NCBI RefSeq assembly: GCF_000424625.1
Contig: NZ_AUKG01000002.1
Coordinates: 1-64,000 of the forward strand
Source: Conexibacter woesei Iso977N
Lineage (GTDB): Bacteria > Actinomycetota > Thermoleophilia > Solirubrobacterales > Solirubrobacteraceae
Length of the DNA stretch: 64,000 bases
Reading direction: 5' to 3'
This document shows, one piece after another, positions 1 to 64,000 of this stretch. Each line of letters begins with the position of its first letter. The stretch's first letter is position 1. The notes beneath the pieces were generated by a model, which searched no databases, was not told where the DNA came from, and saw only the letters and a program-made list of their open reading frames with translations. Both the position numbers and the translations under genes were made by a program.

Positions 1-223
1 CGAACCACTATGCACCGTTGACGCTTGGGTTCGGGCCCGAACGGCGCCCGGAGCCCTACGCGAGGCCCAAGGAGACCCGCCCGCACCGCCACCACGCCGA
101 GCCACACCGCCAGCGGCGGCGCGACCGCCAACGCCTTCTCCCATCGATGCCCTCCCAACCCACGCCCCGCACTCCCACCGACACGGCCGCGCTGAACACC
201 ACCCACCGCCGCGCCGCAGCACC
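1..223 (+). repeat. Interspersed repeat element, copy 1
   Basis: This gene-free 280-bp stretch carries a repeat also present twice at 41668-42182. Shared blocks are tgcaccgttgac (11-22), a perfect palindrome gttcgggcccgaac (29-42), gagccacaccgc (99-110), cccatcgatgcc (140-151) and acacggccgcgctgaacacc (181-200), the last identical in all three copies. Spacing between blocks is conserved but the intervening bases drift. Frames are open here on both strands, but the copies do not keep one protein frame and no start with a promoter or ribosome site is seen, so I treat it as non-coding. The left end may be cut by the window edge. Confidence 0.7.
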
Positions 224-267
224 GCCGCCATCGTCGTCGGCCGCGAGCGCCAGCTCACGCACCCCCG

Positions 268-273
268 TAGGGT
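268..273 (+). promoter_or_regulatory. -10 box for leaderless SDR transcript
   Basis: TAGGGT lies 7 nt before the ATG at 281, the same geometry seen in front of many genes in this window. Transcription would start at or next to the ATG, and no purine-rich ribosome site is present. Confidence 0.5.
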
Positions 274-280
274 CGACGGC

Positions 281-1060
281 ATGGACTTGGAGCTGCGGGA
301 CAAGGTCGCCGTCGTCACCGGCGGGAGCAAGGGCATCGGGTTGGCGATCGCCGAGGCGCTGCTGGCCGAGGGTGCGAAGGTCGTCGTCGGCGCGCGCGGT
401 GTCGCGGACATGCCGGAGCACGACGGGCTCGACGCGCTGGAGGTCGACCTGGCGAGCCCGGAGGGGCCGGCCAGGCTGATCGAGCACGCGATCGAGCTGC
501 GCGGGCGGGTCGACATCCTCATCAACAACGTCGGTGGCGCGCCGACGCGGCCGGGTGGGTTCCTGACGATCGACGACGCCGCCTTCGAGAAGACCATCAA
601 CTTGAACTTCTACGCCGCGGTGCGCGCGATCCGGGCGGTGCTGCCGGGCATGCTGGAGCGCGGCTCCGGCGCGATCGTCAACGTCAACTCGATCAACGCG
701 ATCATCGCGGACCCGCTGGTCCTGGACTACTCCGCGTCGAAGGCGGCGCTCGCCTCAGTCGCCAAGGCGCTCTCGCAGGAGCTCGGCGCCAAGGGGATCC
801 GCATCAACGAGGTCTGGCCCGGACCGGTGGCGACGGATCTCTGGCTGGGCAGGGACGGCGTCGCGGCGCAGGTCGCGGCCGCGGGCGGCGCGCCGGACCC
901 GGGCGCGGTCAGGGCGGGCGCCGAGGCCGCGATGGCGACCGGCCGGTTCACGACGCCGCAGGAGGTCGCGGCGCAGGTGCTGCTGCTGGCGTCGCCGCTC
1001 AGCGGCAACGTGACCGGCTCGCACGCCGTCATCGACGGCGGCCTGACGAAGGCGACTTAG
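281..1060 (+). CDS. SDR family NAD(P)-dependent oxidoreductase
   Basis: 259 aa, the usual length of a classical short-chain dehydrogenase. The N-terminal Rossmann motif TGGSKGIG (about residues 14-21), the NNVGG segment, the serine in VNVNSIN and the YSASK catalytic pair are all present, so the enzyme should be active on a hydroxyl or keto group. The C-terminal ending IDGGLTK is typical of FabG-like members. The substrate cannot be told from sequence and no pathway genes adjoin it. It stands alone behind a repeat element, with the start fixed by the TAGGGT box. The stop overlaps by 4 bp the stop of the small convergent gene. Confidence 0.9.
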   Translation: MDLELRDKVAVVTGGSKGIGLAIAEALLAEGAKVVVGARGVADMPEHDGLDALEVDLASPEGPARLIEHAIELRGRVDILINNVGGAPTRPGGFLTIDDAAFEKTINLNFYAAVRAIRAVLPGMLERGSGAIVNVNSINAIIADPLVLDYSASKAALASVAKALSQELGAKGIRINEVWPGPVATDLWLGRDGVAAQVAAAGGAPDPGAVRAGAEAAMATGRFTTPQEVAAQVLLLASPLSGNVTGSHAVIDGGLTKAT

Positions 1061-1263
1061 GCGGCCGCGGCGAAGCGGATCGGGGCGTCGTGGACGACGC
1101 CGCCGCCGTACTCGAAGCGCTCCAGCGCGACGACGTGGTTGCGGCGGCGGACCTCGACCAGGACGCCCCATGAGCGCTCGTGGACGCGGAGCTCGGCGCC
1201 GGGATGGCACCGGCGCAGGAGGTTGATCTCCCGGGCCTGCTCGAGGGTCAGCTCTGCGTCCAT
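1057..1263 (-). CDS. Small hypothetical protein (68 aa)
   Basis: A 68-aa protein starting at the ATG at 1263. It begins with a short acidic helix (MDAELTLEQAREINLLRR), followed by a beta-rich middle (ELRVHERSWGVLVEVRRRN) and an Ala-rich end. I recognise no family. Support is the helix-strand amphipathic pattern, normal codon use and a close convergent fit with the SDR gene, whose stop it overlaps by 4 bp. It faces away from the chromate transporter gene. A short nucleic-acid or protein binding module is possible but unsupported. Confidence 0.5.
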   Translation of the reverse strand: MDAELTLEQAREINLLRRCHPGAELRVHERSWGVLVEVRRRNHVVALERFEYGGGVVHDAPIRFAAAA

Positions 1264-1342
1264 GAGCACATCATCGGCCGCATCGCTGAAGACCTGATGT
1301 GAACAGGCTGAAGATCGCCTCAAGAAGAACCGCAACTGGACG

Positions 1343-1348
1343 TAGGAT
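1343..1348 (+). promoter_or_regulatory. -10 box for leaderless chrA transcript
   Basis: TAGGAT sits exactly 6 nt before the GTG at 1355. The same hexamer with the same 6-nt gap precedes the MerR gene at 46850. Confidence 0.5.
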
Positions 1349-1354
1349 CCACGC

Positions 1355-2452
1355 GTGCGCGTTCCGCTCACCGTCATCGCGCGCGAGTGGGGCCGGATCG
1401 GCTGCGTCGGGTTCGGCGGCCCACCGGCCCACATCGCGCTGCTGCGTGAGCTGTGCGTCGAGCGCCGCGGCTGGATCGCCGCGGCCGACTTCGAGGACGC
1501 GATCGCGGCCGTCAACCTGCTGCCCGGGCCGGCGTCGACGCAGCTGTCGGTGTACTGCGCGCACCGCGTCGGCGGCCGCCGCGGAGCGCTGATCGGCGGC
1601 CTGGCGTTCATCGTCCCGGGCCTGGTCCTGATCCTCGCGCTGGCCGCCGCGTTCCTGGCCGCGAGCCCGCCGCAGTGGCTGGCGGGCGCGGGCGCCGGTG
1701 CGGGCGCGGCGGTCGCCGCGGTCGCGGTCAAGGCGGGGCTGGACCTGATCGGCCGGACCTGGCGCAGGGACCGGTTGTTGTACATCCTGCTCGGCGGCCT
1801 GGCGGCGGCGACGGTCGGCCCGTGGTTGGTGGTGGTGTTGCTCGCCTGCGGGTTCGCGTCGCTGGCCGTCCGGATGCGCGGAGGCGTGGCGGCGATCATG
1901 CCGCTGCCGCTCGCGGTGGCCGCCGGCGCGGGCGGGCTCGGCGCGCTGTGCTGGACGGCGCTGAAGGTCGGCGCGCTCAGCTACGGCGGCGGCTTCGTGA
2001 TCATCCCGCTGATGCAGGGCGACGCGGTCGACAAGCACCATTGGATGACCGGCACGCAGTTCCTCAACGCGGTCGCGCTCGGCCAGGTCACGCCCGGGCC
2101 GGTCACGCACACGGTCGCCGCGGTCGGCTACGCGGCGCACGGCGTCGGCGGCGGGCTGCTCGCCGCGGCGGTCGCGTTCGCGCCGTCGTTCCTGTTCGTC
2201 CTCGGCGGCGCCGACCGCTTCCACGCGCTGTTGCGTAACCGGCGCGCACGCGCGTTCATCGACGGCGCCGCGCCCGCGGCGCTCGGCGCGATCCTCGGCT
2301 CGGCGATCCCGCTGGCGCTCGCGCTGACCGAGTGGTGGCAGGGCGTGATCCTGGCCGGCGCGGCGGTCGCGCTGCTGGGTCTCAGGCGTGGCGTGGTGGA
2401 GACGCTGCTGCTCGCCGGCGTCGCCGGGACCGCGTTCGCGCTACTGACGTAG
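1355..2452 (+). CDS. chrA: Chromate transporter (CHR family, two-domain)
   Basis: 365 aa membrane protein with the duplicated CHR architecture. The first half has GCVGFGGPPAHI near the N-terminus and the hallmark LPGPASTQLSVY (about 51-62). The second half repeats it as GALSYGGGFVIIPLM and ALGQVTPGPVTHT. About ten hydrophobic segments are visible. Family members export chromate or act in sulfate/chromate antiport; many chromosomal copies have no proven chromate role. The GTG start is chosen from the TAGGAT box 6 nt upstream. It is convergent with a short MerR-type gene, overlapping it by 12 bp; no other metal-resistance gene is near. Confidence 0.88.
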   Translation: MRVPLTVIAREWGRIGCVGFGGPPAHIALLRELCVERRGWIAAADFEDAIAAVNLLPGPASTQLSVYCAHRVGGRRGALIGGLAFIVPGLVLILALAAAFLAASPPQWLAGAGAGAGAAVAAVAVKAGLDLIGRTWRRDRLLYILLGGLAAATVGPWLVVVLLACGFASLAVRMRGGVAAIMPLPLAVAAGAGGLGALCWTALKVGALSYGGGFVIIPLMQGDAVDKHHWMTGTQFLNAVALGQVTPGPVTHTVAAVGYAAHGVGGGLLAAAVAFAPSFLFVLGGADRFHALLRNRRARAFIDGAAPAALGAILGSAIPLALALTEWWQGVILAGAAVALLGLRRGVVETLLLAGVAGTAFALLT

Positions 2453-2686
2453 TTGTAGGAGTTCTCCCAAGACGGACAGCTCTCTGATCTCGGAGAGCGA
2501 CAGACCGGCCGCCTGCGCGTGACGGACGGAATTGATCCGTTCGACCGCCGAGGCGGGATAGCGGATCGCGCGACCGTGCCGCCAGGGCGGCGGCAGCAGC
2601 CCCGCGCGTTCGTAGTAGCGGACCGCGGAAACCGCCAAACCAGTGCGTTCCGCGAGCTCCGTGACCGTGATCTGCTCCTCGTGCAT
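2441..2686 (-). CDS. Short MerR-type regulator
   Basis: 81 aa from the ATG at 2686 (a TTG at 2698 would add four residues). It is little more than a MerR DNA-binding domain: TVTELAERTGLAVSAVRYYERAGLL is the winged helix, followed by RYPASAVERINSVRHAQAAGLSLSEI. The usual dimerisation helix and effector domain are missing, so it may pair through the short tail only or act as an accessory DNA-binding protein. It converges on the chrA gene; whether it regulates that gene is unknown. Confidence 0.8.
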   Translation of the reverse strand: MHEEQITVTELAERTGLAVSAVRYYERAGLLPPPWRHGRAIRYPASAVERINSVRHAQAAGLSLSEIRELSVLGELLQLRQ

Positions 2687-2817
2687 GATGCTCAGCAAGC
2701 CCTTATCGCTTGTCGTTGCTCAGCACGATAGGCGGGAATCCTGAGCGGGGGAAGGAGGGGTGGACCGATTGTCAGGGGTTTGACGGGATCGGCGCGCGCT
2801 TACCGTCGGCGCGTCCG

Positions 2818-3282
2818 ATGTACGACCCTCCGCCGCCCCCGACCGCCGCCGAGCTGCTCGCGCTGATGCCCGAGGACTACCTCTGGCGCGCCTACGGCCA
2901 CCCGGCCCGGCTGCGCGTGCTGGTCGAGACCGAGAGGCGGCCGCTGGGCGCGGGCGAGCTGGGCGAGCTGGTCGGGCTCAGCAACCAGGCGATGAACTGG
3001 CACCTCGGCAAGCTCGCCGAGGTCCGGCTGATCCGCGCGGTCGGCGGGCGCAGGCGGCGCGCGTTCGTGGAGAGCCTGTGGCGCGCGAGCTACCCCGGCT
3101 GGGGCAAGCTGGCGGCGATGATCGAGGCCGCCTCGGCCGAGGGCAAGGCGGCGCGCAAGGCCGAGCGGATCGCCGCGGCGCGCGTCCGCGAGCAGGCGAT
3201 CCTGCGCGCCGCTAGAGCTCCAGCTCGGGCTTCAGGCGGTCGATCGTCCAGGCGCGGCGGCGCGACACAGCGAAAGTCGTAA
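2818..3282 (+). CDS. ArsR-like winged-helix protein
   Basis: 154 aa from the ATG at 2818. Residues about 20-85 form a winged helix (ALMPEDYLWRAYGHPARLRV, then LSNQAMNWHLGKLAEVRLIRA) like ArsR/helix-turn-helix 20 proteins, without visible metal-binding cysteines. A charged helix follows (KAARKAERIAAARVREQAI). The last 24 residues are read from DNA that also encodes, on the other strand, the C-terminus of the YhgE-like protein, a 71-bp convergent overlap; this tail is Arg/Ser-rich and may be a chance extension. A TTGACG box at 2780 and TACCGT at 2801 may form its promoter. Confidence 0.72.
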   Translation: MYDPPPPPTAAELLALMPEDYLWRAYGHPARLRVLVETERRPLGAGELGELVGLSNQAMNWHLGKLAEVRLIRAVGGRRRRAFVESLWRASYPGWGKLAAMIEAASAEGKAARKAERIAAARVREQAILRAARAPARASGGRSSRRGGATQRKS

Positions 3283-4960
3283 GCGCCAGAGCACCGATCA
3301 GCAGTCCTGCGAGGACGATCAGGTCGCGCACGAGGTGCGACGTCTCGCCGCCCGAGATGGCATAGCGGAACGCGTCGATCGTGTAGGTCATCGGCAGGAC
3401 CGGGTGCAGCACGTCGAAGAAGCCGGGCGCGACCTGCAGCGGGTAGAGCCCGCCGGAGCCGCCGAGCTGGAGCACCAGGAGCACCAGGATGACCACCGAG
3501 CCGACCGCGTCCAGCGCGGCGCGCAGCAGGTGCAGCAGCGCGATGAACGCCCACGCGGCGAGCCAGAGCAAGGCCACCAACAACCACGGGCGGTCCGCGT
3601 CCAGGCCGAGCCCGACCTCGACGACCCCGAACATCAGCGTGGCCGCGAGCGTCCCGATCAGCGCCGCGGGCAGCCAGCCACCGAGCGCGACGGTGACGCT
3701 GCGCAGGCGCGAGGCCAGCGCCTCGCCCGCGATCGGGCGCAGCAGCAGGAACGCGACGAGCCCGAAGACCCACAGCCCGATCGACAGGAAGAACGGCGCG
3801 ACGCCGCGCCCGTAGACGTCGGCGGGGTGCAGGTTGGTGGACTTGACCGTGACCGGGTTGGCGAGCACGTCGGCGTCCCTGGAGCGCTCGCCCGCGTCGG
3901 GCGACGGGACCTTGTTCGCCGCGTCCTTGAGCTTCCTGGCCAGCGTCGTCGCGCCGGTCTGCAGCCTCGCCAGCCCGGACGAGAGGCTCGCCGCGCCGGT
4001 GTGAGCGTCCCCGATCCCGTCGGCGACCCTCTGCGCGCCGGAGTTGAGCTTGTCGATGTCGGCGACCGCGTCCCTGACGGTCGTCCGGACGTCGCTGGCC
4101 TGCGCGTCGAGCGCGGCGCCGAGGCCGTCGACCTGCCTCTGCAGAGCCCTGAACTGCGCGTCGTCCTTGAGGTCGGGGTGGTCGGTCGCCAGCGCGTCGA
4201 GCGCCTCCCTGACGGCGTCGTCCTTCGGCAGCCGCGCGTCGAGCCGCTTCAGCGCCGCGTCGATCGCGCCGGCCTTCGTCGCCAGCTCCTGCGTGCCGGC
4301 CGCGACCTGCTTGCCGCCGGACTCCAGCGTGACCAGGCCGCCCGACAGCTTCTTGGCGCCCGCGTGCGCGGTCCTCGCGCCGTCGCGCAGCCTGGCCGCG
4401 CCGTCGGCCGCGGCCTGGAGCTGCTGCTTGATGTCCGACAGCGAGCCGAGCGACGCCTGCAGGTACGCCGTCTGCGCCGCCGCGTTGACCTGCGCCTGGA
4501 TCTTCGACTGCGCGGACGCCGCGATGATCCCGATGATGTAGCCGTTGGCGTCGTCGAGCGTGATCTGCATCGACGCGCGCTCCGGGTTGCCGCCGGAGAC
4601 CGACGCGAGCTTGGCCGAGAAGTCCGGCGGGACCGTGATGACGAAGAAGTACCTGGCGTCCCTGAGCCCGCCGATCGCCTGGCCCGCATCGACGAAGTGC
4701 CAGTCGAACTCCGGGTTGGCCCTGAGCTGGTCGACGAAGTCCTGGCCCGCGTTGACCCTCTTGCCCTGGACCTCGACCGGCCTGTCCTCGTTGACGACCG
4801 CGACCGGGATCCGGTCCAGGTGCCCGTACGGGTCCCACGACGACCACAGGTAGACGCCCGAGTACAGCGACGGCACGACCAACAACACCACCAACGCCGC
4901 CCGCCGCAACGGCCCGCGGAAGCGCCGCAGCTCGAAGAGGGCGAGCCGGAAGGCGGCCAT
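3212..4960 (-). CDS. YhgE/Pip-family ABC-2-type membrane protein
   Basis: 582 aa from the ATG at 4960. It has the classic YhgE/Pip plan: one N-terminal transmembrane helix (LVVLLVVPSLYSGVYLWSSW), the conserved segment IPVAVVNEDRPVEVQGKRVN, a long extracytoplasmic region of about 330 residues with repeated coiled-coil heptads (GAARLRDGARTAHAGAKKLS and similar), then five C-terminal transmembrane helices. Related proteins include phage-infection protein and the EsaA type VII secretion component, but no ESX gene is near. Its ATG shares a base with the stop of the upstream ATPase gene (TGATG), so the two are coupled and likely form one transporter. The C-terminal codons overlap the convergent winged-helix gene. 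Confidence 0.88.
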   Translation of the reverse strand: MAAFRLALFELRRFRGPLRRAALVVLLVVPSLYSGVYLWSSWDPYGHLDRIPVAVVNEDRPVEVQGKRVNAGQDFVDQLRANPEFDWHFVDAGQAIGGLRDARYFFVITVPPDFSAKLASVSGGNPERASMQITLDDANGYIIGIIAASAQSKIQAQVNAAAQTAYLQASLGSLSDIKQQLQAAADGAARLRDGARTAHAGAKKLSGGLVTLESGGKQVAAGTQELATKAGAIDAALKRLDARLPKDDAVREALDALATDHPDLKDDAQFRALQRQVDGLGAALDAQASDVRTTVRDAVADIDKLNSGAQRVADGIGDAHTGAASLSSGLARLQTGATTLARKLKDAANKVPSPDAGERSRDADVLANPVTVKSTNLHPADVYGRGVAPFFLSIGLWVFGLVAFLLLRPIAGEALASRLRSVTVALGGWLPAALIGTLAATLMFGVVEVGLGLDADRPWLLVALLWLAAWAFIALLHLLRAALDAVGSVVILVLLVLQLGGSGGLYPLQVAPGFFDVLHPVLPMTYTIDAFRYAISGGETSHLVRDLIVLAGLLIGALALTTFAVSRRRAWTIDRLKPELEL

Positions 4961-5601
4961 CAGCGGGAAGCTCCCAAGGTGATGGTCTTGCTCGCGAGGC
5001 CGCGGGCGGCGGAAGCGTCGTGGGTCGCGCCGATGACCGCGCGGCCGTCGCCTGCCAGCGCCTCGAGGGCGATCCAGGCGCGGCGCTCGTCGCCGGGCGT
5101 CAGGCCGCGATCGACGTCGTCCACGACCACGACCGGCGTGTCCTCGGCGGCGGCCAGCGCGAGGTCCAACATGAAGGACTCGAAGGCGCTCAGCGACCAC
5201 AGCGGCGCGGAGCCCGCCAGCTCGACGCCCGCGCGGACCAGCCGCGCGCGCACGCCCTCCTCGACGCCGCGCCTTGCCAGCACGCCACGGTGGGCGATCG
5301 CGTCGCCGACCGTCCACAGCTCGTCGAGCGTCACCGCGTCGCCCGCCCGCGCCACCGCCACCGCGCGCCGCACGTCCGGACCGGCGCCATCGACGACGAC
5401 CGACCCGCCCGCGAGCTTGAAGCGCCCCGCCAGGGCCAGCACCAGCGCGGTCCGCCCGGACCCGCCCGGCCCGGCGACGCAGACCACCTCGCCCCGCGCG
5501 ACCGTCACCCCGACCGGCCCGAAGACCACCCCGCGCGGCCCGGTCGCGAGCAGCGCATCGGCGGTCAGAAGCGGGGGCGGGGCGGGGTCGGCGTTGCTCA
5601 G
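4960..5601 (-). CDS. Degenerate ABC transporter ATP-binding protein
   Basis: About 213 aa, an ABC-type ATPase lying between a TetR gene and the YhgE-like permease, surely its partner. Sequence oddities are striking: the Walker A loop reads GPGGSGRT with Arg in place of the invariant Lys, the ABC signature is LSAFES rather than LSGGQ, and Walker B ends VVVVDDVD with Asp instead of the catalytic Glu. It may bind nucleotide poorly and act as a regulatory or structural subunit. No ATG, GTG or TTG lies close to the expected start; the best fit is CTG at 5601, overlapping the TetR stop (CTGA). A GTG at 5529 would remove the first strand. Confidence 0.75.
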   Translation of the reverse strand: MSNADPAPPPLLTADALLATGPRGVVFGPVGVTVARGEVVCVAGPGGSGRTALVLALAGRFKLAGGSVVVDGAGPDVRRAVAVARAGDAVTLDELWTVGDAIAHRGVLARRGVEEGVRARLVRAGVELAGSAPLWSLSAFESFMLDLALAAAEDTPVVVVDDVDRGLTPGDERRAWIALEALAGDGRAVIGATHDASAARGLASKTITLGASR

Positions 5602-6320
5602 CGCGCGTCGGCCTCCTTGGCGCGCTGCATCGCCTCCCACTCCTTGGTGTACAGGTAGCTCCGGAACGCCAGCCGCGTGAGGTCCTCCTCGTACTCCGGC
5701 AGCCGCTCGGTCTCGCCGCGGCGGATCACCGAGTACACGACCTCCAGGATCCCGCCGGTCACGAACATCGGCGTCGTCTCGCTCAGCCACCGCTCCGACC
5801 CCGGCTGCGAGCGCGGGATCTGGTCGACGACCGGGAAGAACGCCTCGATCGCGGCGTCGCGCCTGGCCAGCCCCTTCGGCCCGGACCCGAGCACCTCGAC
5901 GATGCACATGCGCGCGAACGCCGGCTCGGCGGCGAGGAAGCGCAGGAACTCGCCGAGCAGCGCGGCGACCTGGTCCTCCCACGACCCGCCCGCGACGGCC
6001 GCCAGCCCCTTGGCCATGCGGTCCATCAGCAGCGCGGTGATCGCGTCGTAGGCGGCGAGGAAGCAGTCCTCCTTGTCGGTGAACAGCTCGTAGAACGTCT
6101 TGCGCGAGACACCGGCGTAGTCGGTGATGTCCGCGACGCGCGTCGCCGCGTAGCCCTTCTCGGCGACGACGTTGGCGATCGCGTCGAGCAGCCGCTCGCG
6201 CTGGTTGGACGCGATGAACGCGCGCGAGAGCCCGTGCCGCCCCTTCGGCAGGTGCCCGCCCTGCGGCGCGCCGCCCGAGAGCGGGAGCGGGCGCGCGGCG
6301 TCCTGCTCGTCGCCGGCCAT
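5598..6320 (-). CDS. TetR/AcrR family regulator
   Basis: 240 aa. The helix-turn-helix domain spans about residues 35-85 (RERLLDAIANVVAEKGYAAT, then VADITDYAGVSRKTFYELF). The long C-terminal ligand domain is all-helical and contains a charged RMAKGLAAVAGGSWEDQ stretch. A basic, Gly-rich N-terminal tail of about 30 residues precedes the domain and may mean the true start lies further in. It is 6 bp downstream of upp and overlaps the ATPase gene, so upp, tetR, ATPase and YhgE-like gene probably form one transcript, with the regulator controlling the transporter. Confidence 0.87.
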   Translation of the reverse strand: MAGDEQDAARPLPLSGGAPQGGHLPKGRHGLSRAFIASNQRERLLDAIANVVAEKGYAATRVADITDYAGVSRKTFYELFTDKEDCFLAAYDAITALLMDRMAKGLAAVAGGSWEDQVAALLGEFLRFLAAEPAFARMCIVEVLGSGPKGLARRDAAIEAFFPVVDQIPRSQPGSERWLSETTPMFVTGGILEVVYSVIRRGETERLPEYEEDLTRLAFRSYLYTKEWEAMQRAKEADAR

Positions 6321-6326
6321 CGGGCG

Positions 6327-6950
6327 CTAGTCCGTTCCGAAGAGCCGGTCCCCGGCGTCGCCGAGACCGGGTCGGATGTAGCCGCGCTCGTCGAGGCCGC
6401 GGTCCAGCACGGCGACCGTGATCGGGACCTCCGGATGCGCCTCGCGCACGACCTCGACGCCCTCGGGCGCGGCGATCAGGTTGACGAGCCGCAGGTCGCG
6501 GGCGCCCTTCGCGCGCATGCGGTCGAGCGCCGCCTTCGCGCTGCCGCCGGTCGCGAGCATCGGGTCGACGACGAAGATCGTCGAGTCCTCGATCCCGTCG
6601 GGCAGCGACTCGTAGTAGTCCTCGGGCTGCAGCGTCTCCTCGTTGCGGCGCATGCCCAGGTGGCCGACCGACGCATTGGGCACGAAGCGGAGGAAGCCGT
6701 CGACCATGCCCAATCCGGCGCGCAGCACGGCGACGATCATGATGTTGGTGGGCTTGGACCCCGTGGTCTTCTCCAGCGGCGTCTCGACCTCCACCTCCCG
6801 GACGGGCACGTCGCGCAGCGCCTCGTAGGCGAGCATCGAGGCCGCGTCGGCCATCGCGCTGCGGAACGCGCGGCGCGACGTGCTCGCGGCACGGAGCTCG
6901 GTGACGGCCCGGGCCATCACGGGGTGGTCGACGACGCGGAGTCCTTCCAT
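6327..6950 (-). CDS. upp: Uracil phosphoribosyltransferase
   Basis: 207 aa from the ATG at 6950, the standard length. The enzyme joins uracil to PRPP to make UMP in pyrimidine salvage. The PRPP loop VVDPMLATGGSA (about 127-138) and the uracil-binding C-terminus DERGYIRPGLGDAGDRLFGT are intact, as is the N-terminal VVDHPVMARAVTELR. It diverges from the nucleoside-salvage cluster that starts at 7030, whose phosphorylase frees the uracil this enzyme consumes; the 79-bp gap serves both directions. Downstream it runs into a TetR/transporter operon with which it has no obvious metabolic link. Confidence 0.96.
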   Translation of the reverse strand: MEGLRVVDHPVMARAVTELRAASTSRRAFRSAMADAASMLAYEALRDVPVREVEVETPLEKTTGSKPTNIMIVAVLRAGLGMVDGFLRFVPNASVGHLGMRRNEETLQPEDYYESLPDGIEDSTIFVVDPMLATGGSAKAALDRMRAKGARDLRLVNLIAAPEGVEVVREAHPEVPITVAVLDRGLDERGYIRPGLGDAGDRLFGTD

Positions 6951-7029
6951 CGGTGGGCGGACGTTATCCGAGGTCGCGGCGTTCGGCGATGGCCAGGTCG
7001 CACGTAGCACGTAGTACGTTCAATCGCCG
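6951..7029. promoter_or_regulatory. Divergent promoter region of upp and nucleoside cluster
   Basis: The 79-bp gap holds TACGTT (7015-7020) 9 nt before the ATG at 7030 and, on the other strand, TAACGT 10 nt before the upp ATG. Between them three near-repeats of ACGTAG/ACGT occur (cacgtagcacgtagtacgt, about 7001-7019), a plausible operator for coordinate control of nucleoside salvage. No regulator gene for it is visible next door. Confidence 0.4.
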
Positions 7030-7956
7030 ATGGCTCCCAATCGCAACGTCGAGCTCAAAGCGCGCGACGCCGACCCCGAGAAGACGCTCGCCGCGGCCCT
7101 CGCCCACGGCGCCGAGGACCAGGGCGTCCTGACCCAGCGCGACACCTACTTCTCCGCGCGCGAGGGGCGGCTGAAGCTCCGCGAGGAGCGCCGGGGCGAC
7201 GGGCCGTGGTCCGCGTTCCTGATCGACTACTCCCGCGCGGACGACCCGCAGGCGCGGACCAGCGCCTATCACTTGGTCGACGTGCCCGATCCGGGCGCGT
7301 TGAAGGTCGCGCTGGACGCGTCGCTCGGTACGACGGTGGTCGTCGAGAAGTTCCGGCGCCTGCTGCTCTGGCAGGACGTCCGGATCCACCTCGACGAGGT
7401 CGACGGCCTCGGGACGTTCGTCGAGCTGGAGGCGGTCGCGCCCGCCGAGTCCGACCTGTCCGGCGAGCACCGCAGGGTCGCCGAGCTGCGTCAGGTGCTG
7501 GACATCGCCGACGAGGACGTCGAGGCGACCGGCTACGCGTCCCTGCTGCTGGCGTCCGGCGCGGCGACCGACCGCATGGTGTCGCTCGCGCGCGTCGCGA
7601 TGGACCGCGCCTACGCGCCGTACTCCAACTTCCACGTCGGCGTCGCGCTGCGCGACGAGACCGGCGCGCTGCACTCCGGCGCCAACGTCGAGAACGGCGC
7701 CTTCCCGCAGGGCGCCTGCGCGGAGGCCAGCGCCATCGGCGCGCTCGTCGCGGCCGGCGGGCACCGCATCGAGGAGGCGGTCGTGATGGCCGACACCGAG
7801 CTGATCGTCCCCTGTGGCGGCTGCCGCCAGCGCCTGAGCGAGTTCGCCGGCAAGGACACCAAGATCCACCTGGCCGGGCCGGAGGGCGTGCGCAGGACCG
7901 TCACGCTCGCCGACCTCCTGCCCTACGCCTTCGATCTGGAGGAAGCGCAGTCGTGA
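7030..7956 (+). CDS. CYTH domain fused to cytidine deaminase
   Basis: 308 aa in one uninterrupted frame. Residues 1-175 are a CYTH (CyaB-type triphosphate tunnel) domain: NVELKAR at the start, GRLKLREE, an R-D-rich strand, VVEKFRRLL and HLDEVDGLGTFVELE. The first Glu of the ExExK motif is Asn, as in many CyaB-like proteins. Residues 180-308 are a tetramer-type cytidine deaminase: AYAPYSNFHVG, NVENGAF, C230-A-E232, and PCGGC with zinc ligands C262 and C265. The deaminase turns cytidine/deoxycytidine into uridine/deoxyuridine. The CYTH ligand is unknown; a role sensing a phosphorylated metabolite is inference. It leads the salvage cluster and overlaps the next gene (GTGA). Confidence 0.9.
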   Translation: MAPNRNVELKARDADPEKTLAAALAHGAEDQGVLTQRDTYFSAREGRLKLREERRGDGPWSAFLIDYSRADDPQARTSAYHLVDVPDPGALKVALDASLGTTVVVEKFRRLLLWQDVRIHLDEVDGLGTFVELEAVAPAESDLSGEHRRVAELRQVLDIADEDVEATGYASLLLASGAATDRMVSLARVAMDRAYAPYSNFHVGVALRDETGALHSGANVENGAFPQGACAEASAIGALVAAGGHRIEEAVVMADTELIVPCGGCRQRLSEFAGKDTKIHLAGPEGVRRTVTLADLLPYAFDLEEAQS

Positions 7957-8777
7957 GCGATTGGACCACCGAGGCCGCCGACGCGATCCGCGAAGCGGCC
8001 GGCGACGGGTTCGTCACGCCGAAGCTCGGCATGGTCCTGGGCTCCGGCCTCGGCGGGTTGGCCGACGCGGTGCAGGACGCGACGTCGATCCCCTACACCG
8101 ACCTGCCCGGCTTCCCGGTCGGCACGGTGCCGGGCCACGCCGGGCGGCTCGTCCTCGGCACGCTCGAAGGCACGCCGGTCGTCGTGCTCCAGGGCCGCGC
8201 GCACCTCTACGAGGGCATCCCCGCCAGCTCCGTCGCGGTGCCGATCCGCACGATCCGGGCGCTGGGAGCCGACACGGTGGTGTTGACCAACGCCGCCGGC
8301 TCGATCAACCCCGACGCCAAGCCGGGCGCGATCATGGCGCTGACCGACCACATCAACTTCCAGGGCATGAACCCCTTGGCCGGCCCGAACGACGACGCGA
8401 TCGGGCCGCGCTTCGTCGGCCTCGGCGACACCTACAACAAGGATCTGCTGAGGCTCCTGCAGGCCGCCGCGGAGGCGGAGGGCGTGACGCTGCACGAAGG
8501 CGTGTACCTCGCGGTCCTCGGCCCGTCGTTCGAGACGCCGGCCGAGATCCGCGCGTTCCGGACCCTCGGCGCCGACGCGGTCGGGATGTCGACGGTGCCG
8601 GAGGCGATCGTCGCGCGGCACTGCGGGCTGCGCGTCGCGGCGATCTCGGCGATCACCAACCTCGCGGAGGGCCTCGGCGACGAGCCGCTCTCCCACGAGC
8701 ACACCCTCAAGAACGCCGCGATCGCGGCGCAGGACCTCCAGCGCGTCCTCGCGCACTTCGTCAAGGAGTACCACTGA
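7953..8777 (+). CDS. punA: Purine nucleoside phosphorylase
   Basis: 274 aa from the GTG at 7953, which overlaps the deaminase stop. It phosphorolyses purine (deoxy)nucleosides to base and (deoxy)ribose-1-phosphate. Trimeric-PNP hallmarks are present: GMVLGSGLGGLAD phosphate loop, PGFPVGTVPGHAGRLV, the loop LQGRAHLYEG, TNAAGSINPDAKPG, a Glu-containing LGPSFETPAEIR and GMSTVPEAIVARH. Length and motifs place it in the PunA/Pnp low-molecular-mass family rather than hexameric DeoD. Start coupling and position between a cytidine deaminase and a pyrimidine phosphorylase support the salvage role. Confidence 0.94.
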   Translation: MSDWTTEAADAIREAAGDGFVTPKLGMVLGSGLGGLADAVQDATSIPYTDLPGFPVGTVPGHAGRLVLGTLEGTPVVVLQGRAHLYEGIPASSVAVPIRTIRALGADTVVLTNAAGSINPDAKPGAIMALTDHINFQGMNPLAGPNDDAIGPRFVGLGDTYNKDLLRLLQAAAEAEGVTLHEGVYLAVLGPSFETPAEIRAFRTLGADAVGMSTVPEAIVARHCGLRVAAISAITNLAEGLGDEPLSHEHTLKNAAIAAQDLQRVLAHFVKEYH

Positions 8778-8779
8778 GC

Positions 8780-10090
8780 ATGCGGGCCGCCAAGGAGCTG
8801 CTGCGCGACAAGCGCGACGGCAAGACGCTGACGCCGGACGAGCTGCGCTGGATCGCGAGCGGGATCGGCGACGGCACGCTGAGCGACGCGCAGTGCGGGG
8901 CGTTCGCGATGGCCGTGTACTTCCGCGGGCTCAACGCCGAGGAGCTGCCGGCGTTCACGCTCGGGATGCGCGACTCCGGGACGGTCCTGGACTGGTCGGA
9001 CATCGACAAGCCGGTGCTCGACAAGCACTCGACCGGCGGCGTGGGGGACAAGGTGTCGCTGTTGCTCGCGCCGCTGATCGCGGCGTGCGGTGGCGCGACG
9101 CCGATGATCTCCGGCCGCGGCCTCGGCCACACCGGCGGGACGCTCGACAAGCTGGAGGCGATCCCGGGCTACAACGCGACGCCGTCCGGGCCCCTGATGG
9201 GCCGGGTCGTCCGCGAGGTCGGCTGCGTGATCGGCGGCCAGACCGACGACCTCGCCCCGGCCGATCGCAAGCTGTACGGGATCCGCGACGCGACGGGCAG
9301 CGTCGAGGCGATCCCGCTGATCGTCTCCTCGATCCTGTCCAAGAAGCTGGCGGCCGGGCTCGGCGGGCTGGTCATGGACGTCAAGCACGGCAACGGCGCG
9401 TTCATGAGCGAGTACGAGGACGCCAAGGCGCTCGCGCGCGCGCTCGTGGACGTCGCGGTCGCGGCCGGGCTGCCGACCGTCGCGCTGCTGACCGACATGA
9501 ACCAGGTGCTCGGCGCGACCGCCGGCAATGCGCTGGAGGTGCGGGAGTCGATCGAGATCCTCAAGGACCCCGGCAACGGCGACCCGCGGCTGGTCGAGGT
9601 CACGCTGGAGCTGACGCGCGCGCTGCTCGACCTCGGCGGCATCGGCGACCGCGATCCCGAGGAGGCGCTGCGCTCGGGCGCCGCGGCCGAGCGCTTCGGC
9701 GCGATGGTCGCCGCCCTCGGCGGGCCGACCGACATCATGGACAACTACGACGCCCACCTCGACCGCGCGCCGGTGATCCGGGAGGTCTTCCCGGACGAGG
9801 ACGGCGTCGTCGTCGCGCACGACACGCGCGCGCTCGGCATCGCGGTGATGAACCTCGGCGGCGGGCGCAAGGTCGAGAGCGACGTCATCGACATGGCGGT
9901 CGGGCTCGACGCGGTCTCCGGCGTCGGTACGCCGGTCGCCCGCGGCGGCCGCCCGCTCGCGGTCGTCCACGCGCGCGACGAGGCCGGCGCCGACGCGGCG
10001 GCGGCCGAGGTCAAGGCCGCGATCACGGTCGGCGACTCCGCGGGTGGGCGGGCCGACATCACCCCGATCGTGGCGGAGGTGCTGCGATGA
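8780..10090 (+). CDS. deoA: Thymidine / pyrimidine-nucleoside phosphorylase
   Basis: 436 aa from the ATG at 8780, 2 nt after the PNP stop. The family splits thymidine, deoxyuridine or uridine with phosphate. The N-terminal helical domain, the phosphate-binding DKHSTGGVGDKVSL (about 83-96), GRGLGHTGGTLDKLE and VMDVKHGNGAFM are well kept. DeoA and Pdp cannot be separated with confidence by eye. Its products feed upp (uracil) and, through deoxyribose-5-phosphate, deoC at 16350; no phosphopentomutase gene is in the window. The stop overlaps the next ATG (ATGA). Confidence 0.94.
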   Translation: MRAAKELLRDKRDGKTLTPDELRWIASGIGDGTLSDAQCGAFAMAVYFRGLNAEELPAFTLGMRDSGTVLDWSDIDKPVLDKHSTGGVGDKVSLLLAPLIAACGGATPMISGRGLGHTGGTLDKLEAIPGYNATPSGPLMGRVVREVGCVIGGQTDDLAPADRKLYGIRDATGSVEAIPLIVSSILSKKLAAGLGGLVMDVKHGNGAFMSEYEDAKALARALVDVAVAAGLPTVALLTDMNQVLGATAGNALEVRESIEILKDPGNGDPRLVEVTLELTRALLDLGGIGDRDPEEALRSGAAAERFGAMVAALGGPTDIMDNYDAHLDRAPVIREVFPDEDGVVVAHDTRALGIAVMNLGGGRKVESDVIDMAVGLDAVSGVGTPVARGGRPLAVVHARDEAGADAAAAEVKAAITVGDSAGGRADITPIVAEVLR

Positions 10091-11085
10091 CCGACCCGAA
10101 GACCGTTGCGTCGATCCCCAAGGCCGAGCTCCACGTCCACCTCGAGGGCACGGCCACGCCGGACCTGATCCAGCGCCTGGCCGACCGCAACGGCATCGCG
10201 CTCGCGCCGGACCTCTTCCGCCCCGACGGCACGTTCGCCTGGACCGACTTCCTGGACTTCCTGGCGTCCTACGACAAGGCCGCCTCCGCGATCCGGACCA
10301 GCGACGACTACCGCGACGTCACCTACGAGTACCTCGCGGCCTGCGCGGCCGAGGGCGCGGTCTACGTCGAGCTGATCGCCAGCCTCGACCACGGCAAGCA
10401 CGTCGGCCTCGCCGACGACGAGCACCTCGACGGCATCGCGCGTGGGATCGACGACGCCCAACGGGATCACAACATCACCGGCCGGATCATCTCCTCGATC
10501 GTCCGCAACTTCGGCGTCGCCGACTGCGAGGACGTCGCCAGGCGCACGGTCGCGCTGGACCACCCCTACGTCGTCGGCTTCAACATGGCCGGCGACGAGG
10601 CGGGCTTCCCGGCCTCCGACTACGCCCGCGCGTTCGCGATCGTCCACGAGGCCGGCCTCGGCTGCAGCGTCCACGCGGGCGAGCACGCGGGCCCGGAGTC
10701 GATCCGCGCCGCCCTGGAGCTTCCGGGGGTCGTGCGAATTTCGCACGGTGTTCGGGCGGTGGAGGACCCCTCGTTGGTCCAGGATCTCGCCGAACGCGGG
10801 ATCGTGCTCGAGGTCTGCCCGACGTCGAACGTCGTCCTCGGCGTCTATCCGACCTACGAGGAGCACCCGCTGCGCGCGCTGATGGCCGCCGGAGTGCCCG
10901 TGACGCTTGGCTCGGACGATCCTCCGTACTTCGGTACGACGATCGGCCGTGAGTACGAGCTGGCCCACGAGCGCCTGGGATGCTCGCTGGAAGACCTGGG
11001 AACCATCACCGAAACCGCGCTCAATGCGGCCTTCTCGGACATTGAAGGTGTGGTCAACCAACCAGACCGCCGAACGGACCTGTAG
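10087..11085 (+). CDS. add: Adenosine (or adenine) deaminase
   Basis: 332 aa metal-dependent amidohydrolase-fold deaminase. Metal and catalytic motifs are HVHLEG (about 17-22), HAGE with the general-acid Glu, the His in RISHGVRA and the Asp pair in LGSDDPPYFG. HAGEHAGPESI resembles true adenosine deaminases, whereas SDDPPYFG resembles the adenine deaminases of the Aah1 type, so the substrate (adenosine or adenine) is open. Either fits the cluster, since the upstream phosphorylase yields purine bases. It is coupled to deoA by an ATGA overlap and is followed by a hairpin and the importer genes. Confidence 0.88.
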   Translation: MTDPKTVASIPKAELHVHLEGTATPDLIQRLADRNGIALAPDLFRPDGTFAWTDFLDFLASYDKAASAIRTSDDYRDVTYEYLAACAAEGAVYVELIASLDHGKHVGLADDEHLDGIARGIDDAQRDHNITGRIISSIVRNFGVADCEDVARRTVALDHPYVVGFNMAGDEAGFPASDYARAFAIVHEAGLGCSVHAGEHAGPESIRAALELPGVVRISHGVRAVEDPSLVQDLAERGIVLEVCPTSNVVLGVYPTYEEHPLRALMAAGVPVTLGSDDPPYFGTTIGREYELAHERLGCSLEDLGTITETALNAAFSDIEGVVNQPDRRTDL

Positions 11086-11092
11086 CCTGCGC

Positions 11093-11114
11093 GCGCGGCC
11101 AGGGTCGGCCGCGC
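11093..11114 (+). terminator. GC-rich hairpin after the deaminase gene
   Basis: An 8-bp perfect inverted repeat (gcgcggcc / ggccgcgc) with a 6-nt loop lies 7 bp after the stop at 11085. There is no T-run, so it may be a partial terminator or processing site that separates the enzyme genes from the importer genes that follow. Confidence 0.4.
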
Positions 11115-11160
11115 TGTCCCTCAGTAGTCCCGTTCAATCCCAGAGGGAGTTCTCTCGCAA

Positions 11161-12237
11161 GTGCGCGCACGTTCCACCCGCCGAGTCATCGCCGCCATTG
11201 GCATGACCGGCATCCTCATCGCCGCCGCAGGCTGCGGTTCGGACGACAACAGCTCGACGACCTCGTCGTCGGCCGCTGCGTCCGGCACCACGTCCACGGC
11301 GGCCGCTCCGGCCGGCAAGAAGATCAAGGTCGGTCTCGTGACCGACATCGGCGGTCTGAACGACCGCTCGTTCAACTCGCTGGCCAACCAGGGCCTGGAG
11401 ACCGCCGAGTCCACGCTCGGCATCCAGGGCCGTGTCCTGACCTCGAAGTCCAACGCGGACTACATCCCGAACCTCTCGACGCTGGCTCAGCAGAGGTACG
11501 ACCTCGTCATCGGCGTCGGGTTCCTGATGGCCGACGCGGTCGACACCGTCGCCAAGAAGTTCCCGAACACCAAGTTCGCGATCATCGACGTCGACGCGAC
11601 CACGCTCAAGGGCAAGCCGACCAACGTCGGCGGCCTGCTCTTCAAGGAGCAGCAGTCCGGCTACATCGCGGGCTACCTCGCCGGCCTGTACGCCAAGGAC
11701 AACAACATCAGGACGATCTCGTCCGTCGGCGGTCAGAAGATCCCGCCGGTCGACCACTACATCGCGGGCTACCAGGCCGGCGCCAAGGCGGCCGACCCGG
11801 GCATCAAGACGCTCAACGGCTACTCCCAGGACTTCGTCGACCAGGCGAAGTGCAAGGAGATCGCGCTGAACCAGATCGCCCAGGGCTCGGGCGTCGTCTT
11901 CCAGGTGGCGGGCCAGTGCGGCCTCGGCGCGCTGGACGCGGCGAAGGAGAAGGGCAAGCAGGGCATCGGCGTCGACGCCGACCAGGCCTACCTCGGCTCC
12001 CACATCCTGACCTCGGCCGTCAAGAAGGTCGACCAGGCCGTCGTCGCCACGATCAAGGCGGCGCAGACCGACTCGTTCAGGGGCGGCGCGAACACCACGT
12101 TCGAGGTCTCCAACGGCGGCGCGGGCATCGGCAAGATCGGTCCGGCCGGCACCAGGTACCAGTCGCAGGTCGACGCGGTCACGGCGAAGCTGAAGGACGG
12201 CTCCGTCACCCCGCCCGACACGGTCCCGGGCAAGTAG
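11161..12237 (+). CDS. BMP-family nucleoside-binding lipoprotein
   Basis: 358 aa from a GTG preceded by GAGGGAG about 11 nt upstream. Residues 1-25 are a lipoprotein signal with lipobox AAGC and lipidated C25, then a Ser/Thr/Ala linker. The mature part is a BMP/PnrA-like binding protein: VGLVTDIGGLNDRSFNSLA, the helical GVGFLMADAV segment and DVDATT. Such proteins catch purine and pyrimidine nucleosides for an ATP-driven importer. The next three genes encode the ATPase and two permeases, completing the system. It sits between nucleoside-cleaving enzymes and deoC. Confidence 0.93.
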   Translation: MRARSTRRVIAAIGMTGILIAAAGCGSDDNSSTTSSSAAASGTTSTAAAPAGKKIKVGLVTDIGGLNDRSFNSLANQGLETAESTLGIQGRVLTSKSNADYIPNLSTLAQQRYDLVIGVGFLMADAVDTVAKKFPNTKFAIIDVDATTLKGKPTNVGGLLFKEQQSGYIAGYLAGLYAKDNNIRTISSVGGQKIPPVDHYIAGYQAGAKAADPGIKTLNGYSQDFVDQAKCKEIALNQIAQGSGVVFQVAGQCGLGALDAAKEKGKQGIGVDADQAYLGSHILTSAVKKVDQAVVATIKAAQTDSFRGGANTTFEVSNGGAGIGKIGPAGTRYQSQVDAVTAKLKDGSVTPPDTVPGK

Positions 12238-12259
12238 CCCAAGTCGTACTCTGGCGGCT

Positions 12260-13815
<1,556 letters not shown>

Positions 13816-13819
<4 letters not shown>

Positions 13820-15096
13820 GCGACGAGCAGCCGCCTTCGGGCGCTCCGGAACCACCCCCGCCCTCGGCCCAGCCCGAGTACGACCTCCAGCCCGCGCCGG
13901 TCACGCCGGGCGACGGCGCGACGGTCGGCGGGCGCATGCAGGTGGCGATGAGGGCCGGCGGGATCGTCGCGCCGCTGCTGACGGTGCTGCTGGCGTTCCT
14001 GATCGGTGGGCTGGTCGTGTTGCTCACGGGCCACAACCCGATCGACACCTACAAGGCGATCTTCAACGGCACCGGCCTGCAGTGGCTGTTCCCGTGGACG
14101 TCGAAGGACGATCGCGTGACCGCGGCGATCAACCTGCAGCAGACGCTCATCATCACCGGGCCGCTGATCCTGCTCGGGCTCGCCGTCGGCTACGCGTTCC
14201 GGGCGGGCCTGTTCAACATCGGCGGCCAGGGCCAGTACATCGTGGGCTCGATCGTGGCGGTGTGGGCCGGCTCGTCGTGGGCCGGGATGCCGCACCTGCT
14301 GCACGTCGTGGTGTGCATGGTGCTCGCGACGCTGGCGGGCGCGTTCTGGGCCGGGATCTCCGGCTTCCTGCGCGCGGTGACCGGTGCCAACGAGGTCATC
14401 ACCACGATCATGCTCAACTGGATCGCGATCTGGCTGGGCGTGTACCTGTTCTCGCTCGGCGGGCCGCTGCAGAACCACGCGCAGAGGGACGTCCCGATCT
14501 CCAACGACGTGGTCGGCGGCGCCAAGCTCCACGTCTTCTGGGGCGATCCGGAGCTGCAGGGCCTGCACATCGGGATCTTCATCGCGATCGCCGCGGCGGT
14601 CGTCTACTGGGTGCTGCTGAACCGGTCCACCAAGGGCTACGAGGCGCGCGCGGTCGGCTTCAACCCGGAGGCCGCGCGGTACTCGGGGATCAAGGTCGGC
14701 AAGACCTACGTGTTGGTCATGGCGACGTGCGGCGCGCTGGCGGGCCTGGCGGGGTCCTTGGACGTCCTGGGCTGGCAGTTCCACCTGGCGACCAACGACG
14801 TCCAGGGGACGCAGCTGGCGTTCTACGGGATCGCGGTCGCGCTGCTCGGGCGCAACACGGCGATCGGGACCTGCCTGGCGGCGCTGCTGTTCGGGGCGCT
14901 GATCACCGGCACCTCGGTGCGCAACCTGGACCCGGCGGTGTTCGAGCCCGAGCTGGCGCAGAACCTGACGACGGTGATCCAGGGCCTCGTCGTGCTGTTC
15001 GTCAGCGCGGACGTCCTGATCCTGATCATCTACAACAAGCTGAGGATCCGGCGACGGCGGGCCACGCCGGCGCAGCCGGCTGAGGTGACGGCATGA
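13816..15096 (+). CDS. Nucleoside ABC importer permease 1
   Basis: 426 aa. A Pro-rich cytoplasmic tail of about 45 residues precedes eight to ten transmembrane segments. The FRAGLFNIGGQGQYIVG motif and GANEVITTIMLNW are hallmarks of BPD-type permeases of the BMP/RbsC superfamily. It forms a heterodimer with the next gene product. Its ATG overlaps the ATPase stop and its stop overlaps the next ATG (ATGA at both ends), so subunit stoichiometry is likely set by coupled translation. It ends in a basic tail. Confidence 0.93.
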
Positions 15097-16325
15097 GCGG
15101 CACGCAGTCGATCACCACCAACCTGCGCGCGCCGCAGGACGGCGCCCGCGGCGGCGTGACGCCGGCGGGCTGGATCGGCTGGGGCGGCATTGCGCTCGGC
15201 GTGATCGCGTTCGTGATCACGCTGCCGCCGTTCGAGGTCCGGACCGCGGTGCCGTCCTACGTCATCGGCTTCATCGCGCTGTTCTGCGGCGTCGTCGCCT
15301 GGCGCGGCGGCGAGCGGCGGATCGGCGGCGGCGCGGTGGCCGCGGGCATCTTCGGTGCGCTTGGCGCGTTCGCCGCGACGAGGTCGGGCGTCAACAACCT
15401 CGAGGTCGTGGTGTCGTGGAGCGCGCTCTGCGCCGCGATGCTGCGCTACGCGACGCCGCTGACGTTCGCGGCGCTAGGCGGCCTCGTCAGCGAGCGCGCG
15501 GGCGTGGTCAACATCGCGCTCGAGGGCATGATGCTGATGGGCGCGTTCTTCGGCGCCTACGGGGCCGACAAGACCGGCACGTGGGTCGGCGGCGTGATCA
15601 TCGGCTGCCTGGCCGGGATGGCGCTGGCGGCGATCCACGCGGTCTTCGCGATCTCGCTGCGCTCGGACCAGATCGTGGTCGGCACCGGCCTGAACTTCCT
15701 GGCCCTGGGTCTGACGGGCTACATGTACGTCGACACTTACGGCGACCAGGGCACGCCGGACAACCTCCCGGCGACGCCGGACATCAACCTGCCGACCGAG
15801 CACCTCGGGTTCATCGGGCAGGCGATCCAGCAGCTGAACCTGCTCGTGTGGGGCTCGCTGGTCGCGGTCATCCTGGTGTGGCTGGTGATCTTCCGGACGC
15901 GCCTGGGCCTGCGGCTGCGGTCGGTCGGCGAGAACCCGCGCGCGGCCGAGACGGTCGGCATCAGCGTGTACCTGGTCCGCTACGGCGCGGTGATCGCGTC
16001 GGGTGGCCTGGCGGCGCTGGGCGGCGTGTTCCTGTCGATCGGCTTCGTGCACTCGTTCTCGCAGAACATGACCGCGGGGCGCGGGTTCATCGCGCTGGCC
16101 GCGCTGATCTTCGGGCGCTGGCGGCCGGGCGGGCTGCTGGCGGCGACGCTGCTGTTCGGGTTCTCCAGCGCGCTGGCGCAGCGGCTCCCGCAGTTCTCAC
16201 CGCAGCTGGCGACGCTGTTCCAGGCGCTGCCGTACGTGCTGACGCTGGTCGCGGTCGCGGGCGTGGTCGGGCGGTCGACGCCGCCCGCCGCCGACGGCGT
16301 GCCGTACACGCGCGAGGGCAAGTAG
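15093..16325 (+). CDS. Nucleoside ABC importer permease 2
   Basis: 410 aa, the second permease of the importer. The motif GLVSERAGVVNIALEGMMLMG and SLRSDQIVVGTGLNFLALG are typical of the NupQ/BmpD-type subunit. About ten to twelve hydrophobic segments are seen; the first three, residues 25-95, are an N-terminal extension not found in the shortest homologues. It ends 24 bp before deoC, whose own TACCCT box lies in that gap. Confidence 0.93.
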   Translation: MSGTQSITTNLRAPQDGARGGVTPAGWIGWGGIALGVIAFVITLPPFEVRTAVPSYVIGFIALFCGVVAWRGGERRIGGGAVAAGIFGALGAFAATRSGVNNLEVVVSWSALCAAMLRYATPLTFAALGGLVSERAGVVNIALEGMMLMGAFFGAYGADKTGTWVGGVIIGCLAGMALAAIHAVFAISLRSDQIVVGTGLNFLALGLTGYMYVDTYGDQGTPDNLPATPDINLPTEHLGFIGQAIQQLNLLVWGSLVAVILVWLVIFRTRLGLRLRSVGENPRAAETVGISVYLVRYGAVIASGGLAALGGVFLSIGFVHSFSQNMTAGRGFIALAALIFGRWRPGGLLAATLLFGFSSALAQRLPQFSPQLATLFQALPYVLTLVAVAGVVGRSTPPAADGVPYTREGK

Positions 16326-16336
16326 GGCCCGCGCTC

Positions 16337-16342
16337 TACCCT
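16337..16342 (+). promoter_or_regulatory. Possible internal -10 box before deoC
   Basis: TACCCT lies 7 nt before the deoC ATG, matching the leaderless pattern, within the 24-bp gap after the permease gene. It could give deoC and the two dehydrogenase genes a secondary promoter. Confidence 0.4.
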
Positions 16343-16349
16343 TGGGTGC

Positions 16350-17246
16350 ATGACCTCGATGAGAACGCTCCCGCACGTCGATCGTGTGGGGGTCGCCGAG
16401 CGCGTCGCCGCGCTCGGCAAGCGGTCGATCAAGGGTGACGCGAAGCGGCAGGGCCTGCTGCTGGCGATCTCCCTGCTGGACCTGACCACGCTGGAGGGCG
16501 CGGACACGCCCGGCAAGGTGAAGCAGCTGGCGGCCAAGGCGGTGACGCCGTCTCCGGCGTTCCCGGAGGTGCCCTCGTGCGCGGCGGTCTGCGTGTACCC
16601 GTCGCTGGTCGCCGTCGCGCGCGACGCGGTCGCCGGGTCGGGCGTGCTGGTCGCCTCGGTGGCGACCGGGTTCCCGGCCGGCCAGACACCGCTGGAGACG
16701 CGGCTGGAGGAGGTCCGGCTGGCGGTCGCCGACGGCGCGGACGAGATCGACATGGTGATCTCGCGCGATGCCTACCTGCGCGGCGACGACGTCCAGGTCG
16801 CGGGGGAGATCGAGGCGATCAAGGACGCCTGCGGGCCCGCGCACCTGAAGGTGATCCTGGAGACCGCGGAGCTGGGGTCGCTCGATCACGTGCGGCACGC
16901 GTCGATGCTCGCGATGGACGCGGGCGCGGACTTCATCAAGACCTCGACGGGCAAGGCGCCCGGCGGCGGCGCGACGCCCGCGACGATCCTGGTGATGCTG
17001 GAGGCGATCCGGGACTACGTGGACCGCACGGGGCGCGTCGTCGGGATGAAGCCGGCGGGCGGCGTCTCGAACGCGAAGGCGGCGCTGGGCGTGCTCGTGC
17101 TGGTCAAGGAGACGCTCGGCGAGGAATGGCTGACGCCGGACCTGCTGCGGATCGGCGCGTCGAGCGTGCTGAACGACCTGTTGATGCAGTACGCGAAGAC
17201 CGAGAGCGGCCGCTACGGGCGGGCCGAGGACTTCTCGAAGGAGTAG
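16350..17246 (+). CDS. deoC: Deoxyribose-phosphate aldolase
   Basis: 298 aa class I aldolase that splits 2-deoxyribose-5-phosphate to glyceraldehyde-3-phosphate and acetaldehyde. The (beta/alpha)8 barrel shows the Schiff-base lysine in ADFIKTSTGKA, the second lysine in VGMKPAGGVSNAK and the aspartate in DEIDMVISRDAYL. It is longer than the E. coli enzyme by an N-terminal segment of about 35 residues. It ends the nucleoside route begun by the phosphorylases, and the aldehyde dehydrogenase encoded 4 bp downstream could remove the acetaldehyde it makes. Confidence 0.95.
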   Translation: MTSMRTLPHVDRVGVAERVAALGKRSIKGDAKRQGLLLAISLLDLTTLEGADTPGKVKQLAAKAVTPSPAFPEVPSCAAVCVYPSLVAVARDAVAGSGVLVASVATGFPAGQTPLETRLEEVRLAVADGADEIDMVISRDAYLRGDDVQVAGEIEAIKDACGPAHLKVILETAELGSLDHVRHASMLAMDAGADFIKTSTGKAPGGGATPATILVMLEAIRDYVDRTGRVVGMKPAGGVSNAKAALGVLVLVKETLGEEWLTPDLLRIGASSVLNDLLMQYAKTESGRYGRAEDFSKE

Positions 17247-17249
17247 GCG

Positions 17250-18743
17250 ATGACCGACACGATCCCGCAGACCTCGCCCAACGGGGCCGGCCGCACGCCG
17301 ATCCGCTGGGACTACTCGCCGGCGCCGGAGTCGACGGATCACGTGCGTTTGCGTGATCGCTACGGGCTGTTCATCGGTGGGGAGTTCGCCGAGGCGGATG
17401 CGTACGCGCCGACGATCAACCCGGCGACCGAGGAGCCGCTGGCGGAGATCGCCCAGGCGTCGGCTGCCGATGTCGCGCGCGCCGTGGAGAGCGCCCGCGC
17501 CGCCGCCCCGAAGTGGGCGGCGCTGTCGGGGCTGGAGCGCGGGAAGTACGTGTTCCGGATCGCGCGGCTGATCCAGGAGCGGGCGCGCGAGCTGGCGGTC
17601 GTCGAGACGCTCGACGGCGGCAAGCCGATCAAGGAGTCGCGCGACATCGACATCCCGCTGGCCGCGGCGCACTTCTTCTACTACGCGGGCTGGGCGGACA
17701 AGCTCGAGTACGGCGTTCCTGTAGGGGTTGGTCGTCGCGCGGTGCCGCGCGGCGTCGTCGGCCAGGTGATCCCGTGGAACTTCCCGCTGCTGATGGCGGC
17801 GTGGAAGCTGGCGCCGGCTTTGGCGACCGGGAACACCGCGGTGTTGAAGCCGGCCGACACGACGCCGCTGACGGCGCTGCTGCTCGCCGAGATCCTGCAG
17901 GAGGCGGAGCTGCCCGACGGCGTCGTCAACATCATCCCCGGCGATGGCAGCGCCGGTGCGGCGCTGGTCCGGAGCGAGGTCGACAAGGTCGCGTTCACGG
18001 GCTCGACGGCGGTCGGGCGCGACATCCAGGCCGCGCTGGCGGGCAAGGACATCGGGTTGACGCTGGAGCTCGGCGGCAAGAGCGCCAACATCGTCTTCGA
18101 GGACGCGGCGCTGGACCAGGCGGTCGAGGGGATCGTCCAGGGGATCTTCTTCAACCAGGGCCACGTGTGTTGTGCTGGTTCTCGGCTGCTGGTCCAGGAG
18201 TCGGTCGCCGAGCAGGTGACCGAGAAGCTGTGGTCGCGGATGCAGCACCTGCGCGTCGGCGATCCGCTGGACAAGAACACCGACGTCGGCGCGATCAACT
18301 CGCGCGCGCAGCTGGACCGGATCGAGGAGCTCGTCGGCATCGGGGTCGAGGAGGGCGCGGGGCTGCGGCAGGTCGCGTGCTCGCTGCCCGAGCGCGGCTT
18401 CTGGTTCTCGCCGGCGATCTTCACCGAGGCGGCGCCGACGCACCGCATCTCGCGCGAGGAGATCTTCGGGCCGGTGCTGGCGATCACGACGTTCCGCGAT
18501 CACGCGGAGGCGATCGAGAAGGCCAACAACTCGCCGTACGGGCTGGCCGCGGGGATCTGGACCGACAAGGGCTCGAAGGCGTTCCAGGTCACTGGCGCGC
18601 TGCGGTCCGGCGTCGTCTGGCAGAACACCTACAACCACTTCGACCCGACGGCGGCGTTCGGCGGGTTCAAGGAGTCCGGGTTCGGCCGCGAGGGCGGTCC
18701 GGCCGGGCTGCGCCCGTACGTGAAGGTGGAGGCGGCGTCGTGA
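17250..18743 (+). CDS. NAD-dependent aldehyde dehydrogenase
   Basis: 497 aa, standard class-1 length, with RBS AAGGAG before the ATG. Catalytic features are complete: GQVIPWNFPLLMAAWKLAPA, the cofactor lysine in VLKPADTTPL, the glycine loop FTGSTAVG, the general base in LELGGKSANIV and nucleophile C307 in FFNQGHVCCAGSR (His replaces the common Gln before it). Next to deoC it most likely oxidises acetaldehyde, or another aldehyde from deoxyribose breakdown, to the acid. The stop overlaps the start of a second, shortened dehydrogenase gene. Confidence 0.93.
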   Translation: MTDTIPQTSPNGAGRTPIRWDYSPAPESTDHVRLRDRYGLFIGGEFAEADAYAPTINPATEEPLAEIAQASAADVARAVESARAAAPKWAALSGLERGKYVFRIARLIQERARELAVVETLDGGKPIKESRDIDIPLAAAHFFYYAGWADKLEYGVPVGVGRRAVPRGVVGQVIPWNFPLLMAAWKLAPALATGNTAVLKPADTTPLTALLLAEILQEAELPDGVVNIIPGDGSAGAALVRSEVDKVAFTGSTAVGRDIQAALAGKDIGLTLELGGKSANIVFEDAALDQAVEGIVQGIFFNQGHVCCAGSRLLVQESVAEQVTEKLWSRMQHLRVGDPLDKNTDVGAINSRAQLDRIEELVGIGVEEGAGLRQVACSLPERGFWFSPAIFTEAAPTHRISREEIFGPVLAITTFRDHAEAIEKANNSPYGLAAGIWTDKGSKAFQVTGALRSGVVWQNTYNHFDPTAAFGGFKESGFGREGGPAGLRPYVKVEAAS

Positions 18744-19522
18744 GCGGCCGCGTCGGGATTCGCAAGACCTACAAGTTGTACATCGGTGGCGCCTTCGTCC
18801 GCTCCGAGTCCGGGAGACACGACACCGTGAACGGCACCAACATCCCCCGCGGCAGCCGCAAGGACGTCCGCGACGCGGTCAAGGTCGCGCGTGGCGCGGC
18901 GGGGCCGTGGGCGGCGCGGACCGCGTACAACCGCGGGCAGGTCTTGTACCGAGCCGCCGAGGCGCTGGAGTCGCGCGCGTCGGAGTTCGCGGCGGGCGAG
19001 GTCGGCGAGGCCATCGACGTGCTGGTGCACTACGCCGGCTGGACCGACAAGCTGGACGCTGTCCTGGGTGGGGTGAACCCGGTCGCGGCGCCGTTCCTGT
19101 CGCTGTCGACGCCGGAGGCGACGGGTGTGGTCGGCGTGATCCACGGTGCGACGGCCTCGCTGCCGGAGCTGGTCCGGTCGATCGCCGCGCCGCTGGCGGC
19201 GGGGAACGTCGTCGTGGTGATCCTGCCCGAGAGCGACCCGCTGCCGGGGCTGGACCTCGGCGAGGTGCTCGGGGTGAGCGACATCCCTTCCGGAGTGGTG
19301 AACCTCATCTCCGGCCGCCTGTCCGAGCTGCTGCCCGCGCTGGCATCGCACCGCGACGTCAACGCGCTGATCGACGCGACCGGCACACCGTCGGCCTCAA
19401 CCGAGATCGACACCCTCGCCGCCGAGACGCTCAAGCGCGTCATCCGCAGCGAACCCGACGCCCTCTCACTCCTCTCAGCCCTCTCCGAGCTCCGCACCGC
19501 CTGGCACCCCGTCGGCGCCTAG
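18740..19522 (+). CDS. Shortened aldehyde dehydrogenase-like protein, non-catalytic
   Basis: 260 aa from a GTG that overlaps the full-length dehydrogenase stop. The N-terminus YKLYIGGAFVRSESG, the helix region AGPWAARTAYNRGQVLYRAAE and YAGWTDKLD match the first half of the family, but the PWNFP loop is replaced by VIHGATASLPELV and the whole catalytic domain with Cys and Glu is absent; the frame ends normally. It is not a frameshift remnant in appearance: codon use is good and coupling to the active paralogue is exact. It probably acts as a partner or scaffold for the upstream enzyme. Confidence 0.85.
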   Translation: MSGRVGIRKTYKLYIGGAFVRSESGRHDTVNGTNIPRGSRKDVRDAVKVARGAAGPWAARTAYNRGQVLYRAAEALESRASEFAAGEVGEAIDVLVHYAGWTDKLDAVLGGVNPVAAPFLSLSTPEATGVVGVIHGATASLPELVRSIAAPLAAGNVVVVILPESDPLPGLDLGEVLGVSDIPSGVVNLISGRLSELLPALASHRDVNALIDATGTPSASTEIDTLAAETLKRVIRSEPDALSLLSALSELRTAWHPVGA

Positions 19523-19532
19523 CCTCGATACA

Positions 19533-19973
19533 CGCGCCTCCATTCCACCGGCACTCCGAGCGCCCGTGACCGCGCCCTTCGCCACTCTGGGCGCCGTCCG
19601 GTCTGGTTGAGAGGGCCTCGAATCGGCCGCGTCTCTGCGGGGCGGGGTTGGGCTGTACCGCCGTCCGTCCGGCATCGTTTGACGCGTCTCGACTCCGGCG
19701 GCACTCCGACCGCCCGCGGCCGCGCCGCTCGCCATCCTGGGCGCCGTCCGGTCTGGCTGAGAAGGCCTCGAATCGCCCGCGTCTCTGCGGGGCGGGGTTG
19801 GGCTGTACCGCCGTCCGTCCGGCATCGTTTGACGCGTCTCGACTCCGGCGGCACTCCGGCCGCCTGCGGCCGCGCCGCTCGCCATTCTGGGCGCCGTCCG
19901 GTTTGGTTGAGAGGGCCTCGAATCGGCCGCGTCTCTGCGGGGTGGTGTTGGGCTGTGCCGCCGTCCGTCCGGC
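19533..19973. repeat. Three 150-bp tandem repeats
   Basis: The 516-bp gap after the salvage cluster holds three direct copies with an exact 150-bp period: 19533-19682, 19683-19832 and 19833-19973 (the last stops 9 bp short). The block gcgccgtccggt recurs at 19591, 19741 and 19891. Copies 2 and 3 are nearly identical; copy 1 is more diverged at its left end. Because 150 is a multiple of three, several frames stay open across it, but none has a promoter or ribosome site and the implied peptides are Arg/Pro/Ala-rich, so I treat it as non-coding. Bases 19974-20038 show nothing further. Confidence 0.9.
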
Positions 19974-20038
19974 GAACAGCGATGCGCGAAGCCGAGGTGT
20001 CGCTCTGATGCTGATGTCCGCGAGACGCTGGAGCGCGT

Positions 20039-20425
20039 CTAGTTGCTGAAGCGCGCTTCGGGCTGCGGCTCGGTGGTGCGCTTGCCGCGGCGGCGGGGGA
20101 GCTCGCCGTCTTCGCCGATCGGGCCGGCGGATTCGGCGACGAGGCGGGCGGTGTCGTCCTCGCCGACGCGGGCGACGAGCCAGTCGCGCGTCGCGACGGC
20201 GGCTGCGGCCGCGCGGCGGCGGAGGTCCTCGTCGGGGTGGCGCTCGGCGGTCAGGTCGGCGCCGACGAGCAGCGACGCGGCGATCTCGGTGTCGCTGCGG
20301 CGATCACCGCGATCACGGGCGCGGTCGAGCATCTTGGGGACGTCGACGGCGGCGACGTCCTCCGCGGCGGGCGTCGGAACCGCGTGGCGGCGGCGTGCGC
20401 CGAAGATCTGCGAGAACCAACCCAT
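20039..20425 (-). CDS. Hypothetical protein (128 aa)
   Basis: 128 aa from the ATG at 20425; TACCGT lies 7 nt upstream, fixing the start. The N-terminus MGWFSQIFGARRR is an amphipathic, possibly membrane-touching helix. The middle is helical and charged (VPKMLDRARDRGDRRSD, then DEDLRRRAAAAAVATRDWLV) and resembles HEAT-like helical repeats; the C-terminus is basic and disordered. I recognise no family. It faces leftward into the tandem-repeat region and has no clear partner; the DksA-like gene upstream lies on the same strand 58 bp away. Confidence 0.65.
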   Translation of the reverse strand: MGWFSQIFGARRRHAVPTPAAEDVAAVDVPKMLDRARDRGDRRSDTEIAASLLVGADLTAERHPDEDLRRRAAAAAVATRDWLVARVGEDDTARLVAESAGPIGEDGELPRRRGKRTTEPQPEARFSN

Positions 20426-20483
20426 GCGGTAGACGGTAGTCCTTCGGCGCATGCTCTGCGCTCCTTCGCGGTGCCAGCCGGCG

Positions 20484-20831
20484 CTAGCGGCCCGTCTCGC
20501 GCGCGCAGTCGACGCAGAGCACCGACTCGGGTGCGAAGCGCAGCCGTGCGGGCGCGATCGGCCCGCCGCAGCGGTCGCAGATCCCGTAGGTGCCCTCGTC
20601 GAGCTTCTCCAGCGCGCGCAGGATCCGGAGGTGCTTGGTCTCCAGCGCCGAGCCGACGCCGACCTCGGTCAGGCGCCGGACCGCCTCGGTCGTCCCGTCG
20701 CCGACGCGCTTGCCGAACGAGATGCCGGAGCCGCGCTCGGGCGCCTTCGTCATGTCGCCCAGCCGCAGGTCGAGCGCCGCCGCGCGCTCGCGCAGGACCT
20801 GCTCGACGTCGTCGCGGTCGAAGGTGCTCAT
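20484..20831 (-). CDS. DksA/TraR family zinc-finger protein
   Basis: 115 aa. The C-terminal zinc finger reads CDRCGGPIAPARLRFAPES followed by CVDC, the C4 type of DksA/TraR proteins that enter the RNA polymerase secondary channel. The N-terminal helix region (DRDDVEQVLRERAAALDLRL) is short; the coiled-coil tip residues of true DksA are not obvious, so a role in ppGpp response is uncertain. TAGCCC sits 6 nt before the ATG. Neighbours are a small unknown protein and a sigma factor gene on the same strand, suggesting a transcription-related group. Confidence 0.87.
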   Translation of the reverse strand: MSTFDRDDVEQVLRERAAALDLRLGDMTKAPERGSGISFGKRVGDGTTEAVRRLTEVGVGSALETKHLRILRALEKLDEGTYGICDRCGGPIAPARLRFAPESVLCVDCARETGR

Positions 20832-20840
20832 CCCACAGGG

Positions 20841-21848
20841 CTACCCGCCGGTCGCCGGGAGCGTGCGCGGGAGCCCGAACCACGGCAGGACGGTCGACTC
20901 GAAGCGCATCAGCGCGCCGATCCGGCCGTCGCGGAGCTCCAGCGCGAAGAGGCCGGCGGCGTGGCGGAGGCCGTCCGGGCCCAGGAGGTAGGCGCCGAAG
21001 GCGGGCTGGCCGTTGGCGCGGATCGGGACGAGCGAGTGGCGGCGGCCGCCGGCGAACAACATCATCAGGAACTCGTGGACGGCGTCGTGGCCGACGTACT
21101 CGAACGGCATCGGCGGCATCGACATGAAGATGTCGTCGGTCAGGAGCGACACCACCGTGTCGACGTCGGCCGCCTCGTAGGCCGCGACGAAGCGGGCGAC
21201 CAGGCCCTCGTCGCCGGCGGACGGCGCCGCCGGCAGCGGCCGCGCGGACAGCCCGGCGCGGGCGCGCTTGAGCGCGCTGTTGGCCGCGTCGAGCGAGATG
21301 TCCAACATCTCGGCGACCTCGGCGGCGCTGAAGCCGAGCACGTCACGCAGGACCAGCACGGCCAGCTGCCGCGGCGGCAGCACCTGCAGCGCGGTCACGA
21401 AGGCCAAGGACATGGACTCGTGCTGCTCGTAGCGCGCCTCGGGGCCGGCCGGCAGCTCGCCCAACCCCTCCATCAACGCCTCCGGGAACGGCTGCAGCCA
21501 GACGACCTCGCCGAGCCGCGACGGCTCCGGCGGCACCACGCCCGGCACGTTCCACGCCTGCGGTGGCCGCCGTGCCGCGTCGCGCCGCGCGTTGAGGCAG
21601 CGGTTCGTCGCGATCCGGTAGAGCCACGTCCGCAGCGACGCGCGCCCCGCGAACCCGCCGATCCCGCGCCACGCGGTCACCAGCACGTCCTGCAGCGCGT
21701 CCTCGGCGTCCTGGAAGGACCCCAACATGCGGTAGCAGTGCGCGAGCAGCTCGCGCCGGTGCGGTTCGGTCAGCGCCGCGAACGCGGCGTCGTCGCCACG
21801 CTGGGCGCGGGTCAGCAGGTCGGCGGCCAAGGGAGCCTCTTCTCGCAT
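20841..21848 (-). CDS. SigX5-like sigma-70 factor with SnoaL-like domain
   Basis: 335 aa from the ATG at 21848. Sigma region 2 lies at about 12-80 (HCYRMLGSFQDAEDALQDVL, then LRTWLYRIATNRCLNARR) and region 4 at about 145-205 (LPPRQLAVLVLRDVLGFSAA, then EVAEMLDISLDAANSALKRA). The last 120 residues form a SnoaL/NTF2-like domain (ARFVAAYEAADVDTVVSLLT). Such ECF factors use the fused domain in place of an anti-sigma factor, responding directly to a ligand or partner. No anti-sigma gene is adjacent. A divergent SDR gene begins 72 bp away and is a candidate target. Confidence 0.93.
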   Translation of the reverse strand: MREEAPLAADLLTRAQRGDDAAFAALTEPHRRELLAHCYRMLGSFQDAEDALQDVLVTAWRGIGGFAGRASLRTWLYRIATNRCLNARRDAARRPPQAWNVPGVVPPEPSRLGEVVWLQPFPEALMEGLGELPAGPEARYEQHESMSLAFVTALQVLPPRQLAVLVLRDVLGFSAAEVAEMLDISLDAANSALKRARAGLSARPLPAAPSAGDEGLVARFVAAYEAADVDTVVSLLTDDIFMSMPPMPFEYVGHDAVHEFLMMLFAGGRRHSLVPIRANGQPAFGAYLLGPDGLRHAAGLFALELRDGRIGALMRFESTVLPWFGLPRTLPATGG

Positions 21849-21920
21849 ACGCGTGCAGACACCGCAACCCCCGCGAACTGGGCGCGCCCAGTCGCCGCGC
21901 CCCGCGGGGTCTACCGCAGC

Positions 21921-22700
21921 ATGATCCTCACCAACAAGGTCGCAGTCATCTACGGCGCCGGCGGCGCGATCGGCGGCGCCATCGCCCGGGAGCTCGCGGC
22001 GGAGGGCGCCCGCGTCTTCCTCACGGGCCGCAGGGCCGAGCCGGTCGAGGCGGTCGCCGCCGCGATCGGCCCCGCCGCCGAGGCCGCGGTCGTCGACGCG
22101 CTCGACGAGCCGGCGATCCTCGCCCACCTCGACGGCGTCGTCGCCACCGCCGGCCGCGTCGACATCTCGTTCAACGCGATCGGCATGGCCGTCGAGGAGA
22201 TCCTCGGCGACCCGCTGCTCGACACCGACGCCGCGCGCTACGCGCTGCCGCTCGCCACCTACCCGACGTCGTTCTTCCTGACCGCCCGCGGCGCGGCGCG
22301 GCACATGGTCGCCAACGGCGCGGGCGCGATCCTGACGGTCTCGGCGCTGCCGGGCCGGGTCGGCTCGCCGCTCAACGGCGGCTACGGCCCGGCGCAGGCG
22401 GCGAAGGAGGCGATGATCCGTGACCTCTCGCTCGAGCTCGCGCCCCGCGGGCTGCGCGTCCTGGGCCTGCGCCCGCACGGCCTGCCGGAGACCGCGACCA
22501 TGCGCGACATCTACGAGCTGAAGGCCGCCGCGATGGGCATCGACTGGGAGGCCTTCCAGACCTACCTCGCCAACGCGAGCCACCCGCACCGCGCGATGAG
22601 GCTCGACGAGGTTGCCAGGACCGCGGCCTTCCTGGCCTCCGACGGCGCGAGCGGGATCACCGGCACGACCGTCAACCTCACGATGGGCAATCCGGATTGA
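21921..22700 (+). CDS. SDR-family protein with altered catalytic lysine
   Basis: 259 aa Rossmann-fold protein. The cofactor loop YGAGGAIGGAIARELA (about 10-25) and the family serine (ILTVSALPG) are present, and the tyrosine is in GGYGPAQAAKEAM, but the position four residues after it is Gln instead of the invariant Lys; a lysine appears three residues later. Activity may therefore be altered or lost, or this may be a divergent SDR subgroup. The C-terminus SGITGTTVNLTMG is regular. It diverges from the SigX5-like gene and may be controlled by it. Confidence 0.88.
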   Translation: MILTNKVAVIYGAGGAIGGAIARELAAEGARVFLTGRRAEPVEAVAAAIGPAAEAAVVDALDEPAILAHLDGVVATAGRVDISFNAIGMAVEEILGDPLLDTDAARYALPLATYPTSFFLTARGAARHMVANGAGAILTVSALPGRVGSPLNGGYGPAQAAKEAMIRDLSLELAPRGLRVLGLRPHGLPETATMRDIYELKAAAMGIDWEAFQTYLANASHPHRAMRLDEVARTAAFLASDGASGITGTTVNLTMGNPD

Positions 22701-22750
22701 TCCAGAGAACTGCGCGCGGCGGCGGCGGGGGTCGCTGCCGCGGAGGTGCC

Positions 22751-23788
22751 CTAGCGGTTGGCTGCGAGCGCCGGGTGCGGCTGGGGCTGCGGCTGCTGGG
22801 CCTGCGGCTTCGGCGCAGGGGCGGCGGGGGTGCGGCGCGTGCGGCGCCTGTCCCAGAGGCGGTCGGCCATCGCCCAGGCGGCGAACGAGAGGCCGCCGAC
22901 CAGGCCGGTCGCCGTGGCCAGGACGCCCGCGGCGGCGGCCGCGGCGACACCGCCGGAGCCGAGGATCAGCACGGTCGCGCCCGCGCCGACCGACGGGCCG
23001 ACCGGCAGCTGGCCGATCGCGACCATCGCGATCAGGACGGCGATCGAGTCGAAGATCGAGGCGTTGACGCCGACCGCGTGGAGCAGCAGCCAGTTGCGGG
23101 CGATCTGGGCGAAGACGGCGATCAGCACGAGGCCGAACAGCCGCCGCCCGTCGCGCAGGCGGTGCAGCACGGCGAGCCCCGCCCACAGCGGCCGCGCGGC
23201 CTTGATCGACAGCCGGCGCAACATGTAGGTCAACCCGCCGATGAGCCCCACGAAGATGATCGGGCACCACCACGGCAGGCCGAGCGGTCCGATCAGCGTG
23301 ACCGACGTCGCCGCGGCCAGCCCGGCCTCGACGGCGAGGATCGGCAGCTCGGCGGCCATCAGCGTCGGGACGGGAGGCGCGTCGGCGGGCGAGCTGCGCC
23401 GCAGCGCGGTGATCCGGGCGGCGGTCCCGAGCTGCGCGTTGAGCAGCGAGCCGACGTAGCCCATCGACGACGCCCGGTACAGCGGCCGCCGTGCGAGCCT
23501 CCCGCCCGCGGCCTCGATCGTCCGGTGCCACGCCTCGGTGCGCGAGACGAGCGCCACGACCTGCAGCAGCGCGGCCAGCAGCAGCACTGGCACCGACGCC
23601 CGCGACAGCGCCGTCGAGAAGTCGTCGCGATGCCCGTTGAGGATCAGCACCATGACGCCCGCGGCGAGCAGCGAGCCGACCACGGCGACCACGCGCCGAT
23701 GGCGCTCCAGCCATCGCTTCGTCACCTGCCACACGGCAGCGACCTTCACGCGCGTGCCCGCGCGCGCCTCCTGTACCGGCACCGACAT
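22751..23788 (-). CDS. LPG-synthase-type flippase-like membrane protein
   Basis: 345 aa with eight or more transmembrane helices. The pattern ending in LNAQLGTAARITALRR, the segment VGPSVGAGATVLILGSGG and overall plan match the lysylphosphatidylglycerol synthase transmembrane (UPF0104) family, used alone as putative lipid or glycolipid flippases; no synthase domain is attached. The C-terminal tail is Pro/Gln-rich and cytoplasmic. TAGCGT lies 8 nt before the ATG. No lipid gene adjoins it, so its substrate is unknown. It converges with the SDR gene. Confidence 0.82.
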   Translation of the reverse strand: MSVPVQEARAGTRVKVAAVWQVTKRWLERHRRVVAVVGSLLAAGVMVLILNGHRDDFSTALSRASVPVLLLAALLQVVALVSRTEAWHRTIEAAGGRLARRPLYRASSMGYVGSLLNAQLGTAARITALRRSSPADAPPVPTLMAAELPILAVEAGLAAATSVTLIGPLGLPWWCPIIFVGLIGGLTYMLRRLSIKAARPLWAGLAVLHRLRDGRRLFGLVLIAVFAQIARNWLLLHAVGVNASIFDSIAVLIAMVAIGQLPVGPSVGAGATVLILGSGGVAAAAAAGVLATATGLVGGLSFAAWAMADRLWDRRRTRRTPAAPAPKPQAQQPQPQPHPALAANR

Positions 23789-23942
23789 CCCCCAGGACGC
23801 TACGCGCGGCCGGGCCCGAAGTCCCTACAGCTATCCCCCGGATGTGCGCGCGGGTGCGCCCGAGGCCGGCAGAACGACGACCGCGCGCCCGCAACCCACC
23901 ACCACAGGGGCTGCGAACGCGCGGTGTCGTTGGATCCCGCCG

Positions 23943-25424
23943 CTAGGCGGGAAGCTTCACGCGGTCCCGGATCCGGGCGAAGGCCACGGCCGGGAGCGGG
24001 GCGCGCATCACCAGGAGGACGACCGTCAGGCCGAGGGCCAGGAAGATCGCGCTGCCCGTGACCGCCGAGGACACGGCGTGCGCGAGGGCGTGGGTCGCGG
24101 TGCCGGACGCGTGGCGCTGGGCGCTCGCGAACACGGTCACCAGGATCCCGAGGCCCAGCGAGCCGCCGAGCTGGTGGGCGACGTTGACGACGCCCGAGGC
24201 GGCGCCCGCGTCGTCGGGCTTGACGCCCGCGATGCCCGCCGCCGTCAGCGGCGTCAGCGCGGCGCCCATCCCGATGCCCATCATCACCATCGGCACCGCG
24301 ATGCCGGGGAAGAACGCGGTCGTCTCGCTCAGCCGCGACAGCCAGCCCATCCCGAGCATGTCCAGCGACAGCCCGGCGATCAGCAGCGGCGTGCTGCCGA
24401 TCCTCCGCATGATCCGCGGCACGACCTGGACCATCGAGAACATGACCAGCGTCATCGGCAGGAACGCGATGCCCGCCTTCAGCGGCGAGTACCCGGCAAC
24501 TCCCTGCAGGTACTGCGTCAGGAAGAAGAACATCGAGAACATCGCGCCGACCACGAGGATGCGGGCGACGTAGGCGCCCGACCGCTCACGCGAGGCGAAC
24601 AGCCGCAGCGGCGTGATGGGCTGCTCGGCGCGCATCTCGTTGAGGATGAAGGCCACCAACAACACGGCGCCGCCGACGAACGACGCGACCGTGATGTCGT
24701 CGCCCCAGCCGCTGGACGCGGCGCGGACGAAGCCGTAGACGACGGCGCTCATGCCGAGCGTCGAGGTCAGCGCGCCGGTCAGGTCGAACCGGCCCGGGCG
24801 CTTGACGGTCTCCGGCAGCACGCGGGGCGCGGCGTAGATCATCAACAACCCGATCGGCACGTTGATGAACAACCCCCAGCGCCAGCTGACCCAGTCGGTC
24901 AGCATGCCGCCGAGGACGAGACCGGCGCTGCCGCCGCCGCCCGCGACCGCGGAGTACGCGGCGAGCGCCCTGGTGCGCTCGTGGCCCTCGGGGAACGAGG
25001 TCGTCAGCAGCGCCAGCGAGGACGGCGCGGCGATCGCGGCGCCGAGGCCCTGCAGCGCACGCGCGCCGAGCAGCCACGTCGAGGACTGCGCGAGCCCCGC
25101 CAGCAGCGAGGCGAACGTGAAGACCGCGATGCCGACGACGAAGACGCGCCGGCGCCCGAGGATGTCCCCGGCGCGCGCGCCGAGCAGCAGCAGGCCACCG
25201 AAGGTCAAGGTGTAGGCGTTCTGGACCCACGACAGGTTCGCGGTGCTGAAGTCCAGCGCGCTGTGGATGCGCGGCAGCGCGGTGATGATGACCGAGACGT
25301 CGAGCACGATCATCAGGTACGTCGCGAGGATGATCCCCAGGACGAGGGAGGGGTTCGAGGAGTGCGCGTCCGCGGCAGCGGACTGCGGGCGTGCCGAAGC
25401 ACGCCGGATGGGGAAGGCGCTCAT
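23943..25424 (-). CDS. MFS drug exporter, DHA2 (14-TM) type
   Basis: 493 aa with fourteen predicted transmembrane helices. Motif A appears as LGARAGDILGRRRVFVVG after helix 2, and GLGAAIAAPSSLALL is the antiporter-type motif C region. EmrB/QacA-like pumps of this size expel lipophilic cations or drugs with proton exchange. It is divergent from a TetR gene at 25572 across three operator copies, the usual layout for an inducible exporter; start ATG 25424 has GGAG 12 nt upstream. Between it and the flippase gene, 154 bp show no gene. Confidence 0.93.
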   Translation of the reverse strand: MSAFPIRRASARPQSAAADAHSSNPSLVLGIILATYLMIVLDVSVIITALPRIHSALDFSTANLSWVQNAYTLTFGGLLLLGARAGDILGRRRVFVVGIAVFTFASLLAGLAQSSTWLLGARALQGLGAAIAAPSSLALLTTSFPEGHERTRALAAYSAVAGGGGSAGLVLGGMLTDWVSWRWGLFINVPIGLLMIYAAPRVLPETVKRPGRFDLTGALTSTLGMSAVVYGFVRAASSGWGDDITVASFVGGAVLLVAFILNEMRAEQPITPLRLFASRERSGAYVARILVVGAMFSMFFFLTQYLQGVAGYSPLKAGIAFLPMTLVMFSMVQVVPRIMRRIGSTPLLIAGLSLDMLGMGWLSRLSETTAFFPGIAVPMVMMGIGMGAALTPLTAAGIAGVKPDDAGAASGVVNVAHQLGGSLGLGILVTVFASAQRHASGTATHALAHAVSSAVTGSAIFLALGLTVVLLVMRAPLPAVAFARIRDRVKLPA

Positions 25425-25470
25425 GGGGAGAGGTGCTCCTAAGTTCCGACCGGCGCGGTGGCGCTAAACT

Positions 25471-25544
25471 GGAGGCCACCTCCGGTACTTGATGCGGAGG
25501 GTGCCTCCGCTTCTGTCCAGAACTATAGCGGAGGGTGCCTCCGG
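25471..25544. promoter_or_regulatory. Three palindromic operator copies, MFS/TetR intergenic region
   Basis: Inverted repeats GGAGG-N3-CCTCC occur at 25471-25483 (ggaggccacctcc), 25494-25510 (gcggagggtgcctccgc, a perfect 7-bp inverted repeat) and 25528-25544 (gcggagggtgcctccgg). Left arms start 25 and 34 bp apart, so the sites lie on nearly the same or opposite helix face. They fill the space between the two divergent starts and are surely the binding sites of the adjacent TetR protein, repressing both genes. Confidence 0.85.
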
Positions 25545-25571
25545 TTTGCAACAATGGTGGTGAAGGGTCAG

Positions 25572-26168
25572 ATGAGCGACACCACGATCGACACCGACAA
25601 GCAGCTCACGGGGCTGCGCCAGCGCCCGAAGCGCGCCGATGCGCGCCGCAACTACGAGGCGCTGCTGACCGCCGCGGCCGACGCGTTCACCGAGCACGGC
25701 ACGGCCGCGTCGCTGGAGGACATCGCGCGCCGCGCGGAGGTCGGGATCGGCACGCTCTACCGCCACTTCCCGACGCGCCAGGCGCTGCTCGAGGCCGTCT
25801 ACATCGACGAGGTCGAGGAGATGAGCGCCAAGGCCGCCGACCTCGGCGACCTCGACCCGTGGGACGCGCTCGTCGCCTGGCTGCGCCAGTTCGTGCGCTT
25901 CGCCGGGACCAAGCGCGCGCTCGCCGACGAGATGCTCAACACGATCGACGCCGAGGCGCCGGTCTTCACCGCCTGCCGCGCCGCGATCACCGACGCCGGG
26001 CAGATGCTCCTCCAGCGCGCCCAGGACGCCGGCGAGGCGCGCAAGGACACCAACTTCACCGACGTCGGCCGGATGGTCAGCGGCATCGCCTCGATCAAGA
26101 CCGCCGACCCCGGCCAGATCGACCGCATCCTCGACATGGCGCTCGACGGGATCCGCGCCGCCCGCTAG
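25572..26168 (+). CDS. TetR regulator of the adjacent MFS exporter
   Basis: 198 aa from the ATG at 25572, which has GAAGGG 6 nt upstream; an in-frame ATG at 25554 is less well placed. The N-terminal domain has RNYEALLTAAADAFTEHGTA and LEDIARRAEVGIGTLYRHFP. The ligand domain is helical with SAKAADLGDLDPWDALVAWL. It most likely represses itself and the exporter through the triple palindrome upstream, released by an exported compound. It overlaps the convergent allophanate hydrolase stop by 4 bp. Confidence 0.92.
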   Translation: MSDTTIDTDKQLTGLRQRPKRADARRNYEALLTAAADAFTEHGTAASLEDIARRAEVGIGTLYRHFPTRQALLEAVYIDEVEEMSAKAADLGDLDPWDALVAWLRQFVRFAGTKRALADEMLNTIDAEAPVFTACRAAITDAGQMLLQRAQDAGEARKDTNFTDVGRMVSGIASIKTADPGQIDRILDMALDGIRAAR

Positions 26169-27832
26169 GCCGGCGCGGCCGCGGCCGACGCCGCGAGGTA
26201 GGCCGGCCAGGAGCCGTGGTGGGTGATGTCGGGCGTGCCTTCGACGGCGGATGGCTCGACGCCGAAGCCGACGACGGTGCGGCCGTCGGCGAGCGTGACG
26301 GGGCCGAGGGTCATGGGCGGTGGGAGCTCGGCGAGGAAGGTGCCGAGGGCGGCGGGGTTCAACATCCACAACTCGCCTTCGATCGGCGCGCCGTCGGTGT
26401 CGACGCGGACGAGGCCGGGCTTCGGCGGTGTCGTCGGCAGCGCGTGGAGGCGGTAGGTGGGCGCGGTCTCGCAGACCTCGGCGAAGCGCGCGCCGCGCGA
26501 CGTCAGCTGGTGGTTGAGCGGCTGGCCGCGGCGGTGGGCGCCGACGACGAGCAGCTCGATGCCCGCGGGGGCGGAGAGTGACGTGCCGGTGAGCAGCGCG
26601 GCGACGTCCGCCGCGACGCGGTCGTGGTGGGCGGGTGCGAGGACGGTCACGCCGAACTGGCCGCCGTCGGCCTCGCCCGCCGGGACCGCGACGGCGCAGA
26701 GGTCGAAGAGGTTGCAGAAGTTGGTGTAGATCCCGAGGCGGCTGTTGGCGCCGACCGGATCGGCGGCGACCTCGGCGATCGTGGGCTGGCGCGTCGTCGT
26801 CGGCAGCAGCATCGCGTCGGCGCCGTCCAGCGACGCCAGCGCCGCCGCCCGCAGCTCCGCCACGCGCTCCATGTCCTTCAGGTACTCCGTCGCGGTGAAG
26901 CGCCCGGCCGCGGCGACGATCGCGCCGACGGTCGGGTCGACGTCGTCGCCGTGCGTCTCCACGAAGGCGCCGACCGCCGCGTGGCGCTCGGCGACCAGCG
27001 CGCCGTCGTAGAGCAGGCGCGCGGCCTCGAGGAACGGTGCAAGGCCTACATGTTGCAACACGGCGCCCGCTGCTTCCAACGTGTCGGCGGCGCGCGCGAA
27101 GGCCGCGCGGGCCTCCTCGGTGAGGTCGCCGAGCTGCTCCGGCGGCGGGACCGCGACCCGCGGCGCGGGCGGCGCGGCGAGCGGCGCGTCGGGCGGCAGC
27201 GCGTCGCCCATGATCGCGATCGCCCGCTCGGCCAGCGCCAGGTCCGGCGCGAACACCGTCACGCAGTCGAGCGTCGCGCAGGCCGGGACGACGCCGTCGG
27301 TCGGCACGACGTTCCTGGTGGCCTTGAAGCCGACGATCCCGCCGAACGCCGCGGGCACGCGCCCGGACCCGGCGGTGTCGGTCCCGACCGCGAGGTCGAC
27401 GAGGCCGAGCGCGACCGCCGCGCCCGAGCCCGACGACGACCCGCCGCTGACGTACTCCGGCCGCCGCGCGTCACGCACGGCACCGTACGGCGAGCGCGTC
27501 CCGACGAGCCCGGTCGCGAACTGGTCCAGGTTGGTCTTGCCGAGCACGATCGCGCCCGCGTCGACCAGCCGCTGGACCGCCGTCGCCGTTGTTGTCGGCA
27601 TGTAGGAGAACGCCGAGCATGCGGCGGTGGTCGGCAGGCCCGCGACGTCCACGTTGTCCTTGACCGCCACGGTCAACCCGTACAACTCGCCGCGCTCACC
27701 GTCGGGCTGCGCGTCGAGCGCCGCGGCCTCGGCCAGCAGGTCCGGCTCGCAGCGCAGCGCGATCCAGATCTCCGGCCGGTCGGCGGCCGCGATCCGCGCC
27801 AGCGCCGCCCGGACGGGCTCGGCTGCGCTCAC
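26165..27832 (-). CDS. atzF: Allophanate hydrolase
   Basis: 555 aa. It hydrolyses allophanate, the product of urea carboxylase, to two ammonia and two carbon dioxide. The amidase-signature domain carries the catalytic Lys (VAVKDNVDVAG), the cis-Ser and nucleophile in GGSSSGSGAAVALG and DTAGSGRVPAAFGG. The C-terminal part after about residue 440 (ELLVVGAHRRGQPLNHQL) is the extra domain found in DUR2/AtzF enzymes. Start GTG overlaps the urea carboxylase stop (GTGA), so the two steps are translated together. It ends the operon and meets the convergent TetR gene. Confidence 0.95.
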   Translation of the reverse strand: MSAAEPVRAALARIAAADRPEIWIALRCEPDLLAEAAALDAQPDGERGELYGLTVAVKDNVDVAGLPTTAACSAFSYMPTTTATAVQRLVDAGAIVLGKTNLDQFATGLVGTRSPYGAVRDARRPEYVSGGSSSGSGAAVALGLVDLAVGTDTAGSGRVPAAFGGIVGFKATRNVVPTDGVVPACATLDCVTVFAPDLALAERAIAIMGDALPPDAPLAAPPAPRVAVPPPEQLGDLTEEARAAFARAADTLEAAGAVLQHVGLAPFLEAARLLYDGALVAERHAAVGAFVETHGDDVDPTVGAIVAAAGRFTATEYLKDMERVAELRAAALASLDGADAMLLPTTTRQPTIAEVAADPVGANSRLGIYTNFCNLFDLCAVAVPAGEADGGQFGVTVLAPAHHDRVAADVAALLTGTSLSAPAGIELLVVGAHRRGQPLNHQLTSRGARFAEVCETAPTYRLHALPTTPPKPGLVRVDTDGAPIEGELWMLNPAALGTFLAELPPPMTLGPVTLADGRTVVGFGVEPSAVEGTPDITHHGSWPAYLAASAAAAPA

Positions 27833-30800
27833 GCCGGCACCTTCGCGCCGAGGACGACGAGCGCGCTGCCCGCGTCGACCTGGGTCCCGGCCGTGACGAG
27901 GACGTCCAGCACTTCGCCGTCGGAGGGTGCGTCGATCGCGGTCTCGGTCTTCATGGCTTCCAGGGTCAGCAGGCGGTCGCCGGCCCGCACAGCATCGCCG
28001 ATCTCGACGTCGACCTTCCAGACCGCCGCGCTCAGCGGCGCCTCGACGAGCGTCGCGCCGTCCGGGATCTCGATCGCATCGACGACTCCGGCGGCGCCCG
28101 GCGCGACAGGCTCCGGCCGCGCGTCGAACTCGCCCGCCGCCGCCCACGCCGCGCGCTCGTGGTTGAACGCCGCGGTCTGCCGGGCGCGGAACGCGGCGAT
28201 CGCGTCGCGCTCGCGGTCCAGGAAGTCCAGGTGGGCGCCGAGCGAGAACGTGCCCTCGTCGATCTGGAGGTCCAGCCGCCCGGCCGCCATGTCGGCGCGC
28301 AGGTCGAGCAGCTCGTCGGCGCCGACCGGGTGCCAGACGATCCGGTCGAAGAAGCGCAGCAGGTACGGATGGCCCTCGGCGAACGGCCGGAAGCGCGACC
28401 ACACCTGCACGGTCCGGCCGACGAACTGGTAGCCGCCCGGCCCCTCCATCCCGTAGATGCACAGGTAGGCGCCGCCGATGCCGACGGCGTTCTCCGGCGT
28501 CCACGTGCGCGCCGGGTTGTACTTGGTGGTGACGAGCCGGTGGCGCGGGTCCAGCGGCGTCGCGACCGGCGCGCCGAGGTAGACGTCGCCGAGCCCGAGG
28601 ACGAGGTACTCGGCGCCGAAGACGGTCTCGCGCACCTCGTCGACCGACCCAAGGCCATTGACTCGCCGGATGAACTCGATGTTCCACGGGCACCACGGCG
28701 CGTCGGCGCGGACGCCGGCCATGTAGCGCTCGGTCGCGTCGCGCGTCGCCGGGTCGTCCCAGGAGAGCGGGAGGTGGACGGTGCGGCTCGGGACCACAAG
28801 GTCGCGCGTCGCCGGGAGCTCGTCTTCGACTTCCTGGGCGAGTTGTAGGACATGGTGGACCGGCAGGACGTCCGGATCCACATGCACCTGCAGCGAGCGG
28901 ATGCCGGGCGTGAGGTCGACAACGCCCTTGAGCCCCTCCGCCTCGATCCGCTCGGCGAGCGCGTGGACGCGCATGCGCAGGCCGAGGTCCAGCGTCATCG
29001 GCCCGTACTCGATCAGCAGGTTGTCGTCGCCGGAACGGCGGTACGTGACGGCGGGCGCGGCGTCGCCGAGGGCCGCGCGGCGGCCGAGGACGCCGTGGTC
29101 GGCGGGCTGCGGCGTGCGGGACGGCAGCGGGCGCGCGGGGGTGGCGCGGAGGTCCGAGGCCTCGGTCTCGGAGAGCGGGACGAAGCGCACCGTGTCGCCG
29201 GGGCGCAGCTGGCCGAGCTTCCAGCGCTCGGCGGTCACGACGGTGGCGGGGCAGACGAAGCCGCCGAGCGACGGGCCGTCCGGGCCGAGCAGGATCGGCA
29301 CGTCGCCGGTGAAGTCGACCGCGCCGACCGAGTACGGCGTGTCGTGGATGTTCGACGGGTGCAGCCCGGCCTCGCCGCCGTCCTCGCGCGCCCACGCCGG
29401 CCGCGGCCCGACGAGCCGGACGCCGGTCCGCGCCGAGTTGAAGTGGACCTCCCACGCCGTCGCGTAGAACATCGCGACGTCGTCCTCGGTGAAGAACTCC
29501 GGCGCCGCGTGCGGACCCTCGGTGACGCCGATCCGCCAGGAGTGGGTGAGGGCCGGCGCCTCGATCTGAGGATCCAAGTCGTCTGGCCCCCGATATGTGG
29601 GGGTGAGACGACTTGGATGGGCGAGGACGTCGCCCGGGCGCAGCGCGCGGCCGCCGTGGCCGCCGAACTGGCCGAGGGTGAAGGTCGACGCGGAGCCCAG
29701 GAACGACGGGACGTCGAGGCCGCCCGCGATCAGCACGTACATGCGGAGGCCGTGGCCGTCGGTGGTGCCGACGTCGAGGGTGGCGCCCGCCGGGACGGCG
29801 ATCGGCGTGTAGCGCTCAACCGGCGCGCCGTCGAGCGTCACGGGCGCGTCGGCGCCGGTGATGCAGACGGTGGCGGGCGCGCTGAAGCGCAGCGCCGGCC
29901 CGGTCAGCGTGCACTCCAGGCCGGGCGCGCCCTCGGGGTTGCCGAGCACGCGGTTGCCGAGCCGGAACGAGCGGTCGTCCATCGGGCCCGACGGCGGCAC
30001 GCCGACCTGCCAGAGGCCGGTGCGGCCCGGCCAGTCCTGCACGGTCGTCATCGTCCCGGCCCGGACGACCTCGATGCGCGGCTCGTCGTCGGCGATCGTC
30101 GCGAGCGTGGAGGTCGAGTGCTCCGCCGCCCGGACGCGCTCGTCGGCGACGGCTGCGCGCAACAACCCCAAGTTGGTCCGGATGCCGTCGATGCGCGTCT
30201 CGGCGAGGCCCGCAGCGAGCGCGTCGAGCGCCTCGGCGCGGGTCGCGCCCGTGGCGATCAGCTTCGCCAGCAGCGGGTCGTAGGCGGTTGAGACCTCGGT
30301 CCCGGCCGCGACCCACCCGTCCACGCGCAGGCCGGACGGGAACGTGACGCCGGTGATGAGCCCCGCGCTCGGCCGGTGGTCGAAGGCCGGGTCCTCGGCG
30401 TAGACGCGCGCCTCGACGGCGTGCCCCGCGCCCGCGCCGAGCGGCTCGCCGAGCATCGACCGGTCGCCCTGCGCGAGGCGCAGCATCCAGGACACCAAGT
30501 CGACGCCTACAACTTCCTCGGTCACCGGGTGCTCGACCTGCAACCGCGCGTTGACCTCCAGGAACGACGCCTCCTCGCGCGCCGGGTCGTAGATGAACTC
30601 GACGGTCCCGGCGCTCCGGTACGACGCGGCGGCGCACAGCGCGGTCGCCGCGGTGTGCAGCTGCGTGCGCACGCGCTCCGGCAGCGCGGGCGCCGGCGCC
30701 TCCTCCAGCACCTTCTGATGGCGCCGCTGCAGCGAGCAGTCGCGGTCGCCCAACACAACAACATTGCCTTGACCGTCCCCGAAGACCTGCACCTCGACGT

Positions 30801-31422
30801 GCCGCGCGTCGGCCACGTAGCGCTCCAGGAACACGCCGCCCGCGCCGAACGACGCGTCCGCCAGCCGCTGCACGCGGCCGAACGCCTCGGCCAGCTCGGG
30901 CGCCGAGAAGCACGGCGCCATGCCGATCCCGCCGCCGCCCGCCGACGCCTTGACCATCACCGGGTAGCCGATCTCGGTCGCCGCCTCCAGGGCCTCGCCG
31001 ACGTCACGCAGCAGCCCCGTGCCCGCGATCATCGGGACGCCCGCCGCGCGCGCCGCGTCGCGCGCCCGGTCCTTGGCGCCGAACAGCTCCAGCTGCGCCG
31101 GCGTCGGCCCGGCGAACGCCAGGCCCGCCGCCTCGACCGCCTGCGCGAACGCCGCGTCCTCGCTCAGCAGCCCGTAGCCGGGGTGGATCGCGCCCGCGCC
31201 GGTGGCGCGCGCCGCCTCCAGGATCCGGTCGACGCGCAGGTAGGACTCGCGCGCGGGGGCCGGCCCGATCCACACCGCCTCGTCGGCCAGCGCGACGTGC
31301 GGCGCGCCGCGGTCGGCGTCGGAGAACACCGCGACCGTCTTCAACCCCAACAACTGCGCGGACCGCAGGATCCGCACCGCGATCTCCCCGCGGTTGGCGA
31401 CCAGCAGCTTCTCCCAGCTCAC
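27829..31422 (-). CDS. Urea carboxylase
   Basis: 1197 aa biotin enzyme that carboxylates urea to allophanate with ATP and bicarbonate. Order: biotin carboxylase (1-450; LLVANRGEIAVRIL, the Gly-rich KASAGGGGIGM, EVNARLQVEHPVTEE), a KipA-like carboxyltransferase half (VVRAGTMTTVQDWPGRTG), a KipI-like half (TYRRSGDDNLLIEYG), then a C-terminal biotinyl domain with target lysine in LEAMKTE. About 1,200 residues is the normal size. GTG start overlaps the preceding gene. Odd feature: a 47-bp palindrome at 29572-29618 sits in frame in the linker after HPSRL. The allophanate hydrolase is a separate protein here, unlike fused yeast urea amidolyase. Confidence 0.96.
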   Translation of the reverse strand: MSWEKLLVANRGEIAVRILRSAQLLGLKTVAVFSDADRGAPHVALADEAVWIGPAPARESYLRVDRILEAARATGAGAIHPGYGLLSEDAAFAQAVEAAGLAFAGPTPAQLELFGAKDRARDAARAAGVPMIAGTGLLRDVGEALEAATEIGYPVMVKASAGGGGIGMAPCFSAPELAEAFGRVQRLADASFGAGGVFLERYVADARHVEVQVFGDGQGNVVVLGDRDCSLQRRHQKVLEEAPAPALPERVRTQLHTAATALCAAASYRSAGTVEFIYDPAREEASFLEVNARLQVEHPVTEEVVGVDLVSWMLRLAQGDRSMLGEPLGAGAGHAVEARVYAEDPAFDHRPSAGLITGVTFPSGLRVDGWVAAGTEVSTAYDPLLAKLIATGATRAEALDALAAGLAETRIDGIRTNLGLLRAAVADERVRAAEHSTSTLATIADDEPRIEVVRAGTMTTVQDWPGRTGLWQVGVPPSGPMDDRSFRLGNRVLGNPEGAPGLECTLTGPALRFSAPATVCITGADAPVTLDGAPVERYTPIAVPAGATLDVGTTDGHGLRMYVLIAGGLDVPSFLGSASTFTLGQFGGHGGRALRPGDVLAHPSRLTPTYRGPDDLDPQIEAPALTHSWRIGVTEGPHAAPEFFTEDDVAMFYATAWEVHFNSARTGVRLVGPRPAWAREDGGEAGLHPSNIHDTPYSVGAVDFTGDVPILLGPDGPSLGGFVCPATVVTAERWKLGQLRPGDTVRFVPLSETEASDLRATPARPLPSRTPQPADHGVLGRRAALGDAAPAVTYRRSGDDNLLIEYGPMTLDLGLRMRVHALAERIEAEGLKGVVDLTPGIRSLQVHVDPDVLPVHHVLQLAQEVEDELPATRDLVVPSRTVHLPLSWDDPATRDATERYMAGVRADAPWCPWNIEFIRRVNGLGSVDEVRETVFGAEYLVLGLGDVYLGAPVATPLDPRHRLVTTKYNPARTWTPENAVGIGGAYLCIYGMEGPGGYQFVGRTVQVWSRFRPFAEGHPYLLRFFDRIVWHPVGADELLDLRADMAAGRLDLQIDEGTFSLGAHLDFLDRERDAIAAFRARQTAAFNHERAAWAAAGEFDARPEPVAPGAAGVVDAIEIPDGATLVEAPLSAAVWKVDVEIGDAVRAGDRLLTLEAMKTETAIDAPSDGEVLDVLVTAGTQVDAGSALVVLGAKVPA
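29572..29618 (-). repeat. In-frame palindromic element inside urea carboxylase gene
   Basis: Perfect 13-bp arms (atccaagtcgtct / agacgacttggat) enclose a second 5-bp stem of C/G around a 7-nt loop, giving a long hairpin. It is translated as SRLTPTYRGPDDLD in a linker of the carboxyltransferase region where family members need no fixed sequence. Absence of a T-run and continued open frame argue against a terminator. It looks like a mobile palindromic element that landed in a tolerant coding site. Confidence 0.8.
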
Positions 31423-32048
31423 CGGGTGACCACCATCCGGACCGGCGTCGGGTCGAAGCCGTTGCACGGGTTGTTGACCTGCGGGCAGTTCGACACCAAC
31501 ACCAGCGTGTCGACCTCCGCCCGCAGGCTCAACGACAACCCCGGCGCGGAGAGCCCGTCCACGATCCCCAGCGTCCCGTCGGGCTCGACGGGCACGTTCA
31601 TGTACCAGTTGATGTTCGACACGAGGTCGCGCTTGCCCAGGCCCCACTTCGCGCCCTCGCGCAGGAAGTTCTCCACGCACGCGTGCTGGTGGCGTGTGTG
31701 GTGGCCGTAGCGCAACGTGTTGGACTCCTTCGAGCAGGCGCCGCCGATCGTGTCGTGGCGGCCGACGTCGTCGGCGACGACGGTCATCAGCGCGCGACCC
31801 TCGCAGGAGCGCAGGACGCTGCCGGTCGTCAGGAAGATCGACCCCTGCGCCGCGATCGTGTCCGCCGCGCTGTAGCGCTCGCTCGTGTCGTGCGCGTGGT
31901 AGAGCAGGCAGTCGACGGCCTGGTTGCCGCCGAGGTCGATGATCGTCAGGACGTCGCCCGCCGCGACGACGGCCGACCAGGGCGCGCGGGCGGGGACGAC
32001 GTCGTCGGTGACGATCGCGCCGTCCAGCGACGGGCTGGTGGTGGCCAT
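31419..32048 (-). CDS. Urea carboxylase-associated protein (DUF1989), shorter
   Basis: 209 aa, DUF1989 family. These proteins accompany urea carboxylase in many bacteria; their role is unsettled, with work on related systems pointing to guanidine or carboxyguanidine handling. Visible motifs are LGGNQAVDCLLYHAHDTSERY, SCEGRALMTVV, the Cys/His-rich GGACSKESNTLRYGHHTRHQ and the C-terminal NCPQVNNPCNGFDPTPVR, offering possible metal ligands. It pairs with the longer paralogue encoded 1 bp upstream, and its stop overlaps the carboxylase GTG. Confidence 0.92.
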   Translation of the reverse strand: MATTSPSLDGAIVTDDVVPARAPWSAVVAAGDVLTIIDLGGNQAVDCLLYHAHDTSERYSAADTIAAQGSIFLTTGSVLRSCEGRALMTVVADDVGRHDTIGGACSKESNTLRYGHHTRHQHACVENFLREGAKWGLGKRDLVSNINWYMNVPVEPDGTLGIVDGLSAPGLSLSLRAEVDTLVLVSNCPQVNNPCNGFDPTPVRMVVTR

Positions 32049-32049
32049 C

Positions 32050-32880
32050 TCAGATCCCCCGCGCCGTGGCGTAGTCGTAGGTGTTGAGGTAGGCGCGCTC
32101 GCCCTCGGGGCTCGCGCTCCAGAGCGGGTCGTCCGGCGCGGTCGGCGCGCCGCGCCAGGCGAGCACCTCCAGCGCGCTGCAGGTGTACTCGGCGCGCGGG
32201 TCGAGCGGGTGCGGGACGTTGGCGATCAGCACGACCAGCGGCAGCTCCGCGCGCAGCGTCACGCTGGCGCCCGGACCCGCGCTGCCGGCGAAGGCCAGCG
32301 CGCCGTCGTCGCCGACCCGTGCCCCTTGGAAGAACGACAGCGACGGCGGCACGTCGCGCGGGCCGAGCCCGTGCTTCAAGGCCCCCAACAACAGCAGCTC
32401 GCGCCCGGCGGGCGACGGGCCCTGCGCCGCGCCGTCGCCGTAGCGCGCCTCGTTGGCGGCACGCGAGGAGGTCCCGCACAGCGCGTCGTGGTGCCCGGAG
32501 GAGTCCGACACCACCGTGGCGAGGACACGACCGGCATCGCTCAGCAGCGGGTGCCCCGCCGAGAGGTAGGCCTGCCACGGGACCTTGACGGTGTCGGCGA
32601 CGTTCAGCCGCTCCCACGGCTGGTCGGCGTTGAAGAGCAGGACGTGGGCGCACGCGTCGCCCGCGAGGTCGGTCAGCCGCAGCGTCGTCCCGCGGGCCAC
32701 GGCCTTGTTGGTGTAGTTGCCGCCCGCGACGACCTCGGCCCAGGTCATGTCGCGTGCGTCGACGCCCTCCGGGACCGCGGGCCACGCCGACGCCGGCAGC
32801 GTCGGCATGGCCTCCACGACCGTCCCGCCCTGCGCCCGGGCGTGGTCCCGGGCGCCGTGGGTGGTGCTCGTCCCGCTCAC
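32050..32880 (-). CDS. Urea carboxylase-associated protein (DUF1989), longer
   Basis: 276 aa from a GTG at 32880 that overlaps the permease stop; a tail of about 29 residues with His/Arg precedes MPTLPASAWPAVPEG, so an ATG at 32808 is an alternative start. It shares the DUF1989 fold with the next gene: GGNYTNKAVARGTTLRLTDL, LFNADQPWERLNVADTVKV, SSGHHDALCGTSS and the C-terminal NVPHPLDPRAEYTCS. The two paralogues probably form a complex. In related operons this pair, rather than urease, marks the carboxylase as acting on guanidine-derived carboxyguanidine. Confidence 0.9.
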   Translation of the reverse strand: MSGTSTTHGARDHARAQGGTVVEAMPTLPASAWPAVPEGVDARDMTWAEVVAGGNYTNKAVARGTTLRLTDLAGDACAHVLLFNADQPWERLNVADTVKVPWQAYLSAGHPLLSDAGRVLATVVSDSSGHHDALCGTSSRAANEARYGDGAAQGPSPAGRELLLLGALKHGLGPRDVPPSLSFFQGARVGDDGALAFAGSAGPGASVTLRAELPLVVLIANVPHPLDPRAEYTCSALEVLAWRGAPTAPDDPLWSASPEGERAYLNTYDYATARGI

Positions 32881-34388
32881 GCGACCGCCGCCTCCGGCGC
32901 GGCGGCCGGCGCCGCGGCGTCCTCGGTCAGCTCGCGGCGGTGCAGCGCGTAGGCGAACAACCCCACCAACAACGAGCCGCCGACGAACAGCAGCGAGAAG
33001 TACTGCAGGTACCAGTGCCCGCCCGCGGGGTCGTAGACCGACGCGCGCGGCCACGCGAGGTTGACCATCTGCAGCGCGCCGTAGGCGACCGCGACCAGGT
33101 TCACCAACAACCCCCAGCGGCCGAGCGAGAAGTGCCCCGGCTGCGGCACCCACGTCCCGCGCAGGCGCTGGACGAGCATCGGGACCGTCACCATCAGGTA
33201 GGCGCCGTAGAGCATCACGATGCACACGGAGGTCAGGGCGGTGAACAGCGACGCCTCGCCGACGTTGACCACCAGGATCGCGGCGGCGAGCAGGCCGACG
33301 ACGACGGCGGGGAGGATCGGCGTCCCGGTGACCGGCGACACGCGGCCGAGCAGGCCATGGCCCGGCAGGACGCGATCGCGCGACATCGAGAACATCATCC
33401 GCGTCGCCGCGGTCTGGATCGCCAGCGTGCAGACGCAGATCGCGATCGTCACGTCGGCGAGGAAGACCTTGCCGACCGTGTTGCCCAGCGACGAGGTCAG
33501 CACGTAGGGCAGGCCCTCGGTCGCGAGCTTGCCGTCGGTCAGCGACGGCGCGGCCAGGATCGCGGCGAGCAGCAGCAGCCCGCCGCCGACGCCCGATGCG
33601 GTCAGCGCGCGCAGGATCGCCCGCGGCGCGGTCCTGCGCGGGTCCTTGGTCTCCTCGCTCAGCTCGCCCGCCGAGTCGAAGCCGACCATCACGTAGGCCG
33701 CCATCAAGGACGAGATGATGAACGCCGAGAAGTAGCCGCCCGGCGCCGCACCGGTCTGGTGCAGCACCGCGCTCGGGCCGCGCTCGGCGTGGGTGAACAG
33801 CAGGAGCACCAGCGCGACGACGCCGATCAGCTCGCAGGTGACGCCGATGACGTTGATCCGCGACATCAGCTGCACGCCGATCGCGTTGATGATGGTGGTG
33901 AACGTGATCAGGATCACGCCGAGCAGGACCGCGTTGGTCGCGCCGTCGCTCGACGCCAGCGACGGGTCGGAGCCGACGAGCTGGAAGCTCGACCACAGCG
34001 TCGGGAGCACGACCTGCAGCGCGATCGCGGCGGCCGACACCGTGACGATCTGCGCGATCAGCATCGTCCACCCGGCGAACCAGCCGATCGTCGGCGTCGA
34101 GAGGCGCCGCGACCACTGGTAGATGCAGCCCGAGATGGGGTACTTGGCGGCGAGCTCCATGAAGCAGAAGGCCACCATCAACTGGCCCGCGAAGACGATC
34201 GGCCACGTCCAGAAGAACGCCGCGCCGCCGAACGAGAAGCCGAAGAAGAACAGCTGGAAGACGGTCGTCAGGATCGAGACGAACGAGAAGCCGGCGGCGA
34301 AGGAGGCGTAGCTCCCGAGCTTCCGGTGCAACTGCTGCGGATACCCGAAGCCGGCGAGGTCTTCGGCGTCGGCGGCGTGATTGCTCAT
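32877..34388 (-). CDS. APC-superfamily permease of the urea carboxylase operon
   Basis: 503 aa from the ATG at 34388 (in-frame ATGs at 34400 and 34424 are alternatives). Twelve to fourteen transmembrane helices are seen, with the N-terminal FSFVSILTTVFQLFFFGF and ELAAKYPISGCIYQWSRRL of the amino-acid/polyamine/choline family, and GFDSAGELSEETKDPRRTAPR. A permease of this subgroup regularly travels with urea carboxylase and DUF1989 genes; its cargo is probably urea, guanidine or a related compound. It is the first structural gene of the operon, with an operator-like site covering its start codon. Confidence 0.9.
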   Translation of the reverse strand: MSNHAADAEDLAGFGYPQQLHRKLGSYASFAAGFSFVSILTTVFQLFFFGFSFGGAAFFWTWPIVFAGQLMVAFCFMELAAKYPISGCIYQWSRRLSTPTIGWFAGWTMLIAQIVTVSAAAIALQVVLPTLWSSFQLVGSDPSLASSDGATNAVLLGVILITFTTIINAIGVQLMSRINVIGVTCELIGVVALVLLLFTHAERGPSAVLHQTGAAPGGYFSAFIISSLMAAYVMVGFDSAGELSEETKDPRRTAPRAILRALTASGVGGGLLLLAAILAAPSLTDGKLATEGLPYVLTSSLGNTVGKVFLADVTIAICVCTLAIQTAATRMMFSMSRDRVLPGHGLLGRVSPVTGTPILPAVVVGLLAAAILVVNVGEASLFTALTSVCIVMLYGAYLMVTVPMLVQRLRGTWVPQPGHFSLGRWGLLVNLVAVAYGALQMVNLAWPRASVYDPAGGHWYLQYFSLLFVGGSLLVGLFAYALHRRELTEDAAAPAAAPEAAVA

Positions 34389-34400
34389 AGGTACGACCAT
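34387..34400. promoter_or_regulatory. Operator-like site over the permease start
   Basis: ATAGGTACGACCAT overlaps the start codon of the permease gene and matches closely ATAGTACGACCTAT at 35230-35243 before the GntR gene. Two such sites at the two promoters of one operon point to binding by the GntR protein. Confidence 0.6.
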
Positions 34401-34485
34401 TGCGGACGAGAGCGTCCGTGCCATTGGTCACCCGGTCGAAAGCGCGTTGTCCACGCGGTCGAAGTGGCCGCAAACGCGGCGGTTC

Positions 34486-35223
34486 TCAGAGGTCGCGGCG
34501 GACCAGCGAGAAGCGCACGAGCGAGTCGTCGACCGCGATCCGCGAGAACGCGATGCGGTCGTGGTCGCGGGTGAAGAGGGTCTCGTGCAGCTCGATGTAG
34601 GCGTGGCCGGGCGCGACGTCGAGCTCGTGCGGCACGCGCCTGGTCGCCACGCGCGGGACGATCTCGGCGCGGACGTGGTCGACGGTCCCGACGCCGTTGG
34701 CCACCAGGAACTCGAACGTCGAGTCGGCGTCGGAGATCGCCCCGAGGCCGGCCGGCAGGCGGTCGAGCGCGACGGTGTCGGCGATGTGGATGACCGGCGC
34801 GCCGCCCGCGCGCAGCAGGCGCTCGACGATCAGGCACGGGGTCCCGGGCTCCAGCCCGAGCGCCTCGGCGGCGTCCTGGTCGGCGGGCTGGGCGCGGTGG
34901 ACCTGCGGGTCGACCGACGGGACGTGGCCCGCCTGCTCGATCAGCGCGCGGAACGACACGAGCCGGTTGAGGCCCATCGTCGAGCGCAGCACGTGGCGGT
35001 TGACGACCGTCCCGTGACGGCGGCGGCGCGAGATGATCCCGTCGTCGGCCAGCGACTGCAGCGCGGCCCGGACCGTCGTGCGCGACACGCCGAGCATCAC
35101 CGCCAGCTCGGCCTCCGGCGGCAGCCGGTCGTCCGGGAACCGGTCGCCGTGGATCGCCCGCAGCAGCTCGTCTCGCACCCGCCCGCTCAGCGAGCGGGTG
35201 TCGAGACGGCCGAGGGCTTCCAT
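34486..35223 (-). CDS. GntR/HutC-type regulator of the urea operon
   Basis: 245 aa. Residues 1-75 are a GntR winged helix (SGRVRDELLRAIHGDRFPDD, then LAVMLGVSRTTVRAALQSLA). Residues 90-240 are a UTRA effector domain, with ALGLEPGTPCLIVERLLRA and ELDVAPGHAYIELHETLFTR. It lies 97 bp upstream of the permease gene on the same strand and likely controls the operon in response to a nitrogen compound. TACTAT is 6 nt before the ATG, so the transcript is leaderless, and the palindrome at 35226-35247 covers that box, implying autoregulation. Confidence 0.93.
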   Translation of the reverse strand: MEALGRLDTRSLSGRVRDELLRAIHGDRFPDDRLPPEAELAVMLGVSRTTVRAALQSLADDGIISRRRRHGTVVNRHVLRSTMGLNRLVSFRALIEQAGHVPSVDPQVHRAQPADQDAAEALGLEPGTPCLIVERLLRAGGAPVIHIADTVALDRLPAGLGAISDADSTFEFLVANGVGTVDHVRAEIVPRVATRRVPHELDVAPGHAYIELHETLFTRDHDRIAFSRIAVDDSLVRFSLVRRDL

Positions 35224-35225
35224 AC

Positions 35226-35247
35226 GGCGATAGTACGACCTATCGCC
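35226..35247. promoter_or_regulatory. GntR operator overlapping its own -10 box
   Basis: Perfect 8-bp inverted repeat ggcgatag-tacgac-ctatcgcc starts 3 bp beyond the start codon and includes the TACTAT -10 hexamer read toward gntR. Its core recurs at 34387-34400. Confidence 0.7.
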
Positions 35248-35293
35248 GACGGGGCGTTGCTCCTGCAATCCGTTCGAGGGCTCGGGGACGGGG

Positions 35294-35299
35294 TAGGTT
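35294..35299 (+). promoter_or_regulatory. -10 box for beta-propeller gene
   Basis: TAGGTT lies exactly 6 nt before the ATG at 35306, the leaderless arrangement. Confidence 0.5.
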
Positions 35300-35305
35300 C
35301 AAGAC

Positions 35306-37150
35306 ATGCGCCGAGTTGCCGTGGTCATCGCTCTGCTGTGCGGTGCGTTGGTCGCGCCGGCGACCGCGGGTGCGGCGCGCGCTCGGTTGGTGGCCTTCTC
35401 GTCGTGCCGTGCGCTGGTGAGCTACGCCCAGCACAACGCGGCGCGGGCGGGCGGGATCGGCGTGCCGGTCCGGGCGCTCGGCGAGGCGCCCGTCGCGCTG
35501 GAGCGCCCGCAGGCCAAGACGCTGCCCGGCGTCGCCGTGCCGCAGGAGAGCGCGTCGGCCGACGCGGGCGCGGGTGGGAGCGACACGTTCTCCACCACCA
35601 ACGTGCAGGAGGCGGGGATCGACGAGCCGGACGTCGTCAAGACCGACGGCAGGATGATGTACGTGTTGGACAACGGCGTCCTGCGGGTGGTCGACGTGAC
35701 CGGCGCGGCGCCGCGCGAGGCCGGCGCGCTGGCGATCCCCGGCGGCGGGCAGCAGCTGCTGCTGCGCGGGTCGCGCGTGCTCGTGCTCGCCACCAGCTAC
35801 TCCGGCGGCGGGCCGATCGAGCCGCTGGCCAAGCGCGCGATCGTCGCGCCGGGCGGCGGCGCGCAGACGGTCCTGACCGAGGTCGACGTCAGCGACCCGG
35901 CCGCGCCGAGGGTCGCGCGGACGATGACGCTCGCGGGCTCGTTCGCCGACGCGCGCATGAACGGCGGGACCGCGCGCGTGGTCGTGGCCAGCGAGCCGCT
36001 GCTCGGCGCCCAGCCGCTTGCGCACGCGAGGCTGCGCACGTTCGTCCCCGCGACGACGATCGCGTCGAGGATCACCGGCAGGACGTACCGCCGCGGCGTG
36101 GTCGGCTGCGGCGCGATCCGCCGGCCGGACGTGTTCTCCGGGCTCGGGCTGGTGACCGTCCTGACCGTCGACCTCGACAGGGGCCTGTACGACGTCGACC
36201 GCGACGCGGTCATGGCCGGCGCGCAGACCGTCTACGGCTCGCCGACCTCGCTCTACGTCGCCTCCCAGCGCTACGTCCCCGGCCTGCGCGACGCGGGCGA
36301 CGTGCCCGGCGCCATGAAGACCGAGATCCACCGCTTCGACGCCTCGCAGCCCGGGCAGACCACGTACGCCGGGAGCGGCACGGTCCCGGGCTTCGTCGTC
36401 AACGCCTATGCCTTGAGCGAGCAGGACGGCGCGCTGCGCGTCGCCTCGACCGACGAGCCGTCGTGGCTGCCTGAGGGCGGCGGCGACCCCGCGCAGTCCT
36501 ACGTGACGGTGCTCAAGCCGGGCGAGGGCGGCGCGCTGCAGCAGGTCGGGCAAGTTGGTGGCCTTGGGAGGGGCCAGCGGATCTACGGCGTGCGCTTCCT
36601 CGGCACCGCCGGCTACGTCGTGACGTTCCGCCAGATGGACCCGCTCTACACGCTCGACCTCTCGGACGCCGCGAACCCGCGCGTGCTCGGCGAGCTCGAG
36701 CTGCCCGGCTACTCCGCCTACCTGCAGCCGATCGCGCCCGGGTTGCTGCTCGGCGTCGGGACCGCGGCGGACGCCCAGGGCAGGCCGCAGGGCACGCAGC
36801 TGTCGGTCTTCGACGTCAGCGATCCGGCGCACCCCAAGCGCGTCCAGCACGCGGAGCTGCCGGAGGCCGACGGAATGGCCGCCGTCGAGAACGACCCGCA
36901 CGCGTTCCTGTGGTGGGCGCCGACGCAGACGGCGTTCCTGCCGCTGGAGTCCGCGGGCGCCGTGGCCTTCCACGCCGCGGGCGACGCGCTCACGCAGACC
37001 GGCAGGATCGACAGCGGCGACGCCCCGGTCGCTCGCACGCTGGTGGTCGGCGACAAGGTGTACACCTTGGCCTACGACGGGCTGCGCACCAACAACCTGA
37101 GCGATCTCGCCGCGACCGGCTTCCTGCCGTTCCCGGCGACTGCGCGCTGA
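35306..37150 (+). CDS. Secreted beta-propeller domain protein
   Basis: 614 aa. Residues 1-24 are a Sec signal peptide ending ATAGA-A. The mature protein matches the 'beta propeller domain' family of secreted actinobacterial proteins: STTNVQEAGIDEPDVVKTDG (about 97-116) is its hallmark, followed by repeated blades such as LRVVDVT, VDVSDPAAPRVAR, LDLSDAANPRVLGE and FDVSDPAHPKRVQ. The function of the family is not established; a cell-surface binding or enzyme role is guesswork. It is transcribed alone and ends at a hairpin. Confidence 0.88.
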   Translation: MRRVAVVIALLCGALVAPATAGAARARLVAFSSCRALVSYAQHNAARAGGIGVPVRALGEAPVALERPQAKTLPGVAVPQESASADAGAGGSDTFSTTNVQEAGIDEPDVVKTDGRMMYVLDNGVLRVVDVTGAAPREAGALAIPGGGQQLLLRGSRVLVLATSYSGGGPIEPLAKRAIVAPGGGAQTVLTEVDVSDPAAPRVARTMTLAGSFADARMNGGTARVVVASEPLLGAQPLAHARLRTFVPATTIASRITGRTYRRGVVGCGAIRRPDVFSGLGLVTVLTVDLDRGLYDVDRDAVMAGAQTVYGSPTSLYVASQRYVPGLRDAGDVPGAMKTEIHRFDASQPGQTTYAGSGTVPGFVVNAYALSEQDGALRVASTDEPSWLPEGGGDPAQSYVTVLKPGEGGALQQVGQVGGLGRGQRIYGVRFLGTAGYVVTFRQMDPLYTLDLSDAANPRVLGELELPGYSAYLQPIAPGLLLGVGTAADAQGRPQGTQLSVFDVSDPAHPKRVQHAELPEADGMAAVENDPHAFLWWAPTQTAFLPLESAGAVAFHAAGDALTQTGRIDSGDAPVARTLVVGDKVYTLAYDGLRTNNLSDLAATGFLPFPATAR

Positions 37151-37155
37151 CATCT

Positions 37156-37181
37156 GCGCGCCCGGTCGGAGCGGGGCGCGC
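37156..37181 (+). terminator. Hairpin after beta-propeller gene
   Basis: An 8-bp perfect stem (gcgcgccc / gggcgcgc) with a 10-nt loop lies 6 bp after the stop at 37150. No T-run follows, as is common in high-GC actinobacteria, so termination strength is uncertain. Confidence 0.45.
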
Positions 37182-37213
37182 ATGCTCCGCCTCGCGCTGG
37201 GCACACCCGCTGC

Positions 37214-37621
37214 ATGGCGCCGGAGCCCCCCGCACGCTGGCGCGTCTCAGCCACCGCCGACCAGATCTCGGTCCTGCGCAGCGAGGTCACCGCCTACGCC
37301 CAACGTGTAGGAGTCGATGACGGACGGCTGCCCGACGTCCGCCTGGCCGTGAGCGAAGCCGCGACCAACGCGGTCCTGCATGCCTACCGCGACCGCGACC
37401 CGGGCGAGATCCGCGTCGCCGCGGAGCTGACCGGCGACGGTCAGCAGCTGCGGATCGTCGTCGAGGACGACGGCTTCGGCCCGCTGCCGCGCCCGGACTC
37501 GCCGGGGCTCGGGCTCGGGCTGCCGACGATCGCCTCGGTCGCCGACGCGGTCGAGCTGAGCGCGGGCAGGGCGGCGGGCGCACGCCTCTCGATGTCCTTC
37601 CTGCTGCCGCCCGCGTCCTGA
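37214..37621 (+). CDS. RsbW-like histidine kinase-fold ATP-binding protein
   Basis: 135 aa, a stand-alone GHKL ATPase domain of the RsbW/SpoIIAB anti-sigma kinase type. The N box is SEAATNAVLHAYRD (about 53-66), followed by VEDDGFGPL and LGLGLPTI. Such proteins bind a sigma factor or phosphorylate an anti-sigma antagonist (STAS protein). Neither partner gene is adjacent, so the target is unknown. The 3' 181 bp overlap the convergent EamA transporter gene. Confidence 0.88.
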   Translation: MAPEPPARWRVSATADQISVLRSEVTAYAQRVGVDDGRLPDVRLAVSEAATNAVLHAYRDRDPGEIRVAAELTGDGQQLRIVVEDDGFGPLPRPDSPGLGLGLPTIASVADAVELSAGRAAGARLSMSFLLPPAS

Positions 37622-38433
37622 CGCGGAGCGCGGTGCAGCGCCACGCCGGCGATCACCGCCAGGACCCCGAGGACGTCGCGAGCGCTCGGGATCTGCGTGA
37701 GGACGACGATCCCGATGACCGTCGCGATCGCGGGCAGCAGCGACACCATCAGGCTGTAGGTCGCGCGGGGGAGGCGGCGCAGCGCGAGCTGGTCGCAGAC
37801 GTAGGGGATGACCGACGAGGAGATCCCGACGCCCGCGCCCGCGAGCAGCGCGACCGGGTCGGAGAAGGCCGGCACCGCCGCCCAGCCCGCCAGCGGCGTG
37901 ACGACGACGGCCGCGACGAGCATCGCGGCGCCGAGCCCGTCGACCCCGTCGAGCGCCGGGCGCTTGGCCACACGGTCGGCCAAGATGATGTACAACGCGA
38001 ACAGCCCCGCGTTGGCGAACGCGAACCCGAGGCCGAGCGCGCCGCCCGCGAGGTGCACGCCGGTCAGCGCGTAGACGCCGCCGACCGCCAGCAGCAGCGC
38101 GCCGAGGTTCCGGGCGCTGCGCGCGCCGAGCGCCGCGAGCCCGACGACCGGCAGGAACTCGATCGCCGCCACCGTCGCCAGCGGCAGCCGGTCGATCGCG
38201 GAGTAGAAGCAGCAGTTCATCACCGCCAGGCACGCGCCCCAGCCGAGCAGCAGCCGCGTGTCCTCGCCGCCGAGGCGCACGCTCCGCCACGGGCGGCGCC
38301 AGAGCGCGAAGACGAGCGCGGCGGTGGCGATGCGCAGCCAGGCGACGCCGAGGACGTCGACGCGGGCGAAGAGCAGGACCGCGAAGGCGGGGCCGAGGTA
38401 GTGGAAGATCGCCGAGACCGTGAAGTAGCGCAT
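37441..38433 (-). CDS. EamA/DMT-family transporter
   Basis: 330 aa. Ten transmembrane helices from two EamA repeats fill residues 1-270; EFLPVVGLAALGARSARN and YVCDQLALRRLPRATYSLMV are typical of RhtA-like exporters of amino acids or related metabolites. After HRAPRQDAG a hydrophilic Ser/Pro-rich tail of about 60 residues is encoded by DNA that carries, on the other strand, the RsbW-like gene; the overlap of 181 bp is unusually long. TATGTC sits 6 nt before the ATG. The divergent Lrp gene at 38501 is a natural regulator for an amino-acid exporter. Confidence 0.87.
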   Translation of the reverse strand: MRYFTVSAIFHYLGPAFAVLLFARVDVLGVAWLRIATAALVFALWRRPWRSVRLGGEDTRLLLGWGACLAVMNCCFYSAIDRLPLATVAAIEFLPVVGLAALGARSARNLGALLLAVGGVYALTGVHLAGGALGLGFAFANAGLFALYIILADRVAKRPALDGVDGLGAAMLVAAVVVTPLAGWAAVPAFSDPVALLAGAGVGISSSVIPYVCDQLALRRLPRATYSLMVSLLPAIATVIGIVVLTQIPSARDVLGVLAVIAGVALHRAPRQDAGGSRKDIERRAPAALPALSSTASATEAIVGSPSPSPGESGRGSGPKPSSSTTIRSC

Positions 38434-38500
38434 GGCGCCGACATACGATCCTCGGCGTCAGGACTGGACGGAAGGGACGATCGACGGCATCATCGTCGTC

Positions 38501-38962
38501 ATGGCTGCGAATGAACGGCCGAACGGGCTGGACGACGTCGATCGCGGATTGCTCACCGAGCTGCAGTCCGACGCGCGCCTCTCGCTCGCCGAGCTGGGGC
38601 GCCGCGTGGGGCTCTCGCCGCCCGCGGTCGCCGAGCGCGTTCGGCGCCTCACCGACGAGGGCGTGATCCGGGGCTTCCGCGCCGACGTCGACCCGCGCGC
38701 GCTCGGCTTCACGCTCAGCGCGATCGTCCGGATCCGCCCGGCACCGCGTCAGATCGCGAAGGTCGCGGACCTCGCGCGGGCCACGCCCGAGGTCGTCGAG
38801 TGCCACCGCATCACCGGCGAGGACTGCTTCTTCATGAAGGCCCACGTGCGCGACGTCGAGCACCTCGAGGAGGTGATCGACCGCTTCACGCCCTACGGCC
38901 AGACGACGACGTCGGTCATGCAGACGTCGCCGGTCCCGCTGCGGGGCGTCGCGGCCGGCTGA
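38501..38962 (+). CDS. Lrp/AsnC family regulator
   Basis: 153 aa from the ATG at 38501. The N-terminal winged helix (DVDRGLLTELQSDARLSLAE, then LGRRVGLSPPAVAERVRRLT) is followed by the RAM effector domain (VVECHRITGEDCFFMKAHV). Lrp proteins form octamers and sense amino acids. It is divergent from the EamA transporter, a common pairing for amino-acid efflux, so that gene is the likely target. The 3' end overlaps the convergent AbrB-family gene by 47 bp. Confidence 0.92.
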   Translation: MAANERPNGLDDVDRGLLTELQSDARLSLAELGRRVGLSPPAVAERVRRLTDEGVIRGFRADVDPRALGFTLSAIVRIRPAPRQIAKVADLARATPEVVECHRITGEDCFFMKAHVRDVEHLEEVIDRFTPYGQTTTSVMQTSPVPLRGVAAG

Positions 38963-39998
38963 CCAGGCGCCGGACCGCGAGCGGCGCGAGCACGACCATC
39001 ACGACGACGCGCAGGCCCTGGACGGCGATGATGAACGTCGTGTTCGCGCCCGCGCCCACGGCCGCCGCGAGCACCGCGTAGATGCCGCCGGGCGTGGTCG
39101 CGAGGTAGCAGTCGGCCAGCGAGGCCGAGGTCGTCGCGTTCAAGATGATGGCCAACCCGAAGCACGCGGCCAGCAGTGCCAGCACGCTGATCAGCACCGG
39201 GATCAGCAGCGCGCCGGTCTGGCGCACGGTCGCCATCGTGAAGCGCAGCCCGACCTGCAGGCCGATCAGCGCGAAGGCCGCGTCCTGGATCGCGGCGGGC
39301 GCGGCGAACCAGCCCGACGGCGCGTTCAGCGTCACGATCCCGGACAGGAGCATCGACCACAGCAACGCGCCCGCGGGGATCCTCAGCACGCGGTTGAGGA
39401 CGCCGCCGCCGAGCAGCGCAAGGCCGAGCGTCAGGACCCAGTCGCGCACGCTGCCGAGCACCGGCGGCGCGCCCGCGCTGCCGCTCGTGCCGCCGCTGCC
39501 GTCGCCCGGGAACGCGAGCGCCGCGACCACCGGGGTGATCAACACCACCACCAACACGCGCAGGTACTGCATGAACGCGACGAGCCGGTCGTCGCCGCCG
39601 AGCTCGCGCGCCATCGTGGTGATCCCTGACGCGCCGCCGGCGATCGTCCCGAGCGCGGCGGTCACGCGGTCCAGGCCGGTCACGCGCGCGGTCACGTCGC
39701 CGGCCAGGAGCGACACGGCGAGCGTCGCCGCGCTCACCAGCGCGACCGGCAGCCAGTCGTCGCCCAGCGCCTTCAGCGACGACGACTGCAGGTAGGCGCC
39801 GAGCACGACGCCGACGACCGCCTGGGCGCCGGTGAAGGCCGGGTCGGGGACCGCGAGGCCGAGGCGGCCGGTCGGGGCCAGCGCGAACGCCAGCCCGACC
39901 AGCAGCGCCCCGAAGAGGTACGGCGACGGCAGCCCGAGCGCGCTGAGGACCAGCCCGCCCGCGGCGGCCGCCACCGCCAGGAGGGCGCCGGATCTCAG
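38916..39998 (-). CDS. AbrB-family (duplicated) membrane protein
   Basis: About 360 aa with ten or more transmembrane helices. The repeated unit LPSPYLFGALLVGLAFAL and GWFAAPAAIQDAAFALIGLQ, with TTPGGIYAVLAAAVGAG near the end, marks the Gneg_AbrB_dup family, once annotated as putative ammonia monooxygenase and better seen as transporters of unknown cargo. It follows the CFA synthase gene with no normal start at the junction: CTG at 39998 overlaps the preceding stop (CTGA), while a GTG at 39974 would drop eight residues. The end overlaps the Lrp gene. Confidence 0.83.
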   Translation of the reverse strand: MRSGALLAVAAAAGGLVLSALGLPSPYLFGALLVGLAFALAPTGRLGLAVPDPAFTGAQAVVGVVLGAYLQSSSLKALGDDWLPVALVSAATLAVSLLAGDVTARVTGLDRVTAALGTIAGGASGITTMARELGGDDRLVAFMQYLRVLVVVLITPVVAALAFPGDGSGGTSGSAGAPPVLGSVRDWVLTLGLALLGGGVLNRVLRIPAGALLWSMLLSGIVTLNAPSGWFAAPAAIQDAAFALIGLQVGLRFTMATVRQTGALLIPVLISVLALLAACFGLAIILNATTSASLADCYLATTPGGIYAVLAAAVGAGANTTFIIAVQGLRVVVMVVLAPLAVRRLVSRPRRPAAGPATSA

Positions 39999-41203
39999 CT
40001 GCGGGTGCAGAGCACCTGGAACACCGAGATGAAGCCGGTCTCGAAGCCGCGCCGCGCGGTGCGCAGGTACAGCCGCCAGACGCGCACGCGCTCCTCGCCG
40101 CCGAGCTCGATCGCGCGGTCGAGGTTCTTGTCGAAGTTGTCGGCCCAGTGCCTCAGCGTCTCGGCGTAGTCCATGCGGAAGCCCTCGACGTGGGTCGGCT
40201 CGAGGCCCGCGCGCTCCACCGCCGTCAGGATCCGCGAGACGTGCAGCGGCGCGCCGTCGGGGAACACGTAGCGCTCCGAGAACGGCCCGGCCTCCGGGTC
40301 GTTCCAGCGCAGGCGGCCGATGCCGTGGTTGAGCAGGCGGCCGCCGGGCTTGAGGAAGTTGCGCAGCGCCAGCGCGTAGTTGTCGATGTTGCCCGAGCCG
40401 ACGTGCTCGACCATGCCGATCGAGGAGATCGCGTCGAACGGCTCGGCCTGCAGCTCGCGCCAGTCCATCACCCTGATGTCGATCTGGTCGCCGACGCCTT
40501 GCTCCTTCGCGCGCTGGCGGGCCAGCTCGGCCTGCGGCTCGGACAGCGTGATGCCGGTGACGTGCACGCCGTGCTCCTTGGCGGCGTGGATCGCGAACGC
40601 GCCCCAGCCGCAGCCGACGTCGAGCACGCGCTCGCCGGGCTGGAGGTTGAGCTTGGTGCAGACCAGCTCGCGCTTGACCCACTGCGCCTCTTCGAGCGTC
40701 TTGGCCCCGCGCGAGAAGATCGCGCAGGAGTAGGTCATCGTCGGGTCCAGGAACGTCGCGAAGTACTCGTTGGAGACGTCGTAGTGGTGGCGCACGGCCG
40801 CCTTGTCGCGGGCGATCGAGTGGCGCCGGCCCTGCGGGACCAGCTCGGCCTGCGGCGGCTTGGGCGGCGCCATCAGGCCCGTCGACTTGACCGCGGCGGC
40901 GGCCAGCTTGAGCTTGGCCTTGGTGTCGAGCGCCGGCGGCTTCCACTGGTCGAGCACCTGGATCGCGGCGTCGATGTCGTCGGGCTCGAGCGCGCCGGAG
41001 ACGTACGCGCGGCCGATCCCGAGCTGGCCGGGCGCGCGCAGCGCGTGGGCCAGGGCGAGCGGCGACTTCACGCGGAAGGTCGTCAGCGACGTGCCGTTGG
41101 TGGCGGGAAGCGTGCTGCCGTCCCAGAACACGACCTCGAAGGGCCGGTCGGGGAGCGCACGCGCCAGCTCCTCGCGGAGCGGAGCGGGACGTGAGAAGGC
41201 CAT
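39995..41203 (-). CDS. cfa: Cyclopropane-fatty-acyl-phospholipid synthase family
   Basis: 402 aa from the ATG at 41203. It transfers a methylene group from S-adenosylmethionine to unsaturated phospholipid acyl chains. The SAM-binding loop is VLDVGCGWGAFAIHAA (about 190-205), preceded by HHYDVSNEYFATFLDPTMTYS and the conserved YSCAIF, and followed by ISSIGMVEHVG. The N-terminal 100 residues match the family's lipid-binding domain. TAGGTT lies 7 nt before the ATG, a leaderless start. It is coupled to the AbrB-type membrane gene downstream; the reason is not clear. Confidence 0.94.
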   Translation of the reverse strand: MAFSRPAPLREELARALPDRPFEVVFWDGSTLPATNGTSLTTFRVKSPLALAHALRAPGQLGIGRAYVSGALEPDDIDAAIQVLDQWKPPALDTKAKLKLAAAAVKSTGLMAPPKPPQAELVPQGRRHSIARDKAAVRHHYDVSNEYFATFLDPTMTYSCAIFSRGAKTLEEAQWVKRELVCTKLNLQPGERVLDVGCGWGAFAIHAAKEHGVHVTGITLSEPQAELARQRAKEQGVGDQIDIRVMDWRELQAEPFDAISSIGMVEHVGSGNIDNYALALRNFLKPGGRLLNHGIGRLRWNDPEAGPFSERYVFPDGAPLHVSRILTAVERAGLEPTHVEGFRMDYAETLRHWADNFDKNLDRAIELGGEERVRVWRLYLRTARRGFETGFISVFQVLCTRS

Positions 41204-41210
41204 GGATCGC

Positions 41211-41216
41211 AACCTA
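41211..41216 (-). promoter_or_regulatory. -10 box for CFA synthase gene
   Basis: Read leftward, TAGGTT lies 7 nt before the ATG at 41203; the same hexamer serves the propeller gene at 35306. Confidence 0.5.
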
Positions 41217-41293
41217 TCGTGCGGCGGACCGCAGTCCGCGTCAGCTCGTCAGTCCGCCTGCGGATCTGCGGTCTGTCGTGACGGTTCGCCCGC

Positions 41294-41605
41294 TCAGCAG
41301 CCGCTGCCGAACGAGCACTGCGCGATCGTCGAGACGAACAGGGCTGCGAGCAGCAGCGCGGGCGCGAACACGACGCCGGCCAGCACCGCGTCCATCACCG
41401 CGGTCTCGAGGCGGCGGTGGATCCGGTAGCCGACCGCGCCGAGCGCGACGACCACCGCCGCGTAGAGCCCCAGCGACACGGGGTTCAGGACCGGGTCGCC
41501 GTTGTTCGGGTCCCTCGTCGCCAGGCACACGCTCAGCCCGGCGCAGGCCAGGACGGTCGCAACGATGAGCCATGCTGCGCGGCGCACGGAGCGGGTGGTA
41601 CCCAC
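41294..41605 (-). CDS. Small hypothetical membrane protein
   Basis: 103 aa from a GTG at 41605. Three hydrophobic segments are clear (about 10-30, 45-60, 68-92): AAWLIVATVLACAGLSVCLA, LGLYAAVVVALGAVGYRIH and DAVLAGVVFAPALLLAALFV. The C-terminus is FGSGC. No family recognised. A TAGCGC hexamer 8 nt upstream could be a promoter. It lies between CFA synthase and the palindromic repeat cluster. Confidence 0.6.
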   Translation of the reverse strand: MGTTRSVRRAAWLIVATVLACAGLSVCLATRDPNNGDPVLNPVSLGLYAAVVVALGAVGYRIHRRLETAVMDAVLAGVVFAPALLLAALFVSTIAQCSFGSGC

Positions 41606-41667
41606 GCGGCGGTGCGCTACGCGACGGGGCGCGGGGGTGCTGCGGGTGGGGTCTCCGTGGGGCGATT

Positions 41668-41887
41668 GTGATGCTGCGGCGCGTGCGGTTGGTGGTGTTC
41701 AGCGCGGCCGTGTGGGTGAGGGTGCGGGGCGTTGCTTGGTGGGCATCGATGGGAGAGTCGCCGGAGGTGGCGCCGGCCGTCGCGGTGTGGCTCGGCGTTC
41801 GTGGCCCCTCGGGGCGAAGTTCGGGGGCGAACTGAGGGGTCAACGGTGCATTTGGGCTCGCATAGGACCCAAATGCACCGTTGACCC
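41668..41887 (-). repeat. Interspersed repeat element, copy 2 (reverse)
   Basis: Reverse-oriented copy of the element at 1-223. Conserved blocks on the minus strand are at 41695-41714 (complement of acacggccgcgctgaacacc), 41742-41753 (complement of cccatcgatgcc) and the tgcaccgttgac box near 41838-41849, with a gttcgcccccgaac hairpin between. It lies head to head with copy 3, the two separated by hairpins. The 579-bp gap between genes here contains only these repeats. Confidence 0.75.
41837..41887. repeat. Perfect 20-bp inverted repeat hairpin
   Basis: Arms 41837-41856 and 41868-41887 (cccaaatgcaccgttgaccc on the right) are perfect complements around an 11-nt loop ctcgcatagga. It forms the junction of the head-to-head repeats. 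A second, weaker stem-loop follows at 41933-41973 (aacggcag / ctgccgtt) whose loop also contains tcgcatag. Between them a further ttcggccccgaa hairpin (about 41902-41913) is the start of a truncated copy. Confidence 0.9.
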
Positions 41888-41954
41888 GCCCGAGCCGGCG
41901 ATTCGGCCCCGAATCCGGCGCTCGAAGAGGTGAACGGCAGTTCGGGGTTCGCAT

Positions 41955-42182
41955 AGACCCCCTAGCTGCCGTTGACCCACCCGTTCGGCCCCGAACCGCG
42001 CCCGGAAGCACCACCAACGCCCAGCCACACCGCCAACGGCGGCGCCACAGCAAGCGACTCTCCCATCGATGCCCACCAAACCACGCGCCGCATCTCCCCG
42101 CACACGGCCGCGCTGAACACCCTCAACCGCACGCGCCGCAGCGCCACCACACGGCCGCGCCGAACGCCACCAACCGCCGCGC
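41955..42182 (+). repeat. Interspersed repeat element, copy 3
   Basis: Forward copy: ccgttgac (41969-41976), gttcggccccgaac hairpin (about 41983-41996), gccacaccgcc near 42024, cccatcgatgcc (42063-42074) and acacggccgcgctgaacacc (42102-42121). It matches the window-start copy in order and spacing and stops just before the SNF2-like gene stop at 42185. Confidence 0.75.
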
Positions 42183-42184
42183 GC

Positions 42185-44353
42185 CTACGCCACCGGGCGC
42201 AGGTGCTGGTAGGGCTCGGCGCCGCGCAGCACGCGGATCAGGCCCTCGACGACGTTCTCGTCGCCGATCGTCTTGCCGTCGGTGACCGCGTCGACGATGC
42301 CGCGCTTGCGCTCGACCAGTTCGGCCATCGTCTCGTCGATCGTCTCGGCGGCCAGCAGGTACCAGGCGGTGACCGAGTCGGTCTGGCCGATGCGGTGCGT
42401 GCGGTCCTCGGCCTGGTCGTGCAGCGCGGGGGTCCACTCCAGCTCCAGGAACGCGACGTTGGACGCGCGCGTCAGCGTGATGCCCTGCGCGGCGACGCGG
42501 GTGGCGCAGACGATCAGCTGCGGGCCGCCCTCCTCCTGGAAGGCCCGCACGCTCTCCTCGCGCGCCTCGATCCTGTCGCGGCCGAAGAGGTGCAGCGCGT
42601 CCGGGAAGCGCTCCAGCACCGCCTCCTGGATCTCGCGGTGGCGGGCGAAGACGACGAGCGGCTCGCCGCTGGCCAGGAAGTCGTGGATCCACGCCAGCGC
42701 GCTGTTGAGCTTGCCGCGCGCGGCCAGCCGCTGCAGCGCGCCGAGCTGCGCCAGCCGCTCGGCCCGCAGCGTCGCGGCGATCTTCGCGTTGAGGTCGCCG
42801 AGCTCCAGCGGCTGCGAGCGCAGCCACTCGATCACGTCGCGCTCGGCCACGCGGTACTCGCGCTCGTTGTCGAGCGCCACCGGGACGACGACGCGCCGCT
42901 TGGCCGGCAGCTGGGGCAGCACCTCGCTCTTCAGCCGCCGCACGAAGCACGAGCGGCGCAGGTGCCAATGCAGGCGCTCCTCGGTCAGGACGCCCTGGAA
43001 CTGACGTGAGAAGCGGGCGCCGCTGCCGAACTCGTCCAGCCGCCCGATGATCCGCAGCTGTGAGATCAGCTCCTCGGCGTGGTTGAGGACCGGCGTGCCG
43101 GTCAGCGCGACGCGCAGGCCGCCGCGGACGACGCTCTCGGCGAGCTTGCGCACCGCCTGCGTCCGCTTGGCGCGCGGGTTCTTGCAGTAATGGGACTCGT
43201 CGACCACCACGGCTTCCGGCCGCAGCCGCGCGAGCGTGTTGAGGTGCTTGGCGACGACCTCGTAGTTGATGATCGTGATGTCGCCGGTCTTCGGGACCGC
43301 GACGCCGCCCTCGACGACCTCGACGGTCCGGTGCGGCAGCCACTTCCTGGTCTCACGCAGCCAGTTGAGCTTCAGCGACGCGGGGCAGACGACGATCGCC
43401 GGGAACGCCTCGTCGGCCTCCATCATAGCCAGCGCCTGGACGGTCTTGCCCAGGCCCTGCTCGTCGGAGAGGAACGCGCGCCGCGCGTCGAGCAGGTACT
43501 GCACGCCCGCCCACTGGAACGGCTGCAGCTCGCCGCCCATCCGCTCGGCGACGCCCTCGATCGGCGGACCCTCGGTCGCCTTGGAGCGCTTGATCTGCGC
43601 CTGGGCCTCGGCGGCCTCCTCGCGCAGGTCCTCCAGCGCCGCCTCGGCGGGTGAGTCGATGTCGACGCCGTGGAGCGCCAGGAAGCCGTCGAGGTGCGTG
43701 ACGACCCACGGGTCCAGCGGCAGCGAGCGGCCGCCGTCCGACGTCCCCGGCAGGCGCTCGAACGCGTCTCCGATCGACGGGTCCCACAGGGTCTCCAGCA
43801 GGAACGACTCGCCCTCGACCGCGACGTTCAGGACCAGCCGCGCCGGTGGCGCCTCGCCGCCGTGCTCCAGCGCCAGGACGCAGCGCATCGCCGCGCCGTC
43901 GAGCTTCGCGCCGCGTGCGTCGGCCAGCGCCTCGGCGCCCTCGCGCGTCAGCGGCGCGAGCAGCATGCCCTCGTGCTCGACCGACCCCTTCAACAACGCC
44001 TCGGGCACCGTGCCCGCGCGCGTGTCGAGGACCCACCAGCCCTTGGCGTCGTAGCGCGTCGTCCGGACCCGGCCGACCCAGCGCTCGCCGACGCCGCGCA
44101 GCCAGATGTCGGTCTGCGCGCTGCTCGTCAGCTTCGGGAAGCGCCGCAGCACCTCCGCGACGTGGACCGCGGCCCAGTCGTCGACCGGCGCCCACCACTC
44201 GCGCGTGTCCCAGTCGAACCGGCGGTGCGGGATCTGCCGGACCAGCGCGACGATGTGCGGGTCGTAGGGGAACTGCAGGACGACGATCTGCTTGCCGTCG
44301 GGCCCGCGGCGGACCTCGATGTTGGGGCGGTCGGAGACGGCGGCCAATGACAC
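42185..44353 (-). CDS. SNF2-family DNA-dependent ATPase, SMARCAL1-like
   Basis: 722 aa from a GTG at 44353; TAGGCT lies 7 nt upstream. The N-terminus has a HARP-like segment (FPYDPHIVALVRQIPHRRFD, then WDTREWWAP). Helicase motifs: I DEQGLGKTVQALA, II VVVDESHYCKN, III ALTGTPVLN, V VAAQGITLTRA, VI QAEDRTHRIGQTD. SMARCAL1-like enzymes anneal or remodel branched DNA at stalled forks; bacterial members are poorly studied. It is a single gene, followed by the repeat cluster, with no nuclease or methylase next door that would mark it as a defence system. Confidence 0.93.
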   Translation of the reverse strand: MSLAAVSDRPNIEVRRGPDGKQIVVLQFPYDPHIVALVRQIPHRRFDWDTREWWAPVDDWAAVHVAEVLRRFPKLTSSAQTDIWLRGVGERWVGRVRTTRYDAKGWWVLDTRAGTVPEALLKGSVEHEGMLLAPLTREGAEALADARGAKLDGAAMRCVLALEHGGEAPPARLVLNVAVEGESFLLETLWDPSIGDAFERLPGTSDGGRSLPLDPWVVTHLDGFLALHGVDIDSPAEAALEDLREEAAEAQAQIKRSKATEGPPIEGVAERMGGELQPFQWAGVQYLLDARRAFLSDEQGLGKTVQALAMMEADEAFPAIVVCPASLKLNWLRETRKWLPHRTVEVVEGGVAVPKTGDITIINYEVVAKHLNTLARLRPEAVVVDESHYCKNPRAKRTQAVRKLAESVVRGGLRVALTGTPVLNHAEELISQLRIIGRLDEFGSGARFSRQFQGVLTEERLHWHLRRSCFVRRLKSEVLPQLPAKRRVVVPVALDNEREYRVAERDVIEWLRSQPLELGDLNAKIAATLRAERLAQLGALQRLAARGKLNSALAWIHDFLASGEPLVVFARHREIQEAVLERFPDALHLFGRDRIEAREESVRAFQEEGGPQLIVCATRVAAQGITLTRASNVAFLELEWTPALHDQAEDRTHRIGQTDSVTAWYLLAAETIDETMAELVERKRGIVDAVTDGKTIGDENVVEGLIRVLRGAEPYQHLRPVA

Positions 44354-44405
44354 CCCTTCCAGCCTATCGGCCGCGGGCCGCCGCCAGGCCCCCGCTCACG
44401 GTCGG

Positions 44406-44855
44406 CTAGCTCGGCAGCGACGAGCCGGCGAAGGCGAAGAACCAGATGCCGAACAGGACGATCGCGCAGCCGACCGAGATCAGCATGACCTGCTCGAGCA
44501 CGCCGCGGTCGTTGGTCGCCCTGCGGTCACCGCGCATCGAGCGGTTCCAGGACGCGTGGTCGCGCTTGTCGGTCAGGCGCCCGGTCACGCGCATGTGCGT
44601 GCGGTTCACGACGCCGAGGAACTTCCCGATGATCACCGCGGTGATCACCATCCCGACGAGCACGAGCGCGTACGGGCCCAGCGAGGGCTGGGAGGAGGAC
44701 GTCATGCGCGAGGCGATCCACAGCCACACGATCGGCGAGACCAGCCACATCACGACCGATCCCGCGGCCATCACCAGCACGAGCGCGAAGCCCGCGAGGT
44801 GGCGGTGCGGCCCGACCGACGAGCCCGTCGTTGACTGCCCTGCGTGTGTGCTCAT
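44406..44855 (-). CDS. Hypothetical membrane protein (149 aa)
   Basis: 149 aa. Two hydrophobic hairpins lie at about 20-48 (FALVLVMAAGSVVMWLVSPI) and 57-82 (YALVLVGMVITAVIIGKFLG), with a basic loop NRTHMRVTGRLTDKRDHASW and a final helix before the C-terminus SSLPS. No family recognised. GGAGGAG occurs 13 nt before the ATG. It is 41 bp downstream of the 633-aa membrane protein gene on the same strand, so the two may be one transcript and one complex. Confidence 0.68.
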   Translation of the reverse strand: MSTHAGQSTTGSSVGPHRHLAGFALVLVMAAGSVVMWLVSPIVWLWIASRMTSSSQPSLGPYALVLVGMVITAVIIGKFLGVVNRTHMRVTGRLTDKRDHASWNRSMRGDRRATNDRGVLEQVMLISVGCAIVLFGIWFFAFAGSSLPS

Positions 44856-44896
44856 GGCGTGAAGTCCTCTCCTCCTCCAGCCCGTTGTACCCGATT

Positions 44897-46798
44897 TCAG
44901 GCTCCTGGTGCGCTGGCCACCGGGCTCCCGGTCGTGAAGCGGTCCCTGCGGTCGGTCTTCGTGCGGGCCGGCGCGGCCGGCGGCTCGGTCGGCGCGCCGG
45001 GCGCGCCACCCTGGCGGGAGACGCGCGCGACGCCCCACGACAGCGCGGTGATGAAGACGATCGCGAGGATCAGGATCAGCAGGCAGGCCGCGGTCCACAG
45101 CCAGCCCGGGATGTCGTCCCTACGCTCGCGCTGCATCAGCTTGTGGTCGGTGACGAACGCGCGCGTCACGTGGTCCAGGGCCGGGACGCCGGCGACCGGG
45201 ATCGCCTTGTCCTCGGGCATGTAGACCGGGACGCCCATGATCGTGCGGCCGTTCTGGACGCGCAGCATCGACTTCCAGTCGCCGTAGGCCGGTGCGGGCG
45301 AGCGGAACGCGTAGACGCCGTCGCCGACCTTCTTGAGGCGGTCGACCTTGAGCTTGCCGCTCTGCCACGAGGTGACCGAGACCCACGACGCGCCGTTGCC
45401 CGTCGACTTCGGGTCGAGCGTGACCGTGCCGGTCACGTAGCGCTCGCCCGGCTTCGAGTTGGGCGCGGTGTGCAGCGCGAACGTCGCCTTCTGGCCGTTC
45501 GGCGCCGTGGTGGAGAGCCCGTAGGCGGTGAGGCCGGCGATCAGCGCAAAGGCGCCGATGGCGACCGGCCGCGCGATGTTCTGCTTGGGCAGCCTGAAGC
45601 GCAGGCCTGAGCCCAGCAGGCCGCCGAGCAGGCCGCCCGCGACGCCCGCCAGCGCGGCGCAGAAGATCGCCTCGGGCATGATCCCGCCGTTCCACTTCAG
45701 GCGGAAGACCTCGTTGACCCAGGCCCACTCCGAGGCGAAGCCGATCGTGCCGCAGGCCAGGCCGCCGAGCGCGCCGAGGGCGATCGGGCGATCGCGGGTC
45801 ACGGCCAGCGCGATCGCCTCGACGCACAGCGCCTCGACGAGGTAGAGCGGCATCGCGGGCATGATCTCGCCCATCGGGACGCCGACGATCAGGTCGATCG
45901 CGCCGCGGACGACGAAGAACATCAGCGCGGTCGCCAGCGCGCCGCCCTTGCCGATCCAGATCCGGGCGGCCGTGAGCGCGAGGCCCGCGGCGAGCGCGAT
46001 CAGCATCGGCTGGAAGACCATGCGGAACTGCGGGACGCCGAAGTCGAACTCGCCCTGGAAGGTCGAGAGGCCGATCAGCAGGCCGCCCATCAGGCCGACG
46101 CGGCGCGCGGCGGTCATCCACCAGGTGCCGTGGATGCTGTCGGAGCGGATGCCGCGGAACGCGAGGCCCTCGGCGAGCAGGATCGCCTGGCCGATGAGCG
46201 TCAGGCCGGCGCCGCCGAAGAGCATCAGGTGCGTCGGGCCCCAGAGCGTGACGTCCTGGCCGAAGAGCCGGTGCCACATGTCGTCGAGCGGGAAGCCGAG
46301 CAGCGCGAAGCCGCCGCAGGCGGCGGTCAGGACGCCGCCGACCGGGACGTACCAGTCGCGCGTGATCTTGATCGCGGCCGGCCCGGGCTTCTCCTCGGGC
46401 AGCGCGAGCGCGAGGCAGCCGGAGGCGAAGACGCCGTAGAGGCCGACGAGGATCAGGTAGTGCGCGGGGTTGGCCAGCGGGCCGGGGTCGCGGCCCTGGT
46501 CGATGTGCAGGGAGATGTCCCAGTACATGCCGAGCAGCGCGATCAGCAGCGAGCCGCCGCCGACGCCGAGCGGCAGGGCACACCAGCTCGGCAGGCCGGA
46601 GACCTTCTCGGAGAAGGCGGCCATCCTGCGCAGGCGCCCGTCGCGGCCCGGGTGGTTGCGATAACCCATGATCCCGAGCATCAGGACCGCGGTGGCGACC
46701 GAGGCGATCGCGGTGGCGAGGACGATCTGCCCGATCGCCGCACCCCCGGCGGGGTTGCTGGACGACGACGCAGCAAGGACCACGTGCGCAAGTGACAT
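44897..46798 (-). CDS. Unrecognised multi-pass membrane protein with duplicated Asp/His motif
   Basis: 633 aa, about twelve transmembrane helices then an outer domain and one last helix. The motif D-x3-H-x3-G-x-D-x5/6-P-x-H occurs twice: D94, H98, G102, D104, P111, H113 and D172, H176, G180, D182, P188, H190, each at a helix edge, an arrangement suited to metal binding. Residues about 445-560 (GDGVYAFRSPAPAYGDWKSM) recall YtkA/FixH-like outer domains linked to copper proteins. TAACAT lies 6 nt before the ATG and overlaps a large palindrome shared with the divergent MerR gene, which likely controls it. Metal or heme handling is inference. Confidence 0.8.
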   Translation of the reverse strand: MSLAHVVLAASSSSNPAGGAAIGQIVLATAIASVATAVLMLGIMGYRNHPGRDGRLRRMAAFSEKVSGLPSWCALPLGVGGGSLLIALLGMYWDISLHIDQGRDPGPLANPAHYLILVGLYGVFASGCLALALPEEKPGPAAIKITRDWYVPVGGVLTAACGGFALLGFPLDDMWHRLFGQDVTLWGPTHLMLFGGAGLTLIGQAILLAEGLAFRGIRSDSIHGTWWMTAARRVGLMGGLLIGLSTFQGEFDFGVPQFRMVFQPMLIALAAGLALTAARIWIGKGGALATALMFFVVRGAIDLIVGVPMGEIMPAMPLYLVEALCVEAIALAVTRDRPIALGALGGLACGTIGFASEWAWVNEVFRLKWNGGIMPEAIFCAALAGVAGGLLGGLLGSGLRFRLPKQNIARPVAIGAFALIAGLTAYGLSTTAPNGQKATFALHTAPNSKPGERYVTGTVTLDPKSTGNGASWVSVTSWQSGKLKVDRLKKVGDGVYAFRSPAPAYGDWKSMLRVQNGRTIMGVPVYMPEDKAIPVAGVPALDHVTRAFVTDHKLMQRERRDDIPGWLWTAACLLILILAIVFITALSWGVARVSRQGGAPGAPTEPPAAPARTKTDRRDRFTTGSPVASAPGA

Positions 46799-46802
46799 GA
46801 GC

Positions 46803-46830
46803 TGATGTTACACCGATCGATGTCACATCA
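46803..46830. promoter_or_regulatory. MerR-type palindromic operator in divergent promoter
   Basis: A 28-bp near-palindrome runs tgatgttaca-ccgatcga-tgtcacatca with arms matching at 9 of 10 positions. It begins 4 bp from the membrane protein start codon, contains that gene's TAACAT -10 box (46805-46810, leftward) and lies just upstream of TAGGAT (46838-46843), the box for merR. One bound regulator could govern both genes. Confidence 0.75.
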
Positions 46831-46849
46831 AACAGGGTAGGATGGACGT

Positions 46850-47635
46850 GTGTCCGATGTCACGGAGGCGCCCGGTGTTGCGTCCCACGATGGCGGTCTG
46901 TCCCTGACGATCGACGAGCTCGCCCAGCAGACGGGGATGACCGTCCGGAACATCCGCGCCCATCAGTCGCGCGGCCTGCTGCCGCCGCCGGAGGTGCGCG
47001 GCCGCACCGGCTACTACGGGCCCCAGCACGTCGCGCGCATCGACCTCATCCGTGAGATGCAGGGCCAGGGCTTCAACCTCGAGGCGATCCGTCGCCTGGT
47101 CGACGCCGCGCCCGGGTCCAGCGAGGAGCCGCTGAGGTTCCTGCGCGCGGTCGCCGAGCCCTACACCGAGGACCAGCCGGAGGTGCTCAGCGCCCAGGAG
47201 CTGGCCGAGAGGTGGGGGAGCAAGGACACCGGGCTGCTCGAGCGCGCGGTCAAGTTGGGGTTGTTGAAGCCGCTGGGCGACGGCTCGTTCGAGGACGTCA
47301 CGCCGCGGCTGACGCGCGCGGGCAAGGAGCTGGAGCGGCTCGGGATCCCGCCCGAGACCGCGATGCAGCTGGCCGGCAAGATCCGCAAGCACGCCGACGG
47401 CGTCGCGCGGGCCTACGTCGACCTCTTCGTCCAGGAGGTCTGGAAGCCGTTCGAGGCCGACGGCGCGCCCGAGGAGCGCTGGCCGGAGGTCCGCGACGCG
47501 CTGGAGCGCCTGCGCCCGCTGGCCGCCGACACGCTGCTGGCGATCTTCGGCGTCGCGATGGCCGACGCCTCCGAGCAGGCGTTCGGCCGCGAGATCGAGC
47601 GCCTGCAGCGCCGGCCGCGCAAGCAGAAGTCGTAG
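46850..47635 (+). CDS. MerR-family regulator, divergent from membrane protein
   Basis: 261 aa from a GTG placed 6 nt after TAGGAT, so its transcript is probably leaderless. The MerR domain is at about 18-88: LTIDELAQQTGMTVRNIRAH, YYGPQHVARIDLIREMQGQG. The remaining 170 residues are helical, with LSAQELAERWGSKDTGLLER suggesting a second helix-turn-helix, and no Cys/His cluster for metal sensing. The 28-bp palindrome between it and the 633-aa membrane protein gene is its likely site. Confidence 0.9.
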   Translation: MSDVTEAPGVASHDGGLSLTIDELAQQTGMTVRNIRAHQSRGLLPPPEVRGRTGYYGPQHVARIDLIREMQGQGFNLEAIRRLVDAAPGSSEEPLRFLRAVAEPYTEDQPEVLSAQELAERWGSKDTGLLERAVKLGLLKPLGDGSFEDVTPRLTRAGKELERLGIPPETAMQLAGKIRKHADGVARAYVDLFVQEVWKPFEADGAPEERWPEVRDALERLRPLAADTLLAIFGVAMADASEQAFGREIERLQRRPRKQKS

Positions 47636-47653
47636 TTGTAGGTCTTCCGCGCG

Positions 47654-48343
47654 CTAGGCCGCGACCTGCGCGCGGTCCAGCGCCGCGTCGGCGAACGCCT
47701 CGATCAGCGGCGACAGCGGCGCGCCCGCCAGTGTCCCGGCCTGGGGGTGGAACAGCGTCGCCAGGAAGAACGGGTGGCCGGGCAGCTCCAGCGCGACCGC
47801 GCCGATCCCCTGCGCCCGCGCGGTGACCGGGATCCCCGCGCGCTCCAACGCGTCCTCGGCGGCGGCCGACGGCGCGTAGCCGCAGAAGAACAGGCCCTCG
47901 AAGGGCGCGGTGCCGAGCAGCTGCGCCAGCCGCGTGCCGGGCGTCGGCGTGACCGTCCGGCGCGCCCCGTCCACGCGGCAGTCAAGCGGCGCGATGAACG
48001 GCGCGGGCGCGTCCGGGTCGGACTCGGCGTGGCGCGGGTCCGGGACGCCCGCGAGCGCGCGGCCCAGCTCCAGCGCGGCGAACTGGAAGCCGCCGCAGGT
48101 CCCGAGCAGCGGCGTGCCCTCGCGGCGCGCGGCGCCGATCGCCGCGAGCACCGCGGGCTCGTCGCGGTACGGGCTGCCGGGCGCGATCCAGAGCGCGTCG
48201 TGCAGCGGCAGCGCGCCCGCGTCGGTCGCGTGCCAGCTCGCGGTCAGGCCGCGCTCGCGCAGCCGGTCCAGGACCGCGTCCAGCTCGCGGTGCGTGGAGT
48301 ACTCCGGGTTGTGGTCGCCGAGGACGAGGATGCGTGCGCTCAT
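47654..48343 (-). CDS. CTP synthase-like class I glutamine amidotransferase fold protein
   Basis: 229 aa, a free-standing GATase-1 domain related to the C-terminal half of CTP synthase, without a synthetase domain. The nucleophile elbow GTCGGFQFA (Cys about 102) and the histidine in LFHPQ are present, but the residue following HP is Gln where the catalytic triad needs Glu, so glutaminase activity is doubtful. FFCGYAPSAAAEDALERAGI is conserved-looking. It converges on the MerR gene and lies downstream of a sigma-factor pair; no acceptor subunit is near. Confidence 0.8.
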   Translation of the reverse strand: MSARILVLGDHNPEYSTHRELDAVLDRLRERGLTASWHATDAGALPLHDALWIAPGSPYRDEPAVLAAIGAARREGTPLLGTCGGFQFAALELGRALAGVPDPRHAESDPDAPAPFIAPLDCRVDGARRTVTPTPGTRLAQLLGTAPFEGLFFCGYAPSAAAEDALERAGIPVTARAQGIGAVALELPGHPFFLATLFHPQAGTLAGAPLSPLIEAFADAALDRAQVAA

Positions 48344-48391
48344 GCCCGTGGTGACGCGCGGGCGCGCCCGGACCGGACACGCGGCGCCCCG

Positions 48392-49090
48392 CTAGAGCGC
48401 GACGTCCCTGGTGACGCCGCCGCGCGTCACCCGCAGCGTGCGGCCCCGGAACGCCTGCTCGCCGGCACCGACCACGAGGAACGTCCCGTCCGGGGCGATC
48501 GGCACCGGCGCGTCGCCGCGGGTCATCCGCAGCGCGGTCACCGACCGGTCGGCGATCCCGTACAGCACCGCGCGTGCGCCGTCGCCGGTCGCCATGCTCC
48601 GCGTCCAGAGCAGCAGCGGCTCGCGGGCGGGCACGCCGCACATCGCGCCGGGCGGGCTCGCGTCGTAGGCCGCGAAGCGCCCGTCCTCGACGCGGCCGAC
48701 GCGGTCGCCGACCAGGCGGCCGGGCACCACGCACGTCGCACCGTTGGTGTTCTGATAAGTCAGCAATCCCCAGCGAGCGCCGGCCACGCTCGGATCTTCG
48801 GTCGACGCGCGGGCCAGCCGCCGATCGGCGGGTGCCTGCCGCACCTGGGCGCCGCCGTCGCGGCCGGTGAGCGTCGTGCCGTCGTCGCCCGTGAAGACCT
48901 TGGTCCCGACCGCGAACCCGCCGCCGACGACCAGGAAGCCGAGGACCGCGCCGAGGACCGGGCCGGGGATCAGCTGCAGCCTGCGTCGCCGCTGCACCTG
49001 ACGGTCGAGCCTCGCCTTGCGCGCTCCGGCCACGCGGAACTGCTCGTACAGCTCGTGCGACGAGCGGCGGTCCGGCGGGATGTCGCTCAC
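48392..49090 (-). CDS. Putative ECF-associated membrane protein (anti-sigma-like)
   Basis: 232 aa from a GTG overlapping the sigma gene stop (GTGA). About 40 basic cytoplasmic residues precede one transmembrane helix (IPGPVLGAVLGFLVVGGGFA). The outer part, about 90-232, has two cysteines (GATCVV, AMCGV) and is clearly homologous to the exported protein at 50215-50841: compare GATC-x5-R-x-VG-x3-GRV and GARAVLYGIADRSV. Position directly after a sigma gene and the topology suggest an anti-sigma or signal-transfer protein, although no zinc-binding anti-sigma motif is seen. Confidence 0.75.
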   Translation of the reverse strand: MSDIPPDRRSSHELYEQFRVAGARKARLDRQVQRRRRLQLIPGPVLGAVLGFLVVGGGFAVGTKVFTGDDGTTLTGRDGGAQVRQAPADRRLARASTEDPSVAGARWGLLTYQNTNGATCVVPGRLVGDRVGRVEDGRFAAYDASPPGAMCGVPAREPLLLWTRSMATGDGARAVLYGIADRSVTALRMTRGDAPVPIAPDGTFLVVGAGEQAFRGRTLRVTRGGVTRDVAL

Positions 49091-49710
49091 GTCAGCGAAC
49101 CCTCGGCGGACCTGAGGCCGTCGATGATCCTCGCGAGATCGCGCAGCGCGCGCGACACACGGATCCGTACCGCGCCGGGACTGGCACCGAGCAGCTCACC
49201 GATCTCATCGTATGGGCGATGTTCGACGACCCGCAAGCGCAGCACCTCGCGCTGATCGGCCGACAGCGAGGCGAGCGCGCGCTCGAGGACCGGGCGGAAG
49301 CGTTCGAGGTCGGCGAGGTCCTCGATCCGGTCGAACTCCTCGGGGGCCAGCCGCGGGGCGGCGGCGCCGATCCGCTCGAGGTTGCGGCGCTCGACCCGCC
49401 CGCGGTCCCTCCAGCGGTAGAGCTGGTGGCGGGCGATCGTCCACATCCACTGGCGCCCCTCGTCCTCGGTCGTGCCGCGGAAGGCCTCGATCGACGCCAG
49501 CATCTCGGCGAACGTCTCGGCCATCAGGTCGAACGCGGCCTCGGGATCGAGCGTCTGGCGGGCGAGGTACTTCAGCACCACGTCGTGGTAGGCGAGGTAC
49601 ACGTCGCCGAACGTGCTCGGGTCGCTCCGGGCCCGGACGAACAGCGAGGATGGGTGGTGGCCCACCCGCCGGCGCAGGCTGCCGCCGCGCGTCCGGCGCG
49701 TCGAGATCAC
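49087..49710 (-). CDS. ECF sigma-70 factor
   Basis: 207 aa from a GTG at 49710. Region 2 covers about 35-100 (VYLAYHDVVLKYLARQTLDP, then GRQWMWTIARHQLYRWRDRG) and region 4 about 140-195 (LERALASLSADQREVLRLRV, then YDEIGELLGASPGAVRIRVS). It is a two-domain extracytoplasmic-function factor. It is coupled to the membrane protein downstream and diverges from two exported-protein genes, a likely regulon. The 115-bp gap to 49826 should hold its own type of promoter; TTGAAA at 49762 is one candidate -35. Confidence 0.92.
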   Translation of the reverse strand: MISTRRTRGGSLRRRVGHHPSSLFVRARSDPSTFGDVYLAYHDVVLKYLARQTLDPEAAFDLMAETFAEMLASIEAFRGTTEDEGRQWMWTIARHQLYRWRDRGRVERRNLERIGAAAPRLAPEEFDRIEDLADLERFRPVLERALASLSADQREVLRLRVVEHRPYDEIGELLGASPGAVRIRVSRALRDLARIIDGLRSAEGSLT

Positions 49711-49825
49711 GCCGGAACCATCTCAGACGAGGAACCTTCGGCGGAGAAGAGTTGCGCAGCGTTGAAACAACTTCGTGCGTTCTCGCCCTATTCCACCACC
49801 CCCGATGGAATGGAGCGTTTCCCCG

Positions 49826-50212
49826 ATGTCCCACCGCACGGGCATGTCCCGCGGCGTGCTGTTGCTCGCCCTCATCTGCGCCGTCAGCTTCGGCGCCGTC
49901 GTCCGCGTCGCCCTGGCGGGTGACAACAACCACGTCACCTGCGTCGAGCACGGCTTCTACTCGGGCGACAACAACAACGACTCGAGCTTCTTCGCCCGCG
50001 TCTACCAGGGGTGCAGCGCGACCCACCGCTACTGCGGTCTCTTCACCGCGACCGGCGGCTTCATCGGGTCCAGCGACAACTACAACAGCACCGGGACCTG
50101 CAACACGTGGTCGCGGGACTCCACCAGCAGCGCGAACGAGTGCAGCGCCGTCGCGGAGCTCAGCGACGACAACGTCTTCTCCTACCACCCGCACGCCTCG
50201 ACGGGGTGCTGA
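49826..50212 (+). CDS. Small secreted Cys-containing protein
   Basis: About 128 aa from the ATG at 49826 (an in-frame ATG at 49805 is possible). Residues 1-30 form a signal peptide (MSRGVLLLALICAVSFGAVV, cleaved near ALA-GD). The mature part, rich in Asn, Ser and Asp, has six cysteines (VTCVEH, QGCSAT, RYCGLF, GTCNTW, NECSAV, C-terminal STGC), enough for three disulfides. No family recognised. It is followed 2 bp later by the gene for an exported protein whose paralogue sits in the divergent sigma operon. Confidence 0.72.
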   Translation: MSHRTGMSRGVLLLALICAVSFGAVVRVALAGDNNHVTCVEHGFYSGDNNNDSSFFARVYQGCSATHRYCGLFTATGGFIGSSDNYNSTGTCNTWSRDSTSSANECSAVAELSDDNVFSYHPHASTGC

Positions 50213-50214
50213 GC

Positions 50215-50841
50215 ATGCTCCGGCGCGTGAAGTTCCTGGTCGCGTTCGTCGCGGCGATCCTGCTCGGCGTGGCGTTCGCCTCGGCCGTGATGGGCACGAC
50301 GACCCCGGACACGCCGCCCGGCCCGGCGGCGCTGGAGCCGGACGGCAGCGGCGCGACGATCGCCGCGACCGCGAGCGACCCGGCCGCGGGCCTGGCGCGC
50401 TCGGCGTCGCCGGCGCGCTGGGCGGTGCGCGTCTACCGCTCGGAGACCGGGGCGACGTGCCCGGACGTCAACCGCACCGTCGGCGGCGACTACGGCCGCG
50501 TCGACGGCGACGGCTCGTTCCACCCGCTGGCCCTCGACGCGGCGGGCTCGTGCGTCGACCTGACGGCGGCGCACCCCTACGAGCTGGTCGTCCGCCACCT
50601 GCCGGCCAACGACGAGCGCGGCGCGCGGGCGATCGTCTTCGGCGTCGCGACGTCCGGCGTGGCGTCGATCACGCTGACCGTCGACGGCGCCGCGCGCGCC
50701 GTGCCGGTCGACAACGGCGCGTTCGTGGCCCCGCTCGCCGAGGACGACATCGGCGCCACGTCGGCCACGTTCACGCTCGCGGACGGCACGCAGGAGACGC
50801 ACGCGTTGCGTGCCGACCCCGCGCTGGCCAACCAGCCATAA
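50215..50841 (+). CDS. Exported protein paralogous to the ECF-linked membrane protein
   Basis: 208 aa. An N-terminal signal/anchor helix (FLVAFVAAILLGVAFASAVM) is followed by a Thr/Pro/Ala linker and a domain of about 140 residues with two cysteines. That domain aligns with the outer part of the protein encoded at 48392-49090 (GATC, GRV, GSC, GARAIVFGVATSGV, then a Val/Gly-rich end). Its gene is 2 bp after the Cys-rich secreted protein gene. A shared ligand or competition with the membrane paralogue for it is inference. Confidence 0.75.
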   Translation: MLRRVKFLVAFVAAILLGVAFASAVMGTTTPDTPPGPAALEPDGSGATIAATASDPAAGLARSASPARWAVRVYRSETGATCPDVNRTVGGDYGRVDGDGSFHPLALDAAGSCVDLTAAHPYELVVRHLPANDERGARAIVFGVATSGVASITLTVDGAARAVPVDNGAFVAPLAEDDIGATSATFTLADGTQETHALRADPALANQP

Positions 50842-50874
50842 ACATGCAAGTTCCTGGGTAGGAGGCGACGACCG

Positions 50875-51189
50875 ATGGCGGCGATCTCACAGCGGACGCT
50901 GGACCTGGCGGGTGGTTTGATGGACCCGCTGCGCCTCCGCGTCCTGCTGGCGCTGGACGACCGGCCGAGCACGGCGACGCAGCTGGCCCGGGCGCTCGAC
51001 GCGCCCTACGACAAGGTCAACTGGGCGGTCAAGCAGCTGGTCAAGGGCGGTCTCGCTGAGCTCCGGGCGGTCGAGCCCGGGGCCAGCGGGATGGTCATGC
51101 AGAAGGTGTACGCGGCCCGCCATCGTGGCTGGGCGGCGTTGGTCCCGGCGCTCGACGCCATCGCGGCGAACCCGGCACCCGAACGTTGA
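50875..51189 (+). CDS. Small winged-helix regulator
   Basis: 104 aa with AGGAGG 10 nt before the ATG, one of the few strong ribosome sites here. The sequence is a single ArsR/helix-turn-helix-20-like domain: LMDPLRLRVLLALDDRPSTA, DKVNWAVKQLVKGGLAEL, then a wing. It resembles the N-terminal part of the protein at 2818-3282. It may belong to the exported-protein operon 33 bp upstream. It overlaps the convergent zinc-ribbon gene by 95 bp. Confidence 0.8.
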   Translation: MAAISQRTLDLAGGLMDPLRLRVLLALDDRPSTATQLARALDAPYDKVNWAVKQLVKGGLAELRAVEPGASGMVMQKVYAARHRGWAALVPALDAIAANPAPER

Positions 51190-51460
51190 CGACCACATGC
51201 GCGGCGCGTGTCGGCGCGCCGAGCGTGAGGAACTCGCGCACGCGGCCGATCGCGCCGCAGAACGGGCACTCGATCGCGGCGTCCGGCGCGAGCGCGTGGC
51301 CGCCGGGGCTGACCGGCGCGTCGCAGTGCGGGCAGGCCAGCGTGCCGCGGGCCAGCGGCGCGCGCTGCTGGACGCGCCGGATCTCGTCCGGCCCGCCGGG
51401 ACCGCTGATGCGGTCGCCCGGATCGCCACCACTCCCACCACCACGCGAGAACAGGCCCAC
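51095..51460 (-). CDS. Zinc-ribbon protein
   Basis: 121 aa from a GTG at 51460, fixed by TACACT 7 nt upstream. The middle holds a zinc ribbon with CPHC (about 44) and CPFC (about 65) separated by PVSPGGHALAPDAAIE, followed by strands AAHVVVNVRV. The N-terminus is Gly-rich (LFSRGGGSGGDPGD). The last 30 residues are encoded opposite the winged-helix gene and are Pro-rich, possibly dispensable. Function unknown. Confidence 0.66.
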   Translation of the reverse strand: MGLFSRGGGSGGDPGDRISGPGGPDEIRRVQQRAPLARGTLACPHCDAPVSPGGHALAPDAAIECPFCGAIGRVREFLTLGAPTRAAHVVVNVRVPGSPRWRRAPGPTPPSHDGGPRTPSA

Positions 51461-51495
51461 GCGGCCGAGTGTAGGCGCTGCGCGCGCGGTCGCGG

Positions 51496-52413
51496 CTACG
51501 CGGCCTTGACGGCGGGCACGTCGCCGGTGGCGACGTCCGCGGCGTGCGCGTGCTGGGCGATCGCGCCGATGATCTGGTCCCACGCGCCGTGGGGCAGGTC
51601 GTGGCCCATGCCCGGGATCGTGATCAGGCGCGCGCCGTCGATCGCCTTCGCGGTCGCCCGCCCGCCGCTGATCGAGACCAGCGGGTCGGCCTCGCCGTGG
51701 ATGACGAGCGCCGGCGCCTGCACGGCGCGCAGCTCGCGGCGGCGGTCGCCGGAGGCGATGATCGCGCCGAGCTGGCGGGCGGTGCCGGCGGCCGACGGGC
51801 CGCGCTCGAACGACAGCTCGATCATCTCGCGCAGCGCCTCGTCGTCGCGCGGGAAGCCCGGCGAGCCGATCGTGTTCCAGGTCTTCAGGCCGCGCGCGAT
51901 GAAGCCCTCGCGGTCGGTCGGCGAGGTGCCGAGCAGCACGGGGTAGGTCCTCAGCGACGGCTGGCCGGAGAGGCGCGCGCCGGTGTTGGACATGATCGAC
52001 GTCAGCGACCGCACGCGCCTGGGGTGCCGCGCGGCGACGGTCTGGGCGATCATGCCGCCCATCGAGACGCCGACGACGTGCGCGCGCTCGATGTCGAGCG
52101 CGTCCATCAGGCCGACGGTGTCGAGCGCCATGTCGGCGAGCTTGTAGGCCGGGCGCGGGATCCGGCGCAGCGCGATCTCGTGCAGCTTCGGGACGTGGCC
52201 GCCGTCGATCTTGGTGGACTTGCCCGTGTCGCGGTTGTCGAAGCGCACGACGAAGAAGCCGTTGCCCGCGAGCTGCTCGCAGAAGTCGGAGTTCCACGCG
52301 ACCATCTGCGTGCCGAGGCCCATGATCAGGACGACGGGCGGCGCGGACGGGTCCCCGAACGTCTCGTAGCAGAGGGTGATCCCGTTGCCGACCTCGGCGA
52401 AGCGCTCGTCCAT
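51496..52413 (-). CDS. Alpha/beta hydrolase
   Basis: 305 aa from the ATG at 52413, 6 nt after TACAGT. The fold has the oxyanion strand VVLIMGLGTQMVAW, the nucleophile elbow GVSMGGM (Ser about 109), an acid in VIHGEADPLVS and the histidine in GMGHDLP. It resembles esterases/lactonases related to haloperoxidases and aclacinomycin methylesterase (RdmC). The natural substrate is unknown. It is transcribed on its own, 35 bp from the zinc-ribbon gene. Confidence 0.9.
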   Translation of the reverse strand: MDERFAEVGNGITLCYETFGDPSAPPVVLIMGLGTQMVAWNSDFCEQLAGNGFFVVRFDNRDTGKSTKIDGGHVPKLHEIALRRIPRPAYKLADMALDTVGLMDALDIERAHVVGVSMGGMIAQTVAARHPRRVRSLTSIMSNTGARLSGQPSLRTYPVLLGTSPTDREGFIARGLKTWNTIGSPGFPRDDEALREMIELSFERGPSAAGTARQLGAIIASGDRRRELRAVQAPALVIHGEADPLVSISGGRATAKAIDGARLITIPGMGHDLPHGAWDQIIGAIAQHAHAADVATGDVPAVKAA

Positions 52414-52426
52414 CAGGACACTGTAC

Positions 52427-54184
52427 CTACGCCGCGAGGCGCAGCGCAGGGGGTTCCTCACCGTGGTCGAGGCCTGGGGCCAGCGGCAGGAACAGGTCGG
52501 CCAGCGCGGGGTCGAAGTGCGTGCCGCGCAGCCGGACGATCTCGGCCAGCGCGTCGTCGAGCGTCCAGGCGTCCTTGTACGGGCGCTTGGAGCGCAGCGC
52601 GTCGAAGACGTCGCAGATCGCGACGATCCGGCCCGCGAGCGGGATCTCCTCGCCGCGCAGGCCCGCCGGGTAGCCGCTGCCGTCCCACTTCTCGTGGTGG
52701 GTGCGGGCGATCTCCTCGCCGAGCTGGACCAGCGGCGACGGCGACCCGCTCAGCATCGACGCGCCGATCGCGGCGTGCGTCTGCATGATCGCCCACTCCT
52801 CCGGGTCCAGCTTGCCGGGCTTGAGCAGCACGCGGTCCGGGATGCCGATCTTGCCGACGTCGTGCAGGACCGACGCGTGGCGCAGCGTCTCGGCGTCGCG
52901 CGCGCTGAGGCCCGCGGCCAGCGCGAGCTGCTCGCACAGCACGCCGATGCGCTCGACGTGCTCGCCGGTGTCCTCGTCGCGCCACTCGGCCGCGCGCGCC
53001 AGGCGCCGCACGACCTCCAGCTGGGTCTCCTCGAGCTCGGCGGTGCGCTCGCCGACCGCGCGCTCCAGCGCCGCGTTGTGGCGCGAGACGCGGTGGCGCT
53101 CGCGGCGCTCGGTCAGGTACGAGGCGGTGGTCGTCCCGACGGCGCTCAGCGCCAGGCCGCACAGCGGCGCGACGACCGGCAGGACCCAGCCGCGCAGGAA
53201 CGCGACGTAGGCGACGCCGACGTAGAGGACGCCGAGCAGCGGCGCGAGCACGACGGCCAGCGTGCGCAGCCGCAGCGCGGCGACCGCGGGGGCGAGCGCG
53301 AGCAGCAGCAGCGCCAGGACGCTCGCCCAGCCCGGCGCGGTCCGCAGCGGCAGGCCGTGCAGGACGGTCCAGAGCGCGTTGGCCTGGACCTCGGGGCCCG
53401 ACATCAGCTCGTCGCCGATCGTCGGCGTGGGGTGGACGTCCTGCTCGGTCGGCGCGGTCATGCCGACGATCACGACCTTGCCGCGCACCGCGCTGGCGGC
53501 CAGCCTGTGGTCCTTGACGTCGGAGAAGTGATAGGCCTTGATCGTGCCGGGCGGGCCGCGGAAGTCGATCCACGCGCCGGACTTCTCGAACGCCTGGTCG
53601 TTGACCGGATGGCCGAGCGCGCGCGCCGCGGCGACCGCGATGGTCGGGACGCCGTCGCGCGTCGGCTCCATCCGCGCGATCTCGCCGCCGGCGAGGATCG
53701 GGAACGTCGCCATCGCGGCCTGCGCCCTGACGCGCGCGAGGTTCTCGTCGCCGCCGAGCACGTTGGTGTGCCCGTGCTCGTCGGTCTCGGTCGTCGCGAG
53801 GATCGTCCCGGGGAAGCGGCCGATCGCGTCGTACAGCGCCAGGTCCTGCTTGGGCTCGGAGGCCTCGGTGAACTGGACGTCGTAGATGACCTTCTTGGCG
53901 CCGAGCCGGCGCAGCTCGTCGATGACCTGGCCGTGCCAGGAGCGCGGGTAGGGCCAGCGCTGGGTCCCGGCGTAGTCGGAGAACGTCTCGGCGTCGATGC
54001 CGACGATCGCGATGTCCCTGGGCGTGTGCGCCGGGCGGATCCGGAAGCGCAGCGAGACCGTCGTGTCCTCCAGCGACCGCGCGCTGTGCGTCGCCCACAG
54101 CGCCACGCCCGCCAGCGCCGCGACGACCCCGGCCAGCAGGACGGCGCGCGCGTGGACCGGCCAGCGACGGGGCGAGAGCGACAT
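52427..54184 (-). CDS. CHASE2 sensor with HD-GYP phosphodiesterase domain
   Basis: 585 aa. One N-terminal helix, then a CHASE2 extracytoplasmic domain (about 35-285; IAIVGIDAETFSDYAGTQRW, VVIVGMTAPTEQDVHPTP), three transmembrane helices (about 288-360), a coiled-coil linker and HD-GYP (about 400-575). The HD-GYP has HASVLHDVGKIGIPD and HHEKWDGSGYPAGLRGEE with IPLAGRI, all residues for a metal-dependent cyclic di-GMP hydrolase. It senses an outside signal to lower c-di-GMP. It lies 6 bp after the FecR-type gene, a common CHASE2 partner. Confidence 0.95.
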   Translation of the reverse strand: MSLSPRRWPVHARAVLLAGVVAALAGVALWATHSARSLEDTTVSLRFRIRPAHTPRDIAIVGIDAETFSDYAGTQRWPYPRSWHGQVIDELRRLGAKKVIYDVQFTEASEPKQDLALYDAIGRFPGTILATTETDEHGHTNVLGGDENLARVRAQAAMATFPILAGGEIARMEPTRDGVPTIAVAAARALGHPVNDQAFEKSGAWIDFRGPPGTIKAYHFSDVKDHRLAASAVRGKVVIVGMTAPTEQDVHPTPTIGDELMSGPEVQANALWTVLHGLPLRTAPGWASVLALLLLALAPAVAALRLRTLAVVLAPLLGVLYVGVAYVAFLRGWVLPVVAPLCGLALSAVGTTTASYLTERRERHRVSRHNAALERAVGERTAELEETQLEVVRRLARAAEWRDEDTGEHVERIGVLCEQLALAAGLSARDAETLRHASVLHDVGKIGIPDRVLLKPGKLDPEEWAIMQTHAAIGASMLSGSPSPLVQLGEEIARTHHEKWDGSGYPAGLRGEEIPLAGRIVAICDVFDALRSKRPYKDAWTLDDALAEIVRLRGTHFDPALADLFLPLAPGLDHGEEPPALRLAA

Positions 54185-54190
54185 GGTGGA

Positions 54191-55414
54191 CTAGCGCACC
54201 GGGGTGGTGCGCGCGAGGTAGCTGTGGCCCTTGGTCACGAGGACGGTCCTGCCCTTGTTGATGTCCTTGACGGCGACCGCGCCCTTCAGGACCGTCGTGC
54301 GCGTGCCCGCGCAGGTGTCGGTCGTGACCCAGCGGGTGCCGCGGACGGTCGCGACCGAGCCGCGGCCGCGGGTCTGGAACCTGCCGTGGTCGTCGGAGCC
54401 CCAGAGCGAGCGGGCCGGCGGCTTCTTCTTGGTCTTGGTGCTCGCGGCGCGGGCCTTCGCGGTGCCGGCGACGGGGCAGGCGCCGAAGTTCGCGCCGCGC
54501 AGGACGAGCTGGGTCAGGCCCCTGTTCGTCGCGGCCTGGCGGACCTCGAACTGCGCGCCCCAGAAGCGGGCGGTCTGCGTCGTGCCGGAGGCGTCGAGCG
54601 CGGTCTTCAGCTCGACGGTGCCGTGGCGGGCGTCGATCAGCGTGCCGGTCGGGATCGTCTGCGCGCCGGAGAGCGAGACGGTCGCGCCGCTGGGCGCGGT
54701 CGCGGTGACCGTGCCGGCGACGGCCGCGACGGCGAGCGTCCTGCCGAGCACCGGCGTGACGTCGGCGGTGGCGACGCCCGGCGTGCTGGTCGCGCCGCCG
54801 TCGGTGCCGTCGTCGTCGAGCTTGGCGTCGTCGACGCCGGAGCCCCTCGAGGAGGTCGGCGCGGTCGAGTCGTCGTCGCTGCCCGACCTGCCGGACGTGC
54901 TCGTCCTGCTCGCCGAGGTGGTCGGCGTCGCGGCCGTGCTGCTCGGCGCGGTCGTGGTCGGCGTCGGCGTCGGCGCGGGCGGGGTCGGCGGTGCCGGCGG
55001 CGTGGGTGCGTCGGTGCCCCTGCCGTCGGCCTTCTTGGTCGTGAACTTGACGTCCTTGCCCTGGATCACCGACAGCAGCGACGTCGCGGTGACGCGGACG
55101 TGGTAGCTCGTGTTGGGCAGCAGGCCGGTCACGGGCGTCGTGACGTCCTCGTTGACGCCGATCAGCGCGGTCTGCACCGCGGGCGTCGTCATGCCGTAGG
55201 CGGTCGTCGTCCCGTAGTCCCACGTCACGCTGCCGCCGAGCGCCGACAGCAGCACCGACGCGCGGAACGTGGCGGACGTCGCGGCGACGTCCTGCGGGCT
55301 GCCGGTGTCGGCCTTCACGCTCGCGGCCGAGGCCGCTCCCGGGACTGCGGCGAAGGCGGCAACCGCGACCCCGAGGGTCGCCAGAACCGCGCGGGTCGTC
55401 CGTGACGTGCGCAC
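54191..55414 (-). CDS. FecR-domain secreted protein
   Basis: 407 aa from a GTG at 55414. Signal peptide residues 1-30 (ATLGVAVAAFAAVPGAASAA), a fibronectin-III-like domain (about 35-125), a Pro/Thr/Ser linker with PPAPPTPPAPTPTPT, then a FecR-type domain (LSGAQTIPTGTLIDARHGTV, VAVKDINKGRTVLVTKG). The ends have paired cysteines (FGACPV, DTCAGT). FecR/CHASE2 gene pairs are frequent; the FecR protein probably displays or senses a surface signal for the CHASE2 partner encoded next. The start codon lies inside an inverted repeat. Confidence 0.87.
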   Translation of the reverse strand: MRTSRTTRAVLATLGVAVAAFAAVPGAASAASVKADTGSPQDVAATSATFRASVLLSALGGSVTWDYGTTTAYGMTTPAVQTALIGVNEDVTTPVTGLLPNTSYHVRVTATSLLSVIQGKDVKFTTKKADGRGTDAPTPPAPPTPPAPTPTPTTTAPSSTAATPTTSASRTSTSGRSGSDDDSTAPTSSRGSGVDDAKLDDDGTDGGATSTPGVATADVTPVLGRTLAVAAVAGTVTATAPSGATVSLSGAQTIPTGTLIDARHGTVELKTALDASGTTQTARFWGAQFEVRQAATNRGLTQLVLRGANFGACPVAGTAKARAASTKTKKKPPARSLWGSDDHGRFQTRGRGSVATVRGTRWVTTDTCAGTRTTVLKGAVAVKDINKGRTVLVTKGHSYLARTTPVR

Positions 55415-55440
55415 GTGACAGATGGTCGGCCGTCACGTGC
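55411..55440. promoter_or_regulatory. Inverted repeat over the FecR start codon
   Basis: Perfect 9-bp arms gcacgtgac and gtcacgtgc are separated by 12 bp; the left arm contains the GTG start of the FecR-type gene. The spacing and E-box-like CACGTG cores suit a dimeric regulator. No regulator gene is adjacent. Confidence 0.55.
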
Positions 55441-55468
55441 CGGAATCGCGCCCGGTTGGACGGACGTC

Positions 55469-56101
55469 CTAGGCCGCGGCGGCGGCCTGAGCGTCCACGA
55501 ACGCCGCGAGCAGGTCGCGGCCGCCGCTCGGCACCGGCGCGCCGTGGGCGAACAGGAGCGCGTCGAAGTCGTCGCGCTGGAGCAGCGCGGTGAGCGCCGC
55601 CGTCAGCCCGCGGCGCACGGCCAGCGGGTCGTCGCCCATCAGCCCGTCCGGGACGTAGGCCAGCGCGCCGTCGTCGCCGCGGATCACGCCGTCGGCGAAC
55701 AGCAGGACGCCCGGCCCGGCGGTGATGTGGAACGCCGTGTCCTCCGGGGTGAGCGCGCCGACCTCCAGCGCGGTCACGCCGGGCGCGACCTGGTCGCCGA
55801 AGTCGAACGGCACGACGTCCGGGTCGTCCGCGCCGCCGAACGCGTGCAGGCCCGCGCGGTGCGCCTTGATCGTGCAGTCGAAGCGCTCGGCGAACGCCGC
55901 GCTCTGACGCAGGTGGTGGCGGTTGGAGAGCAGGACGACCTCCGGCCGCCCGTGGCGGGCGACCTCGTCGATGCCGCCGATCTCCGGGACGCGCGGATCG
56001 AACAGCGCGCCGCCCTCGACGTAGAAGTGGGAATGCACCGGCTGTCCGATCCCTTCGTGGAAGGTCGTCCAGTGGAGCACGCCGTCAAGCACTTCGTCCA
56101 T
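55469..56101 (-). CDS. MBL-fold-like hypothetical protein
   Basis: 210 aa. The order of strands, with GALFDPRVPEIGGIDEVARHG, EVVLLSNRHHLRQSAAFAER and VLLFADGVIRGDDGA, resembles a metallo-beta-lactamase fold, but the HxHxDH zinc motif is reduced to SNRHHLRQS, so hydrolase activity is unlikely or uses fewer ligands. GGAGG lies 6 nt before the ATG, a clear ribosome site. It follows the MMPL gene by 72 bp on the same strand. Confidence 0.78.
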   Translation of the reverse strand: MDEVLDGVLHWTTFHEGIGQPVHSHFYVEGGALFDPRVPEIGGIDEVARHGRPEVVLLSNRHHLRQSAAFAERFDCTIKAHRAGLHAFGGADDPDVVPFDFGDQVAPGVTALEVGALTPEDTAFHITAGPGVLLFADGVIRGDDGALAYVPDGLMGDDPLAVRRGLTAALTALLQRDDFDALLFAHGAPVPSGGRDLLAAFVDAQAAAAA

Positions 56102-56173
56102 AGCTGCCTCCGGACCTACCCACGCCGCGCCGGATGCGACACCCGGCGCGGCGCGGTGGTCACGTCGTGAGGG

Positions 56174-58462
56174 TCAGACCGGCTCGCCGACGCGCACGGG
56201 CGCCTCGACGTCCGGCCGCTCCTCGGGCGCTTCGAGCGCGAGGTGCGGCATCTTGTCGTCCAGCCACTTGGGCAGGTACCAGGCGCTGCGGCCCAGGATC
56301 TCCATGATCGCCGGGACCAGCAGGCAGCGGATGATCACCGCGTCGAAGAAGACCGCGCTCGCCAGCCCGATGCCGAAGAGCTTGATGATGCGGTCGTCGC
56401 CGAGCGCGAACGAGGCGAACACCAGGATCATGATCGAGGCCGCCGCGGTGATGACCTTGCCGGTCGTCTGCAGGCCCCTCGCGATCGCGTCGTGGGCGTT
56501 GTCGGTGTGCACCCACTCCTCGTGGACGCGGGACATGAGGAAGACCTCGTAGTCCATCGACAACCCGAAGACGATCGCGAACATCATCACCGGCACGAAC
56601 GACTCGATCGGCCCGGTGCCCACGCCGATCAGCGATGCGCCGTGACCCTCCTGGAAGATCAGCGTCACGAACCCGAGGGCCGCGCCGATCGACAGCAGGT
56701 TCATGATCGCCGCCTTGACCGGGATGATCAGCGAGCGGAAGACCACCAACAACAGCAAGGCCGACAACAACACGACGACGCCGACGAAGAGCGGCAGCTT
56801 CTTCGCCACGACGCGTGAGAAGTCCTCGGTCGAGGCGGTGAAGCCGCCGACCTCCACGCGTGCGCCCGTGGCCCTCTCGACCGGCGGGATGACGTCGTTG
56901 CGCAGGCGCTTGAGCGCGTCGCTGGTCGCCTTGTCCTGCGGACCGGTGCGCGGCGTCGCGTTGATCGTCGCGACGACGCCGTCCGGCGAGACCGCCGGCC
57001 TGGCGACCGCGACGAAGTCCCTGTCGCCCCTGATCGCGTCGGCGACCTTCTGGGCCGAGGTCGCGTCGCCCTTCCTGGGCAGCTCGACCACGGTCAGGAA
57101 CGTGCCGTTGGTGCCCTTGCCGAAGCCCTCGGCGATCAGGTCATAGGCCTTCTTGGTCGTCGTGCCGGCCGGGTCCAGCGACGCGTCCGAGCTGCCGAGG
57201 CGGATGCTCAGCGCCGGGATCGCGAGGCCGATCAGGATCGCCAGCGACAGGATCGTCGCGATCCACGGGTGGGCCTGCACGCCGCGCGTCCAGCGCTCCC
57301 AGCCGTGGCCCTCGACCTTGTGGGCCTTCTTGTCGGCCCTGCGGGCGCGGAAGCCGCGGCCCGGCAGCGGGATGCGCTTCTGGGTGCCGACGAAGCGGAA
57401 GCCGCCGCGGCGGTCGAACTCGCGCAGGACGCCGTCGAAGAACAGGCCCGAGCCGCCGATCATCGCCGGGATCACGGTCATCGCCGCGAACGCGACGGTC
57501 GCGACCGCGATCGCGCTGCCGATCGCGACGCCGTGCAGGAACGAGAGGCCCAGCAGCAGCATGCCGAGCAGCGCGATGACGACGGTGATCGCCGCGAACA
57601 TCACGGTCCGGCCGGCGGTGTCGAGCGCCTTCTCGATCGCGAGGTCGCGGTCCATCCCGCCCCGGACCTCGGACCGGAACCGCGTCACCACGAACAGCGC
57701 GTAGTCGATGCCGACGCCGAGGCCGATCAGCTCGGCGAGCTGGCTGGCGAAGTCCGGCGTGTCGACGAGGTGGCTGACGAACGTGATCAGGCCGATCGCC
57801 GAGCCCAGCGCCAGCAGCGCCGAGAACAGCGGCAGGCCGGCCGCGATCAGCGAGCCGAAGGTGATCAGCAGGACGATCGCGGCGAGCAGGATGCCGATGG
57901 CCGTGCCGCTGCTGCCGCCCTGGTCGGCGAACCGCGCCGACTCGGCGCCGGGTCCGCCGTGCTCGACCTGGAGGCCGGACGATCGAGCGGTGAAGATGTC
58001 GTTCTGGATGTCCTTGAACGTGTTCAGGTCGTCGATGTCGTTGGTCGAGCCCTTGTAGGCGATCGTCGCGACGCCGAGCCTGCCGTCCCTGGAGATCTGG
58101 CCGCCCTCGAACGGCGTGCTCACGCTCGCCAGGACGTCCTTGTTCTCGTTGAACGTCTTCTTGGCCGCGGCCTCGATGGCGGCCCTGTGGTCCTGCAGCG
58201 TGCCGGTCCTGGCCTTGAAGACGACCTGGTCGGTGTCGCCCTTGACCGCGGGGAAGTGCGCGCTCAGCAGGTCGTATGCCCGCTGGGACTCCGTGCCCGG
58301 CAGGCGGACGTTCTGGACTTCCTTCTTGCCGACGGCGCCGGCGAGGATCGAGATGACGACCAACGCGCCGAGCCACGCGAAGAACGTGCGCCAGCGGTGG
58401 TTGTTGCACGCTCGCGCGAGGCGCACGAAGCGTGATGCTTGGGGAGCATGGGGAGGGGTCAT
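56174..58462 (-). CDS. MMPL/RND-family membrane transporter
   Basis: 762 aa from the ATG at 58462 (a GTG at 58477 is in frame). Two RND halves, each with one helix, an outer loop and a five-helix bundle. The family signature GLGVGIDYALFVVTRFRSEV and its repeat FGLSMDYEVFLMSRVHEEWV carry the conserved Asp of proton coupling. MMPL proteins export lipids or drugs to the envelope in actinobacteria. No lipid synthesis gene is near; a glycosyltransferase-like gene lies 54 bp upstream on the same strand. Confidence 0.95.
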   Translation of the reverse strand: MTPPHAPQASRFVRLARACNNHRWRTFFAWLGALVVISILAGAVGKKEVQNVRLPGTESQRAYDLLSAHFPAVKGDTDQVVFKARTGTLQDHRAAIEAAAKKTFNENKDVLASVSTPFEGGQISRDGRLGVATIAYKGSTNDIDDLNTFKDIQNDIFTARSSGLQVEHGGPGAESARFADQGGSSGTAIGILLAAIVLLITFGSLIAAGLPLFSALLALGSAIGLITFVSHLVDTPDFASQLAELIGLGVGIDYALFVVTRFRSEVRGGMDRDLAIEKALDTAGRTVMFAAITVVIALLGMLLLGLSFLHGVAIGSAIAVATVAFAAMTVIPAMIGGSGLFFDGVLREFDRRGGFRFVGTQKRIPLPGRGFRARRADKKAHKVEGHGWERWTRGVQAHPWIATILSLAILIGLAIPALSIRLGSSDASLDPAGTTTKKAYDLIAEGFGKGTNGTFLTVVELPRKGDATSAQKVADAIRGDRDFVAVARPAVSPDGVVATINATPRTGPQDKATSDALKRLRNDVIPPVERATGARVEVGGFTASTEDFSRVVAKKLPLFVGVVVLLSALLLLVVFRSLIIPVKAAIMNLLSIGAALGFVTLIFQEGHGASLIGVGTGPIESFVPVMMFAIVFGLSMDYEVFLMSRVHEEWVHTDNAHDAIARGLQTTGKVITAAASIMILVFASFALGDDRIIKLFGIGLASAVFFDAVIIRCLLVPAIMEILGRSAWYLPKWLDDKMPHLALEAPEERPDVEAPVRVGEPV

Positions 58463-58516
58463 GGCCACCATCCTCACCGATTTCGGCCCGGGAGGCCATC
58501 TCGACGTCTGCTCTGT

Positions 58517-59281
58517 CTAGGACAGGTCGTCGCGCCGAACGGCGAGACGGGCGCGCGGAAGCCAGCGCTGGAGCGCGTTCCCGGACCACGGGCGGCGCAG
58601 CTCGTGGCGCGTTCCCACCCGCGGGCGGCGGGTCGCCCTGCCGACGCGCGAACGGTGGTCGCGGTGCGCGTGGGCGTTGGTGACCGTCAGGAGGTTCCAG
58701 CCCTCGATCGACGCGCGGCGGGCGAGGTCGTGGACGGCCTCGGAGCCGCGCAGCTCGGGGTCGAACCCACCGAGGTCGAGGAACCCGCGGCGGCGCAGGA
58801 CCGCGACGCCGGGCGTGACCGGCGCGGCCCAGAGCGCGTCGTGGTCGCGCTCCAGGCAGCTCGTGAGCGCCTTGAGCGCGCCGGGCTCGGGGCGCGTGGC
58901 GGCGTCCAGCAGCGCGACGTACTCGCCGGTGGCCTCGTCGAGCAGGAGGTCGGCGGCGGCGCCGGTCCCGATCCGGCGCGGCGCGGTCAGGACCGTGCGG
59001 CGCGCGAGCGGGTGGTGGTCGGCGAGCGTGGTGCGCGCCGCGCGGGCGCTCTGGTGGGGCGCGCCGTCGAGGAACACGAGCGCGCCGCCGTGCCAGCCGC
59101 GGCTGAGGTCGGCGGCGAGCGCGGCCTGCAGCGCGGCGAGCTGCCACGGCTGCTGGCGCGCGACGACGATGGCGACGTCGACCTCGTCGAGGAGGTCGTG
59201 CACGGCGCCGGCCGCGCGTGACGGCTGGAAGCGCGGCGGGTCGTTCGTGAGGATGGCGGGCTGCGGCGGCTGCGGCTGCAC
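58517..59281 (-). CDS. Glycosyltransferase family 2-like protein
   Basis: 254 aa from a GTG at 59281. A GT-A-like core shows VDVAIVVARQQPWQLAALQA, GEYVALLDAATRPEPGALKA (the DxD site is replaced by LLDAAT) and VAVLRRRGFLDLGGFDPELR with the acceptor-side ED replaced by EAVHDLARRA. The missing DxD suggests altered or lost transfer activity. The basic C-terminus ends RLAVRRDDLS. It precedes the MMPL transporter gene, so a glycolipid link is possible but unproven. Confidence 0.7.
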   Translation of the reverse strand: MQPQPPQPAILTNDPPRFQPSRAAGAVHDLLDEVDVAIVVARQQPWQLAALQAALAADLSRGWHGGALVFLDGAPHQSARAARTTLADHHPLARRTVLTAPRRIGTGAAADLLLDEATGEYVALLDAATRPEPGALKALTSCLERDHDALWAAPVTPGVAVLRRRGFLDLGGFDPELRGSEAVHDLARRASIEGWNLLTVTNAHAHRDHRSRVGRATRRPRVGTRHELRRPWSGNALQRWLPRARLAVRRDDLS

Positions 59282-59316
59282 GTCTGCCGTTCAGCGTTGC
59301 CGGAACCTGACGATCT

Positions 59317-60111
59317 CTAACGCGGTGCGCTGAGCGTGACCCTGACAGCGCGCAGGGGCGCGCGGTCCAGGGCGGCCTGGAGGGCGGCGTCGTCCGGCTG
59401 CGGACCGTCGAGGACGCGGCCCTCGGCGGTCACGTGGAGCTGGGGCTCCGGGAAGGGCCAGGGGTCCAAGATGTAGGTGTCGGGCTCGGCGGCGCCGGTG
59501 GTGGCGGCGGTCAGGGTCAGCGGCCGGCGGGGTGTGCCGTCGCCGTGCGCTGTGGTTGGCGCGGGCGGTGTGGTGTGAGGCTCGCGCTGGGCGCGGCAGA
59601 CCGCCAGCGAGACGTCGTCGAAGACCGCGAGCAGCGCCTGGTTGCGGGCCAGCTCGTCCGGTGGTGCTTGGACCTGCTCCGCCAGCTGTTGCTGCAGCGC
59701 GCGCTGGCCGTTCATGTAGGCGTCGACCGCGGCGAGGATCTCCGGGTCCTCGGTGCGCGGCGGGAAGCGCTCGTAGAGGCCGGTGCCGTGCAGGGACACC
59801 AACAACGCCGCGTAGCGCGACTGGGTCAGGACGCGCTGCGGCGCCGCCGTCCAGAGCTGCAGGTGGGTCCGGCGGTCCAGCTCGAAGAACTGCCGCGGCA
59901 GCCCGGTGTCGGCGTTGCGCTCCGGCGTCCGGTCCCAGTCCGCCATGCCGATGTCGTGCTGCAGCGCACCCAACACGACCTCCTCACGCGGCGCCGGCAC
60001 CGCGAAGGCATCGTTGCCCCAGGCCCGCGCGAGCTGGCCCGACAACCAGGCATGCGACGCCTGACCGATGGCGACGACGCTGCCGCCGTCGCCATCGGGG
60101 CGCAGGATCAT
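59317..60111 (-). CDS. DUF3891-family protein
   Basis: 264 aa. The N-terminal two-thirds match DUF3891: ILRPDGDGGSVVAIGQASHA, LGALQHDIGMADWDRTPERN and LLVSLHGTGLYERF, where His and Asp residues recall an HD-type metal site. The C-terminal part is a beta-rich region with PDTYILDPWPFPEPQLHV. Function is unknown in the family; HD-like hydrolysis is a guess. The ATG overlaps the stop of the preceding acidic protein gene (ATGA). Confidence 0.8.
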   Translation of the reverse strand: MILRPDGDGGSVVAIGQASHAWLSGQLARAWGNDAFAVPAPREEVVLGALQHDIGMADWDRTPERNADTGLPRQFFELDRRTHLQLWTAAPQRVLTQSRYAALLVSLHGTGLYERFPPRTEDPEILAAVDAYMNGQRALQQQLAEQVQAPPDELARNQALLAVFDDVSLAVCRAQREPHTTPPAPTTAHGDGTPRRPLTLTAATTGAAEPDTYILDPWPFPEPQLHVTAEGRVLDGPQPDDAALQAALDRAPLRAVRVTLSAPR

Positions 60112-60659
60112 CGGCGGTCGGTGTCGTCCTCGTCGAGCTCCGAGACCTGCTCGGAGTCGGCCTCGCCGTCGACGACGGTGGCCTCGTCGGACTCGACCTC
60201 GGCGCTGAAGGCGTCGCCGATCGGATCGGCACGGCCGCTGCCGTGAGTCGCGTTCTCGATCAGCTGGTCCTCCGCGGCCTCGAAGCCCTCGGCCTCGCCG
60301 CCGCCGGCCTCGTAGACGGCCTCGAAGGCCTCGTCGCCGTGGGCGTCGTCCAGGCGCGGGCCGCCGAGGTTGCGTGCCTCGGCCGCCGCGGCGGCCTCCT
60401 CCCTGGCGACGAAGTCGTCGTCGGTGTGGTGGGCGGGCTTGACCTCGGTGTGCGGCGGAGCAGGCGTTTCCGCGGGTGCTGCGGCTTCGGTCGGCGCGGG
60501 CGCCGGAGGTGCGGGCGGCGCGGGCGTGGGGGCGGCGGCCGCGGGTGCGGGCGCCGGCGTCGCGGCGGCGGCCCGGCCGGCGCGGCGCTTCTTCGCGAAG
60601 GCGGCGCCGCCGGCGGCGAGGCCGCCGAGCGCGATCAGTCTCTTGGGGATGCGGGGCAT
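60108..60659 (-). CDS. Hypothetical Ala/Pro- and acid-rich protein
   Basis: 183 aa from the ATG at 60659. A short N-terminal hydrophobic stretch after basic residues (MPRIPKRLIALGGLAAGGAA) could be an anchor. A Pro/Ala linker of about 40 residues leads to a strongly acidic C-terminus (GEADSEQVSELDEDDTDRR). Low complexity makes family assignment impossible. It is translationally coupled to the DUF3891 gene and divergent from the small acidic gene at 60735. Confidence 0.6.
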   Translation of the reverse strand: MPRIPKRLIALGGLAAGGAAFAKKRRAGRAAAATPAPAPAAAAPTPAPPAPPAPAPTEAAAPAETPAPPHTEVKPAHHTDDDFVAREEAAAAAEARNLGGPRLDDAHGDEAFEAVYEAGGGEAEGFEAAEDQLIENATHGSGRADPIGDAFSAEVESDEATVVDGEADSEQVSELDEDDTDRR

Positions 60660-60734
60660 GACGGAATCCGTACCCGATCGGAGGCCGATGCGAAAGGGCT
60701 GCAAGACACACGGACGAGCCGTATCGTCCCCAGC

Positions 60735-60935
60735 ATGAGTGACCACGGAGGAGCCGACCGCGTCGGCGGGGGCGAGGCGAGCCTCGGCGACGCCCAGTCG
60801 TCCAACCCGCCGGACGACGACGACATGATCTACCCGGACGCGTTGCCGCTCGACAGCGACACCGATTACGAGGGCGAGGGCGACCCGCCGCCGGAGGAAC
60901 GGGACAACGAGGATCCGGCGCCGAACGCGCCCTGA
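60735..60935 (+). CDS. Small acidic hypothetical protein
   Basis: 66 aa, very rich in Asp, Glu, Pro and Gly (PPDDDDMIYPDALPLDSDTD) with no hydrophobic core; probably disordered. The start is well supported: TATCGT (60722-60727) lies 7 nt before the ATG, the leaderless geometry. It is divergent from the acid-rich protein at 60108-60659. No function can be given. Confidence 0.55.
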   Translation: MSDHGGADRVGGGEASLGDAQSSNPPDDDDMIYPDALPLDSDTDYEGEGDPPPEERDNEDPAPNAP

Positions 60936-60968
60936 TTCGACACTTCGTCAATCAATAGGTCCGGGGGG

Positions 60969-60997
60969 CTGACCACGGGGCGCTCGACGTGTATGTT
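60969..60997 (+). promoter_or_regulatory. Promoter of the FadR-type regulator
   Basis: CTGACC (60969-60974), a 17-bp spacer and TATGTT (60992-60997) are followed by exactly 6 nt and GTG at 61004. This decides the start: an upstream in-frame GTG at 60989 would lie before the transcription start. GGTC (60958-60961) and GACC (60971-60974) flank the -35 and may be an autoregulatory site. Confidence 0.65.
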
Positions 60998-61003
60998 CCC
61001 GGC

Positions 61004-61780
61004 GTGTTCACGCCGGTGCAGACGCGTCGAACCTTCGAGGAGGCAGCGGAGCAGATCGCGGACAAGGTCCGGATCGGCGAGCTGCGCGTAGGCGACAAGC
61101 TCCCTGGGGAGCGCGCGCTCGCCGCGCAGATGCAGATCTCCCGCCCGACGCTGCGCGAGGCGGTCAGGGTGCTGGTCGACGCCGGGCTGCTCGAGGTCCG
61201 GCGTGGGCCGGGCGGCGGGATGTTCGTCGCTACAGACGTCGTCGGCGTCGAGCTGGTGCGACATCGCAGCTCCCTGCGCCTCGGCGAGGTCGCGGGGGTC
61301 CTGGAGGCGCGACGGATGCTGGAGCCGCGCGTCGCCCAGCTCGCCGCCGTGCGCGCCACCGAGGACGACTTCGCCGCGCTGCAGCGGTCGATCGACGGCA
61401 TGCGCGCCCTGGTCGACGCGGGGCGGGCGCTGAAGCAGGAGGACCGGTTCCTGCAGTTCGACGTCCAGTTCCACCTCGCGCTGGCGCGGGCGTCGGGCAA
61501 CGCGACCGTCGAGTCGCTGATGCGCCTGCTGTTCCGCCAGCTCGAGATCGCGCGCGACATGGCGATGCACCTGCCGCTGGTCCCGGAGTGGACGATCCAG
61601 ATCCACGAGCGGACGGTCGCGGCGGTCCGGTCCGGCGACCTGCTCGAGGTCGAGTCGGTGATGGACGAGCACGTCGGCCAGCTGGAGAAGACGTGGGAGG
61701 AGGAGACGGCGCGGGCGCTCGTGCGGCCGTTGCCGGAGTTCCTGCTGCCGGGCAGCGCGCGGACCAAGCCGGCCGCGTAA
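61004..61780 (+). CDS. FadR/GntR-family regulator
   Basis: 258 aa from the GTG chosen by the promoter geometry. The winged helix lies at about 8-75 (FEEAAEQIADKVRIGELRVG, then MQISRPTLREAVRVLVDAGL) and an all-helical FCD effector domain at about 90-235, with DVQFHLALARASGN providing the His/Asp metal site region. FCD proteins sense organic acids. The next gene on the strand, 95 bp away, encodes an indolepyruvate oxidoreductase, and GGTC/GACC repeats lie in the gap, so control of aromatic amino-acid breakdown is likely. Confidence 0.92.
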   Translation: MFTPVQTRRTFEEAAEQIADKVRIGELRVGDKLPGERALAAQMQISRPTLREAVRVLVDAGLLEVRRGPGGGMFVATDVVGVELVRHRSSLRLGEVAGVLEARRMLEPRVAQLAAVRATEDDFAALQRSIDGMRALVDAGRALKQEDRFLQFDVQFHLALARASGNATVESLMRLLFRQLEIARDMAMHLPLVPEWTIQIHERTVAAVRSGDLLEVESVMDEHVGQLEKTWEEETARALVRPLPEFLLPGSARTKPAA

Positions 61781-61817
61781 CTGACCAGGCGTTTAGAACG
61801 TCGCGGGATGGTGGTAA

Positions 61818-61840
61818 GGTCACCTGACCCATTACGGGTC
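61818..61840. promoter_or_regulatory. Overlapping inverted repeats before the oxidoreductase gene
   Basis: GGTC-acct-GACC (61818-61829) overlaps GACCC-attac-GGGTC (61826-61840). GGTC/GACC half sites are those of FadR-like proteins and recur at 60958-60974 before the regulator gene. Confidence 0.55.
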
Positions 61841-61875
61841 GGGGACTTGGCCAGCGACGGGAGAGAGGGCCGGAC

Positions 61876-64000
61876 GTGCCGCGCACGACGGAGGGCAGCG
61901 CCACCGAGAAGACGCCGACGATCGCCGGTGGCGGCGGTCGGGTCGGAACCTCGAGCTCCGCTCCGGCGAAGCTGCAGCGGCCCGACGTCGCGCTGACCGA
62001 CAAGTACCTGCTGGAGCAGGGGACGGTCTTCCTCTCGGGGACGCAGGCGCTGGTCCGGGTGCTGCTCGACCAGGTGCGCGCCGACCGGCGGCGCGGGCTG
62101 CGGACGGGGACGTTCGTCTCGGGCTACCAGGGGTCGCCGCTGGGGACGGTCGACAAGGAGATCCTGGGGCTGCGTTCGATCGCTTCGGACCATGACCTGC
62201 ACTTCACGCCCGGGCTGAACGAAGAGCTGGCGGCGACCGCGGTCTACGGGTCGCAGCTGGCGCCGTCGCTTCCCGGTCCGCGCGTCGATGGCGTGACCGG
62301 CGTCTGGTACGGCAAGAACCCCGGGCTGGACCGCGCGGCCGACGCGCTGCGCCACGCGAACTTCGCGGGCACGCACCCGCATGGTGGGGCCCTTGCCCTG
62401 GTCGGCGACGACCCGTCGTGCAAGTCCTCCACCTTGCCTTCGGCGGGCGAGGCGACGCTGGCGGCGTTGCACATGCCGACGTTCTTCCCGGGGACGCTGC
62501 AGGAAGTGCTGGATCTTGGTCTGCACGCTGTGGCCTGCTCGCGCGCGTCGGGGCTGTGGAGCGCGATGAAGGTCGTTACCGCGATCGCCGATGCCGCCGG
62601 GACCGTGGCGGTGTGGCCGGAGCGCGTCGGCCCTGTGGTTCCGGAAGTGCTCTGGAACGGTGAGCCGTACCGGCACGTCCCGAACGGGAACCTGCTGGCG
62701 CCCGCGTCGATGGACCTGGAGGCGACGCTGTTCGGGCCGCGGATGGAGATCGCGCGCCAGTACGCGGCGCTGAACCAGCTCAATCCGGTGACGGTGCCGA
62801 CGCGCGACGGGTGGCTCGGCGTGGTCGCGGCAGGCAAGGTGTACTACGAGCTCCTGCAGGCGCTGAGCGACCTCGGGCTCGACCAGCGCGCGCTGGAGCG
62901 CGCGGGCGTCCGGCTGATGAGGGTCGGGATGCTCTACCCGCACGATCGCGACGCGTTCCGGGCGTTCGCCGCGGGTCTCGACGAAGTGCTGGTGGTCGAG
63001 GAGAAGCTCCCGTTCCTCGAGACCGCGCTGCGCGACGCGCTGTACGGGACCGCCGGCGCGCCGCGGATCGTGGGCAAGAGCGATGACTTGGACGCGCCGT
63101 TGCTCTCGCACTGCAGCGACCTCGACGCGGACGCGATCGCGGTGGCCTTCGCGGCGCGGCTGGGGCAACGTGTACGCCTTGATTCCGTGGACGCGCGGGT
63201 GGCGGCGATCGGCGCGCGGGTCGAGACGACGCGGCGCGCGGTGCCGACGCTGGCGCGCACGCCGATGTTCTGCTCGGGCTGCCCGCACAACACGTCGACC
63301 GCGAACCCGGACGACACGCTGCTGGGCGCCGGGATCGGCTGCCACACGATGATCCTGCTGGCGCCCGAGGGCAAGGGGACGATCACCGGCATCACGCAGA
63401 TGGGCGGCGAGGGCGCGCAGTTCGTCGGCATGCAGGACTTCACCGACGCCGAGCACTTCGTCCAGAACGTGGGCGACGGGACGTTCCACCACAGCGCGTC
63501 GCTGGCGATCCGGTTCGCGGCGGCGAGCGGGGCGAACATCACCTACAAGTTGCTGTACAACGACACGGTCGCGATGACCGGCGGGCAGGATGTCATCGGG
63601 CAGCTGAAGATCCCGGAGCTGACGCGCTGGCTGGCGCTGGAGGGCGTCCAGCGGGTGATCGTCACGACCGAGGACACCAAGAAGTACCGAGATGTAGGCC
63701 TCGATCCGATCGCGTCGGTCCGCCACCGCGACGAGCTGGCGGCCGCGCAGGCGGAGCTGGCCAAGGTCGGCGGCGTGACGGTCCTGATCCACGACCAGGG
63801 CTGCGCCGCCGAGCTGCGGCGGATGCGCAAGCGCGGCAAGGCGGAGGAGCCGGCCAAGCGCATCCACATCAACGAGCGCGTGTGCGAGGGCTGCGGCGAC
63901 TGCGGGGCGAAGTCCAACTGCATGTCGGTGCTGCCGGTCGAGACCGAGCACGGGCGCAAGACGCAGATCCACCAGTCGTCGTGCAACAAGGACTACTCGT
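61876..64000 (+). CDS. Indolepyruvate:ferredoxin oxidoreductase (fused type), 5' part
   Basis: At least 708 codons with no stop before the window edge. The GTG follows GAGAGAGGG. The enzyme oxidises aryl-pyruvates to aryl-acetyl-CoA with ferredoxin. N-terminal pyrimidine-binding part: GYQGSPLGTVDKE and GKNPGLDRAADALRHANFAG. Middle: RTPMFCSGCPHNTST; thiamine-diphosphate part: QMGGEGAQFVGMQDFT, NVGDGTFHHSASLAIR and ITYKLLYNDTVAMTGGQ. A 4Fe-4S cluster motif C-x2-C-x2-C lies in VCEGCGDCGAKSNCM near 63895. The gamma-type domain expected next lies outside the window. An N-terminal tail of about 35 Gly/Thr-rich residues is extra. A FadR-type gene precedes it. Confidence 0.95.
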   Translation, partial: MPRTTEGSATEKTPTIAGGGGRVGTSSSAPAKLQRPDVALTDKYLLEQGTVFLSGTQALVRVLLDQVRADRRRGLRTGTFVSGYQGSPLGTVDKEILGLRSIASDHDLHFTPGLNEELAATAVYGSQLAPSLPGPRVDGVTGVWYGKNPGLDRAADALRHANFAGTHPHGGALALVGDDPSCKSSTLPSAGEATLAALHMPTFFPGTLQEVLDLGLHAVACSRASGLWSAMKVVTAIADAAGTVAVWPERVGPVVPEVLWNGEPYRHVPNGNLLAPASMDLEATLFGPRMEIARQYAALNQLNPVTVPTRDGWLGVVAAGKVYYELLQALSDLGLDQRALERAGVRLMRVGMLYPHDRDAFRAFAAGLDEVLVVEEKLPFLETALRDALYGTAGAPRIVGKSDDLDAPLLSHCSDLDADAIAVAFAARLGQRVRLDSVDARVAAIGARVETTRRAVPTLARTPMFCSGCPHNTSTANPDDTLLGAGIGCHTMILLAPEGKGTITGITQMGGEGAQFVGMQDFTDAEHFVQNVGDGTFHHSASLAIRFAAASGANITYKLLYNDTVAMTGGQDVIGQLKIPELTRWLALEGVQRVIVTTEDTKKYRDVGLDPIASVRHRDELAAAQAELAKVGGVTVLIHDQGCAAELRRMRKRGKAEEPAKRIHINERVCEGCGDCGAKSNCMSVLPVETEHGRKTQIHQSSCNKDYS

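What the first reader, a model, noticed from the sequence alone, without database searches (positions are those of the whole stretch)
48392..50841. ECF sigma locus whose membrane protein and divergent exported protein share a domain
The outer domain of the sigma-coupled membrane protein (GATC-x5-R-x-VG-x3-GRV, then GARAVLYGIA) recurs in the exported 208-aa protein encoded with a six-Cys secreted protein on the other side. A secreted paralogue of the sensor domain could compete for, or present, the same signal: a possible new surface-signalling circuit.
Basis: partly seen in the sequence, partly recalled or inferred. Interest (0 to 1): 0.65.

Follow-up and report, generated by a model that had tools for sequence, protein, structure and literature searches.

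The report
Sigma-factor sensor with secreted twin domain
A soil-type actinobacterium and its relatives (Solirubrobacteraceae) pair a stress-type sigma factor with a membrane sensor built from an undescribed beta domain, and the same domain recurs in exported proteins encoded beside the sensor or fused into it, which points to a lineage-specific surface-signalling system that has not been studied.

Summary
The outer domain ("D") of the sigma-linked membrane protein (48392-49090, -) and the exported 208-aa protein (50215-50841, +) are homologous (BLASTP E=3e-12; own-genome E about 1e-8), and AlphaFold gives both the same strand order. D has no Pfam, NCBIfam or PDB-sequence match. In this genome all 11 D copies lie at six ECF loci. 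Of 134 D ORFs fetched from Solirubrobacteraceae, 87 lie directly behind an ECF gene and 27 are the second D gene behind one. D is almost absent outside this family. In a common layout the membrane protein has two D domains and a following exported protein two more; elsewhere all four are fused in one protein, in matching order, without a second membrane segment. So exported and membrane-bound D domains are linked parts on the same side. The six-Cys protein is always followed by an exported D gene (9 of 9 genomes); in five the ECF pair is adjacent. Against a sister species sigma is 90% identical, the sensor D 43%. Best reading: a minimal anti-sigma sensor modulated by an exported Cys/His-rich protein plus D. 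Ligand and sign of the effect are unknown. New variant of a known kind.

The parts
49087..49710 (-). ECF sigma factor (Sigma70 r2 + r4_2); exact start uncertain
   Evidence: TIGR02937 E=1e-23
48392..49090 (-). Single-pass membrane protein, presumed anti-sigma/sensor, 232 aa; 4-nt overlap with the sigma gene
   Evidence: placement directly behind an ECF gene in 87 of 134 D ORFs
48974..49066 (-). Cytoplasmic helix, residues 9-39, candidate minimal anti-sigma segment
   Evidence: AlphaFold helix 9-39 at pLDDT about 76-87; amphipathic segment conserved in TM proteins; cytoplasmic part plus TM 75% identical in G001 against 43% for D
48905..48961 (-). Transmembrane segment, about residues 44-62
   Evidence: sequence; 79 of 82 TM proteins with one or two D domains have a 19-residue hydrophobic stretch before D
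48398..48820 (-). Extracytoplasmic D domain of the membrane protein
   Evidence: (E=5.8e-38, profile made with it)
49826..50212 (+). Secreted Cys/His-rich protein, 128 aa, six Cys in the mature part, A-x-A after the signal sequence
50215..50841 (+). Exported 208-aa protein, signal sequence with conserved ASA[VLI], one D domain
50404..50799 (+). D domain of the exported protein
   Evidence: (E=8.7e-43, profile made with it)
49763..49790 (+). ECF-like promoter candidate TGAAAC-N17-CCCTA before the Cys-rich gene; only match in the genome
   Evidence: consensus resemblance only
49784..49817 (+). Leader inverted repeat (ATTCCA-N10-TGGAAT core) next to the ribosome-binding region of the Cys-rich gene
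   Evidence: z=-2.07 here, -0.68 in G001, not the predicted fold in G005

Best explanation
This is an ECF sigma/anti-sigma signalling locus with a split extracytoplasmic sensor. The membrane protein holds the sigma factor at the membrane through its short cytoplasmic helix and exposes one D domain outside (an Ig-like half plus a beta-meander half carrying two conserved Cys). The divergent operon exports a Cys/His-rich protein (probably three disulfides) and a second D domain. Proposed working: the exported D and the Cys/His-rich protein bind an external cue, or each other, and contact the D domain of the membrane protein, which changes its hold on the sigma factor; released sigma then transcribes its targets, possibly both divergent operons. 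Shown: D homology, shared strand order, exclusive siting of D at ECF loci in this genome, conserved gene order, tandem-versus-fused D layouts, fast divergence of the outer parts against a conserved sigma. Inferred: sigma binding, D-D contact, ligand, release step, regulon.
For: D homology (E=3e-12) and same strand order in two AlphaFold models. All 11 D copies of the genome lie at six loci that carry a Pfam-detected ECF. In 94 regions, 87 of 134 D ORFs are first and 27 second behind a sigma ORF, median gap 311 bp; most of the other 20 are at contig ends or are the exported partners of Cys-rich genes. S>TM(2D)>exported(2D) alternates with S>TM(4D): in the careful tree domains 1-4 of the fusions tend to fall with TM2d1, TM2d2, EX2d1, EX2d2 (support for positions 2-4 is moderate), and the fusions have no hydrophobic stretch between d2 and d3 (8 of 8) while 22 of 23 separate exported proteins have their own leader. 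The Cys-rich gene is followed by an exported D gene in 9 of 9 genomes and lies beside the ECF pair in 5, four divergent and one co-directional. Exported and membrane D domains of these loci split before the species did. Against G001: sigma 90%, cytoplasmic part plus TM 75%, sensor D 43%, exported protein 56%, Cys-rich 55%.
Against: No known anti-sigma domain is found in the membrane protein, so its role rests on position, topology and constraint. Four of nine Cys-rich/exported-D pairs have no ECF in the 9-13 kb read, so the pair may act without this sigma. The fusion evidence concerns the two-domain exported proteins, not this one-domain exported protein itself. No regulon motif was found.
Confidence: 0.5

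Rival explanations
1. The exported D protein and the Cys-rich protein are outputs of the sigma factor: surface or matrix proteins built from the same binding domain as the sensor, which detects the same target, as in RsgI/SigI of Clostridium thermocellum. There is no direct contact between exported and membrane D.
For: Known precedent: the RsgI6 sensor module resembles the xylanase Xyn10D (PMC4711584). The divergent layout suits co-regulation. Cys-rich/exported-D pairs exist without an ECF in four genomes.
Against: Fusion of the exported-type domains into the sensor protein in other loci argues for a joint complex. In this genome D occurs nowhere except at ECF loci.
Confidence: 0.28
2. The exported D is a decoy that competes with the membrane D for the ligand and damps the response (negative feedback), as the first reader suggested as one option.
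For: Same domain, exported by an operon next to the sensor.
Against: Exported and membrane D form separate lineages and have diverged from each other to 33% identity, which is more than a simple competitor needs. Fused forms in the sister layout would not work as decoys.
Confidence: 0.1
3. The membrane protein is not an anti-sigma factor but an ordinary surface protein whose gene happens to lie behind the sigma gene.
For: No Pfam or NCBIfam anti-sigma domain.
Against: 87 D ORFs sit directly behind a sigma gene; 4-nt overlap here; conserved cytoplasmic helix plus basic stretch plus TM; cytoplasmic part far better conserved than D.
Confidence: 0.1

Closest known systems
CnrYXH of Cupriavidus metallidurans (ECF sigma, short-domain anti-sigma, separate periplasm-facing sensor)
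   Same: ECF sigma, membrane anti-sigma with a short cytoplasmic segment, and a separate extracytoplasmic sensor protein at the same locus (PMC7689651, PMC8103513).
   Different: CnrX is a helical-bundle membrane protein, not a homologue of the anti-sigma factor's own outer part; here the exported partner is an all-beta homologue of the sensor domain itself, and a Cys/His-rich secreted protein is added.
SigI/RsgI biomass-sensing systems of Clostridium thermocellum
   Same: The outer domain of the anti-sigma factor is homologous to domains of secreted proteins, and paralogous systems exist in one genome (PMC4711584).
   Different: SigI is not an ECF factor; RsgI domains are known carbohydrate-binding or glycosidase folds; here D is undescribed, occurs only at ECF loci in this genome, and can be split between the sensor and an exported neighbour.
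Canonical ECF/membrane anti-sigma pairs (RpoE-RseA, SigW-RsiW, BldN-RsbN)
   Same: Sigma gene followed by a single-pass membrane protein with a cytoplasmic N-terminus.
   Different: No recognisable class I domain; class II or III not testable by sequence here; extra exported homologues of the sensor domain.

Membership tests
ECF sigma factors | Sigma70 regions 2 and 4 present | tested here: met
   Pfam PF04542, PF08281 and NCBIfam TIGR02937 over cut-off
ECF sigma factors | Assignment to one of the 157 published ECF groups | not testable with these tools
   the group models are not held; only general ECF models match
Membrane anti-sigma factors of ECF systems | Gene directly behind the sigma gene | tested here: met
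   4-nt overlap here; 87 of 134 D ORFs in the family
Membrane anti-sigma factors of ECF systems | Single TM with a cytoplasmic N-terminal sigma-binding segment | tested here: inconclusive
   conserved helix plus basic stretch plus TM; topology and sigma binding not shown
Membrane anti-sigma factors of ECF systems | Known anti-sigma domain | tested here: inconclusive
   no Pfam match to an anti-sigma family in 17 N-terminal segments; short class II or III segments may escape sequence search
Membrane anti-sigma factors of ECF systems | Binds and inhibits its sigma factor | not testable with these tools
   needs an experiment
CnrYXH-type systems | Extracytoplasmic sensor is a CnrX-type helical bundle | tested here: not met
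   D is all-beta in both models
SigI/RsgI systems | Sigma factor of the SigI type with an RsgI N-terminal domain in the partner | tested here: not met
   the sigma matches ECF models; no RsgI-type Pfam match in the partner
Ig-like domains | Ig-like sandwich fold over the whole domain | tested here: inconclusive
   only the C-terminal half aligns (best Z 9.0 over 69 residues for the exported D, 5.8 for the membrane D), which may be a common arrangement

The most novel reading that the evidence does not exclude
Solirubrobacteraceae run a family-wide ECF signalling class in which the sensor is assembled in trans from one to four copies of an undescribed domain, some on the anti-sigma factor and some on exported partners; in the variant here a fast-evolving Cys/His-rich secreted protein acts as ligand or metal-binding co-sensor, which would make it a self-made extracellular signalling circuit.
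Probability: 0.3. Interest if true: 0.75.

Novelty: new variant of a known kind. Interest (0 to 1): 0.58.

Why it matters
ECF factors are the largest family of alternative sigma factors, and 102 of 157 ECF groups have no studied member (PMC8103513). Here a whole lineage uses an uncatalogued sensor domain that also occurs as exported partners. If the exported copies modulate the sensor, ECF sensing would include anti-sigma factors that work with soluble homologues of their own sensor domain, which can be tested with a few purified domains and one reporter.

Tried and rejected
Pfam and NCBIfam on all proteins: no family for D, the TM protein or the Cys-rich protein. PDB by sequence: nothing for D, only weak matches for the Cys-rich profile (best E 0.057). 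Foldseek: nothing at E<=0.001 for either model; the MHC/Fc/CD1 rows are the common Ig-like sandwich, not kinship. A genome-contig scan with the single membrane protein found nothing; with a conserved alignment of first D domains it found 23 loci. Recent duplication of sensor into exported protein rejected: exported D of window, G001, G005 and G047 group together (96/89), apart from the membrane D of the same loci. A genus-wide trait rejected: four of six genus-mates held (G002, G003, G004, G006) have no Cys-rich gene, two of them being incomplete assemblies. Promoter-based regulon search: the TGAAAC-N15-18-CCCTA pattern occurs once, at this locus. No paper found on such ECF systems in this lineage.

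Full report
Observation. The window is G000:C2:1-64000 of a 5.7-Mb genome with 73 Sigma70_r2 matches. The locus has two operons back to back. On the minus strand an ECF sigma gene (49087-49710) overlaps by 4 nt a gene for a 232-aa membrane protein (48392-49090). On the plus strand a gene for a 128-aa secreted six-Cys protein (49826-50212) is followed after 2 nt by a gene for a 208-aa exported protein (50215-50841). The outer domain of the membrane protein and the exported protein align at 33% identity, E=3e-12, and find each other in the whole genome at E of 4e-9 to 8e-9. I call the shared domain D.

What D is. Neither D nor the Cys-rich protein has a Pfam, NCBIfam or convincing PDB-sequence relative. 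AlphaFold models of the exported protein (pLDDT 81) and the membrane protein (pLDDT 80) give all-beta domains with the same order of strands. The C-terminal half resembles an Ig-like sandwich; the N-terminal half holds two Cys that are at least 90% conserved in the alignments. No structure matches as a whole; the structural matches are at the level of a common arrangement and show no function.

Where D occurs. A profile of D finds 11 copies in this genome, all at six loci next to an independently detected ECF sigma gene. In the family it occurs in 46 of 146 genomes. A sample of 399 genomes of the class gave 31 genomes of this family and one of a sister family. Named relatives are Patulibacter, Conexibacter and Solirubrobacter, so the family corresponds to Solirubrobacteraceae (inference from these names). 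In 94 regions, 134 D ORFs were classified: 87 directly behind a sigma ORF, 27 second behind one, 20 others, of which nine touch contig ends and seven are exported partners of Cys-rich genes. These regions were chosen because they hold D, so the figures describe D genes, not sigma genes. The sigma profile was trained on four of these loci; the own-genome result rests on Pfam and is independent.

Layouts. The commonest multi-domain layout is sigma, then a TM protein with two D domains, then an exported protein with two D domains. In other genomes one TM protein has four D domains (L081, L109, L115, L117 twice, L145, L151, L154). In the tree the four domains of the fusions tend to fall with domains 1 and 2 of the TM protein and domains 1 and 2 of the exported protein, in order; support is strong for position 1 and moderate for the others. 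The fusions have no hydrophobic stretch between d2 and d3, whereas 22 of 23 separate exported proteins start with one. The exported domains and the sensor domains therefore lie on the same side and probably act in one pathway. This is fusion evidence for the sister layout and holds only by analogy for the locus here.

The four-gene variant. The Cys-rich family occurs in 9 of 146 genomes and is followed by an exported D gene in all nine. The ECF pair is adjacent in five: the window, G001 and G005 (same genus) and G047 divergent, G045 with all four genes in one direction. In G066, G011, G049 and G137 no ECF was found in the 9-13 kb read. Four Cys and four His are invariant in the nine proteins; the two other Cys are both absent in G066, which suggests that they pair. 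The careful tree puts the exported D of window, G001, G005 and G047 together (96/89), and the membrane D of window, G001 and G005 together (99/93), so the two copies are old and were kept together. Between the window and G001, whose flanking genes are collinear at about 70-89% identity, sigma is 90% identical, the cytoplasmic part plus TM 75%, the exported protein 56%, the Cys-rich protein 55% and the sensor D 43%. The cytoplasmic part follows the sigma factor and the outer parts run free together, as expected of an anti-sigma factor with a fast-evolving outside partner or ligand.

Mechanism. Most likely the membrane protein is a minimal anti-sigma factor: an amphipathic helix with a basic stretch, one TM, one D outside. 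No known anti-sigma domain is recognised, so sigma binding is inferred. The exported pair most likely acts on the outer D as co-sensor or ligand carrier. That they are instead regulon products that share the sensor's binding domain, as with RsgI modules and cellulosomal enzymes (PMC4711584), cannot be excluded and is the chief rival. CnrYXH (PMC7689651) is the closest precedent for a separate outer sensor protein, but there the sensor is a helical bundle and membrane-bound.

Verdict. It is a new variant of ECF/anti-sigma signalling, nearly restricted to one family of actinobacteria. No paper on it was found in the library searched; most subscription journals are missing from that library.

Noticed in passing
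window 49784-49817: Inverted repeat in the leader of the Cys-rich gene, identical over about 30 nt with G001; G005 has a differing but again complementary TTCCG/CGGAA pair at the same place. It lies at the ribosome-binding region; the fold is only weakly better than shuffles.
   Followed up: partly
L191, L192, L193, L194: Cys-rich/exported-D gene pairs without any ECF gene in 9-13 kb, so the pair can exist apart from the sigma factor.
   Followed up: partly
L117 (G119:C42:1-12500): Three ECF-D loci in a row on one strand, two of them with four fused D domains; further sigma matches follow.
   Followed up: no
L129 (G136:C1:3844600-3853000): A D gene directly behind an ECF that is interrupted by an in-frame TGA, a decayed copy or a sequencing error.
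   Followed up: no
window 50875-51189: Small winged-helix (HTH_20) gene right behind the exported-D gene; kept at the same place in G001, not seen in G005. It may or may not belong to the circuit.
   Followed up: partly
window 52427-54184: CHASE2 plus HD-domain signalling protein about 1.5 kb beyond the locus.
   Followed up: no
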